A model generated the notes under the pieces. It was not told the origin of the DNA and ran no database searches. It worked only from the letters and a program-made list of their open reading frames with translations. From positions 1 to 37,796 of the forward strand of contig JAPLED010000051.1 in the NCBI GenBank assembly GCA_026391475.1: a DNA stretch of 37,796 nt. Direction: 5' to 3'. A program made the translations under genes and the position numbers. Below, piece by piece: positions 1 to 37,796 of the stretch. The stretch's first letter is position 1. Each line of letters starts with the position of its first letter. This DNA is from Bacteroidia bacterium. GTDB taxonomy: Bacteria; Bacteroidota; Bacteroidia; Bacteroidales; VadinHA17.

Positions 1-466
1 CCGTTTTTTCAAGAAGGACAAACGGATAATCTGTAGTCCGAAGCGTCCTTATTGTATTATCATCAGCTGCATCACCAAGCAGAATAAGACCACTATAGAA
101 CTTTTTAAACGCTCCCACCAGCCGGTCGTATCTTTGATCATCCGGATCTTTTGTCACAATAGAGAATCCGACTCCAATACTTGAAAATGCTTTTTGAAGA
201 TAAGGTGTTATCTGATTGACAAAGGGATCACTAAGGGAAGGAACTATCATCCCCAGAACACCAGGCTTATCTTCAACGGGCGAAGTTTCATTTTTTTCGT
301 GCAGCGATTCAAAATAGCCCATTTGCCTTGCAAGGGTGAGCACTTTTTCCTGTGTATCCTTGCGGATTCCTTGCTGGTCTGCTTTGTTATTAAGTACAAG
401 CGATACTAATGTACCCGACACGCCCAGCCTTGCAGCTAAATCTTTGTTTTTAAATTTTTTACCCAT
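1..466 (-). CDS. LacI/GalR-family transcriptional regulator, N-terminal part (cut by window edge)
   Basis: The reading frame is open from an ATG at 464-466 (minus) to the left edge, about 155 residues, with no stop. The first ~25 residues (MGKKFKNKDLAARLGVSGTL...) form the LacI-type helix-turn-helix; KDLAARLGVS followed by TLVSLVLN is the usual recognition segment and GIRKDTQEKVLTLARQMGY the hinge side. From about residue 70 the periplasmic-binding-protein-like fold starts (PGVLGMIVPSLSDPFVNQI), which binds a small effector, usually a sugar, in this family. The C-terminal half lies outside the window, so the ligand and target genes cannot be inferred. The nearest gene, yidC, is on the same strand upstream, separated by 345 bp that include a repeat element, so the regulator is probably transcribed by itself. 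Confidence 0.85.
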   Translation of the reverse strand, partial: MGKKFKNKDLAARLGVSGTLVSLVLNNKADQQGIRKDTQEKVLTLARQMGYFESLHEKNETSPVEDKPGVLGMIVPSLSDPFVNQITPYLQKAFSSIGVGFSIVTKDPDDQRYDRLVGAFKKFYSGLILLGDAADDNTIRTLRTTDYPFVLLEKT

Positions 467-558
467 TTCCCCTAAAAATTGGAAGAAATAAATTTAGTAC
501 TTTTTTCGAACCTGCGGATATATTTATGAATTTTTAACTATTATAAAAAGAAGATGCC

Positions 559-782
559 GTCTTAAAAGTGTTTTCAACCACCCCGTCATTGCCCTTCGGG
601 CATGACACCCCTCCTTTAAAAAGGTGGGGAAAGTATTGATATACAATATTATAATTTTCTCCTCCTCTTCAGAGTTAAAAAGGTGGGGAAAGTATTGATA
701 TACAATATTATAATTTTCTCCTCCTCTTCAGAGAGGAGTACCCTGACCGAAGCGTCAGGGTGAGGTGGTGGGCTTTTGAGAC
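559..782. repeat. MITE-like palindromic element with imperfect terminal inverted repeats
   Basis: The ends are GTCTTAAAAG (559-568) and CTTTTGAGAC (773-782), inverted repeats matching at 9 of 10 positions; inside them are ACCACC (578-583 region) and GGTGGTGGG counterparts. Internal hairpins are TGCCC/GGGCA (590-602), CTCCTCT/AGAGGAG (721-738) and ACCCTGAC/GTCAGGGT (740-761). There is no coding potential. It fills most of the 345-bp gap between yidC and the LacI-type gene. I infer a short non-autonomous mobile or dispersed element; no transposase is nearby. Confidence 0.6.
616..733. repeat. 59-bp exact tandem duplication inside the palindromic element
   Basis: The unit beginning TTAAAAAGGTGGGG and ending CCTCTTCAGAG is present at 616-674 and again, base for base, at 675-733. 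An identical copy of this length implies a recent duplication or slippage event, or an assembly artefact. Without it the host element would be about 165 bp. Confidence 0.9.
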
Positions 783-811
783 AACCTCTATGAAGGTGTT
801 GGTTCAGCAAA

Positions 812-2776
812 CTATTTTTTAGGAGGGTTAATTCCCCGTTGCTTAGCAGCAGCTTCGAGACGTTGCTGCCATTTGGATTTTTTCAAGGGTTTCTTTTTAT
901 TCTCCTCGAGTTTTGCCAGAACCGCATCGGCATTAATAAATCTTTTCGAAATTACATTCTGGCCATAGGTAATCATATTTGCAAGGAAATAGTAATAGGT
1001 TAGGCCTGAAGAGAAATTATTCAGAAACACCATGAACATTACGGGCATCATATACATCATCATCTTCATTCCGGGTTGATCAGAACCCGGAGAAGAACCC
1101 GTCATCTTCATCGTAAGCAATGTTGAAGCAGTCATAAGCAGTGTAAAAAGGCTTACATGGTCCCCATACATTGGAATAATGAATGGAAGGGTTAATATTG
1201 AATCGTATGTTGATAAGTCTTTAGCCCACAGGAAGTGCTCCTGCCTTAATTCAATTGAAACCGGGAAAAACCTGTACATAGCAAAGAGTATAGGCATCTG
1301 AAGCAGCATTGGAAGACATCCTCCCATCGGGTTCACTCCTGCCCTCTTATACAGATCCATAGTAGCCTGTTGCTTTTTCATTGCATCTTCCTTCTTAGGA
1401 AATTTCTTTCCAAGCTCTTCTACCATTGGCTTAAGAACCTGCATTTTTGCCTGCGACTGGTAAGATTTAAAGGTAAGGGGGAATAGAACGAGCTTGATAA
1501 TTATTGTCAGGATCAGAATGATAATACCATAATTACCAATGAAATTGTCAAGCCAGTTAAAGATTGGAATAATAGCAAATCTGCTGATCCAGCCAATGAT
1601 ATTCTTACCAAGAAAAACTAATTTTTCAAGTTCGAGCCCTTCTTTTTTGAGAGTAGTAATGGAATTTGGCCCGTAATATAGCTTCATACTTATAGCATTT
1701 GAAGAGCCAGGATTAAAAGGTACTCCGATCTCAGATGTGTAATACCTGATATATTTACTGGAGGTTAATGTCCTTGTTGATGAAAAGGAGCCATTCAGAA
1801 AGAAATCGTTTGTTAAAATCACTGTCGAAAAAAACTGATCCTGAAATGCAATCCAGCTAAGTTTGGTAGTAATATCAACTTTCTCATCCTTAGTTGACCT
1901 TAACCTCAAACCAGCGACATCATCCTGAAAATATTTATACTTAATTGTTGAATAATTTTCTTCATTCTGGCGTCCTTTTTCCTGTTTGGGTATGTACATT
2001 TTCCAATCTAAGGTGAGGCTGTTTTGATTTGAAGCTATGATGCCTTCCATTGATTTGAATGTAACATCAAAGTCAACCATATACTTATCAGGAGCAAGTG
2101 TGTATTTATATTCAATATATTTATCATCACCAGCCATTAACCTCAGAATGACACTATCCGGCTGAGAACTTACAACAAATGATTTTTGGTCTGTTACGGG
2201 TTTGAAATAAAGGTTGTTTGTCTGAACGGCTTTATTATCCGTAGTGAAAAAATTAAAACCAAAAACAGTTGAGTCACCTGAAAATAATATTAAAGGAAGT
2301 GAATCATAGGTCCTGTAGTCTTTTAATCGTGCAGAATAAACCCTTCCACCCTTAAGTGATATTTTAAGTTCAACCTTATTATTTTCAAGAGTGATAAATT
2401 CGTTTTCACCTGATGCCGACCGGGCAAATATTCCATATTGGTTTATATCTGTAGGGACAGCAGAAGTGCTTGTTGCCGGAATTCCGGTTTTTGACTGTTG
2501 TGAGCTTACAGTATCAGTCTTTTGGATTTCAGGGACAATCCCAAGTTTTAGGTTGATTTCATTTATTTTTGCAATTGCATCAGGTTGATTGGGTTTAAAT
2601 CTCAGGGCATTAATATATTCTTCTCTTGCTGATTCCAGTTCACCTTTGGCATAATGAGATTCTGCAACAATGACAGCTTTCTCATACGATTTATTCCTCC
2701 GGCTGCTATTAAATATGCTAAACCCTATGAAGATTGCAAAAATCAGAATAATGCCTGTTATTGTATTTCTATCCAT
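812..2776 (-). CDS. yidC: Membrane protein insertase YidC, with TPR-like N-terminal insertion
   Basis: YidC inserts and folds inner-membrane proteins alone or with SecYEG. At 654 residues it is of Gram-negative type: an N-terminal signal-anchor (MDRNTITGIILIFAIFIGFS), a large periplasmic beta domain (about 110-380), then the conserved insertase domain (about 390-630). That domain contains TIIIKLVLFPLTFKSYQSQAKM, whose lysine in IIIKLVLFP sits where E. coli YidC has its groove arginine, the MGGCLPMLLQMPILFAMYRFF helix, and a basic tail ending NPPKK. The odd part is residues 31-79, which read as a tetratricopeptide-like helix pair (SHYAKGELESAREEYINALR, then FKPNQPDAIAKINEINLKLG); the families I know have a low-complexity linker here. 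It follows pyrG by 87 bp on the same strand, so co-transcription is possible. Confidence 0.97.
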   Translation of the reverse strand: MDRNTITGIILIFAIFIGFSIFNSSRRNKSYEKAVIVAESHYAKGELESAREEYINALRFKPNQPDAIAKINEINLKLGIVPEIQKTDTVSSQQSKTGIPATSTSAVPTDINQYGIFARSASGENEFITLENNKVELKISLKGGRVYSARLKDYRTYDSLPLILFSGDSTVFGFNFFTTDNKAVQTNNLYFKPVTDQKSFVVSSQPDSVILRLMAGDDKYIEYKYTLAPDKYMVDFDVTFKSMEGIIASNQNSLTLDWKMYIPKQEKGRQNEENYSTIKYKYFQDDVAGLRLRSTKDEKVDITTKLSWIAFQDQFFSTVILTNDFFLNGSFSSTRTLTSSKYIRYYTSEIGVPFNPGSSNAISMKLYYGPNSITTLKKEGLELEKLVFLGKNIIGWISRFAIIPIFNWLDNFIGNYGIIILILTIIIKLVLFPLTFKSYQSQAKMQVLKPMVEELGKKFPKKEDAMKKQQATMDLYKRAGVNPMGGCLPMLLQMPILFAMYRFFPVSIELRQEHFLWAKDLSTYDSILTLPFIIPMYGDHVSLFTLLMTASTLLTMKMTGSSPGSDQPGMKMMMYMMPVMFMVFLNNFSSGLTYYYFLANMITYGQNVISKRFINADAVLAKLEENKKKPLKKSKWQQRLEAAAKQRGINPPKK

Positions 2777-2843
2777 TCTTTCAGGTGAATTAAGTTAAAT
2801 TGTTTTTGATTTATAAATTCTGCGATTAATAATTATCTTGTTG

Positions 2844-2863
2844 AAACGCAATGCATTGCGTTT
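2844..2863. promoter_or_regulatory. 20-bp perfect palindrome between pyrG and yidC
   Basis: AAACGCAATG and CATTGCGTTT abut with no loop, directly after the pyrG stop codon (2864-2866, minus). As RNA it would form a hairpin at the pyrG mRNA end, but on the minus strand it is followed by CAACAAG rather than a U-tract, so it is not a classic terminator. It may be a dimer-binding operator for yidC or an mRNA processing or stabilising hairpin. Confidence 0.45.
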
Positions 2864-4483
<1,620 letters not shown>

Positions 4484-4506
4484 TTAACTATCTGATTTCA
4501 TTTTTA

Positions 4507-6405
4507 TTAATCATCAAGACCTGACTGGTCTATCATCTTGACTTTTTCTTCAAGTGTTTTAATCATTTTTTTTGCGTTATCGATTTTCTCTTCAACCTCT
4601 CTGATCATTGTATCAGCATTGGCTGATTTTGCAAAAAAGCCAATATTATTTTCCCACAAGACGATATCGCTTTCAAGCTGTTTGATTTTCGTAAAGAATT
4701 TATCCCGTTCATTCCGGACTTTTCTTGAGGCTTTTGGATTTGCCTTAAGATTGTCGAGTTTGGTTTTATATTTGAGAATATTTTTATCTTCATCTCCAAT
4801 TTTCAACTTATCAAACTCCTTATTAAGAGCATTCCGGTATTTATTTGTGATTTCATCTTTCATATTAAACGGAACGAATCCGATATCGGTCCATTTTCTT
4901 TGCAGTTCTTTAAGACGTTCGAACGCAGCGTGAACATCTGCTCCGGGTTCAAATTTCTCCAATTCCTCTATGATAGACAGTTTTGCTTTCAGGTTATCTT
5001 CATATGATGTATCCAATTGCGCAAAAAAGCTGGCTTTCCTATTGAAAAAGTGGTCGCATGCTTTTCGGAATCTCTTCCAGCTTCTTTCAGATTGTTTTCG
5101 GGGAACAGGGCCAATTTCTTTCCACTCTTTCTGGAGCTTTATCAAAGCATCGGAAGTTGATTTCCAGTCAGTACTCTCCTGAAGAACTTCAGACTGGATA
5201 CATAATTCCGTTTTAAGCTGCAGGTTATTCAGTTGAATCTCTTTATTGTCAGAGTAGAACCCTCTTTTCTTTTCGAAAAAGGCATCACAGGCATCCCTGA
5301 ATCGCTGATAGACTTTGTTATTTTGTTTTTTGGGAGCAAACCCAATAGTACGCCACATTTTCTGCAATTCAACAACCTTGTCAGCTCTTTCATCAAAATC
5401 TCTGAAGTTTTTCATCTCAAGTAAATTGATAGCTTCTACTTCCTCACAAAGAGATATCTTTGCCTCAAGGTTTTTCCTCTGGTCATCCTTCTGCTTTTCA
5501 AAATACTCATGGTGCCTTTTGTTGATCTGGGATGTTGCTTCTTTGAATCTTTCCCAAATCTCATTTTTCGATTCCAGAGGAACAGGTCCAATCTCGCGCC
5601 ACTGATCATGAAAGTCCTGCAAAAATCTGAAAGCATTTACAGGGTTTGGTTCAAGAAAAAGTTCTTCAGCTTTTTCACATAAAAGCACCTTAGCTTCGAG
5701 ATTCTTTTTGAGATCCAGATCTTTTAGCTCCTTATTTATTTTAATATAATCGTAGAAAATTTCTACATAATGATGATAATTTTCCCATAAATCCTTTAGG
5801 GATGTCTGAGGGACAACACCTATTGAATGCCATTCATTCTGAAGTGTTCTAAAGTCATGAAAAGTTTTATTTATTGACTCCTCTCTGTTGACAAGGTCCT
5901 TTATCTTATCGATTATATCATATTTTTTCTTAAGATTCTCATATTTCTCTGCTTCCAGTACCTTATTATAGTCAGTTTTTTTATCTTTATATTTTTCGAG
6001 CAGATGTTTTACATGAGCATCATCCGAATCAACCCAGGCTCTATAATCTTCTATTTTTCCACCATCATCAAGAAATTTGGTCTTTCTTTCATCTGCATCA
6101 AGCTTCAATTTCTTGTAGAAAAGTACTTTTATCCGTTCCACATCATCTCTGATTTCTGCAGTAGGCCGGTTTTCGATAATAAGACCCAGTGTATCAACCA
6201 GTTCATGCTTAGAATATCCTGAATAATCAACCGGTGGAAGTTCTATATCATCAAACTTATGAACATCTATTGGTTTGGGCTCTTCCTTCTCAGAGTCAAG
6301 TTTTTGCGCGTTTTCCGCTTGTGTGGCATCCTCAGATACGGTAGCATTTTCTTCAGCCCCGAAATGTTCTTCACGAACAGAGTCATCCGGATTTTTATTG
6401 ATCAT
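4507..6405 (-). CDS. DUF349 repeat protein, coiled-coil rich
   Basis: The protein is about 632 residues, with an acidic low-complexity N terminus (1-60) followed by roughly five tandem DUF349 units of about 75 residues. Each carries a W-x-x-I/T-G-x-V/A-P signature: WHSIGVVP, WREIGPVP, WRTIGFAP, WKEIGPVP, WTDIGFVP. The units are predicted all-helical with coiled coils and there is no signal peptide or membrane helix, so it should be cytoplasmic. The role of DUF349 is not established; I give no function. The ATG at 6403-6405 (preceded by AAAGGA 9 bases upstream) is preferred to an in-frame TTG two codons earlier. It heads the pyrG-yidC group. Confidence 0.9.
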   Translation of the reverse strand: MINKNPDDSVREEHFGAEENATVSEDATQAENAQKLDSEKEEPKPIDVHKFDDIELPPVDYSGYSKHELVDTLGLIIENRPTAEIRDDVERIKVLFYKKLKLDADERKTKFLDDGGKIEDYRAWVDSDDAHVKHLLEKYKDKKTDYNKVLEAEKYENLKKKYDIIDKIKDLVNREESINKTFHDFRTLQNEWHSIGVVPQTSLKDLWENYHHYVEIFYDYIKINKELKDLDLKKNLEAKVLLCEKAEELFLEPNPVNAFRFLQDFHDQWREIGPVPLESKNEIWERFKEATSQINKRHHEYFEKQKDDQRKNLEAKISLCEEVEAINLLEMKNFRDFDERADKVVELQKMWRTIGFAPKKQNNKVYQRFRDACDAFFEKKRGFYSDNKEIQLNNLQLKTELCIQSEVLQESTDWKSTSDALIKLQKEWKEIGPVPRKQSERSWKRFRKACDHFFNRKASFFAQLDTSYEDNLKAKLSIIEELEKFEPGADVHAAFERLKELQRKWTDIGFVPFNMKDEITNKYRNALNKEFDKLKIGDEDKNILKYKTKLDNLKANPKASRKVRNERDKFFTKIKQLESDIVLWENNIGFFAKSANADTMIREVEEKIDNAKKMIKTLEEKVKMIDQSGLDD

Positions 6406-6633
6406 AATCAATCCTTTTATGTTTCAGCTCATTATCAGTATTCTGCACCATGGCAATTCATGGAATTTTCAGAGTACGAAAATATTGAAATATTTAATAA
6501 AACTCAAAGTTTTGTCATAAATAAATGTGAGAATCAGGTATAAAGGCAATGCTAACCAGTCAGCAGGGAAAATAAAATGTTTTTAAAATCTTCTTTTCAT
6601 TTTACTTTGAATCCATATATAGCAGATATATTA

Positions 6634-6641
6634 TATATTTG
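6634..6641 (+). promoter_or_regulatory. Candidate Bacteroidota -7 element (TATATTTG) for the small protein gene
   Basis: TATATTTG fits TAnnTTTG. A TTTG lies at 6606-6609, a 24-base gap that is a little longer than the usual 19-21. It sits about 60 bp before the small gene at 6703. The rest of the 291-bp gap between DUF349 and this gene shows nothing else I can name. Confidence 0.4.
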
Positions 6642-6702
6642 GAACAGTATTTCGGGATAACCTGAAGTGCTATCAATACTATATTAATTTACATATTTCT
6701 CA

Positions 6703-6882
6703 ATGAATACGACTAAGGTAATTATTTTTTCTGCTGCTATGGCATTTTTGGCATTTCGTTTATATCAAAAATATATTAAAAAGGGAAAAGATAAACCAGG
6801 GGCTGGTACAAATCATTTCTCTGGTTCTTCATTTTCATCATCCTCCAAAGATGATGATTATGAACCATATTCGAAAAAATGA
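6703..6882 (+). CDS. Small membrane-anchored protein, 59 residues, unknown function
   Basis: An ATG-to-TGA frame (MNTTKVIIFSAAMAFLAFRL...) gives a single N-terminal hydrophobic helix (about 6-20), a basic stretch (QKYIKKGKDK), then a Ser-rich, Asp-rich tail (SGSSFSSSS, KDDDYEPYSKK). It has no double glycine and no cysteine, so it does not resemble a bacteriocin precursor. It has its own candidate promoter and converges on the adaptor gene with only a 7-bp gap. Composition and the conserved look of a short signal-anchor protein argue for a real gene, but without comparison this is a moderate call. Confidence 0.5.
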   Translation: MNTTKVIIFSAAMAFLAFRLYQKYIKKGKDKPGAGTNHFSGSSFSSSSKDDDYEPYSKK

Positions 6883-6889
6883 TATAGGA

Positions 6890-8185
6890 TTATCTTTTAT
6901 TCTTTGAAATCAGGTATCGGAACGGATTAACTATCTTTTGAAGAAGACGGACATCCTCAGTAATGATTTCTGCAGTTCCCTGCATATTCTGATTAAACTC
7001 GAGCTTTCGATTGTATAAGGTGGTAAGACCAGATGGAAGCTCAATCTCAATAACATAGGTGTCGCCGGCGGGGACAAGTGATTTGGTTTTTATCTTTCCT
7101 TTCAACATTCCATATTCAAGATATGGATAGCTGCTAAGCTTAATATTTACATCCTGGCCGGGCTTAACTTTTCCGGATCTTTGCATCTTAAGATATATCC
7201 GGCCAATATATTTACCCGGGTTATCAGGAACTATCGCCAGTACAGGTTCATCTTTATTTACTGATTGATTCTCACTCCAGAATTTTGTAAAAGTTACAAT
7301 ACCTCCGATTGGTGAAATCAGAAGATAGTCATTCTCCCATATTTTAACCTGGGCTTTCAAATTTCCAAATGACTCATTCAGAGAGGAATAAAGTTTTTCC
7401 ATCTCTTCTGTTTTTTTGAGTGAATATTCCTTCAGAAGTTCTTCCTCATTTGTCTGATCGATTATTTTGGCTGATATTTCGTTCCGGATCGAATTAAAAT
7501 CAATCTTCTGTTTCAAAAAAGTCTGCTCGGATTTATCCAATTCACCTGCAGGAATAACAGTATCTGCCTTAAAAAGTGAAAGCGATCTTTGATGTCTGAT
7601 AGAATCGAGAACCAGATTCTCAGAGTAGAGTTTTTCACTCTGCCTCAAACCTTTAAGGTAAATGGCTATCTGAGACAGTTTTTCTCTCGAAGAGCTTATT
7701 TTATTTCCATATAGATCATTTTTAATAAAATTCTGATATTCCAGCAGTGCCTTTCTGAAGGTACCATAATATATCTGCACTTCACCAAGTTCAGCCATTT
7801 CAGATACAGATTCTATTGAAAGAGCATTAACCCTGGTCACAGTATCGGTAAATTTTCTGAGCTTTTCTATCTCATTAATTGTAGCAGCAGTCTGCATTAC
7901 TGCCAATACCTGACCTTTAGATACCTTTCCTTTATCGCTGATATTCAGGTGCTTAATTCTGCCTGTAATTTTCGATACAAGTGTTACAGGTGGATTTTCG
8001 GTAGTAATTTCAACCGGGGCAGGGATTGTATCGGGATACCTGATTAACCAGGCAAAAAGAATAAACAGAACAAATATTGAAAACATAACCGTAGTTCCCC
8101 ATCTGAGAATTTTTCTCGGAGGATTTCCCATAATCTCCTTTACAGGGTCAGAATATAATATTTCGGGTTTGCGATCTTTCATCAA
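6890..8185 (-). CDS. HlyD-type membrane-fusion (adaptor) protein of a peptide exporter
   Basis: The adaptor links an inner-membrane ABC exporter to the outer membrane in type I-like secretion. Of 431 residues, the N terminus is cytoplasmic, one membrane helix lies at about 30-48 (GTTVMFSIFVLFILFAWLI), and then come the first lipoyl half (about 70-95, SKITGRIKHLNISDKGKVSKGQVLAVM), a long alpha-helical coiled-coil hairpin (about 95-300), the second lipoyl half (SPIGGIVTFTKFW) and the beta-barrel region to residue ~405. It starts 6 bp after the C39 exporter gene on the same strand, an obvious two-gene operon. A second Met at residue 2 is an equally good start. The pairing with a peptidase-type exporter says its cargo is a leader peptide rather than a large toxin. 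Confidence 0.93.
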   Translation of the reverse strand: MMKDRKPEILYSDPVKEIMGNPPRKILRWGTTVMFSIFVLFILFAWLIRYPDTIPAPVEITTENPPVTLVSKITGRIKHLNISDKGKVSKGQVLAVMQTAATINEIEKLRKFTDTVTRVNALSIESVSEMAELGEVQIYYGTFRKALLEYQNFIKNDLYGNKISSSREKLSQIAIYLKGLRQSEKLYSENLVLDSIRHQRSLSLFKADTVIPAGELDKSEQTFLKQKIDFNSIRNEISAKIIDQTNEEELLKEYSLKKTEEMEKLYSSLNESFGNLKAQVKIWENDYLLISPIGGIVTFTKFWSENQSVNKDEPVLAIVPDNPGKYIGRIYLKMQRSGKVKPGQDVNIKLSSYPYLEYGMLKGKIKTKSLVPAGDTYVIEIELPSGLTTLYNRKLEFNQNMQGTAEIITEDVRLLQKIVNPFRYLISKNKR

Positions 8186-8191
8186 TCATTC

Positions 8192-10378
8192 CTAATTACC
8201 CAGTTCAAGTTGATTTTTTACAAGATTAAAATAGGCTCCCCGCTTCACAATTAGCGACTCATGAGTACCTGTCTCAATTATCCTGCCACCGTCAAGGACA
8301 ACAATTTTATCAGCGTCTTTTACAGTACTGAGCCTATGTGCAACAACTATAACAGTCTTACCCTCAAAGAATCCGGCAAGGTTTTCGACAATAGCTTTTT
8401 CATTGTTAGCATCAAGAGAATTGGTTGCTTCATCGAAGATTATAATATCGGGGTTCTTATAAATTACCCGGGCAATAAGAAGACGTTGTTTCTGCCCTTC
8501 GCTTAATCCGTGACCATTTGCTCCAATTTTGGTGTTATATCCGAGAGGAAGTGACTCGATAAAACCTTTTATGTTAGCAACTTCGACTGCATTAATCAAT
8601 TTTTCCTCATTGATCTCTTCAGATCCGGGAGCAATATTGGCAGCAATTGTATCGGGGAATAAAAAACCATCCTGCATAACAGCCCCCACTTTTTCCCTCC
8701 ATATTTTAAGGCTTAGATTCGACAAACGGGTATCTCCTATCAGAATCTCACCATTTACCGGTTGGTAAAATCCAAGTAGCATTTTAAGCAAAGTTGTCTT
8801 TCCGCTGCCGCTTGTCCCGACAATTGCAGTTATTTTATTCTCTTCTATGAAAAGGTCTGCATCTTTTATGGCAAACGGGGAGCGCGGACCTTCATATTGA
8901 TAGGAAAGGTTATTTATATATATATCTTTTTTATCAGGAAGCTTACGTACTTTCATTTCCGGATTTGGTTCCTCATCATCCATTTGATGAACTTCAGCCA
9001 GCCGGTCAAGACTCATTCTTGCATCCTGCGAAATGCGGAAGAATCCAATGATCTGGCTGACAGGCACATTCAGCTGACCTATTATAAACTGAACGGCAAG
9101 CATCATACCGAGGGTCATAGTACCTTTAAGAACTGCTGTAGCGGCAACTACTGTAATGAAAACATTGGTTACTTCATTAATAAATGTAGCTCCGGCTGAC
9201 TGGTATTGAATAATACTCAAACCTTTCACCTTTAATCCGAACAGGGAAGCCTGAAGCTTTTCCCAATCCCATCGCATGCTTAATTCACTTTGGGTCAACT
9301 TGATTTCCTGCATACCATTAACTATGTTTATCAGTTTGGTACCTGATGCAGACATCTGCTTAAAACGCTGATGATCGAGGTGGGCCCTTGATTTCATGAA
9401 CAGGGATACCCATATAATATATAAAGCTGAACCGGCAAGAAACAAAAAAAGGATCTTAATACTGAATATTGCGAGTACTATGCCAAATACAACCAGGTTG
9501 AAAAAAGAGAATAAGATATTCAGGCAGGCTGAAGTAAGAAATTCTTCAATTCTGTTGTTATCTTCAATCCGCTGAAGAATATCGCCGGTAAGCTTGGTAT
9601 CAAAAAAAGCAATTGGCAATGACATCAACTTTTGAAGGAATCCTGATATTACAGCTACATTCACCCTGGATCCGATATGAAGAAGCAGCCAACCTCTTAT
9701 AAATTCAACCGACATTCTGCCAAAAAGAAGTGCAAGTTGGGCAAAAAGGATCAGGTAAATAAAGCCTATATCATTATTATTAAGACCAATATCTATAATT
9801 GATTGAGTAAGAAACGGTATAACAAGTTGTATGCAACTTCCAAGAAGTAACCCAAGAACAAGCTGGAAAAAATATTTACGATAAAGACGGAAATATTTAA
9901 AAAGGAATCTGAACCCATTTGCCTTTTCATGCTCATTTTCGTTCTCAAAGAGTGATGGTGTTGGTTCAATTATTAAAACAAGTCCTGCCGGTTTTCCATC
10001 AGCAATTGTAGACGCCCAGCATTTAACAAATTCCTCGCGGGTGTACTTGACGAGGCCTGCTGCCGGATCGGCAACCCAGATTTTGTCATTCTTGATTTTG
10101 TATACGACGATGAAATGTTTTTGTCGCCAGTGCACAATGCATGGTAACGGGACATTTTCATTCAACATTTCAAAAGGAATTTTCACACCTATTGTCCTGA
10201 ACCCAAGAGAATCAGCAGCTTCAGAAAGCCCAAGAAATGAGACACCTTCCCTGGTTATGTAACACTTTTTTCTAAGTGATTCAAGTGAAAAACTCATTTT
10301 GTAAAACCCTGCTACCATCTTAAGACAAGCAGGTCCGCAATCCATTGCATCGGGTTGTTTTACAAAAGGGAAAGACAT
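8192..10378 (-). CDS. C39 peptidase-containing ABC exporter (bacteriocin/double-glycine peptide maturation and export)
   Basis: It cuts double-glycine leader peptides and exports the core using ATP. The 728 residues carry three domains. The N-terminal C39 cysteine peptidase (1-130) has Cys14 in DCGPACLKM, His88 in QKHFIVVYK and Asp104 in WVADPAAG, a complete catalytic set. A six-helix transmembrane domain spans about 165-450. The nucleotide-binding domain has Walker A GTSGSGKTT (521-529), the signature LSEGQ (625-629), Walker B IIIFDEAT (645 onward) and the H-loop His681 in VAHRLS. All key residues are intact. Its operon partner is the HlyD-type adaptor. It is transcribed divergently from the sigma factor across 155 bp. 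The likely cargo is the double-glycine peptide encoded at 14430-14567. Confidence 0.96.
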   Translation of the reverse strand: MSFPFVKQPDAMDCGPACLKMVAGFYKMSFSLESLRKKCYITREGVSFLGLSEAADSLGFRTIGVKIPFEMLNENVPLPCIVHWRQKHFIVVYKIKNDKIWVADPAAGLVKYTREEFVKCWASTIADGKPAGLVLIIEPTPSLFENENEHEKANGFRFLFKYFRLYRKYFFQLVLGLLLGSCIQLVIPFLTQSIIDIGLNNNDIGFIYLILFAQLALLFGRMSVEFIRGWLLLHIGSRVNVAVISGFLQKLMSLPIAFFDTKLTGDILQRIEDNNRIEEFLTSACLNILFSFFNLVVFGIVLAIFSIKILFLFLAGSALYIIWVSLFMKSRAHLDHQRFKQMSASGTKLINIVNGMQEIKLTQSELSMRWDWEKLQASLFGLKVKGLSIIQYQSAGATFINEVTNVFITVVAATAVLKGTMTLGMMLAVQFIIGQLNVPVSQIIGFFRISQDARMSLDRLAEVHQMDDEEPNPEMKVRKLPDKKDIYINNLSYQYEGPRSPFAIKDADLFIEENKITAIVGTSGSGKTTLLKMLLGFYQPVNGEILIGDTRLSNLSLKIWREKVGAVMQDGFLFPDTIAANIAPGSEEINEEKLINAVEVANIKGFIESLPLGYNTKIGANGHGLSEGQKQRLLIARVIYKNPDIIIFDEATNSLDANNEKAIVENLAGFFEGKTVIVVAHRLSTVKDADKIVVLDGGRIIETGTHESLIVKRGAYFNLVKNQLELGN

Positions 10379-10501
10379 TTGTATTTACAGGAGATTTATT
10401 TTTAAGTAAAGATATTTATATTTTGGTTAAGAGTATCCCGTAGTTCAGATAAAATCGAAACAAGCTGTGTTTTTAAAAATAGTTTTGGATTACGGAAATA
10501 T

Positions 10502-10509
10502 TATATTTG
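10502..10509 (+). promoter_or_regulatory. Candidate -7 promoter element TATATTTG for the sigma factor gene
   Basis: It matches TAnnTTTG exactly. It overlaps the upstream TTG codon (10507) that would otherwise be taken as the start of the sigma gene, which argues that translation begins further downstream. No good -33 TTTG is seen at the usual 19-21 base distance; the closest TTTG (10484-10487) is 14 bases away. Confidence 0.45.
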
Positions 10510-10533
10510 CCACTTGATTCTTCTAACCACAAG

Positions 10534-11103
10534 GTGTTGTTTAAAAAAATTTCAGATATAAACATAATTGAGGGTGTGCACAAACAGGACAGTAAGGTCC
10601 TGAATTGGCTTTATGACAATTATTTACAATCGGTCAGGAGTTATGTACTCAAGAATAGCGGGTCAGAAGAAGATGTCTCCGATGTTTTTCAGGATTCGAT
10701 AATTGTACTCTACACGCAGATATCAGAAAACAATTTAAACCTCACAACTGACCTAAAAGGTTATTTTTTTGGTATTGCACGGAACGTGTGGAACGCACAT
10801 CTGAGAAAAAAGCATAGAACTACTGAATTAAAAATTGACCTTGCCGATGAAGAGGATATGGAAGAGATAAATGACTTGATTCTTGAAAAGATTGTAAGCA
10901 GGGCTTTTCAAAAACTCAGACCAGATCAGCAAATGGTGCTGAATTTATTTTCCGAAGGTCATTCGTATGAAGAGATTGCAGTAAAAATGAATCTTAAGAA
11001 TGAGAAATATGCCAGGAGAAAAAAATATATGTGCAAAGAAGTCCTTCTGGAGTTTGTTAAAGAAGATCCCGAATATCAGGAATATTTGCGTTTTCTGAAA
11101 TAA
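10534..11103 (+). CDS. ECF-type RNA polymerase sigma factor
   Basis: It directs RNA polymerase to a small set of promoters. There are about 189 residues from a GTG at 10534. Region 2 covers LNWLYDNYLQSVRSYVLKNS to DVSDVFQDSIIVLYTQ, with the KGYFFGIARNVWNAHLRKK segment that recognises the -10. Region 4 is QMVLNLFSEGHSYEEIAVKM and the following basic helix (NEKYARRKKYMCKE). No ATG exists upstream: a stop lies at 10480 and the frame offers only TTG 10507, GTG 10534 and TTG 10537. TTG 10507 sits within a promoter-like element, so I prefer GTG 10534. The 3' end overlaps the CHAT gene, on the other strand, by 28 bp. Context suggests it drives the peptide/CHAT module. Confidence 0.88.
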   Translation: MLFKKISDINIIEGVHKQDSKVLNWLYDNYLQSVRSYVLKNSGSEEDVSDVFQDSIIVLYTQISENNLNLTTDLKGYFFGIARNVWNAHLRKKHRTTELKIDLADEEDMEEINDLILEKIVSRAFQKLRPDQQMVLNLFSEGHSYEEIAVKMNLKNEKYARRKKYMCKEVLLEFVKEDPEYQEYLRFLK

Positions 11104-14100
11104 AGTATCAGGGAGACAAATACAATAAAAGCAAATATAACGGCAGCAATAATCAAGTGTTTTGAATAATACAATGGAGTATTATTCCCGTAAATAACCA
11201 GAGTTGACCAGAAATATGGATGTGATCTTAACTGGTCAGACTTCTTTAAATAGGCGATTCTTGCTTTTCGCAAAGCCACACTTTTCGAATTACCCTTTTT
11301 AAGATTTTTATAGAACATTTTTACGATCTCTGTCCCTGATCTGTCTTCAATCTCCCACATTGACATCACAACCGATTGACTACCTGAGTAAATAAATCCT
11401 CTGGCAAGGCTTAAAATACCTTCACCGGAGTATAAAAAACCAGTCCCCGTGTTGCATGAGCTCAGTACAACCATTTTTGCTTTCAAAGGAATACCATAAA
11501 CTTCATATGTTTTGAGATACCGGTCATCAATTGTGTCAACCTCAGGACTGAATATCAATGTTGAATTCATTGGGTCTTTATCATTCAGAATAGTATGCAT
11601 AGCCAAATGAATAATATCGTATTTACCAGATTCTGCTTTATAAACTGATTCTCTGGCTTCATCATTCAGAAAAAGTTTACCACCTGTAATATCTGATACA
11701 TATTCTGCCTCCTGCCTGGCATAAGGAAGATCGGGCAGTATACTCGTTTCAGCTTGTCTGTTCATTAGTACTGATTGGATATCAATGGGTTCAGGATAAT
11801 TTGGAGCAAACACAATTACTTTATTACCAATACTATATTCTTTTCTTACAGATTCTGCCATAAATGTTGCAGAATAAGTATAAGAAATGTCAAAATCGTT
11901 CATCAGGTAAGCAAGTTCCCGGTATAAAATTCTTTCTCCTGAGTCTGGAGCAGTAGGGATTGCCTCAAATGGAAGATATGAAAGAATATTATCCGGTGAA
12001 ATTATTAACTGATCAGAAATCAGGTAAGGTACAACAGGATGTATAAGGGTTTTATATAATTCATATCCGATTGACTGATATTTTCTGAATGCTATTTTGG
12101 CATTATCGGAAGGTGAAGGTATTGATAACAAATTTCTGAATTGCCTGATATTACCATAGAATGATGAATCGACAGGAATAGCCAATAACTGCTGATGTTT
12201 CCGGTTAGCAACTAAAATATAAAGTATGGTGTCTGATATAACATAATTGATATAATTTACATTGCGGCCGATTATTTCAGGAATATCCTTTAGTTTAGCT
12301 ACTTGCGTGTTGTACTTTATTGCGTAATAACCGGGATATTGATTTTCAAAAACTAATATCAGGGAATCCCGTATGCTTGTAGTCTCCAGAAGATTCTCCC
12401 TCCATTTATTTATTAATATAGTGTCAGGTTCCTCACGAATTATTTCTTCAGCAATACGTGCATTAAAGAGACTGATATCCCTCTGCAGTTTTTTTTCAGA
12501 ATCTGCAATATCTGAAGGAATATGAAATTGGACTGCTTTTAATTCCCGCGTTGAAGTGAGCAATCCTGCAACTTTGCTTTTTTCCGAATATTCAAACGCT
12601 TTTTCGAGAAAATGGTGGTCAGCAGTTTTACTGTAAAGAAGATTGAAATCCCGTATTGCGTTAAGATAGGAATCTCGATACCGGTCACCCAAAACCAGCC
12701 TGCTTTCTTCTTCACTGATATTTATCCTGACCTTTTCGAGCAGGGAAACTATTAATTCAGCTGTACCGGATGCAGCTTCAAGAGTTTTCTGATCTTGTGA
12801 TTTTTTAAATATCTTCCATAAAATTTCATACTTGGCTTTTAGAATATTTAAAGATTTTCTGTCGGGTTTGATAGTTTCAATACTGGGATTATCATAAATT
12901 CCAGTTCCCTCGTTTTCTCTATAGTCTGAAAATAGCAGCGACTGGATTATTCCAAGCGCTTTACTTAGCTCACCAGCTTCAGCCAGTGACAGAGAGTACC
13001 CGATATGAACAGCGGTTTTTAAAAACAGATCCTGATTATTCTTCCTCAGATAATCCATGCATATGATATAGCATTCAATTGATTTTTTATTATCAATTTT
13101 ATATTCCCTTAAATAATCAGCATAATAATTAAGTACTTCAAAATAGCTGCGGGGATTCTCTCCATATTTTATTTTTGACCTATCGAGAGCATCAATCAAT
13201 AAAGACTCCCCTTTTTGTACCTCACCGGCATTACCAAGGATAATAGCATAACTATTTACAATGTTATACGCAATGGAAGAATTGATGGAAACGGCCTTCG
13301 CAATACCTTGTTCATAGTACTCCTCAGATTTCCCGGTAAGACCCAGGGCACCATAGGCTATTGCCATACTATTCATCAGGTTGATATAGCTTTCGTTAAG
13401 GACAAGATGATTATTCTTATAAAATGATTCGGATTTATCAAGGTAGATTTTTGCTTTTGAAAAATTTGCCAGTCTGCTATAACATACACCTAAATTATTG
13501 TATAGACCAGCCAAAATTACCGGAGATACCAAGTCAGTATTATTATTGGCAATCGCCAATGCAATATTTGAAAAATTTATTGCTTTTTCATATTCCTGTA
13601 ATTCGATATAAGCAGTGATAAGACTTGAGTATGTACCTATTAAATCCGGACTTGATTCACCATAAATCTTAATATCCATTTCGAGAGATTTCAATGAATA
13701 ATCTTCATGTTTACTGAAATCTCCAATACCGTTGAATGCGAAACCAAGATTATAAAGAGCTTTTGAAAATGTTTCATCGTACTCCTTATTTCTTTCTTTT
13801 AATTCAACTGAAAGATTTAAATATTTAATTGATTCATAGTAATTTTTTGCAATTGAGTAATAGATTCCGATAAGATAATATGATTCAGATAAGGTTTTAT
13901 CATCAATTCTATCGTCCCCGATTTTTTGAATAATTCTGCCGACAATTGTTCTGCTCCCGGAATAATCACGACTTAGAAGTAATCTTTTAAGTGATACATT
14001 AAGCTCGTTTACTTCATTTGATGGAATGTTAATGGCTGTCGGGATGGAATTTACAACCGGGGAATCACCGGAGAACAACTTAAATGGAATATATGTGCAA

Positions 14101-14180
14101 TGGACTTCAGTTGTGTGAAAACAGCCAACAGAAATGAATATTCCAATCAAAAACCTTGAAAGTTGACCTCTCCAAATCAT
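11076..14180 (-). CDS. TPR-CHAT caspase-like protein with signal peptide and C-terminal membrane anchor
   Basis: CHAT domains are caspase-like cysteine peptidases usually joined to tetratricopeptide repeats. From the ATG at 14180 (1034 residues) the order is: signal peptide (MIWRGQLSRFLIGIFISVGC), TPR array (about 60-420, e.g. YYLIGIYYSIAKNYYESIKY, GLYNNLGVCYSRLANFSKAK), a helical linker, the CHAT domain (about 680-1000), a membrane helix (about 1008-1028, HLIIAAVIFAFIVFVSLILYF) and a basic RKRKYS tail. The catalytic dyad is intact: His862 in IIHLAMHT and Cys909 in VVLSSCNTGTG, followed by GEGILSLARGF. Topology therefore puts TPR and CHAT outside the cytoplasm. A TATCTTTG element (14227-14234) just upstream would start transcription after the longer in-frame ATG (14225), favouring 14180. 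It lies between sigma factor and peptide. Confidence 0.93.
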   Translation of the reverse strand: MIWRGQLSRFLIGIFISVGCFHTTEVHCTYIPFKLFSGDSPVVNSIPTAINIPSNEVNELNVSLKRLLLSRDYSGSRTIVGRIIQKIGDDRIDDKTLSESYYLIGIYYSIAKNYYESIKYLNLSVELKERNKEYDETFSKALYNLGFAFNGIGDFSKHEDYSLKSLEMDIKIYGESSPDLIGTYSSLITAYIELQEYEKAINFSNIALAIANNNTDLVSPVILAGLYNNLGVCYSRLANFSKAKIYLDKSESFYKNNHLVLNESYINLMNSMAIAYGALGLTGKSEEYYEQGIAKAVSINSSIAYNIVNSYAIILGNAGEVQKGESLLIDALDRSKIKYGENPRSYFEVLNYYADYLREYKIDNKKSIECYIICMDYLRKNNQDLFLKTAVHIGYSLSLAEAGELSKALGIIQSLLFSDYRENEGTGIYDNPSIETIKPDRKSLNILKAKYEILWKIFKKSQDQKTLEAASGTAELIVSLLEKVRINISEEESRLVLGDRYRDSYLNAIRDFNLLYSKTADHHFLEKAFEYSEKSKVAGLLTSTRELKAVQFHIPSDIADSEKKLQRDISLFNARIAEEIIREEPDTILINKWRENLLETTSIRDSLILVFENQYPGYYAIKYNTQVAKLKDIPEIIGRNVNYINYVISDTILYILVANRKHQQLLAIPVDSSFYGNIRQFRNLLSIPSPSDNAKIAFRKYQSIGYELYKTLIHPVVPYLISDQLIISPDNILSYLPFEAIPTAPDSGERILYRELAYLMNDFDISYTYSATFMAESVRKEYSIGNKVIVFAPNYPEPIDIQSVLMNRQAETSILPDLPYARQEAEYVSDITGGKLFLNDEARESVYKAESGKYDIIHLAMHTILNDKDPMNSTLIFSPEVDTIDDRYLKTYEVYGIPLKAKMVVLSSCNTGTGFLYSGEGILSLARGFIYSGSQSVVMSMWEIEDRSGTEIVKMFYKNLKKGNSKSVALRKARIAYLKKSDQLRSHPYFWSTLVIYGNNTPLYYSKHLIIAAVIFAFIVFVSLILYFRKRKYS

Positions 14181-14226
14181 GAATACCTGTACACTTTTCG
14201 TAGTAATCCCTAATAAATATATCAAT

Positions 14227-14234
14227 CAAAGATA
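14227..14234 (-). promoter_or_regulatory. Candidate -7 element TATCTTTG for the CHAT gene
   Basis: The plus strand reads CAAAGATA, so the minus strand is TATCTTTG, an exact TAnnTTTG match 46 bp before the preferred CHAT start. No clear -33 partner was found, so it is a half-supported promoter. Confidence 0.4.
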
Positions 14235-14306
14235 ATAAATCCAAATCAAATCCATTATTCTTACCAATTTTTCAGGTATGTAACCATTTGATTATCTGCA
14301 TATAAA

Positions 14307-14328
14307 AAAATAATTGAAAAATAATTGA
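14307..14328. repeat. Perfect 11-bp tandem repeat in the CHAT/peptide divergent region
   Basis: AAAATAATTGA occurs at 14307-14317 and again at 14318-14328. The 11-base pitch is one DNA helical turn, a spacing expected for two protein protomers on one face. It lies about 100 bp before the peptide start and 80 bp before the CHAT promoter element, on the only shared upstream region. AT-rich sequence makes chance occurrence possible. Confidence 0.4.
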
Positions 14329-14429
14329 TTTTTCCGTGTCACAAAATGCCACTAACCGACATGTAGCAGTATAATAGATTACTGAATTACGAATTACCCT
14401 GGATTAGTATCAATAAAAAAAAGAAAATT

Positions 14430-14567
14430 ATGAAAACCCTGAATTTCGAATTGACAAAAGACATTTTTAATGAGTTTGCACTTTCAAATGAAGAGATGAT
14501 TTATGTCCGTGGCGGAGAAGAAACTGACCCGGTATCATTACCAACACCTCCTACAATTAGAATCTGA
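14430..14567 (+). CDS. Double-glycine leader peptide precursor (45 residues), candidate secreted peptide
   Basis: The frame ATG 14430 to TGA 14567 encodes a leader (1-29) and a 16-residue core. The leader MKTLNFELTKDIFNEFALSN-EEMIYVRGG fits the classical C39 substrate pattern at every position: Leu-12 (L18), Ser-11 (S19), Glu-8 (E22), Met-7 (M23), Val-4 (V26) and Gly-2/Gly-1 (28-29). The predicted core is EETDPVSLPTPPTIRI: acidic start, four prolines, no cysteine, hydrophobic/basic end. Lack of Cys and of a modification enzyme nearby argues against a lanthipeptide or sactipeptide. A C39 exporter/adaptor pair 4 kb away completes the pathway. A strong hairpin follows 9 bp after the stop. Whether the product is a bacteriocin, a signal or a ligand for CHAT is unknown. 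Confidence 0.75.
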   Translation: MKTLNFELTKDIFNEFALSNEEMIYVRGGEETDPVSLPTPPTIRI

Positions 14568-14575
14568 AAAAAAAT

Positions 14576-14603
14576 GTTTCCTGTTTTAGCGAAAACAGGA
14601 AAC
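14576..14603 (+). terminator. Strong hairpin after the peptide gene (terminator or mRNA stabiliser)
   Basis: GTTTCCTGTTTT and AAAACAGGAAAC pair perfectly over 12 bp around an AGCG tetraloop, starting 9 bases after the stop. No U-tract follows (CCACAGGC), so full termination is uncertain; a partial terminator or a 3' stabiliser that raises peptide mRNA over the downstream genes fits equally. Confidence 0.6.
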
Positions 14604-14632
14604 CACAGGCTTGAAAATTTTGTGCGACTTAT

Positions 14633-14653
14633 AATAAGTTCAGACTTATTTTT
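14633..14653 (+). terminator. Weak intrinsic terminator-like hairpin
   Basis: AATAAGT, loop TCAG, ACTTATT, followed by TTT (five T in a row overall), with an outer GACTT/AAGTC pair (14626-14630 and 14656-14660). It is AT-rich and short. Together with the stronger hairpin upstream it separates the peptide transcript from the gene at 14777. Nothing else is evident in the 209 bp between these genes. Confidence 0.35.
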
Positions 14654-14776
14654 AAAAGTCCGAAGCAATTATTGACTTAGAAGCAATATACTGGTTGTAT
14701 GTATATTGATTGAAGAGAGTCGTTTGCTTAATATGTTTAAATTGAAACTCAAATAAAGTAATATATATATTTATCT

Positions 14777-15523
14777 ATGAAAACAATTGATTTTTCATAT
14801 TTCATCGAAAGGTACAATGCCGGTAAGATGAGTGATTCTGAAAGACAGTGGTTCCTTAAGGAGCTTGATGGTAACGAAAAACTCCAGAATGAGGTTGATC
14901 TCAGGAAACGTACCGATGAGGTTCTTAAGAACCAAAACATAATTTCTTTAAGAAGTAAACTCTCCGATATTGAAAAGAAAAGAGAGGCTTCAATACCTGT
15001 CAGAAACTCAAAGAAACCGGTTTCGCTGAAATATGCTGCCGTTATTTCAGTACTGGTTATTATTGGAAGCATCACAATGTTTTCGGGGAGAAATCTAAGT
15101 AGTGATGAAATTATGAACCGCTACTATAAAGTATACGAGCCTCCGACAGGTCAAAGATCAGTTCAGTCCGGAACAAATGCTGATTTCACTCTGGCTCTGA
15201 AGTTTTATAATACCCACGACTATGAGAAAGCTGCAATTCTTTTCAACAAAGTGGTTGAAAGTAACCCGAAAGACATGCAGTCCACTTTATTAAATGGTAT
15301 TGTCAATTTCGAAAACAATAAATATCCGGAAGCTAAGCGATCATTTGGGAATGTAATTAACGACAATAACAACCTTTATATTGATCAGGCTCAATGGTAT
15401 CTGGCATTATGTTATGTGAAAACTGATGAAAGAGAAAAGGCTATTCAACAGTTGGAAATAATTAAAAAAGAGGGCGGTATCTACAGGAATGATGCAAAAA
15501 AGATTATAAGAAAGTTGAAATAA
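14777..15523 (+). CDS. Membrane TPR protein resembling an anti-sigma factor
   Basis: Of 248 residues, a cytoplasmic domain (1-80) has the look of an anti-sigma N terminus: FIERYNAGKMSDSERQWFLK, then ELDGNEKLQNEVDLRKRTDE. A single membrane helix spans about 84-103 (LKYAAVISVLVIIGSITMFS), and the outer part carries about three TPR-like units (133-230: LALKFYNTHDYEKAAILFNK, LLNGIVNFENNKYPEAKRSF, WYLALCYVKTDEREKAIQQL). The zinc-binding HxxxCxxC motif of ZAS anti-sigma factors is absent, so the assignment rests on architecture and on the ECF-type sigma factor in the same block. The TPR outside the membrane could receive the exported peptide or contact CHAT. It precedes the kinase gene by 21 bp, probably in one operon. 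Confidence 0.65.
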   Translation: MKTIDFSYFIERYNAGKMSDSERQWFLKELDGNEKLQNEVDLRKRTDEVLKNQNIISLRSKLSDIEKKREASIPVRNSKKPVSLKYAAVISVLVIIGSITMFSGRNLSSDEIMNRYYKVYEPPTGQRSVQSGTNADFTLALKFYNTHDYEKAAILFNKVVESNPKDMQSTLLNGIVNFENNKYPEAKRSFGNVINDNNNLYIDQAQWYLALCYVKTDEREKAIQQLEIIKKEGGIYRNDAKKIIRKLK

Positions 15524-15544
15524 TCAAAGGTAACATTACATTTT

Positions 15545-16381
15545 ATGTTTGAACTTACGGTAAATGATGCTAACGAAGGGAAAAATTCACAATTGAATAT
15601 CAGTGATAAGGGGACAGCTATGAATTCATTGAATAATATAATGATAAACTGTCCGACAATTTTAAGAGGTATGTCTCATGAGATGAGAACACACATGAAT
15701 GCAATTGTGGCGTTTTCATATCTGATGAAAAAAAATTGTTGTAACAATTCAGAACGAGAGGAATTCAGTAATCAGATTTTAAACTCATCTGAACAACTAA
15801 TAGGGCTATTCGATAGTTTTTTTGATTCGGCAATAATTGATACGGGTAATTCAAAAACTGATTCAAAAATCTGTAAACTCGATAATTTGCTTGATGGCCT
15901 TCTTTCTGAATTCAGGGAAGAAATAAGGAAAGAGGGTCACAAAGATGTAGAACTGGTAACTGAGATCCAGTTTTATAATTCAGCTGAGGTTTTTGTTGAT
16001 AAAAACAAGATTTTCAGGGTAATTCGCAGTCTGTTTCAGAATTCAATAAAAAACACAAAATCAGGGTATATTAAGATTGGTTACTATTTCAGGGATAACA
16101 AGGTAACCTTTTATGTTCTCGATTCCGGCCAGGGTTATTTCAAATGCAAAGAATTTCTTCATTCTGAAGATATAAATGAATCGCTTACACTATATAATGA
16201 TACGTATACAGCGATTAATATCACCCTGGCCAAGAAGCTTATTCAAATGTTGGGGGGAACTATCTGGATTGAATGTAATGGTCTTACAGGAGCAGGAATC
16301 TATTTTTCTGTACCGTCTAAGATGATAGCAAGCTCCGGTGTTAATATCAAAAAATATGTAAATACAATGATCGCTATCTGA
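15545..16381 (+). CDS. Soluble histidine kinase, no sensor domain
   Basis: It has 278 residues, with no signal peptide, no membrane helix and no receiver domain. The first ~35 residues are unstructured in appearance. The HisKA segment (about 38-100) carries the phosphoacceptor His45 in MSHEMRTHMNAIVAFSYLM; the family's usual proline in the RTPLN position is His here. The ATPase domain (about 120-265) has an N-box-like QNSIKNTKSG, a G1 box LDSGQGY and a G2-like GLTGAGIYFSVPS. These boxes are recognisable but divergent. No response regulator is adjacent. It shares an operon with the anti-sigma-like TPR protein and is closed by a terminator, so it likely acts within this module. Confidence 0.85.
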   Translation: MFELTVNDANEGKNSQLNISDKGTAMNSLNNIMINCPTILRGMSHEMRTHMNAIVAFSYLMKKNCCNNSEREEFSNQILNSSEQLIGLFDSFFDSAIIDTGNSKTDSKICKLDNLLDGLLSEFREEIRKEGHKDVELVTEIQFYNSAEVFVDKNKIFRVIRSLFQNSIKNTKSGYIKIGYYFRDNKVTFYVLDSGQGYFKCKEFLHSEDINESLTLYNDTYTAINITLAKKLIQMLGGTIWIECNGLTGAGIYFSVPSKMIASSGVNIKKYVNTMIAI

Positions 16382-16432
16382 TTCAAGCAAAAGTTATTAA
16401 TGTCAATGTCTGAGTTTAATTAGCATGAGATG

Positions 16433-16467
16433 AAATGGCCGCCTCACCAATAGACGGCCATTTTTTT
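16433..16467 (+). terminator. Rho-independent terminator after the histidine kinase gene
   Basis: AAATGGCCG (16433-16441) pairs with CGGCCATTT (16455-16463), followed by a run of T to 16467 and more T-rich sequence. It closes the plus-strand block 52 bp after the kinase stop. Its T-tract touches the stop codon of the convergent OmpA-type gene. Confidence 0.85.
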
Positions 16468-18403
16468 ATTTTTTTTGTTCAATAATTTTAGCTTCAGTCC
16501 TTCTGTTCAGTTTTCTACCCTCAATAGTTACATTATCCCCAATTGGTGATGTGTTACCATATCCATTATATTTAAGCCTGTCAGGAGATATCCCTTTATC
16601 TATAAGGTAATTAACTACTGAAAGTGCTCTTTTTTCTGATAAAACCAGGTTATATTCGGCTGACCCTGTAGAATCTGTATAACCTCCTATTTCAATAATA
16701 ATGTCTTTATTGTCTGAAAGGAGGTTTGCCAGATTATTTAATTCTGACGTAGATTCCTTCTTTAATTGCCAGGAGTCAATTTCATAAAATACATTTGTTA
16801 GCTGCATCTTCTCTCCTACTTTAAGCGGGTTCAGACTTATCCTTTTAATATATGGCTCCACAACTGTATGTTGCCCTTCAAACATAAAATTTTCGGAATA
16901 GAAAAGGTACCCGGCTTTGCTGACATTAATCCCGTAATTATATCCTGATGGCAGACAAACCAGAAAATTCCCCGTTCCGTCAGTAGAACTTTTAATTGTC
17001 ACCTTGCCTGTTGAAAGGTTAATTAATTCATAATTTGCCTTTAACAATTTTCCGGTCTCTTTGTCGTAAACCTTGCCCTTCAGATAAGAGACAGGACTTG
17101 GTCTGACAGATTCATAGAGGTTAAAACAGAAAATGTCTTTACCGTTCAATTTATCCCTGATTGAGGAGAAATACGCTTTTTGCCCTCCTGACTCGATTAC
17201 AAGTCCCATTTCATCATTATAGGTGTTAATAGGATAACCAAGGTTTTGTGGTTCTGTCCAGGTACTGTCATCATTCATCCTGGTCATATAAATATCAAAA
17301 CCACCCATACCGGTTCTTCCATCAGAAGCGAAATACAGAGTTCTCCCGTCGAAATGAATAAATGGGGACATTTCATCTCCATCTGTATTAATGGTGTTCC
17401 CAAGGTTAACCGGATCCGTCCATAAATTTTTGTCATTCATTATTGAATACCAAAGGTCTTTTCCCCCTGATCCACCAGGGCGATTACATGAAAAGAATAA
17501 CTTTTTGCCATCAGCACTTATTGATGGTTGTGATTCCCAATAAGATGTATTCACGGGGCTCATCAGGTTGGAGGGTTCTGACCATCTTCCTTCATTATAA
17601 GCTGAGAAATAGAGATCGCAACTTCCCAGACCACCAGGCCGGTCGCAGGCAGCAAAATACATATAATTGCCGTTTGATGACAGAGTCTGAGCCCCTTCAT
17701 TTTGTCCGGTATTAAGTGGAGGGCCTGCATTAAATGCTTTTTGCCATGAATTATCTGAAAAATAGCTTAAATAAAAATCTTCCTGGACTTGTCCGGAAGG
17801 TGCCGGATTATCAGTTATAGCTTGTTGTCTCGTAAACATCAATGTCTGACCATCAGCCGTTATTGAAGGCCAGTATTCATCATCACCGGTATTGATTGAA
17901 CTGCCTATGCTGACAGGATTAAACGGCACCGGGTTTTTCATTGCTTTTAAAGCAAATTCGCAGTTTTTTACACTTTTAGCTGCAACGATTTTATTCTTTT
18001 CCGACATTCCTGTCTGAGCGAGATATACATTGAAATGAATAAGTGCATTATAATATTCCCCTGACATCATTTCGGCATTGGCCAGGTTGAAAAAGACAGG
18101 TTTAAAAAACAGCGAATCGATTTTTACTGCAACCTTATAATTTAATGAAGCCTCGGTATATCTCCTCCGTTTTGCCATCAGTTCACCAAGCATCATATAA
18201 GCTTCATAGAATCTCTTATCGATTGAGATGGCTTCCCTGAAATAAATTTCAGCTTTAATATAATCGAGATAATCAAATGCAGTAACTCCCTCATTATATG
18301 CCTTAAGGGCTTTGCCGGAAGATGTATGAAAACCCTGAGAATAGCCGGTGTGTGTTACCGTACAGGAAATTATGATGAGAAATATGATATAAAGATGCTT
18401 CAT
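16466..18403 (-). CDS. TPR / PD40 beta-propeller / OmpA C-terminal-domain envelope protein
   Basis: Of 645 residues, the export signal lies in 1-23; LIIISC around Cys14 could be a lipobox, otherwise signal peptidase I cuts near GYS-QG. Domains in order are: TPRs (about 33-135), WD40-like PD40 strands (about 160-420, repeated DGQTLMFTR, DGKKLFFSCNRPGGSGGKDL, DGRTLYFASDGRTGMGGFDI), a carboxypeptidase-regulatory-like fold (about 440-520, KGKVYDKETGKLL), and an OmpA domain (about 535-645). The OmpA domain keeps peptidoglycan-binding residues in GYTDSTGSAEYNLVLSEKRA and GRKLNRRTEAKI. It should tie the outer envelope to the peptidoglycan in the periplasm. It follows queE by 7 bp on the same strand. 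This architecture is common in Bacteroidota; the exact role is unknown. Confidence 0.9.
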   Translation of the reverse strand: MKHLYIIFLIIISCTVTHTGYSQGFHTSSGKALKAYNEGVTAFDYLDYIKAEIYFREAISIDKRFYEAYMMLGELMAKRRRYTEASLNYKVAVKIDSLFFKPVFFNLANAEMMSGEYYNALIHFNVYLAQTGMSEKNKIVAAKSVKNCEFALKAMKNPVPFNPVSIGSSINTGDDEYWPSITADGQTLMFTRQQAITDNPAPSGQVQEDFYLSYFSDNSWQKAFNAGPPLNTGQNEGAQTLSSNGNYMYFAACDRPGGLGSCDLYFSAYNEGRWSEPSNLMSPVNTSYWESQPSISADGKKLFFSCNRPGGSGGKDLWYSIMNDKNLWTDPVNLGNTINTDGDEMSPFIHFDGRTLYFASDGRTGMGGFDIYMTRMNDDSTWTEPQNLGYPINTYNDEMGLVIESGGQKAYFSSIRDKLNGKDIFCFNLYESVRPSPVSYLKGKVYDKETGKLLKANYELINLSTGKVTIKSSTDGTGNFLVCLPSGYNYGINVSKAGYLFYSENFMFEGQHTVVEPYIKRISLNPLKVGEKMQLTNVFYEIDSWQLKKESTSELNNLANLLSDNKDIIIEIGGYTDSTGSAEYNLVLSEKRALSVVNYLIDKGISPDRLKYNGYGNTSPIGDNVTIEGRKLNRRTEAKIIEQKK

Positions 18404-18410
18404 GCCTGCT

Positions 18411-19040
18411 CTATGGTATGTGCATATATTTATGCACCTGAAGGGAGATTCTCCAGATGGAGTTTCTCTTTATGTATTCAACAATTTCAGGAATAATTGT
18501 TTCGAATCGGCTCCATTCAGGTTGGAGGAATAATCTGCATTTACTGTTGACCATCCCACGATATTTTTCTGCCCACTCAAAATCTGTTTTATCCTGAATT
18601 ATTACTTTCAGCTCGTCTGCAACTATACAAATTTCATTAACCGGTGGCATCTTTTTTTTCGGTGACAGGCATATCCAGTCCCACTCTCCGCTTAAAGGAT
18701 ATGCTCCTGATGTTTCAATATAAGTGCTAATATTCTTTTCCTTCAAACCTGAACATAAATAATCGAGGTTCCACATAAGCGGTTCACCACCAGTAACAAC
18801 TACAGAATCTGTGCCGGATTTTGTTATGCGATCGATAATTGATTCAGTTTCTACCATTGGGTGGAGGTCAGGGTTCCATGAAAAACGTGAATCACACCAG
18901 TTGCATCCGACATCGCATCCCCCTAATCTTATAAAATATGCTGCTTTCCCGGTATGATAACCTTCGCCCTGTAATGAAAAAAATTCTTCCACTAACGGGA
19001 GCTTGACTCCATCTGGTATTAAATTTGAATTTTTTTCCAT
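18411..19040 (-). CDS. queE: 7-carboxy-7-deazaguanine synthase (radical SAM)
   Basis: QueE converts 6-carboxytetrahydropterin to 7-carboxy-7-deazaguanine in the preQ0/queuosine pathway. The protein is 209 residues from the ATG at 19040. Motifs are FFSLQGEGYHTGKAAYFIRL, then GGCDVGCNWCDSRFSW with the CxxxCxxC cluster ligands Cys42, Cys46 and Cys49, VVTGGEPL (GGE motif), and a C-terminal SLQVHKYMHIP ending usual for the Bacteroidota family. A longer frame back to 19094 would overlap the upstream nucleotidase gene by 35 bp and adds nothing conserved, so 19040 is preferred. The partner genes queC and queD are not in this window. Confidence 0.95.
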   Translation of the reverse strand: MEKNSNLIPDGVKLPLVEEFFSLQGEGYHTGKAAYFIRLGGCDVGCNWCDSRFSWNPDLHPMVETESIIDRITKSGTDSVVVTGGEPLMWNLDYLCSGLKEKNISTYIETSGAYPLSGEWDWICLSPKKKMPPVNEICIVADELKVIIQDKTDFEWAEKYRGMVNSKCRLFLQPEWSRFETIIPEIVEYIKRNSIWRISLQVHKYMHIP

Positions 19041-19059
19041 TACACTGAAATTACAAAAT

Positions 19060-20829
19060 CTATTTTCCAGTTCCAAACAGCAGTGCATATTCACGGGGTA
19101 CAGATGTCTTTACCCACTTTTCCGGAATGATTTTCCAGTTGTTTAATGGTTCCGGATTAACCGTTTTTTTTGCTTCAATTGATTTTAAAATATAATATCT
19201 CAGATCCCTGTCGGTTGAAGATACAATTCTCGATCTTAGTTCCTCCTTTTTAATTCCTGCACCTTCTGTAAAATGTCCGCCTCCTCCGTTTCCACGGTAT
19301 GAGTTAACGGCCACTTTATACATTTTATTTCTTTCAAAAGGCCTGCCATCAGTAAAACCACTAATAATAATTCTTGCTCCCTCAGGTTTGCTAACGTCTA
19401 CCGTATAGTCAATTCCGGCAGCTGAATCAAAATTGTAGGGCTGGTTTTTCAGCCATGCTTTTCCATCTGTAATAAGAGGTTTCCCATCTTTTCCGGCACG
19501 TAATTTAAGCAGTGCATAACCCGGGCCATTCATCGTATTAAACCATTCAGAATATGAATATTCAAGATACTTCTGAATCTCTTCTCCTGACATAGTCATA
19601 GTATAAAGCATATTTTCAAACCTGTATAATTTGAACATATCTCCCACAGTTATCGGGCCTTCAGAAATCTGAACATCAAAGGACAATGGCGCTGCAAATG
19701 AAATGTCGGCTCCTGTTATTTCAAGTTGTATTGAATGAATCATGTCGATAAAAGCAGATGGACCAAAATATGCATCACGTGATGAGATGGTTGCAGATGA
19801 ATTACCAATTACCCGATTCACGTATCCATCAATTATTTTATGTTGCGGAGTGAATCTGGTAATGAATTCAGGGTTGGGTTTAAAATCAGCAACATTAATT
19901 ATCTGACCGGTTATTTTCCTCTTTTTTTTTCCTTTAATCTTCCTGGAACTGAAGGTTATATCAGCCTGGGCTATCTTTTCCGACTTGCTTCCACCGTCTA
20001 GTATCAGTATGGTATCTCCAGCTGTATTTACAAATTTTTCATTAGCCAGTCTATGATCATGACCATTAAAAATTATGTCGAAGCCGGGAACATTGTAAGC
20101 AACTGCTGCAGAACCATTCTCGTTTAAAGGATCACTCTTCTGAGATTCTTCCCTCGACCTGTCCCAACCGGAATGAAAGAGTCCCACAACCAGGTCGGGC
20201 TTTTCATTTAAAATAACCGGCATCCAAAGTTTAGCCGTTTCAACCATATCCCTGAATTCAATTCCTGCATATAGTTCCTGAGGCAGCCAATTTGGGATAG
20301 CCGGAGTAACAAGGCCAAATACAGCAATTTTAATTCCCTCTTTTACAATAATATAGTAAGGTTTAAAATATGGTTTTCCTGTTTTGATATTGATTGCATT
20401 TGCAGCAAGTAACGGAAAGTTATACTTTTTAACTAACCTGTCGTAAACAGCATGTCCTGCCTCCACATCATGGTTTCCCACAGTGCCGGCATCATAACCC
20501 ATGTAATTCATGACTTCAGATAAAAAATGTGGCGACACTGTATCGATAAAATTGTAATAGTACACTTCCGGCTGACCCTGCAGGTTGTCTCCATTATCAA
20601 GAAGTATGGTAGCATCCTTTTCTTCTCTGATCTGCCTGATATAGGTGAAAGAAGATGCAAGAGAAGCATTTAATTTTTCTTTTTCGATGTAATCATAGGG
20701 AAGGATAACTCCATGAACATCTGTTGTTTCGAGAATACTGATACTCTTTTTACCGGTTCCCGAACAGGAAACCAGGAGCATTATTAACAGTAATTTTATA
20801 GTCAGATGACTAAGTGATCTTATATGCAT
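19060..20829 (-). CDS. 5'-nucleotidase / 2',3'-cyclic phosphodiesterase-type metallophosphoesterase, lipoprotein
   Basis: Enzymes of this family dephosphorylate extracytoplasmic nucleotides. About 589 residues from the ATG at 20829 give a lipoprotein signal (LLLIMLLVSCSGTG, lipobox LVSC). The metallophosphatase core shows TTDVHG, DNGDNLQG, VGNHDVEAG, GLFHSGWDRS and FNGHDHRL, all five metal/phosphate motifs. The C-terminal nucleotide-specificity domain follows (about 350-560), including NSYRGNGGGGHFTEG. The longer frame to 20856 would begin inside the promoter-like element, so the downstream ATG is chosen. It lies upstream of queE with 19 bp between them. The nucleotide actually used cannot be told from sequence alone. 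Confidence 0.93.
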   Translation of the reverse strand: MHIRSLSHLTIKLLLIMLLVSCSGTGKKSISILETTDVHGVILPYDYIEKEKLNASLASSFTYIRQIREEKDATILLDNGDNLQGQPEVYYYNFIDTVSPHFLSEVMNYMGYDAGTVGNHDVEAGHAVYDRLVKKYNFPLLAANAINIKTGKPYFKPYYIIVKEGIKIAVFGLVTPAIPNWLPQELYAGIEFRDMVETAKLWMPVILNEKPDLVVGLFHSGWDRSREESQKSDPLNENGSAAVAYNVPGFDIIFNGHDHRLANEKFVNTAGDTILILDGGSKSEKIAQADITFSSRKIKGKKKRKITGQIINVADFKPNPEFITRFTPQHKIIDGYVNRVIGNSSATISSRDAYFGPSAFIDMIHSIQLEITGADISFAAPLSFDVQISEGPITVGDMFKLYRFENMLYTMTMSGEEIQKYLEYSYSEWFNTMNGPGYALLKLRAGKDGKPLITDGKAWLKNQPYNFDSAAGIDYTVDVSKPEGARIIISGFTDGRPFERNKMYKVAVNSYRGNGGGGHFTEGAGIKKEELRSRIVSSTDRDLRYYILKSIEAKKTVNPEPLNNWKIIPEKWVKTSVPREYALLFGTGK

Positions 20830-20853
20830 ATCAATAAAATAATTTTTAATGCC

Positions 20854-20861
20854 CAAACTTA
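20854..20861 (-). promoter_or_regulatory. Candidate -7 element (TAAGTTTG) for the nucleotidase-queE-OmpA group
   Basis: The plus strand reads CAAACTTA, giving TAAGTTTG on the minus strand, an exact TAnnTTTG match 25 bp before the preferred nucleotidase start. No clear -33 partner is visible. It is the minus half of a divergent promoter region with the DUF1343 gene. Confidence 0.45.
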
Positions 20862-20924
20862 TGAAAGAATAATCATTTTTAATTAATAAAATATATGTTA
20901 TAGATCATTTCATACTGATAATTA

Positions 20925-20932
20925 TATATTTG
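20925..20932 (+). promoter_or_regulatory. Candidate -7 element (TATATTTG) for the DUF1343 gene
   Basis: It is an exact TAnnTTTG match 17 bp before the ATG at 20950, giving a very short leader. The -33 region is not convincing. Confidence 0.45.
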
Positions 20933-20949
20933 CTTATAAAATCTATGCT

Positions 20950-22125
20950 ATGGTAGTTACGGGTCTGGAAATTATATCGGATCATTTTCCTTCTGCGTTG
21001 AAAGGGAAAAGAATTGGGATTCTGTGTCATGCTCCAAGTATCACAAAAGACTTTTCACATATTACTGATATCTTTTTTCAACGTAGTGATTGTATGTTAT
21101 CTGCAATCTTCGGACCTCAGCATGGTATTTATGGGCAAACCCAGGATAACATGATAGAGTGGCGAAGTCAGAGACATCCGGTTTATAATATTCCCCTTTA
21201 CAGCCTTTATGGTGAGCATCGTAAACCGTCACCTAAAATGCTTAAGGATATCGATGTTTTGTTAATTGACCTGCAGGATGTTGGTGCCCGATTATACACA
21301 TATATCTGGACAGTTAAACGATGTATTGAAGCCTGTTCTGAAGCAGGAATTCCGGTTTGGCTGCTCGACAGACCAAATCCAATAGGCAGCCTCCCGTTTG
21401 ACGGGCCGGTTCTGAAGAAAGAGTATTTTACATTCGTCGGAGGAGCATCGATCCCCTTATGCCACCGGATGACAATAGGTGAAATGGCTATTTGGATAAA
21501 GGAAAAGTATTACCCCCGATGTGATCTTAACATTGTATGGATGAAAAACTGGAGGAGATCCTCATTATTCAGTGAAACCGGACTTCCGTGGGTCTTACCC
21601 TCACCAAATATGCCAACTATCCAGACAGCTATTGTCTATCCGGGAACGGTTCTTATTGAGGCGCTTAATCTTTCTGAAGGAAGAGGCACAACATTACCTT
21701 TTGAGCTTTTCGGTGCTCCGTTTATTGATGCAGAAAAACTAAAGAAGAATCTTAATGCGCGTAATATTGAAGGTTGTGCATTCAGGATACATAATTTCAT
21801 CCCGACTTTTCACAAGTTCTGCGGAGAACTTTGCAATGGTCTGCAGATACATGTTACTAACATCAATATCTTTAAGCCTGTCGGAACTGCATTAGAAATA
21901 TTTGACGCGATAATTGAAACATCAACACATGATTCTCTAAAATTCAACCTGCCTCCATATGAGTATGAGTATAACCTTATGCCTTTTGATATTTTGTCGG
22001 GGGATTCCGGGATGAGGGAAACATTATTAAACAGAAAAAATATCAGAATTGAGAAAGAGAGATGGTCGCATGAAATTGAAGAGTTCAGGAATGAATTCCG
22101 TCACTTTGCTGTTTACTCTGAATAA
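20950..22125 (+). CDS. DUF1343 / NamZ-type exo-beta-N-acetylmuramidase family protein
   Basis: The NamZ family removes N-acetylmuramic acid from the ends of peptidoglycan-derived chains. Of 391 residues, the characteristic stretches are present: GKRIGILCHAPSITKD, AIFGPQHGIYGQTQDNM, YSLYGEHRKPSPKML, VLLIDLQDVGARLYTYIWTV, GIPVWLLDRPNPIGSL, WVLPSPNMPTIQTAIVYPGT and LSEGRGTTLPFELFGAP. No signal peptide is seen, so this copy should be cytoplasmic, consistent with acting on imported muropeptides rather than on the wall itself. No MurQ- or NagZ-type gene is adjacent. Family assignment is strong; activity of this member is inferred. Confidence 0.93.
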   Translation: MVVTGLEIISDHFPSALKGKRIGILCHAPSITKDFSHITDIFFQRSDCMLSAIFGPQHGIYGQTQDNMIEWRSQRHPVYNIPLYSLYGEHRKPSPKMLKDIDVLLIDLQDVGARLYTYIWTVKRCIEACSEAGIPVWLLDRPNPIGSLPFDGPVLKKEYFTFVGGASIPLCHRMTIGEMAIWIKEKYYPRCDLNIVWMKNWRRSSLFSETGLPWVLPSPNMPTIQTAIVYPGTVLIEALNLSEGRGTTLPFELFGAPFIDAEKLKKNLNARNIEGCAFRIHNFIPTFHKFCGELCNGLQIHVTNINIFKPVGTALEIFDAIIETSTHDSLKFNLPPYEYEYNLMPFDILSGDSGMRETLLNRKNIRIEKERWSHEIEEFRNEFRHFAVYSE

Positions 22126-22184
22126 TAAGTGAACAATTGGCTTGTGTTAAAGACTATTTTTTGAAAGATGAGCTATTAACTTTT

Positions 22185-22568
22185 CTATTCAAAAAGTCCA
22201 TCATCTCTGAGGAGAAGTAATATAGCCGAATGTGGCACTACAATATATTTTTCCTTGTTGAATTCAATTTCAATTGCGCTATTCTGCAGATATACAGCCT
22301 GATCACCCTCCTTTGGCTGAAGAGGAACATATTTAGGCTCATCAGATCTGTTTTTCCAGGGTTCATCATTGTCATTTACCGAAGGGATTGGATACCCCGG
22401 ACCAACTTTCACCACATAACCAATTTGTACCTTTTCATTTTCATTCACACCAGGAGGAAGAAGCAACCCGCTCTTTGTCTTTGACTGTGGAATTTTTGGT
22501 TTAATAAGTACTCTGTCGCCAATTACAATCAGCTTCTGCAAATCCTTTTCATCTAATAATACACTCAT
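22185..22568 (-). CDS. GroES-like co-chaperonin family protein
   Basis: The 127 residues from the ATG at 22568 are longer than classical GroES (about 95). The GroES fold is visible in GDRVLIKPKIPQSKTKSGLL, VQIGYVVKVGPG, GDQAVYLQNSAIEIEFNKEK and YIVVPHSAILLLL. The additional residues fall in a central insertion (YPIPSVNDNDEPWKNRSDEP). No groEL is next to it, so it is probably a paralogue of the main chaperonin subunit; a role as co-chaperonin is not shown by sequence alone. An in-frame ATG 6 codons upstream (22586) is possible. It converges with the DUF1343 gene. Confidence 0.82.
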   Translation of the reverse strand: MSVLLDEKDLQKLIVIGDRVLIKPKIPQSKTKSGLLLPPGVNENEKVQIGYVVKVGPGYPIPSVNDNDEPWKNRSDEPKYVPLQPKEGDQAVYLQNSAIEIEFNKEKYIVVPHSAILLLLRDDGLFE

Positions 22569-22680
22569 CTTTAACTTCAATAACAAACAAAAGTATCATT
22601 TTTTACAAGAAACAGTAATCGTACAAATAGAATTAATTAATATTGTAATTGTGCATAAATGATGTTTAACATCTTTATTT

Positions 22681-22796
22681 AACCTCAACCCCCTGCCCCC
22701 TTCTCCTAAAAGAGAAGGGGGTAAGAAAAAGATAATCAGTATTTTAAGTCCCTCTACTGAAGGAGAGGGATTTAGGGTGAGGGGGATTCTGTAAAG
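22681..22796. repeat. GC-rich palindromic intergenic repeat (two hairpins)
   Basis: Hairpin 1 is CCCCCTTCTC/GAGAAGGGGG (22696-22705 and 22712-22721, loop CTAAAA). Hairpin 2 is TCCCTCT/AGAGGGA (22749-22755 and 22764-22770). Outer ends AACCTCAACCCC and AGGGTGAGGGGG are loosely inverted. Composition differs sharply from the surrounding AT-rich DNA. It is of the same style as the elements at 559-782 and 25016-25080, but not an obvious copy. The 281-bp gap holds no credible gene. Confidence 0.6.
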
Positions 22797-22867
22797 AGAA
22801 GAGGGACGGGAGGATGAGTTCAAATAACCGGGAGAATCTGGACGAGCCAATGAGATAATTATTAATA

Positions 22868-23479
22868 ATGGAATCAGATAGTTACACCACAATTAAATCA
22901 TCATCGCAGGCAATCTACAAAGAAAAGGGAAGCCGGTTTATCGCATTTGCATATCCTGTATCAGATCAGGAAGAAATCAAACCAATAATTGATAAGATCC
23001 GTAAAGAACACCATGAAGCAAAGCATCATTGTTATGCTTATATGATAGGTCAGGAAAGGATGAACTGGAGAGTGAATGATGACGGAGAGCCTTCAGGTAC
23101 TGCCGGCAGACCTATTCTCGGACAGATAAATTCGTTCGGATTAACAAATATTCTTATTGTTGTCAGCAGATATTTTGGTGGTACGTTACTAGGGGTAAGC
23201 GGATTAATAAACGCCTATAGAGCTGCCGCTGCCGCTGCTATCCAAAAAGCGGAAATAATTGAGTGTACACTGCAGGAGTTCTACGAGATTACCTATCTTT
23301 ATGTATCAATGAATGATGTTATGAAGATACTGAAGGAAGAAAACATTGTTCAATCTGATCAATTTTTTGATCTCGAATGCCGGATCAAAGTAAATTTCAG
23401 AGCGTCGATCAGGGAAAAAATCCTGAACCGGCTTTCCCGGATCGAGGGCCTGAAATACAGGTATATCGAAACTCATTGA
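22868..23479 (+). CDS. YigZ / IMPACT-family protein (UPF0029)
   Basis: Of 203 residues, the N-terminal UPF0029 fold (about 1-120) carries YKEKGSRFIAFAYPV, EHHEAKHHCYAYMIG, NDDGEPSGTAGRPIL and VVSRYFGGTLLGVSGLINAY, the family's most conserved block. The C-terminal ferredoxin-like domain (about 135-203) ends LSRIEGLKYRYIETH. Its biochemical role is not settled; the eukaryotic relative IMPACT acts on translation control, which cannot simply be transferred. It is transcribed alone, following the palindromic repeat. Confidence 0.93.
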   Translation: MESDSYTTIKSSSQAIYKEKGSRFIAFAYPVSDQEEIKPIIDKIRKEHHEAKHHCYAYMIGQERMNWRVNDDGEPSGTAGRPILGQINSFGLTNILIVVSRYFGGTLLGVSGLINAYRAAAAAAIQKAEIIECTLQEFYEITYLYVSMNDVMKILKEENIVQSDQFFDLECRIKVNFRASIREKILNRLSRIEGLKYRYIETH

Positions 23480-23514
23480 GGAAATTATTCAATATAATAG
23501 TTTATAGTTAATTA

Positions 23515-23534
23515 TCAACATTTATCGATGTTGA
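23515..23534. promoter_or_regulatory. Inverted repeat upstream of pyrB (possible operator)
   Basis: TCAACAT, six-base spacer TTATCG, ATGTTGA. It sits 14 bp upstream of a candidate -7 element and 60 bp before pyrB, a position where a repressor could block the promoter. It could also be the terminator of the preceding gene, though only a T5 run follows at some distance. Confidence 0.35.
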
Positions 23535-23547
23535 GACAATTTTTGAG

Positions 23548-23555
23548 TAATTTTG
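23548..23555 (+). promoter_or_regulatory. Candidate -7 element (TAATTTTG) for pyrB-pyrI
   Basis: It is an exact TAnnTTTG match 38 bp before the pyrB ATG. The best TTG (23531-23533) is 14 bases upstream, short of the usual 19-21. Confidence 0.4.
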
Positions 23556-23593
23556 ATTTTAGTTCAGTCATGTACTGATAATGTGCCAAACCA

Positions 23594-24502
23594 ATGAAAA
23601 ACAGAAGCTTAGTATCAATAGATGATTTTTCAACAGAGGAAATCCTGAGAATTCTTGATCTGACTGAAGAATTTGAAAAAGAACCTACCCGGAAATTACT
23701 GGAGGGTAAAGTGATAGCAACATTATTTTTTGAGCCGTCAACCCGTACAAGATTAAGTTTTGAAAGTGCGATAAACAGGCTGGGCGGAAAAATTGTCGGA
23801 TTCGCTGATGCTTCAAGTTCGAGTGTCTCTAAGGGTGAAACACTTAATGATACAATCAGAACAGTCAGCAATTACTGTGATCTTATTATAATGCGGCACC
23901 CTATTGAGGGCAGTGCAAGGTTTGCCAGTGAGATTGCTACTGTGCCGGTAATAAATGCCGGAGATGGCGCTAACCAACACCCATCACAGACATTACTTGA
24001 TCTTTATTCGATACGAAAGACTCAGGGAAAACTTGATAACCTGAATATTTTCATGGTTGGTGATCTGAAATATGGCAGAACAGTTCATTCTCTCATGATG
24101 GCTATGTCGAGGTGGAATGCAACTTTCAATTTCATATCACCTGAAGAGCTTAAGATGCCTGATGAATTCAAACTTTACCTTGACAATCTTGGTCTTAAAT
24201 ACTACGAACATATTGATTTCACTGACATCATTTCGAGAGCTGATATCATTTATATGACCAGGGTTCAAAAGGAGAGATTTTCCGATCCGATAGAATATGA
24301 AAAGGTTAAAAATGTATATGTACTCAGAAACTCTATGCTGAAAAACACGAAACCAAATATGCGTATTCTGCATCCGCTTCCCAGGGTTAATGAGATACAT
24401 CAGGATGTGGATAATAATCCAAAAGCTTATTATTTTGAACAGGCTCTAAACGGAGTCTATACACGTCAGGCTATTTTATGTTCACTATTAGGAATAAAAT
24501 AA
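23594..24502 (+). CDS. pyrB: Aspartate carbamoyltransferase catalytic subunit
   Basis: It joins carbamoyl phosphate and aspartate, the committed step of pyrimidine synthesis. The length of 302 residues is normal. The carbamoyl-phosphate-binding loop is [15 protein letters not shown] (Ser49-Thr50-Arg51-Thr52-Arg53); other markers are [41 protein letters not shown] and HPLPRVNEI. The aspartate-domain features are present. The regulatory subunit gene pyrI follows 14 bp later, so this is the allosteric, class B-type holoenzyme, feeding into the CTP synthase encoded at 2864-4465. Confidence 0.98.
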
Positions 24503-24516
24503 GAAAGGGCAGAGTG

Positions 24517-24975
24517 ATGAAGGAACCAAAACAAATGAGCGTCAGCGCAATTCAGAATGGAACAGTTATTGACCATGTACCTGCCAGTAACCTGTTCAAG
24601 GTAATCCAGATACTTGGTCTGGACCGGATCGACAACCAGATAACATTCGGGACAAACCTGGAGAGTAAAAAGCTGGGAAGAAAAGCTATAATAAAGATTT
24701 CCGGGGTCTTTTTTGAAGATGAAGACATTAACAGGATTGCTCTTGTTGCTCCGGATGCCAAACTAAACATCATCAAAGATTATGAGGTTGTTGAGAAAAA
24801 AGTGGTTGAAGTTCCTGACAATATTATTGGAATAGCAAAATGCATGAATCCCAAATGCATTACAAATTTTGAATCTGTAACAACCCGGTTCCGTGTGGTT
24901 TCAAAGAAGAATGTGGCGCTGAAATGCCATTATTGTGAAAAAATAACCAATCAGGAGAATCTGCAGATAATATAG
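24517..24975 (+). CDS. pyrI: Aspartate carbamoyltransferase regulatory subunit
   Basis: This subunit carries allosteric control by CTP/ATP. The 152 residues from the ATG at 24517 follow a purine-rich GAAAGGGCAGAG. The N-terminal nucleotide-binding domain includes VSAIQNGTVIDHVPASNLFK, and the C-terminal zinc domain has CMNPKCITN and LKCHYCEKI, giving Cys-x4-Cys and Cys-x2-Cys ligands. A longer frame starting at 24478 would overlap pyrB by 25 bp and lies outside the conserved region, so 24517 is preferred. It overlaps nothing and ends upstream of a palindromic repeat. Confidence 0.97.
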   Translation: MKEPKQMSVSAIQNGTVIDHVPASNLFKVIQILGLDRIDNQITFGTNLESKKLGRKAIIKISGVFFEDEDINRIALVAPDAKLNIIKDYEVVEKKVVEVPDNIIGIAKCMNPKCITNFESVTTRFRVVSKKNVALKCHYCEKITNQENLQII

Positions 24976-25015
24976 GTTTTGCCCCCACTTTTTTACCCCC
25001 CATCCCCTTGATTAT

Positions 25016-25080
25016 CATGTACTCACCCCCCGCCCCTCTTTACGGAGTAGAGAGGGGGAACACAAAGGGGTGAGTTCATG
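25016..25080. repeat. 65-bp palindromic repeat with 14-bp terminal inverted repeats
   Basis: CATGTACTCACCCC (25016-25029) matches the complement of GGGGTGAGTTCATG (25067-25080) at 13 of 14 bases. The interior carries a second hairpin CCCCTCT/AGAGGGG (25033-25039 and 25051-25057). It lies between the convergent ends of pyrI and the DUF4293 gene, where it could also serve as a bidirectional terminator. Confidence 0.65.
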
Positions 25081-25125
25081 AGATGGAGGAGTTGAGTGCG
25101 GTGAAAAAAGCCTATATAAAGCCAT

Positions 25126-25593
25126 TTACCTCAGTCTTTCATTAGATTTGATCAGACGATCATCTTTCCTTATACCCCGATAAGCCAAAACAGCGAAAAC
25201 AAGCATCAGTAACGGAATGACCATCTTAAATCCCGGAACGATCTCTGCTCCATATTCTGTAATAACAAACATGGAATAGAAGATTGAAACAAAAATAAAC
25301 CCAACAATAAGAATGATCACTGATAATGCAAGCCACAACTGGATCTTCCTGTTTTTAAAGATGAATATTGTTACCAGTGAAAAAGCTGGAATGAGAATAA
25401 TAAAAGCGGAAACCGGCAACAGCTTTTCAATAAATTCGAAACCCTGTCCTCCTGTATCTCTGACAATCCCGTTGAATGTGACTTTTATCACAGATCCTGA
25501 TTTATCGATAAAATTTAAAAAACTCCCTTTAAGGAATAATAATGACAACAGTGTTGTCAATAGAAGGTATAAGGATTGGATACGCTGGATCAT
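25126..25593 (-). CDS. DUF4293-family membrane protein
   Basis: The 155 residues form four membrane helices: near 6-22 (QSLYLLLTTLLSLLFLKG), 58-80 (LLPVSAFIILIPAFSLVTIF), 86-112 (LWLALSVIILIVGFIFVSIF) and 122-142 (MVIPLLMLVFAVLAYRGI), with a basic tail (RKDDRLIKSNERLR). The MIQRIQSLYL start is characteristic of this Bacteroidota family. Function is unknown. It has its own upstream region, shared divergently with the efflux operon. Confidence 0.85.
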   Translation of the reverse strand: MIQRIQSLYLLLTTLLSLLFLKGSFLNFIDKSGSVIKVTFNGIVRDTGGQGFEFIEKLLPVSAFIILIPAFSLVTIFIFKNRKIQLWLALSVIILIVGFIFVSIFYSMFVITEYGAEIVPGFKMVIPLLMLVFAVLAYRGIRKDDRLIKSNERLR

Positions 25594-25752
25594 GATAATC
25601 TGATTTAAAATTCATGGTAAAAATAGCTTCTTTTCAATAAATTATAAAGTCAAGGCATAATATACAGGCGATTGGTGACAGGCGACCGATAGTTTTATAA
25701 TATTTTAACAAATTTTAATGGTTATGAATATTCTGTAGAACTGTAAATTATC

Positions 25753-25760
25753 TATTTTTG
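25753..25760 (+). promoter_or_regulatory. Candidate -7 element (TATTTTTG) for the RND efflux operon
   Basis: It is an exact TAnnTTTG match, giving a leader of about 110 bases. Just downstream GTTTTA and TAAAAC form a 6-6-6 inverted repeat (25771-25788), a possible operator. The rest of the 282-bp gap upstream of the adaptor shows no gene, and no TetR- or MarR-type regulator is adjacent. Confidence 0.4.
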
Positions 25761-25875
25761 TCACTTCCTGGTTTTATAGTCTTAAAACGATGAAAATATG
25801 TCAAAATAAACTTTAACTAAAACCAGCTGTTCAGAGGACTGAATAAAAATATAATAATTCATTAAGATATTTTTT

Positions 25876-26970
25876 ATGAATAAGAAAATAAAACTGGTAC
25901 TAACTATCCTGATAATTCTTGTAATTGCAGGAATAATTGCCTATCCAAAAATAAAGCCTCTTTTGACTCCAAAGTCAAAAGGTCCTGGTAAAGGGAACGC
26001 GATGATGATGCCAGGCCGACAGGTATTGAATGTAATTGGTTATGTTATTAAGCCGGAACAGCTCAGCGAATTTGTAAAATCCACCGGTACATTAAGACCT
26101 GATGAGGATGTTGACATGTCATTCGAAACATCAGGAAAGATTGTCAGCATCAAATTCACAGAAGGTACCCGTGTTAAGAAAGGAGATCTTCTTGCAAAAA
26201 TTAATGACAGACCTTTACAAGCTCAATTACAAAAGCTATTAGCACAAAAAAAACTTACAGAGGGGATAGAATTCCGTCAAAAGAGTTTGCTTGACAGAGA
26301 TGCCATAAGTCAGGAAAGTTATGACCAGATCGTTACAGAACTACAAACTACCGAAGCCGACATTAATCTGATAGAAGCCCGTATTTCCGAAACGGAACTT
26401 CGTGCTCCTTTTGATGGCATAATTGGATTGCGTTATCTGAGCGAAGGGGCCTATGCTACATCTTCCACGAAGATTGCAAGACTAATTAAAATAAGTCCGA
26501 TAAAAATTGAGTTTTCGATTTCTGAAAAATATACATCGGAAATAAAAATAGGTTATCCTGTAACTTTTACAGTGGATGGTAACAATAATAATTTTGAAGC
26601 ATCAGTTTATGCTGTTGACCCCCAAATTAATATCGACACAAGAACAATCGTTCTCCGTGCCCTGTATCCTAATAAGAATGAAGAGCTTCACCCGGGTATT
26701 TATGCTTCTATTACTTTGCAGATGTCTAAAATAGATAATGCAATTGCTATACCTTCCGAAGCCTTAACTCCTGAAATGGAAGGCGAAAAAGTATATATTT
26801 ATAAATCAGGAAAAGCTTCCACAGTAAGAGTTAATTTAGGTTTACGAACTGAATCCAAAGTACAGATCACCAGCGGGCTGAAATTCGGAGATACTCTAAT
26901 TACTTCTGGTATTATGCAGTTAAGACAAAATCTCCCAATTTTGCTTGATACTGTAATTGTCAACAAATAA
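25876..26970 (+). CDS. RND efflux periplasmic adaptor (membrane fusion protein)
   Basis: Of 364 residues, the N-terminal signal-anchor (about 5-24, KLVLTILIILVIAGIIAYP) leads to the lipoyl half (DEDVDMSFETSGKIVSIKFT, GTRVKKGDLLAKIND), a short alpha-helical hairpin (about 110-165), the second lipoyl half (ETELRAPFDGIIGLRYLSEG), a beta-barrel and a membrane-proximal domain. It connects the pump to the TolC-like channel. The permease gene follows 14 bp later and the channel gene overlaps the permease, so the three are one operon. Drug or metabolite specificity cannot be read from sequence. Confidence 0.94.
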   Translation: MNKKIKLVLTILIILVIAGIIAYPKIKPLLTPKSKGPGKGNAMMMPGRQVLNVIGYVIKPEQLSEFVKSTGTLRPDEDVDMSFETSGKIVSIKFTEGTRVKKGDLLAKINDRPLQAQLQKLLAQKKLTEGIEFRQKSLLDRDAISQESYDQIVTELQTTEADINLIEARISETELRAPFDGIIGLRYLSEGAYATSSTKIARLIKISPIKIEFSISEKYTSEIKIGYPVTFTVDGNNNNFEASVYAVDPQINIDTRTIVLRALYPNKNEELHPGIYASITLQMSKIDNAIAIPSEALTPEMEGEKVYIYKSGKASTVRVNLGLRTESKVQITSGLKFGDTLITSGIMQLRQNLPILLDTVIVNK

Positions 26971-26984
26971 CCCGGGATATTATA

Positions 26985-29900
26985 ATGAGTCTAGCATCAG
27001 TAAGTATTAACAGGCCGGTTTTAGCAACAGTTTTTGCTATTGTAATTCTGCTGTTCGGTGTAGTCGGGGTTACTTTTTTGGGTATCCGGGAGTTTCCCAG
27101 TGTCGATCCCCCTATAATTTCTGTAAGTACCTCCTACCCCGGAGCTAATTCAGATGTTATTGAGACACAAATAACTGAGCCTCTGGAACAATCAATAAAC
27201 GGAATTCCGGGTATTCGTTCTCTGACAAGTGTAAGCCGTCAGGGCAGTAGTGATATAACGGTTGAATTTGAGCTTTCAGTCGATATGGAGACAGCAGCAA
27301 ATGATACGAGGGATAAAGTATCTCAGGCTATGAGGATGCTTCCCCGGGACTGCGATCCACCTGTTGTGGCAAAGGCTGATGCAGATGCAAACCCCATTCT
27401 GCAACTTACAATTGAAAGCGACAAAAGATCTCTTCTGGAGCTTTCTGAAATAGCCGAACTTACTTTTAAGGAACAACTGCAAACCATTCCCGGTGTAAGT
27501 GCAGTGAATATTTTTGGTCAGAAACGCTATGCAATGAGGTTATGGCTCGATCCTGTTAAACTTGCCGGATACCAGTTGACTCCACTCGATGTAAGAAATG
27601 CTATCTCGCGTGAGAATGTCGAACTTCCGTCAGGAAGTATTGAAGGAAATACAACACAATTAACAATCAGGACTCTTGGACTTATGTCAACACCCAAAGA
27701 GTTCGATGACATGATTATAAAACAGACAGGTGACCAGATCGTCCGTTTTAAAGATATTGGCAGGGCTGAACTTGGTCCTGAAGATATCAGAGGAATACTT
27801 AAAAGGGATGGGGTCCCAATGGTAAGTGATGTAATCATACCTCAGCCAGGTTCAAACCAAATAGATATCGTCGATGAAGTTTACCGGCGGCTTGAATATA
27901 TAAAGAAAGATCTGCCCGAAGACGTTAAAGTCAAAATCGCATTCGATAATACTCAGTATATCAGGAATTCAATAAAAGAAGTAAAAAATACAATATATAT
28001 TGCATTTGCACTGGTAGTCATAATTATTTACTTCTTTTTAAGAAGCTGGCGTGCAACTCTCATTCCGATTCTTGTCATCCCTGTTTCACTTATCGGTGCA
28101 TTCTTTATCATGTATCTTGCAGGTTACTCAATCAACGTTCTCACCTTACTGGCAATAGTACTTGCAATCGGGATTGTTGTTGACGATGCAATTGTCGTAA
28201 TGGAGAATATTTATGTTAAGGTGGAACGCGGTTTGCCACCCGTGAAAGCAGGTCTTGAGGGATCCAAAGAAATTTATTTTGCTATTATAGCAACTACCAT
28301 AACACTTATTGCTGTCTTCTTTCCGATAGTTTTTCTTCAGGGAATCACAGGAAGACTCTTCCGGGAGTTTGCAATAGTGATGGCCGGAGCTGTAGGTATT
28401 TCAGCATTTCTTGCCTTATCTCTGACACCTATGGTCTCGACAAAAATGCTTCGGCACGAATCCAAACATAGTTGGTTCTTCAGGAAAACGGAAAAATTCT
28501 TCAATAAACTGAATGATGGTTACAGACGGATGCTTGAAACATTTCTTCAACACCGTCGTGTCACTTTCCTGATTCTTATCTTGGCTTTTGGTCTGATTTT
28601 CTTTCTCTGGAAATCGATTCCGGCTGAGATGGCCCCTTTAGAGGATAGGTCCCAGATTTCAGTTAATACTACCTCCCAGGAAGGAGCAACATACGAGTTT
28701 ACCCTTGATTATATCGACGATGTGGCTAAAACTGTCACTGATCTGGTACCTGAACGTACTGGAGTAATTTCGATGGTCAGAGGGGGCGGCGGAAATGTTA
28801 GGGTAACTCTTGTAAGTCCTAAAAAAAGAGATCGTTCGCAGCAACAAATTGCTGATCAGCTGAGTACTGCTCTACGGAAAAAGACCAAAGCAAGATCAAT
28901 GGTTATGCAACAATCAACTTTTGGAGGCAGACGTGCTGGTATGCCCATTCAATATGTTCTGCAGGCAACAAGCATTGATAAACTCAGAAAAGTACTTCCG
29001 GCCTTTATGTCGAAGGTAATGGATGATCCAATGTTTCAGATGGCCGATGTAAACCTGAAATTCACAAAACCTGAACTCAGAATTCATATCGACAGGGAAA
29101 AAGCAAGTGCCCTTGGAGTATCGACACAGAATATTGGTCAGACATTACAACTCGCACTCAGTGGACAGAGGTTCGGATACTTTTTTATGAATGGAAAACA
29201 ATATCAGATTTTAGGTGATCTCGCAAGAAGCGATCGAAACAAACCTTTAGATCTTAAATCATTGTATGTAAGAAATAATTTTGGTAATATGATCCAATTC
29301 GATAACCTGGTAACTCTTACAGAGGAGACGGCTCCTCCGCAACTTAACCGGTATAACAGGTTTGTTTCTGCAACCATCTCTGCCGGGCTTGCAAAAGGAA
29401 AGACAATAAGCCAGGGACTTGAAGAGATGGATAAAATATCCAAAGAGGTACTTGATGAATCATTCAGAACTGCTCTGGCCGGTGACTCAAAAGATTTTAA
29501 GGAAAGCTCATCGAGCCTTATGTTTGCGTTTATACTTGCATTGATCTTAATATACCTTGTTCTTTCTGCTCAATTTGAAAGCTTTAAAGATCCTTTTATT
29601 GTGATGATGACTGTACCTCTTGCTCTTACAGGAGCCCTTTTATTCATGTGGTACTTTAATATTACTATGAATATATTCAGCCAGATTGGTATTATCATGT
29701 TGATCGGGCTTGTTACTAAAAACGGGATTTTGATCGTAGAATTCGCCAACCAGAGAAAGCATGCCGGGATGTCTAAAATTGACGCTATAAAATATGCTGC
29801 CGCATCACGATTCAGACCTATTCTGATGACAAGTCTGGCTACAATCCTTGGTATTATGCCACTTGCTCTGGGATTAGGAGAAGGAGCTCAGAGCCGTGTT

Positions 29901-30035
29901 TCAATGGGAATTGCAGTAGTTGGAGGAATGGTCTTTTCAACATTCCTGACACTCTTTGTTGTTCCGGCTATCTATACATTTATTTCAAGCGAAACAAAAA
30001 AGTCTGAAAATGAAAATCAGGTTCATCTTTCTTAG
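26985..30035 (+). CDS. RND efflux pump permease (HAE1/AcrB-like)
   Basis: The 1016 residues form the 12-helix proton-driven pump. Proton relay residues are intact: Asp400-Asp401 in GIVVDDAIVVMEN and Lys912 in LVTKNGILIVEF. The N terminus MSLASVSINRPVLATVFAIV is the usual cytoplasmic start and first helix. The periplasmic porter domain has ATTIT and the two repeats typical of the family, and the C-terminal part mirrors the N-terminal one (FILALILIYLVLSAQFESFK, VGGMVFSTFLTLFVVPAIYT). This is the hydrophobe/amphiphile-type subfamily rather than the metal-type CusA/CzcA, as heavy-metal-family signature residues are not evident. It is the central gene of the three-gene operon. Confidence 0.96.
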   Translation: MSLASVSINRPVLATVFAIVILLFGVVGVTFLGIREFPSVDPPIISVSTSYPGANSDVIETQITEPLEQSINGIPGIRSLTSVSRQGSSDITVEFELSVDMETAANDTRDKVSQAMRMLPRDCDPPVVAKADADANPILQLTIESDKRSLLELSEIAELTFKEQLQTIPGVSAVNIFGQKRYAMRLWLDPVKLAGYQLTPLDVRNAISRENVELPSGSIEGNTTQLTIRTLGLMSTPKEFDDMIIKQTGDQIVRFKDIGRAELGPEDIRGILKRDGVPMVSDVIIPQPGSNQIDIVDEVYRRLEYIKKDLPEDVKVKIAFDNTQYIRNSIKEVKNTIYIAFALVVIIIYFFLRSWRATLIPILVIPVSLIGAFFIMYLAGYSINVLTLLAIVLAIGIVVDDAIVVMENIYVKVERGLPPVKAGLEGSKEIYFAIIATTITLIAVFFPIVFLQGITGRLFREFAIVMAGAVGISAFLALSLTPMVSTKMLRHESKHSWFFRKTEKFFNKLNDGYRRMLETFLQHRRVTFLILILAFGLIFFLWKSIPAEMAPLEDRSQISVNTTSQEGATYEFTLDYIDDVAKTVTDLVPERTGVISMVRGGGGNVRVTLVSPKKRDRSQQQIADQLSTALRKKTKARSMVMQQSTFGGRRAGMPIQYVLQATSIDKLRKVLPAFMSKVMDDPMFQMADVNLKFTKPELRIHIDREKASALGVSTQNIGQTLQLALSGQRFGYFFMNGKQYQILGDLARSDRNKPLDLKSLYVRNNFGNMIQFDNLVTLTEETAPPQLNRYNRFVSATISAGLAKGKTISQGLEEMDKISKEVLDESFRTALAGDSKDFKESSSSLMFAFILALILIYLVLSAQFESFKDPFIVMMTVPLALTGALLFMWYFNITMNIFSQIGIIMLIGLVTKNGILIVEFANQRKHAGMSKIDAIKYAAASRFRPILMTSLATILGIMPLALGLGEGAQSRVSMGIAVVGGMVFSTFLTLFVVPAIYTFISSETKKSENENQVHLS

Positions 30036-31332
30036 TTTATTAATAATTTCATCCTTTTCTTCAACAGAAGCTCAAAAAGTGTATGGGCTCAATGATTGTA
30101 TCGGGATCGGTCTGGAAAGAAATTTTTCTTTACTTGTAGCCAGAAACAGTGAGACCATTGCAAAGAATAACTACACGATAGGTAATGCAGGATATCTCCC
30201 CACTCTTGACCTTAGCAGCCGTTACAGTAGGACCTTGAACAATACTACACAAAATCTTAACGATGGTAGTCAAAACATCACTAACGGAGCAAATAATACA
30301 ACCGCAAATGCCGGAGTGACTTTAGGCTGGACTATTTTCAACGGCTTCAATGTTCAAACAACATATAAGAAGTTGAATGAGTTAAAACAACTTGGCTCAC
30401 TGAATACTCAATTAGCGGTTGAAAACTTCCTTGCGGATATCATTTCGGGATATTACAACTACATCGAGCAGGTACAAATGCTGCATAATTTGGAGTATGC
30501 TGCGACCCTGTCAAAAGAGCGTCTCAGAATCGACGAAGACCGGTATCTTCTCGGATCAAGTTCAAAACTTCAGGTATTACAATCGCGTGTCTATCTTAAT
30601 GCCGATAGCTCAAACCTTTCTAAACAATTTGAAGTTGTAAGGGCTGCTCAGATCAGACTGAATGAGCTTATGGCTGCTGAGGATCTTGGTAATCAGTTTA
30701 TTTCAAAAGATACTTCTATAGTCGTTAACTCTCAACTTCTCTATGAAAAGCTATTTGAAGAGACTCTCACCGGGAATACCAGCCTTATTATTGCATCCAA
30801 AAATAAAACCGTGTCAGAATATGATTATAAAATAATAGTATCCAGGTCCTATCCATACCTTAATTTGTCAACAGGATATAGTTATAACCTGAATACCTAT
30901 TCAACCGGTACATATAATAATCAGATCACAAATGGTATGAATTATGGTTTGACTCTCGGGATTAATATATTCGATGGTTTTAATCAGCGAAGGAATATTA
31001 ATAATTCGTCTATAGAGCTGAAGAACAAAGAGTTAAATTATCTTGAGATTGAACAGGGAATTAAAGCTGATCTTATTACTATATATAGTGCTTACAGCAA
31101 TAACCTGAGACTTATTAATCTGGAAGAACAAAACCTTCAGACAGCAGCAGAAAATCTTGATATAGCATTGGAAAGGTATAAACTAGGAAGCCTCTCCGGT
31201 ATTGATCTCCGCGAGGTACAAAAAAGCCTCCTTGATGCAAAAGAAAGGTTATTGTCGATCCAATTTCAGACCAAGCTTGCAGAGATATCACTCCAGCTTA
31301 TCTCGGGCAAGATAATGGGATATTACAAGTAA
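30010..31332 (+). CDS. TolC-family outer-membrane efflux channel
   Basis: The 440 residues from the ATG at 30010 start with a signal peptide (MKIRFIFLSLLIISSFSSTE-AQ, cleavage near TEA-Q). The two repeated outer-membrane-factor halves show SRYSRTLNNTTQN with GVTLGWTIFNGF in the first, and LSTGYSYNLNTYS with GLTLGINIFDGF in the second. It forms the outer-membrane exit of the RND pump. The start codon lies inside the permease gene, overlapping it by 26 bp, a sign of translational coupling. A longer frame upstream lacks a signal sequence at its own N terminus and is rejected. Confidence 0.95.
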   Translation: MKIRFIFLSLLIISSFSSTEAQKVYGLNDCIGIGLERNFSLLVARNSETIAKNNYTIGNAGYLPTLDLSSRYSRTLNNTTQNLNDGSQNITNGANNTTANAGVTLGWTIFNGFNVQTTYKKLNELKQLGSLNTQLAVENFLADIISGYYNYIEQVQMLHNLEYAATLSKERLRIDEDRYLLGSSSKLQVLQSRVYLNADSSNLSKQFEVVRAAQIRLNELMAAEDLGNQFISKDTSIVVNSQLLYEKLFEETLTGNTSLIIASKNKTVSEYDYKIIVSRSYPYLNLSTGYSYNLNTYSTGTYNNQITNGMNYGLTLGINIFDGFNQRRNINNSSIELKNKELNYLEIEQGIKADLITIYSAYSNNLRLINLEEQNLQTAAENLDIALERYKLGSLSGIDLREVQKSLLDAKERLLSIQFQTKLAEISLQLISGKIMGYYK

Positions 31333-31333
31333 C

Positions 31334-31363
31334 TTGAGTAATCACAAGATTATAGTAAATTTG
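31334..31363 (+). promoter_or_regulatory. Well-matched Bacteroidota promoter (TTG-N19-TAAATTTG) of the phosphorylase gene
   Basis: TTG (31334-31336), 19 bases, then TAAATTTG (31356-31363), the consensus layout. Transcription should start near 31370, about 12 bases before the ATG. This is the clearest promoter in the window. Confidence 0.65.
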
Positions 31364-31381
31364 AATCCTTAATTTTTTTAT

Positions 31382-32245
31382 ATGCAAAAGAAAACTGAGC
31401 TTATTACCAACAAAGACGGGAGTATATTTCACCTTAACCTTCTTCCGGGGGATATTTCTGATAAAATTATTATAGTTGGAGATCCGGGTCGTGTTGACAC
31501 GCTTGCTTCCTTATTACAGGAAATCAGGGTCAGAAAAGAGAACAGGGAGTTCCGCACTGTCACCGGAACATTCGATAACAGTGAGATAACAATTATCTCT
31601 TCAGGCATTGGGACAGATAATATAGATATTCTTATAAATGAGCTTGATGCCCTTGTAAATATTGATCTGAAAACGGGAATATGCAGGGAAGATCCTGTTT
31701 CATTGACATTTATCAGACTAGGCACATCGGGTGGTTTAAGAGCAGATGTACCTGCAGGTTCATGTGTTCTTACAGAGACCGCCATCGGGTTTGACGGACT
31801 TCTGCATTTTTATGAGGGTTATGACTGGATACTTGATACCGGTCTGTCTGATGCTCTTGTTGAATATCTTGAATGGCCGGATACCCTCTCCTATCCTTAT
31901 GCAGTAAATGCAAATAAAGAGCTTATTGAATTATTTCAAAAAGAGAATTTTAAGAAAGGAATAACTATATCCACACCAGGGTTTTATGCACCGCAGGGAA
32001 GAAGGCTCAGACTTGAAACATTCGACAATGAAATCAACAACAAGTTATCTGAATTTTCATACAGAGGCAGGACAATAAGTAACTATGAGATGGAGAGTTC
32101 GGCAATTTATGGGTTATCAGCTTTACTCGGGCACAAAGCTTTAACCATCTGCCTGGTTATCGGCAACCGTGTAACGGGAGAATTTGTTCAGGATTACAAG
32201 CCATTAATAAAAGATCTGGCACTTAAAGTTTTAAAACTGATCTGA
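31382..32245 (+). CDS. Nucleoside phosphorylase (uridine phosphorylase-like)
   Basis: It splits a nucleoside to base and ribose-1-phosphate. Of 287 residues, the PNP/UDP phosphorylase-1 fold shows the phosphate loop VGDPGRVDTLAS, ITIISSGIGTDN, FIRLGTSGGLRAD and the ribose-binding SNYEMESSAIYGLSALL with the catalytic-site glutamate, then ALTICLVIGNRVTGEF. Similarity in layout is to uridine phosphorylase-like proteins; pyrimidine versus purine preference is not settled by these motifs. It stands alone with its own good promoter and follows the efflux operon by 49 bp. Confidence 0.92.
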   Translation: MQKKTELITNKDGSIFHLNLLPGDISDKIIIVGDPGRVDTLASLLQEIRVRKENREFRTVTGTFDNSEITIISSGIGTDNIDILINELDALVNIDLKTGICREDPVSLTFIRLGTSGGLRADVPAGSCVLTETAIGFDGLLHFYEGYDWILDTGLSDALVEYLEWPDTLSYPYAVNANKELIELFQKENFKKGITISTPGFYAPQGRRLRLETFDNEINNKLSEFSYRGRTISNYEMESSAIYGLSALLGHKALTICLVIGNRVTGEFVQDYKPLIKDLALKVLKLI

Positions 32246-32284
32246 ATCGAAGTGAACATTCTATGTATTTAGTTCAAATTTGAA

Positions 32285-32292
32285 TATATTTG
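32285..32292 (+). promoter_or_regulatory. Candidate -7 element (TATATTTG) for the Wzz-like gene
   Basis: It is an exact TAnnTTTG match 28 bp before the ATG at 32320; no -33 match at the usual distance. Confidence 0.4.
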
Positions 32293-32319
32293 TAAAACAA
32301 ACCAGTCAATCTACAAAAT

Positions 32320-33360
32320 ATGTCTGAAAACACAACAAATAAGAATGTCAGGGATGATGGAGTTGATCTTTTAGATCTGTTCAGGAGGATGGGCAGAACA
32401 CTAAGCCGTTGGTGCAAAACGTTAGGAAGGGCTTTCCTTATAACTACTGTTTTTCTCATAAAAAGGTGGTTACCACTTGGTTTAAGTATTGCATTGGGGA
32501 TAGGAGTCTCATTTCTCTTAAAGACTACGTCCCGTTCATCTTACACATCTGATCTTGTATTAAGAAATAATAATGTTGAATTTGTATTAGGAAGAAATAA
32601 TGTTGATCTTGAATTAAGTAAGAACACGATGTCAAATGCAGATATGATATCATATCTCAACCGGTTGAAAACATATTGTGAAGAAGGAAACCTGACAGCG
32701 CTTGCAAATTCGATTTCTATTTCAAAACAGCAGGTAAAAAATATTTTGAATATCAGCGCATTCTGGATCATTGACAAAGGCAGAGACAAAATTCCTGATT
32801 ACATAGATTATAATAATAATCATAATATTTATGATACGGTAAATGTAAGGATGCAGGATCGTCTTGATATAAGAGTAAAAATTATTTTGCCTCAGGAACT
32901 GACAGCTGTTCGAAACGGAATAATTTCATTTATTAATAGTGACTCTCTGTTTCAACAGCGAAACAGGGTGCGATTAAGACAAAATAAAGAGATACTTACG
33001 AGACTTGATATTGATATTCTACAGCTTGACAGTCTTCAGAAAGTGAAGTACTTTGAAGAGACCAGGAACAGAGTGCCACTGAACGGCGGGCAGATGGTTT
33101 TCCTTCAGGAACAGAAAACTCAGTTAGTTTATTTAGATATTTATTCTCTTTATACCAGGAAACAGGCCCTGGAATCTGAAAGAGAATTATATAAAGGAAT
33201 CGTGACTGTATTAAGCGATTTTTCCATACCCTCCAAAAGAGATAATGGAGCGTTATTCTACGGGAAATTTTTTATCCCTTTATTTTTCTGTATTACTGTG
33301 CTGATATTGATATTGGTGGCAAACCGGAAGAAGCTTGAAGAAGTATATAAAAAGTACTAA
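32320..33360 (+). CDS. Wzz/chain-length-determinant-like inner-membrane protein
   Basis: Of 346 residues, two membrane helices frame the protein: about 47-68 (RWLPLGLSIALGIGVSFLLK) and about 312-334 (FFIPLFFCITVLILILVANR). A large extracytoplasmic part between them includes beta-rich and helical segments (YNNNHNIYDTVNVRMQDRLD; EQKTQLVYLDIYSLYTRKQA). The basic C terminus is KKLEEVYKKY. This two-helix layout with a periplasmic domain is that of polysaccharide co-polymerases, and it converges on a surface-polysaccharide cluster. The usual C-terminal proline motif of Wzz is not clear, so the assignment is by architecture and location. I do not recognise a specific named family. Confidence 0.6.
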   Translation: MSENTTNKNVRDDGVDLLDLFRRMGRTLSRWCKTLGRAFLITTVFLIKRWLPLGLSIALGIGVSFLLKTTSRSSYTSDLVLRNNNVEFVLGRNNVDLELSKNTMSNADMISYLNRLKTYCEEGNLTALANSISISKQQVKNILNISAFWIIDKGRDKIPDYIDYNNNHNIYDTVNVRMQDRLDIRVKIILPQELTAVRNGIISFINSDSLFQQRNRVRLRQNKEILTRLDIDILQLDSLQKVKYFEETRNRVPLNGGQMVFLQEQKTQLVYLDIYSLYTRKQALESERELYKGIVTVLSDFSIPSKRDNGALFYGKFFIPLFFCITVLILILVANRKKLEEVYKKY

Positions 33361-33366
33361 AATAAC

Positions 33367-33391
33367 AAAAGGGAGTGTTCAGCTCCCTTTT
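33367..33391. terminator. Bidirectional intrinsic terminator
   Basis: AAAAGGGAG (33367-33375), loop TGTTCAG, CTCCCTTTT (33383-33391), followed by ATTTT. A-rich and T-rich flanks on opposite sides allow it to serve both the Wzz-like gene and the convergent O-antigen-ligase-like gene. Confidence 0.85.
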
Positions 33392-33421
33392 ATTTTAAAA
33401 TATCAATAAAAAATCAATCCT

Positions 33422-34729
33422 TCACTCCTCTTGTTTTTGGATATTTACCGGCATTATTTGGTTGTTATTGTTGATATAGATCAGAAGAAATGAAAACAGG
33501 GAGAAAAATGTAACCCCCTGTAATCTGTTGAGAACAGTTTCAAAAAGAAAGAATATAACCATCATTATAATGAATAAACTATATAAAACATTTCTTTCTG
33601 AAAAAGCAATATAAAACATAACCCCCAGGATAGAAAAAAACAAGGTCAGTCCTATTATCCCGTTCTCCAGTAGTATTTCAAGATACTGATTATGAACATT
33701 ATAATGATTTTCGATTAAATTCTGATCTCCTCGCCGCTGATATTCTTTCATCAATTCCGTTTTAACGTCACCAATACCCACGCCCAGTATCAGATTATGG
33801 CGAATTGAGTGAATGGCAGATTCCCAGATGTAGATACGACCGTCTCTCTGGAAAAAAGACTCCTTGGAAATTTCATCCATACCTATGCTAACCCGTTCAT
33901 TTGTACGAACAACAAAAAATAAAATCGACAGTAGTACCAATACGGCAAATCCTGTAATCAGTTTTTTTCTTTTATAAACTTTAAAAAACAGATAAACCGG
34001 AATTAAAACGACAACAGCCAATAATCCTGAGCGGGAAGATAGAAAATAGAGTGAAATCATTAAGAAAATACCATTCATTAACCATCCGATTCGTTTCTTC
34101 ACCCTCAAAGAGGTATTAAACCATGATTCGAATGATATAAAACCTGACATAATTACATACATTGCCAGGTATGAAGGGTGTTGATTAACAGAGAAATAAA
34201 AGCCATAAAAATAATTCATCCAATATTCTTTTGGAGGATGCGGATTAAAAAGAAAAACTCCATTTTGGAAAGAAATGGAATTATAAAGAGCATATCCGAA
34301 ACAAATAATAATAAAGAGTGTCGTACTCCCTGCAAAAACCTTTAAAAGGGAGATTACATTCTTTTTAATTTTTTCACCCGGAATCAATAATACAAGTGGA
34401 AAAAGAAATAAAGACAACCTGCTTAAGAAAGTATTCCACCCCGTACTTGTATCGTCAGAATACAGAATACCAGCCAGCTGCCAAAGATAAAAGGCAATAA
34501 ACATGAAAAAAAGAATTACAGGAAAACGATTTTCGCTTTGGAAATGAATTTTTTTCTTCCGATTTTCTAAAACCCAGATTATTCCCCATAATACCATAAA
34601 CGGAGGAACAAACCATATATATAATGGTATAAGAATCAATATTATAGCTGCAAAAGTGAATGACAGGCTTCCTGCGGCAAGCATATTTTTAATAGGAACC
34701 ACTCTGAACTCTTTAATTATTTTATTCAA
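33422..34729 (-). CDS. O-antigen ligase/polymerase-like membrane protein
   Basis: The 435 residues are highly hydrophobic, with about 10-12 membrane helices and a large periplasmic loop in the second half. The loop has the O-antigen ligase-type features: RDGRIYIWESAIHSIRHNLI, then LGVGIGDVKTELMKEYQRRG and NHYNVHNQYLEILLENGIIG, with HNQYLEILLENG the most telling. The family covers WaaL ligases and Wzy-type polymerases, which cannot be separated by sequence alone. Its start overlaps the aminotransferase gene by 4 bp, so they are translationally coupled. It is the last gene of a minus-strand polysaccharide operon. Confidence 0.85.
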   Translation of the reverse strand: MNKIIKEFRVVPIKNMLAAGSLSFTFAAIILILIPLYIWFVPPFMVLWGIIWVLENRKKKIHFQSENRFPVILFFMFIAFYLWQLAGILYSDDTSTGWNTFLSRLSLFLFPLVLLIPGEKIKKNVISLLKVFAGSTTLFIIICFGYALYNSISFQNGVFLFNPHPPKEYWMNYFYGFYFSVNQHPSYLAMYVIMSGFISFESWFNTSLRVKKRIGWLMNGIFLMISLYFLSSRSGLLAVVVLIPVYLFFKVYKRKKLITGFAVLVLLSILFFVVRTNERVSIGMDEISKESFFQRDGRIYIWESAIHSIRHNLILGVGIGDVKTELMKEYQRRGDQNLIENHYNVHNQYLEILLENGIIGLTLFFSILGVMFYIAFSERNVLYSLFIIMMVIFFLFETVLNRLQGVTFFSLFSFLLIYINNNNQIMPVNIQKQEE

Positions 34730-35835
34730 TGCTTTTTATAAAAAGATCTGACGGTATCAATTACATATTTAATTTCCTCGTCAGTAAGCTCAACACTCAT
34801 TGGAAGAGAGCAGACTTCCCGGCTCAAAGCTTCGGTTTCAGGAAAGCCCCGATCCATAAGATTAAGCGCTTCATGTTTATAATAAGGTTTTCTGAATTGG
34901 GTCAAGACCTCCACCCCATTATTTTTAAGATAATCAGAAAATTCACTTCCCTGTTTTGATCGCAAGGTATAATTCTGATATACATGATCAAATCCAACGC
35001 GATTATAATGAGGAAGTAATAAATCTGGAAAATCCGACAAGACCTCTTTGTAGCATGAAGCTATATATTTTCTCCTTTTTATAGATTCCGGCAAATAATC
35101 TAACTTAATATTTAAAAATGCAGCTTGTAAATTATCCAGTAAACAGGTAAATCCATGTCCAAAATATTCTCCGGTCTCTCTGTCTTCTCCGTTATATCGC
35201 ATTCTCCTTGCAAAAATAGCTATACTTTCATCATTTGTAGTAATCGCTCCACCATCGCCATAACCTCCCAGGATTTTAAACGGAAAAAAACTAAAACAGC
35301 CCGTATTTCCCCATGCGCCTGCTCCGATTCCATTAATAGCTGACCCAAGGCTCTGACAAGCATCCTCTACCACCTTTAAGTTATATTTTTCTGCAATTTT
35401 TAAAATCCCGGGCATATCTGCCATCCACCCACTCAAGTGAACGGGAATTATCGCTTTTGTTTTTTCAGAGATAACCTCTTCAATTTTATCTACATCAATA
35501 TTAAAATCTCTGGCAACATCGACTAAGACAGGTGTTGCACCCACATTAACGACTGCTGAACATGTTGCAACAAATGTATGCGCGGGAACGATTACTTCAT
35601 CGCCCTGCCTTATATTTAAAGCCCTCAACGATAAATGCAATGCATCATAACCGCTATTTAAGCCAACGGCATATTTTGTTCCAACAAAAGTTGCCAGGTT
35701 AGATTCAAAAGATTTTAATTGACCTCTGTCAATAAGATCACCCCTTGACATTACCTCAAAATAAGCTGAATCTAACTTTTCTTTAAGTTTATTATATACT
35801 CTTGATGGATCTACAAATGGAACTTTAGAAATCAT
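34726..35835 (-). CDS. DegT/DnrJ/EryC1/StrS-family sugar aminotransferase
   Basis: It is a PLP-dependent transaminase acting on nucleotide-linked keto-sugars. The 369 residues from the ATG at 35835 include the PLP lysine at residue 187 in CFSFFPFKILGGYGDGGAIT; other markers are VGLNSGYDALHLSLRAL, VIVPAHTFVATCSAVVNVGA, VVEDACQSLGS and MRYNGEDRETGEYFGHGFTC. The N-terminal MISKVPFVDP start is typical; the longer frame to 35865 overlaps the E1-beta gene by 41 bp and is not favoured, whereas the chosen start overlaps by 11 bp. It lies between E1-beta and the O-antigen-ligase-like gene, so its product is a sugar for the surface polysaccharide. Confidence 0.95.
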   Translation of the reverse strand: MISKVPFVDPSRVYNKLKEKLDSAYFEVMSRGDLIDRGQLKSFESNLATFVGTKYAVGLNSGYDALHLSLRALNIRQGDEVIVPAHTFVATCSAVVNVGATPVLVDVARDFNIDVDKIEEVISEKTKAIIPVHLSGWMADMPGILKIAEKYNLKVVEDACQSLGSAINGIGAGAWGNTGCFSFFPFKILGGYGDGGAITTNDESIAIFARRMRYNGEDRETGEYFGHGFTCLLDNLQAAFLNIKLDYLPESIKRRKYIASCYKEVLSDFPDLLLPHYNRVGFDHVYQNYTLRSKQGSEFSDYLKNNGVEVLTQFRKPYYKHEALNLMDRGFPETEALSREVCSLPMSVELTDEEIKYVIDTVRSFYKKH

Positions 35836-36820
35836 GGTATGAAATTTTCCTAACTGCCTGAACAATTTTATCGCTGGTTATATAATACTCTTCTTCCAGA
35901 ATATGACTTGCCGGAGCAGGAACATCGGGTAAGCAAACACGAATAATGGGACCTTTAAGGTATTCAAAAGCATTTTCAGCTATAAATGCAGCAATTTCTG
36001 CAGAAAATCCGCCTGTTTTCCAGGAGCCATCTACAATAATCAGCTTCCCTGTTTTTTTAACCGATTCCAGAAGCAATTCTTTATCATATGGCTTAATACT
36101 CCTAAGATCAATCAATTCCACATCTATACCCTCTTTTAATAATTGATCAGTAGCTTTTGAGGCTTCATGCATAATATAAGAGAAAGAAACCAATGATATA
36201 TCTTTACCTTCCTTACGAATAATTCCTTTCCCAATAGGTATTTCATACTCTCCTTCCGGCACCTCATCAATAATACTATACAACCACCTGTCATCAACAA
36301 AAAGAACCGGATTCGGCTCCCTTACTGCAGAAATTAATAATCCCTTTACATCATAAGGAGTAGAAGGGGTTATAACTTTTAAACCGGGAATATGAGCAAA
36401 AATGGAATATAATGATTGAGAATGTTGTGCAGCTTGTTCTCCTCCCCTGTTAATTATCCCCCAAAAAACAATCTGAACATTCGATTTTCCACCACTCATA
36501 AAATGCCAGTTTGCTGCCTGATTTATTATCGGGTCAAAAGCGTATAACATAAAATCCATCCTGGGATGCACTATAATAGGTTTCATCCCTACAATGGCAG
36601 CTCCTACTGCAGCTCCGGTAATGCCATTTTCCGAAATGGGAGTATCTAAAACTCTTTCCTCACCATATTTTTTCACCAGACCATTGCATGTACTGCCAAC
36701 ATACCATGGGCTTTTAACACCCTGACCTATTAGTATTACACTATTGTCTGTTGCTAATAAATAATCAAGGGTTTCGTTTATAGTATCACTATATGATAAC
36801 TTTCTACTCTTTAAAGACAT
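35825..36820 (-). CDS. Thiamine-diphosphate dehydrogenase E1 component, beta subunit (transketolase-like)
   Basis: The 331 residues show the E1-beta markers: DTPISENGITGAAVGAAIVG, RMDFMLYAFDPIINQAANWH, GGEQAAQHSQSLYSIFAHIP, KVITPSTPYDVKGLLISAVR, and a C-terminal transketolase fold with VELIDLRSIKPYDKELLLES and PDVPAPAS. In pyruvate- or 2-oxoacid-dehydrogenase complexes it pairs with E1-alpha around thiamine diphosphate. Its start overlaps the E1-alpha stop by 17 bp. No E2 (lipoyl) or E3 gene is in the window, and the location within a polysaccharide cluster makes a role in sugar or acyl-group biosynthesis more likely than central metabolism. Confidence 0.92.
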   Translation of the reverse strand: MSLKSRKLSYSDTINETLDYLLATDNSVILIGQGVKSPWYVGSTCNGLVKKYGEERVLDTPISENGITGAAVGAAIVGMKPIIVHPRMDFMLYAFDPIINQAANWHFMSGGKSNVQIVFWGIINRGGEQAAQHSQSLYSIFAHIPGLKVITPSTPYDVKGLLISAVREPNPVLFVDDRWLYSIIDEVPEGEYEIPIGKGIIRKEGKDISLVSFSYIMHEASKATDQLLKEGIDVELIDLRSIKPYDKELLLESVKKTGKLIIVDGSWKTGGFSAEIAAFIAENAFEYLKGPIIRVCLPDVPAPASHILEEEYYITSDKIVQAVRKISYHDF

Positions 36821-37784
36821 ATTTACTTAATTCATTCTTATTTGGCATGCTACTTTTAGCTGAGAATATATTAGCATTTTCAACCTCCTTTTCGCAAAGT
36901 GAATCTATCTGAAAAATTTCGTCAGCAGAAAGAATATCATTATCCAATAAATGCTTTTTGAATCGCAGAATCGGATCATTCTTTTTCCAGGAATCAATTT
37001 GTGCTTTGGGTCTTATATCTGTTTTAGTTCCCTGAATAGTATCGTTGGGTCCCACATGACCCCTTAATCTGAATGTAAGAAATTCCAGAAAAACCGGACC
37101 TTCATTATTCCTGCATTTTTCAACAGCTTTTTTAGCTAATTCGTAAACTTCTATAACATTATTACCATCAGCAGTATAGGTTTCTATCTGAAATGGTTTT
37201 GCAATTTCCGAAATTTTTGAATCAACCCGGATTTCACTTACAGGAAGATGTGTTGAATACAGGTTATTCTCACAGACAAAAATGACAGGTAATTTTTTTA
37301 GTCCTGCAAAACTTAACATCTCGTATAACCCACCTTCACCGGTCGCACCATCACCAAAAAAAGTAACCGTAACCCGTTTATCTTTCCTTATTTGTGATGC
37401 TAAAGCTGCTCCTGCTGCCAAAGAAATTGTTCCCGCGACGATGGGCGCTACTCCCATTACTCCCTTCTCAGGATCAATAAGATGCATTGAGCCTCCCCGT
37501 CCTTTTGAACAACCGGTTTTTTTACCATATATTTCTGCAATCATAGCGTCCATACTACCACCTTTGGCTAAATAATGACCATGTGAACGATGATTCCCAA
37601 AAACATAATCGTTTTTTTCCAGGGCAGCACAAACACCTGTAGCAACTGCTTCTTCACCAGAATACAGATGTACAGGACAACGAATTTCCCCATTAGAAAT
37701 CGGCTCAATAAGACTTTCTTCACAAAGTCTTATCCGCTTCATCATCCAATACAATTCTGCTAAGAATTTTTTTGTATAAGGCAT
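36804..37784 (-). CDS. Thiamine-diphosphate dehydrogenase E1 component, alpha subunit
   Basis: The 326 residues contain the TPP motif: GDGATGEGG at 144-152 and the closing Asn173-Asn174 of VIFVCENN, with the Mg2+ and pyrophosphate site. Other markers are HLYSGEEAVATG, NHRSHGHYLAKGG (His65, His68, His70) and CSKGRGGSMHLIDPEKG, all usual E1-alpha features. It pairs with the overlapping E1-beta gene. The start lies 12 bp from the right edge, so genes upstream are not visible and the operon probably extends past the window. Substrate is unknown: pyruvate, acetoin or another 2-oxoacid are all possible. Confidence 0.94.
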   Translation of the reverse strand: MPYTKKFLAELYWMMKRIRLCEESLIEPISNGEIRCPVHLYSGEEAVATGVCAALEKNDYVFGNHRSHGHYLAKGGSMDAMIAEIYGKKTGCSKGRGGSMHLIDPEKGVMGVAPIVAGTISLAAGAALASQIRKDKRVTVTFFGDGATGEGGLYEMLSFAGLKKLPVIFVCENNLYSTHLPVSEIRVDSKISEIAKPFQIETYTADGNNVIEVYELAKKAVEKCRNNEGPVFLEFLTFRLRGHVGPNDTIQGTKTDIRPKAQIDSWKKNDPILRFKKHLLDNDILSADEIFQIDSLCEKEVENANIFSAKSSMPNKNELSKYVFKE

Positions 37785-37796
37785 TTATCAGGATCT

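Follow-up and report, generated by a model that had tools for sequence, protein, structure and literature searches.

A GG-leader peptide precursor in a conserved TPR-CHAT and ECF sigma factor cassette of Bacteroidota: a candidate peptide signal

What is the role of a reading frame of 45 codons that lies beside the gene for a TPR-CHAT protease, in one locus with a peptide exporter and an ECF sigma factor? We addressed this question in a window of 37,796 nucleotides (the whole stretch of DNA that was analysed; contig JAPLED010000051.1 of assembly GCA_026391475.1) from a Bacteroidia bacterium of the Bacteroidales, in which the genes follow the order HlyD adaptor, C39-ABC exporter (PCAT), ECF sigma factor, TPR-CHAT protease (opposite strand), precursor, TPR membrane protein and histidine kinase. 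Their coordinates are collected in Table 1.

Table 1. Features of the cassette, with positions in the window and the evidence for each
Feature	Position	Strand	Evidence or remark
HlyD-type adaptor	6890..8185	-	HlyD_3 3e-9; TIGR01843 6e-23, below cut-off
PCAT (C39 peptidase and ABC exporter)	8192..10378	-	Peptidase_C39 2e-37, ABC_membrane, ABC_tran
ECF sigma factor	10507..11103	+	Sigma70_r2 1.7e-7, r4_2 7.4e-6; TIGR02937 9e-16
TPR-CHAT protease	11076..14180	-	CHAT 6e-54, TPR_12 1e-16
ECF-type promoter element, TGTCACAAA-N12-GACATGTA	14337..14365	+	ends 64 nt before the ATG
5'-UTR stretch, ATTACCCTGGATTAGTATCAAT (ACCCTGAATTAGTATCAA-like)	14393..14414	+	similar by eye in many homologues, uncounted
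GG-leader peptide precursor, 45 aa	14430..14567	+	homologues, alignment, dN/dS, core comparison
Precursor: leader	14430..14516	+	
Precursor: core	14517..14564	+	
Precursor: stop	14565..14567	+	
Hairpin after the precursor stop	14576..14603	+	z -2.5 in the window
Candidate anti-sigma factor (TPR membrane protein)	14777..15523	+	N-terminal helical region, one helix, C-terminal TPR
Histidine kinase, accessory	15545..16381	+	HisKA, HATPase_c

The precursor and its cassette

The sequence-only reading of this DNA had proposed an unannotated precursor with a GG leader and a short, proline-rich, Cys-free and non-cationic core, which agrees with the sequence and with the homologues described below. Direct reading confirmed the 45-residue frame, and the details given for it were also right: L-12, S-11, E-8, M-7, V-4, G-2 and G-1 of the leader all stand where they had been placed, and the core has 16 residues with four prolines and no Cys. 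Translated from its ATG, the precursor consists of a leader of 29 residues, MKTLNFELTKDIFNEFALSNEEMIYVRGG, with VRGG at its C-terminus, followed by the core EETDPVSLPTPPTIRI. The GG at positions -2/-1 and the hydrophobic residues at -12, -7 and -4 correspond to the pattern of C39 substrates, which suggests that the leader would be cleaved after the GG. The window precursor had no match in Pfam or NCBIfam (E <= 10) or in PADLOC.

Relatives were searched in 60 genomes (G001 to G059 and the genome of the window itself). Clear homologues (E <= 3.4e-4) were found in 28 of the 35 other genomes of the genus, and inspection of the loci added one more (L101 in G030), which brings the carriers to 30 of 36 genus genomes, the own genome counted. 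The predicted layout of ATG, leader, GG and proline-rich core beside CHAT was seen in these relatives. Outside the genus but in the same order, one of 24 genomes (G057) gave a homologue, with a stop codon within the match. In three loci of G057 (L058, L061 and L062) there are small ORFs that end in a poly-proline stretch plus DPDPNHGG; CHAT lies nearby only at L058 and L062, and L058 has no ATG start that fits a full leader.

To describe the conservation of the precursor we aligned 31 chosen sequences: that of the window, those of 29 further main-locus copies, and L063 as a single copy from a second module. Residues L18, M23, G28, G29 and P41 are invariant in all of them, and both V26 and R27, the latter just before the GG, are kept in at least 90% of the 31 rows. 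Every core ends with a final I/L and PP within its last seven residues (31/31), and Cys is absent from all 31. With lengths of 14-21 residues and a median net charge of -1 (range -3 to +1, positive in 3/31), these cores differ from class II bacteriocins, which are longer and cationic, as had been remarked for the window core. Furthermore, the pooled dN/dS, calculated over only those pairs with pS < 0.62 (287 of 465), was 0.43 for the leader and 0.40 for the core. The sequence-only reading had staked its case on homologous frames in related loci and on purifying selection of the frame, and both were found, the first in 30 of 36 genus genomes and the second with a pooled dN/dS of about 0.4. Within the closest pairs, change in the core keeps pace with that at silent sites or exceeds it (L041/L045, pS 0.11 and pN 0.20; L034/L035, pS 0.18 and pN 0.18; L042/L049, pS 0.13 and pN 0.14), which indicates that short-term change of the core is not strongly constrained, though its end motif is. 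As judged from these alignments, the frame is real and under selection, and its core diversifies around a retained end motif. A chance ORF is ruled out by the homologues, the conservation of the frame and the synteny.

All 29 precursor loci examined in the genus have the TPR membrane protein beside the precursor, and 28 of them have CHAT, the exception being L047, which starts at a contig edge. The C39 exporter shares the locus with the precursor and is conserved wherever contigs reach, and HlyD adjoins PCAT in all 21 loci with a whole PCAT. Outside the cassette lie ordinary genes, with DUF349, CTP synthase and YidC on one side, and on the other an OmpA-family protein, a radical SAM protein, a 5'-nucleotidase and NamZ. 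The precursor and its place in the cassette are well supported, and genes of 30-50 codons, under the usual length cut-offs, can be constant members of a conserved cassette.

The histidine kinase has no partner regulator that we saw nearby in the window and is kept in most, not all, loci, with no match in L055, L060 or L076; similar kinases lie near the distant modules L086, L088-L094 and L099. The sigma gene is broken into two frames in L036 (13448-14000) and L125 (13103-13628), which, being of equal length, appear to be the same contig; the cause is either a sequencing error or a real lesion.

Across the genus, the TPR membrane protein was found in 32 of 36 genomes (E < 1e-45). In G007 (L185) the block is absent: the OmpA-like gene comes after DUF349 without any cassette gene in between. 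No TPR membrane protein was found at E <= 1e-8 in G009, G031 and G033; the cassette side of the locus lies beyond the contig end in G009 and G031, no OmpA-like anchor was found in G033, and completeness is only 77-78% for G031 and G033. In G029 contig ends cut inside CHAT and inside the TPR protein. The locus of G026 (L076) lacks both precursor and kinase but retains the exporter, the sigma factor, CHAT, the TPR protein and the promoter motif, and the homologue search gave no clear precursor elsewhere in that genome either. In this locus (L076, 9970-10848) the motif lies about 100 nt ahead of the TPR protein gene.

Promoter element and loci beyond the genus

An ECF-type promoter element precedes the precursor. 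Its pattern, with any gap of 11-15, has one exact site in the 2.8-Mb own genome, and a slightly looser pattern was found, with N12 spacing throughout, at the window precursor and at 25 of the 29 same-genus precursor loci. L055 has one further match to this looser pattern, at another place and with a spacing of 11. Four precursor loci are without the N12 form: L032 and L033 carry what by eye are variant elements, in L047 the contig end interrupts the locus, and in L059 the first half alone is present. Across the 60 genomes there are 31 exact sites with N12 spacing, all of them in the 36 genomes of the genus, versus none with N13. By our own reading of the listing, 26 of the 31 are at the precursor locus (24 ahead of a precursor, one ahead of the TPR gene of G026 and one next to CHAT at a contig edge in G018) and five are elsewhere. 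Specificity becomes poor when one mismatch is allowed, with 46 sites versus 21 for a backward control in the 60 genomes; in the own genome there is a second, one-mismatch site without a clear target. The sigma gene and the ECF-type motif occur together in one locus, and the sigma factor of the locus would be the one that reads the motif. As for other targets of such a regulon, no consistent downstream gene was found at the sites in L069-L073, L075, L081 and L082. In L077 (~9983-10009, exact) and L079 (~8745-8771, one mismatch), which belong to two genomes of the genus, the motif stands before a second, divergent HlyD/PCAT pair.

The hairpin that follows the precursor stop is possibly a partial terminator. 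A general role as attenuator was discarded as weak, with a mean z of -1.24 over 31 loci and values below -1.64 in only 8 of them.

A profile of the precursor run against 395 genomes of the phylum gave a match in four, the own genome included, and the other three were weak (E 0.004-0.01); this profile left out L058, L061, L062 and the peptides of L085-L104, and distant relatives had to be located via CHAT and the TPR protein. We therefore scanned a collection of species genomes with the CHAT alignment and kept the best 80 of 565 loci, which include Marinifilum flexuosum DSM 21950, Labilibaculum, Sunxiuqinia (S. elliptica), Ancylomarina, Mangrovibacterium and Gaoshiqia. Among these best 80 of 565, with contig ends ignored, CHAT is present in 80, the TPR membrane protein in 57, the sigma factor in 67, and both of the latter within 7 kb in 54.

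GG ORFs were counted in the 64 of these best 80 (of 565) loci that had at least 1000 nt upstream of CHAT, the other 16 being excluded; the 64 include same-genus loci, some from genomes also in the set of relatives. Of these 64 loci, 52 have a strict C39-type GG ORF no further than 1.5 kb from the start of CHAT. The same filter was passed by 9 of 479 control stretches taken from these loci and by 17 of 1280 shuffles. In this selection from the best 80 of 565, 12 of the 64 had no strict GG ORF, and rescoring one of them (L168) with the first of its two tandem CHAT genes raised the count to 53. Again among the best 80 of 565, 64 of 65 GG ORFs are divergent from CHAT, and they occur in 30 of the 31 loci that have the window's flanking genes and in 23 of the 33 others; L129-L138, except L134 (a close fragment), share these flanking genes. 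The two tandem CHAT genes of L168 have equal length. Divergent second modules, of the same and of other families, also carry GG ORFs (for example L063, L090-L093, L096-L099 and L104), and by our own reading L085-L104 have a small GG ORF in 11 of 20 loci, with at least five others cut by contig ends.

The promoter-like element also recurs at a distance. Among the 23 distant GG-ORF loci in the best 80 of 565, a -35-like element could be scored in 18, and the sequence [GT]GT[TCA]AC was found 40-130 nt before the first copy in 14 of these 18, with 128 hits in 1800 shuffles as control; it was not found in the other 4 of the 18 (best 80 of 565). By eye, many of these distant elements read GGGTTACC. 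The distant cores are often not proline-rich, as in GG-YQDKCINEDILV. In addition, several species have tandem GG ORFs: four copies in Marinifilum flexuosum, five in Marinifilum D714, four in Labilibaculum K2S and two in Ancylomarina. The copies share one core within a genome and differ between species, with one copy in Labilibaculum K2S differing in the residue after the GG, and in the two Marinifilum arrays the promoter-like element was found at the first copy only, among the copies examined. Such tandem arrays, with 2-5 GG ORFs each, lie upstream of CHAT in L156, L161, L153 and L168; within each genome the cores are identical or almost identical, and between species they differ. Similar cassettes are present well outside the genus. 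This wider occurrence, the membership in a sigma/anti-sigma/CHAT cassette with its own ECF-type promoter motif, and the distant cores that are poor in proline had not been noticed in the sequence-only reading.

Proposed circuit and alternative explanations

For CHAT we assumed the ATG start, whereas ORF prediction starts at TTG 14225. The protein has a signal-like hydrophobic stretch at its N-terminus and a C-terminal hydrophobic helix followed by basic residues. H862 and C909 are invariant in all 32 CHAT proteins aligned, divergent ones included (32 chosen rows, some of which probably start inside the gene). Its AlphaFold2 model (mean pLDDT 83.7) has Csx29 as top structural match (7y9x_B; Z 26.3, 436 residues, rmsd 4.2) and also matches separase (5fc2_B; Z 24.8); this common fold does not show a common function. 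The model was also matched to the transmembrane anti-sigma factor DdvA (8rw5; Z 21.1, model residues 170-998), and its TPR part to the peptide sensors RapI (Z 19.7) and NprR (Z 19.0), though many unrelated TPR proteins score as high as these two.

The model of the TPR membrane protein (pLDDT 79.6) has helices at 7-71, a helix at 82-103, which we take as the predicted membrane span, and TPR at 135-247. We assign it a candidate anti-sigma role because of this domain layout and the gene order. No anti-sigma domain model matched it in Pfam and NCBIfam scans, and its model gave TPR-type matches in the PDB, with no anti-sigma protein among the matches listed. Sequence searches of the PDB with this protein and with CHAT had TPR proteins among the matches listed, and the search with the window sigma returned known ECF sigma factors. 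This sigma factor matches the type III-E sigma model NF041236 with E 1e-5, well under the cut-off and behind many other ECF models. Defence models were also considered: at E <= 1e-5 there was no PADLOC match for CHAT, the TPR protein, the sigma factor, the precursor or the kinase, and PCAT matched four PADLOC models, all within its ATPase part, so that a defence system was rejected.

Taken together, we find it just about probable that the ORF encodes the precursor of a small peptide signal that is secreted, and that this signal both governs and is produced by its own sigma-factor circuit. In such a circuit, PCAT, whose gene is present in the conserved cassette, would cut the leader after its GG and export the core with HlyD. 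The TPR domain of CHAT, which is predicted to be anchored in the membrane, would then sense the core outside the inner membrane, perhaps together with the TPR domain of the anti-sigma factor. Once activated, CHAT, with its intact His/Cys pair, may cleave the predicted outer part of the TPR anti-sigma factor. The ECF sigma factor would thereby be set free and would transcribe, from the motif that stands at the precursor, both the precursor gene and the downstream anti-sigma gene, which would give an autoinduction loop with built-in feedback. The locus combines a Csx29-like trio of protein kinds with a peptide that has an export leader, and for this reason we propose the core as the trigger of CHAT. 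A point against this reading is G026, where, with no clear precursor, the circuit would run without its own peptide of this kind or listen to those of others; L076 is possibly a listener or a decayed locus.

Sequence change gives modest support to the core as trigger of CHAT, in a correlation that is exploratory. When neighbour genes are controlled for, core distances track CHAT-TPR distances in each of four control sets (partial r 0.38-0.41, p 0.001). These sets have 18 to 34 loci, the smallest being limited to loci in which all control genes are present; the partial r in an initial run on 15 loci was 0.49. The test is not clean, as the OmpA-like, sigma and PCAT controls also reach p 0.001-0.010 in some settings, and the correlation of the TPR membrane protein (anti-sigma) with the core varied from 0.06 to 0.39 depending on the control set.

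A further point against a secreted signal is that the exporter should send the peptide outside the cell, whereas the proposed sensors face the periplasm, so that the peptide would have to re-enter. This same predicted layout would suit a cell-autonomous reporter or inhibitor, a peptide confined to the periplasm that holds CHAT on or off and monitors the cell's own exporter or envelope, and so would the position of the precursor beside CHAT and the retention of the circuit without precursor in G026. We nevertheless consider this explanation unlikely, since the constant pairing of HlyD with PCAT (21/21) suggests export across both membranes and the species-specific tandem cores resemble a released signal.

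An antimicrobial function is improbable to a similar degree. The peptide could be a narrow-range microcin or class II-like product whose synthesis the ECF circuit induces, with CHAT and the TPR protein sensing envelope damage, as trigger or immunity. A GG leader with PCAT/HlyD is the classic export route of bacteriocins, and the versions of Marinifilum, Labilibaculum and Sunxiuqinia score above the cut-off of the bacteriocin leader model TIGR01847 (19.2, 18.7 and 17.3 versus 15.7 bits), which covers the leader only. The motif would place the peptide first in line as output and the core changes fast between close relatives, both as expected for such a product; the short genus cores (14-21 residues), in contrast, are Cys-free and acidic to neutral (positive charge in 3/31), and tandem copies of the same core would yield dose and not spectrum. 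Moreover, a general inspection, as distinct from a dedicated search, recognised no immunity-like gene among the conserved cassette genes, and the cassette TPR protein, in 32 of 36 genus genomes, is less patchy than an antimicrobial locus would lead one to expect.

It is very unlikely that the precursor starts a modified natural product (RiPP), its core being matured by an enzyme encoded nearby or elsewhere. A radical SAM protein (PF04055, 8e-9) does lie at 18411-19094, two genes beyond the kinase and in a place that is kept in relatives, and three distant versions of the peptide match the model of rSAM-modified RiPPs, TIGR04149, below its cut-off (E 6e-4, 3e-3 and 0.01). This radical SAM protein persists in G007 (L185) despite the missing cassette. 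In the set with the distant second modules it was found only at the main-locus copies L101 and L102, and it looks like QueE, which we presume it to be; the window precursor itself has no NCBIfam or Pfam match at E <= 10, TIGR04149 included. A shade less probable still is that the leader is no C39 substrate and CHAT itself cuts the small protein, as a cytoplasmic or periplasmic regulator, for while R27 ahead of the GG is kept in at least 90% of the 31 rows and the ORF pairs with CHAT also where no PCAT matched (e.g. L090 and L104), the C39-type hydrophobic leader spacing recurs in distant loci (where this spacing was the search filter), PCAT belongs to the main cassette and the N-terminus of CHAT is signal-like.

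Extended beyond the genus, the secreted-signal reading becomes a tentative one, which we place somewhat short of probable: a pheromone system widespread in Bacteroidota, in which a GG-exported peptide would lead a periplasmic, separase-like TPR-CHAT to cut a membrane anti-sigma factor and free an ECF sigma factor. If this is true, Bacteroidota would have a peptide-signalling route of their own, a form of quorum sensing by peptide in which the receptor is caspase-like; the tandem cores that are specific to species would then be pherotypes, and loci without a precursor, as in G026, would be listeners.

Comparison with known systems

Each step of the proposed circuit has a precedent, and we found none for the combination: no GG peptide tied to CHAT, an anti-sigma factor and an ECF sigma factor was found in a literature coverage that lies mostly outside subscription papers. 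In the portions of text available, neighbourhoods of caspase domains with ECF sigma and TPR genes are described in a different context (PMC8195603), and a survey of Bacteroidales RiPPs has no occurrence of 'sigma' and has 'chat' solely within author names (PMC10352776). Bacteroidetocins, according to the part of their description available, are also Bacteroidota peptides with a GG leader and an ABC exporter that has a GG peptidase domain; they are Cys-bearing antimicrobials with a thiol oxidoreductase gene within larger genetic elements, unlike the Cys-free cores of the window's family (PMC6671954).

The pairs released by proteolysis, RseA-RpoE and DdvA, resemble the cassette in joining an ECF sigma factor to a one-helix membrane protein (here predicted), to which the cassette adds a separate TPR-CHAT protease and a GG peptide. 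Gram-positive GG-leader pheromones of the ComC/BlpC type have a short core after a GG leader, a C39 exporter and autoinduction. The cassette has the same kind of core, leader and exporter, autoinduction would be expected here too, and the Sunxiuqinia version scores marginally above the cut-off of the Pfam ComC model (20.6 versus 20.4 bits, in the leader region). Its receiver, in contrast, would be the CHAT/anti-sigma/ECF set in a Gram-negative host and not a histidine kinase with a response regulator, the nearby kinase being without a regulator. The TPR domain of CHAT, as modelled, is a likely peptide receptor, as in the RRNPP sensors (Rap, NprR); these sensors act in the cytoplasm and are not known to be proteases.

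The remaining parallel is with the CASP/Craspase system of type III-E CRISPR. No Cas family matched among the 17 window proteins scanned with Pfam, and between 6000 and 21000 there is no CRISPR array, as sought by direct repeats of at least 20 bases within 120 bases. In the available part of its description, Csx29 is a TPR-CHAT protease that cuts Csx30, the inhibitor of a sigma factor, and sites for this sigma factor lie in its own locus (PMC10028731). The window combines, in one locus, a TPR-CHAT protein of the same fold (Z 26.3) with its His-Cys pair, a candidate inhibitor, a sigma factor of ECF type and putative sites for that factor; sites within the own locus are also described for the CRISPR system (PMC10028731). 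Unlike in that system, the window CHAT and the candidate inhibitor are predicted membrane proteins, and the gene of a peptide that would be secreted takes the place of the RNA trigger. If the proposed circuit is true, it would be a membrane counterpart of the type III-E protease/anti-sigma/sigma relay, would provide a natural trigger for TPR-CHAT proteases outside CRISPR, and would hint at the origin of the Csx29/Csx30/sigma relay itself.
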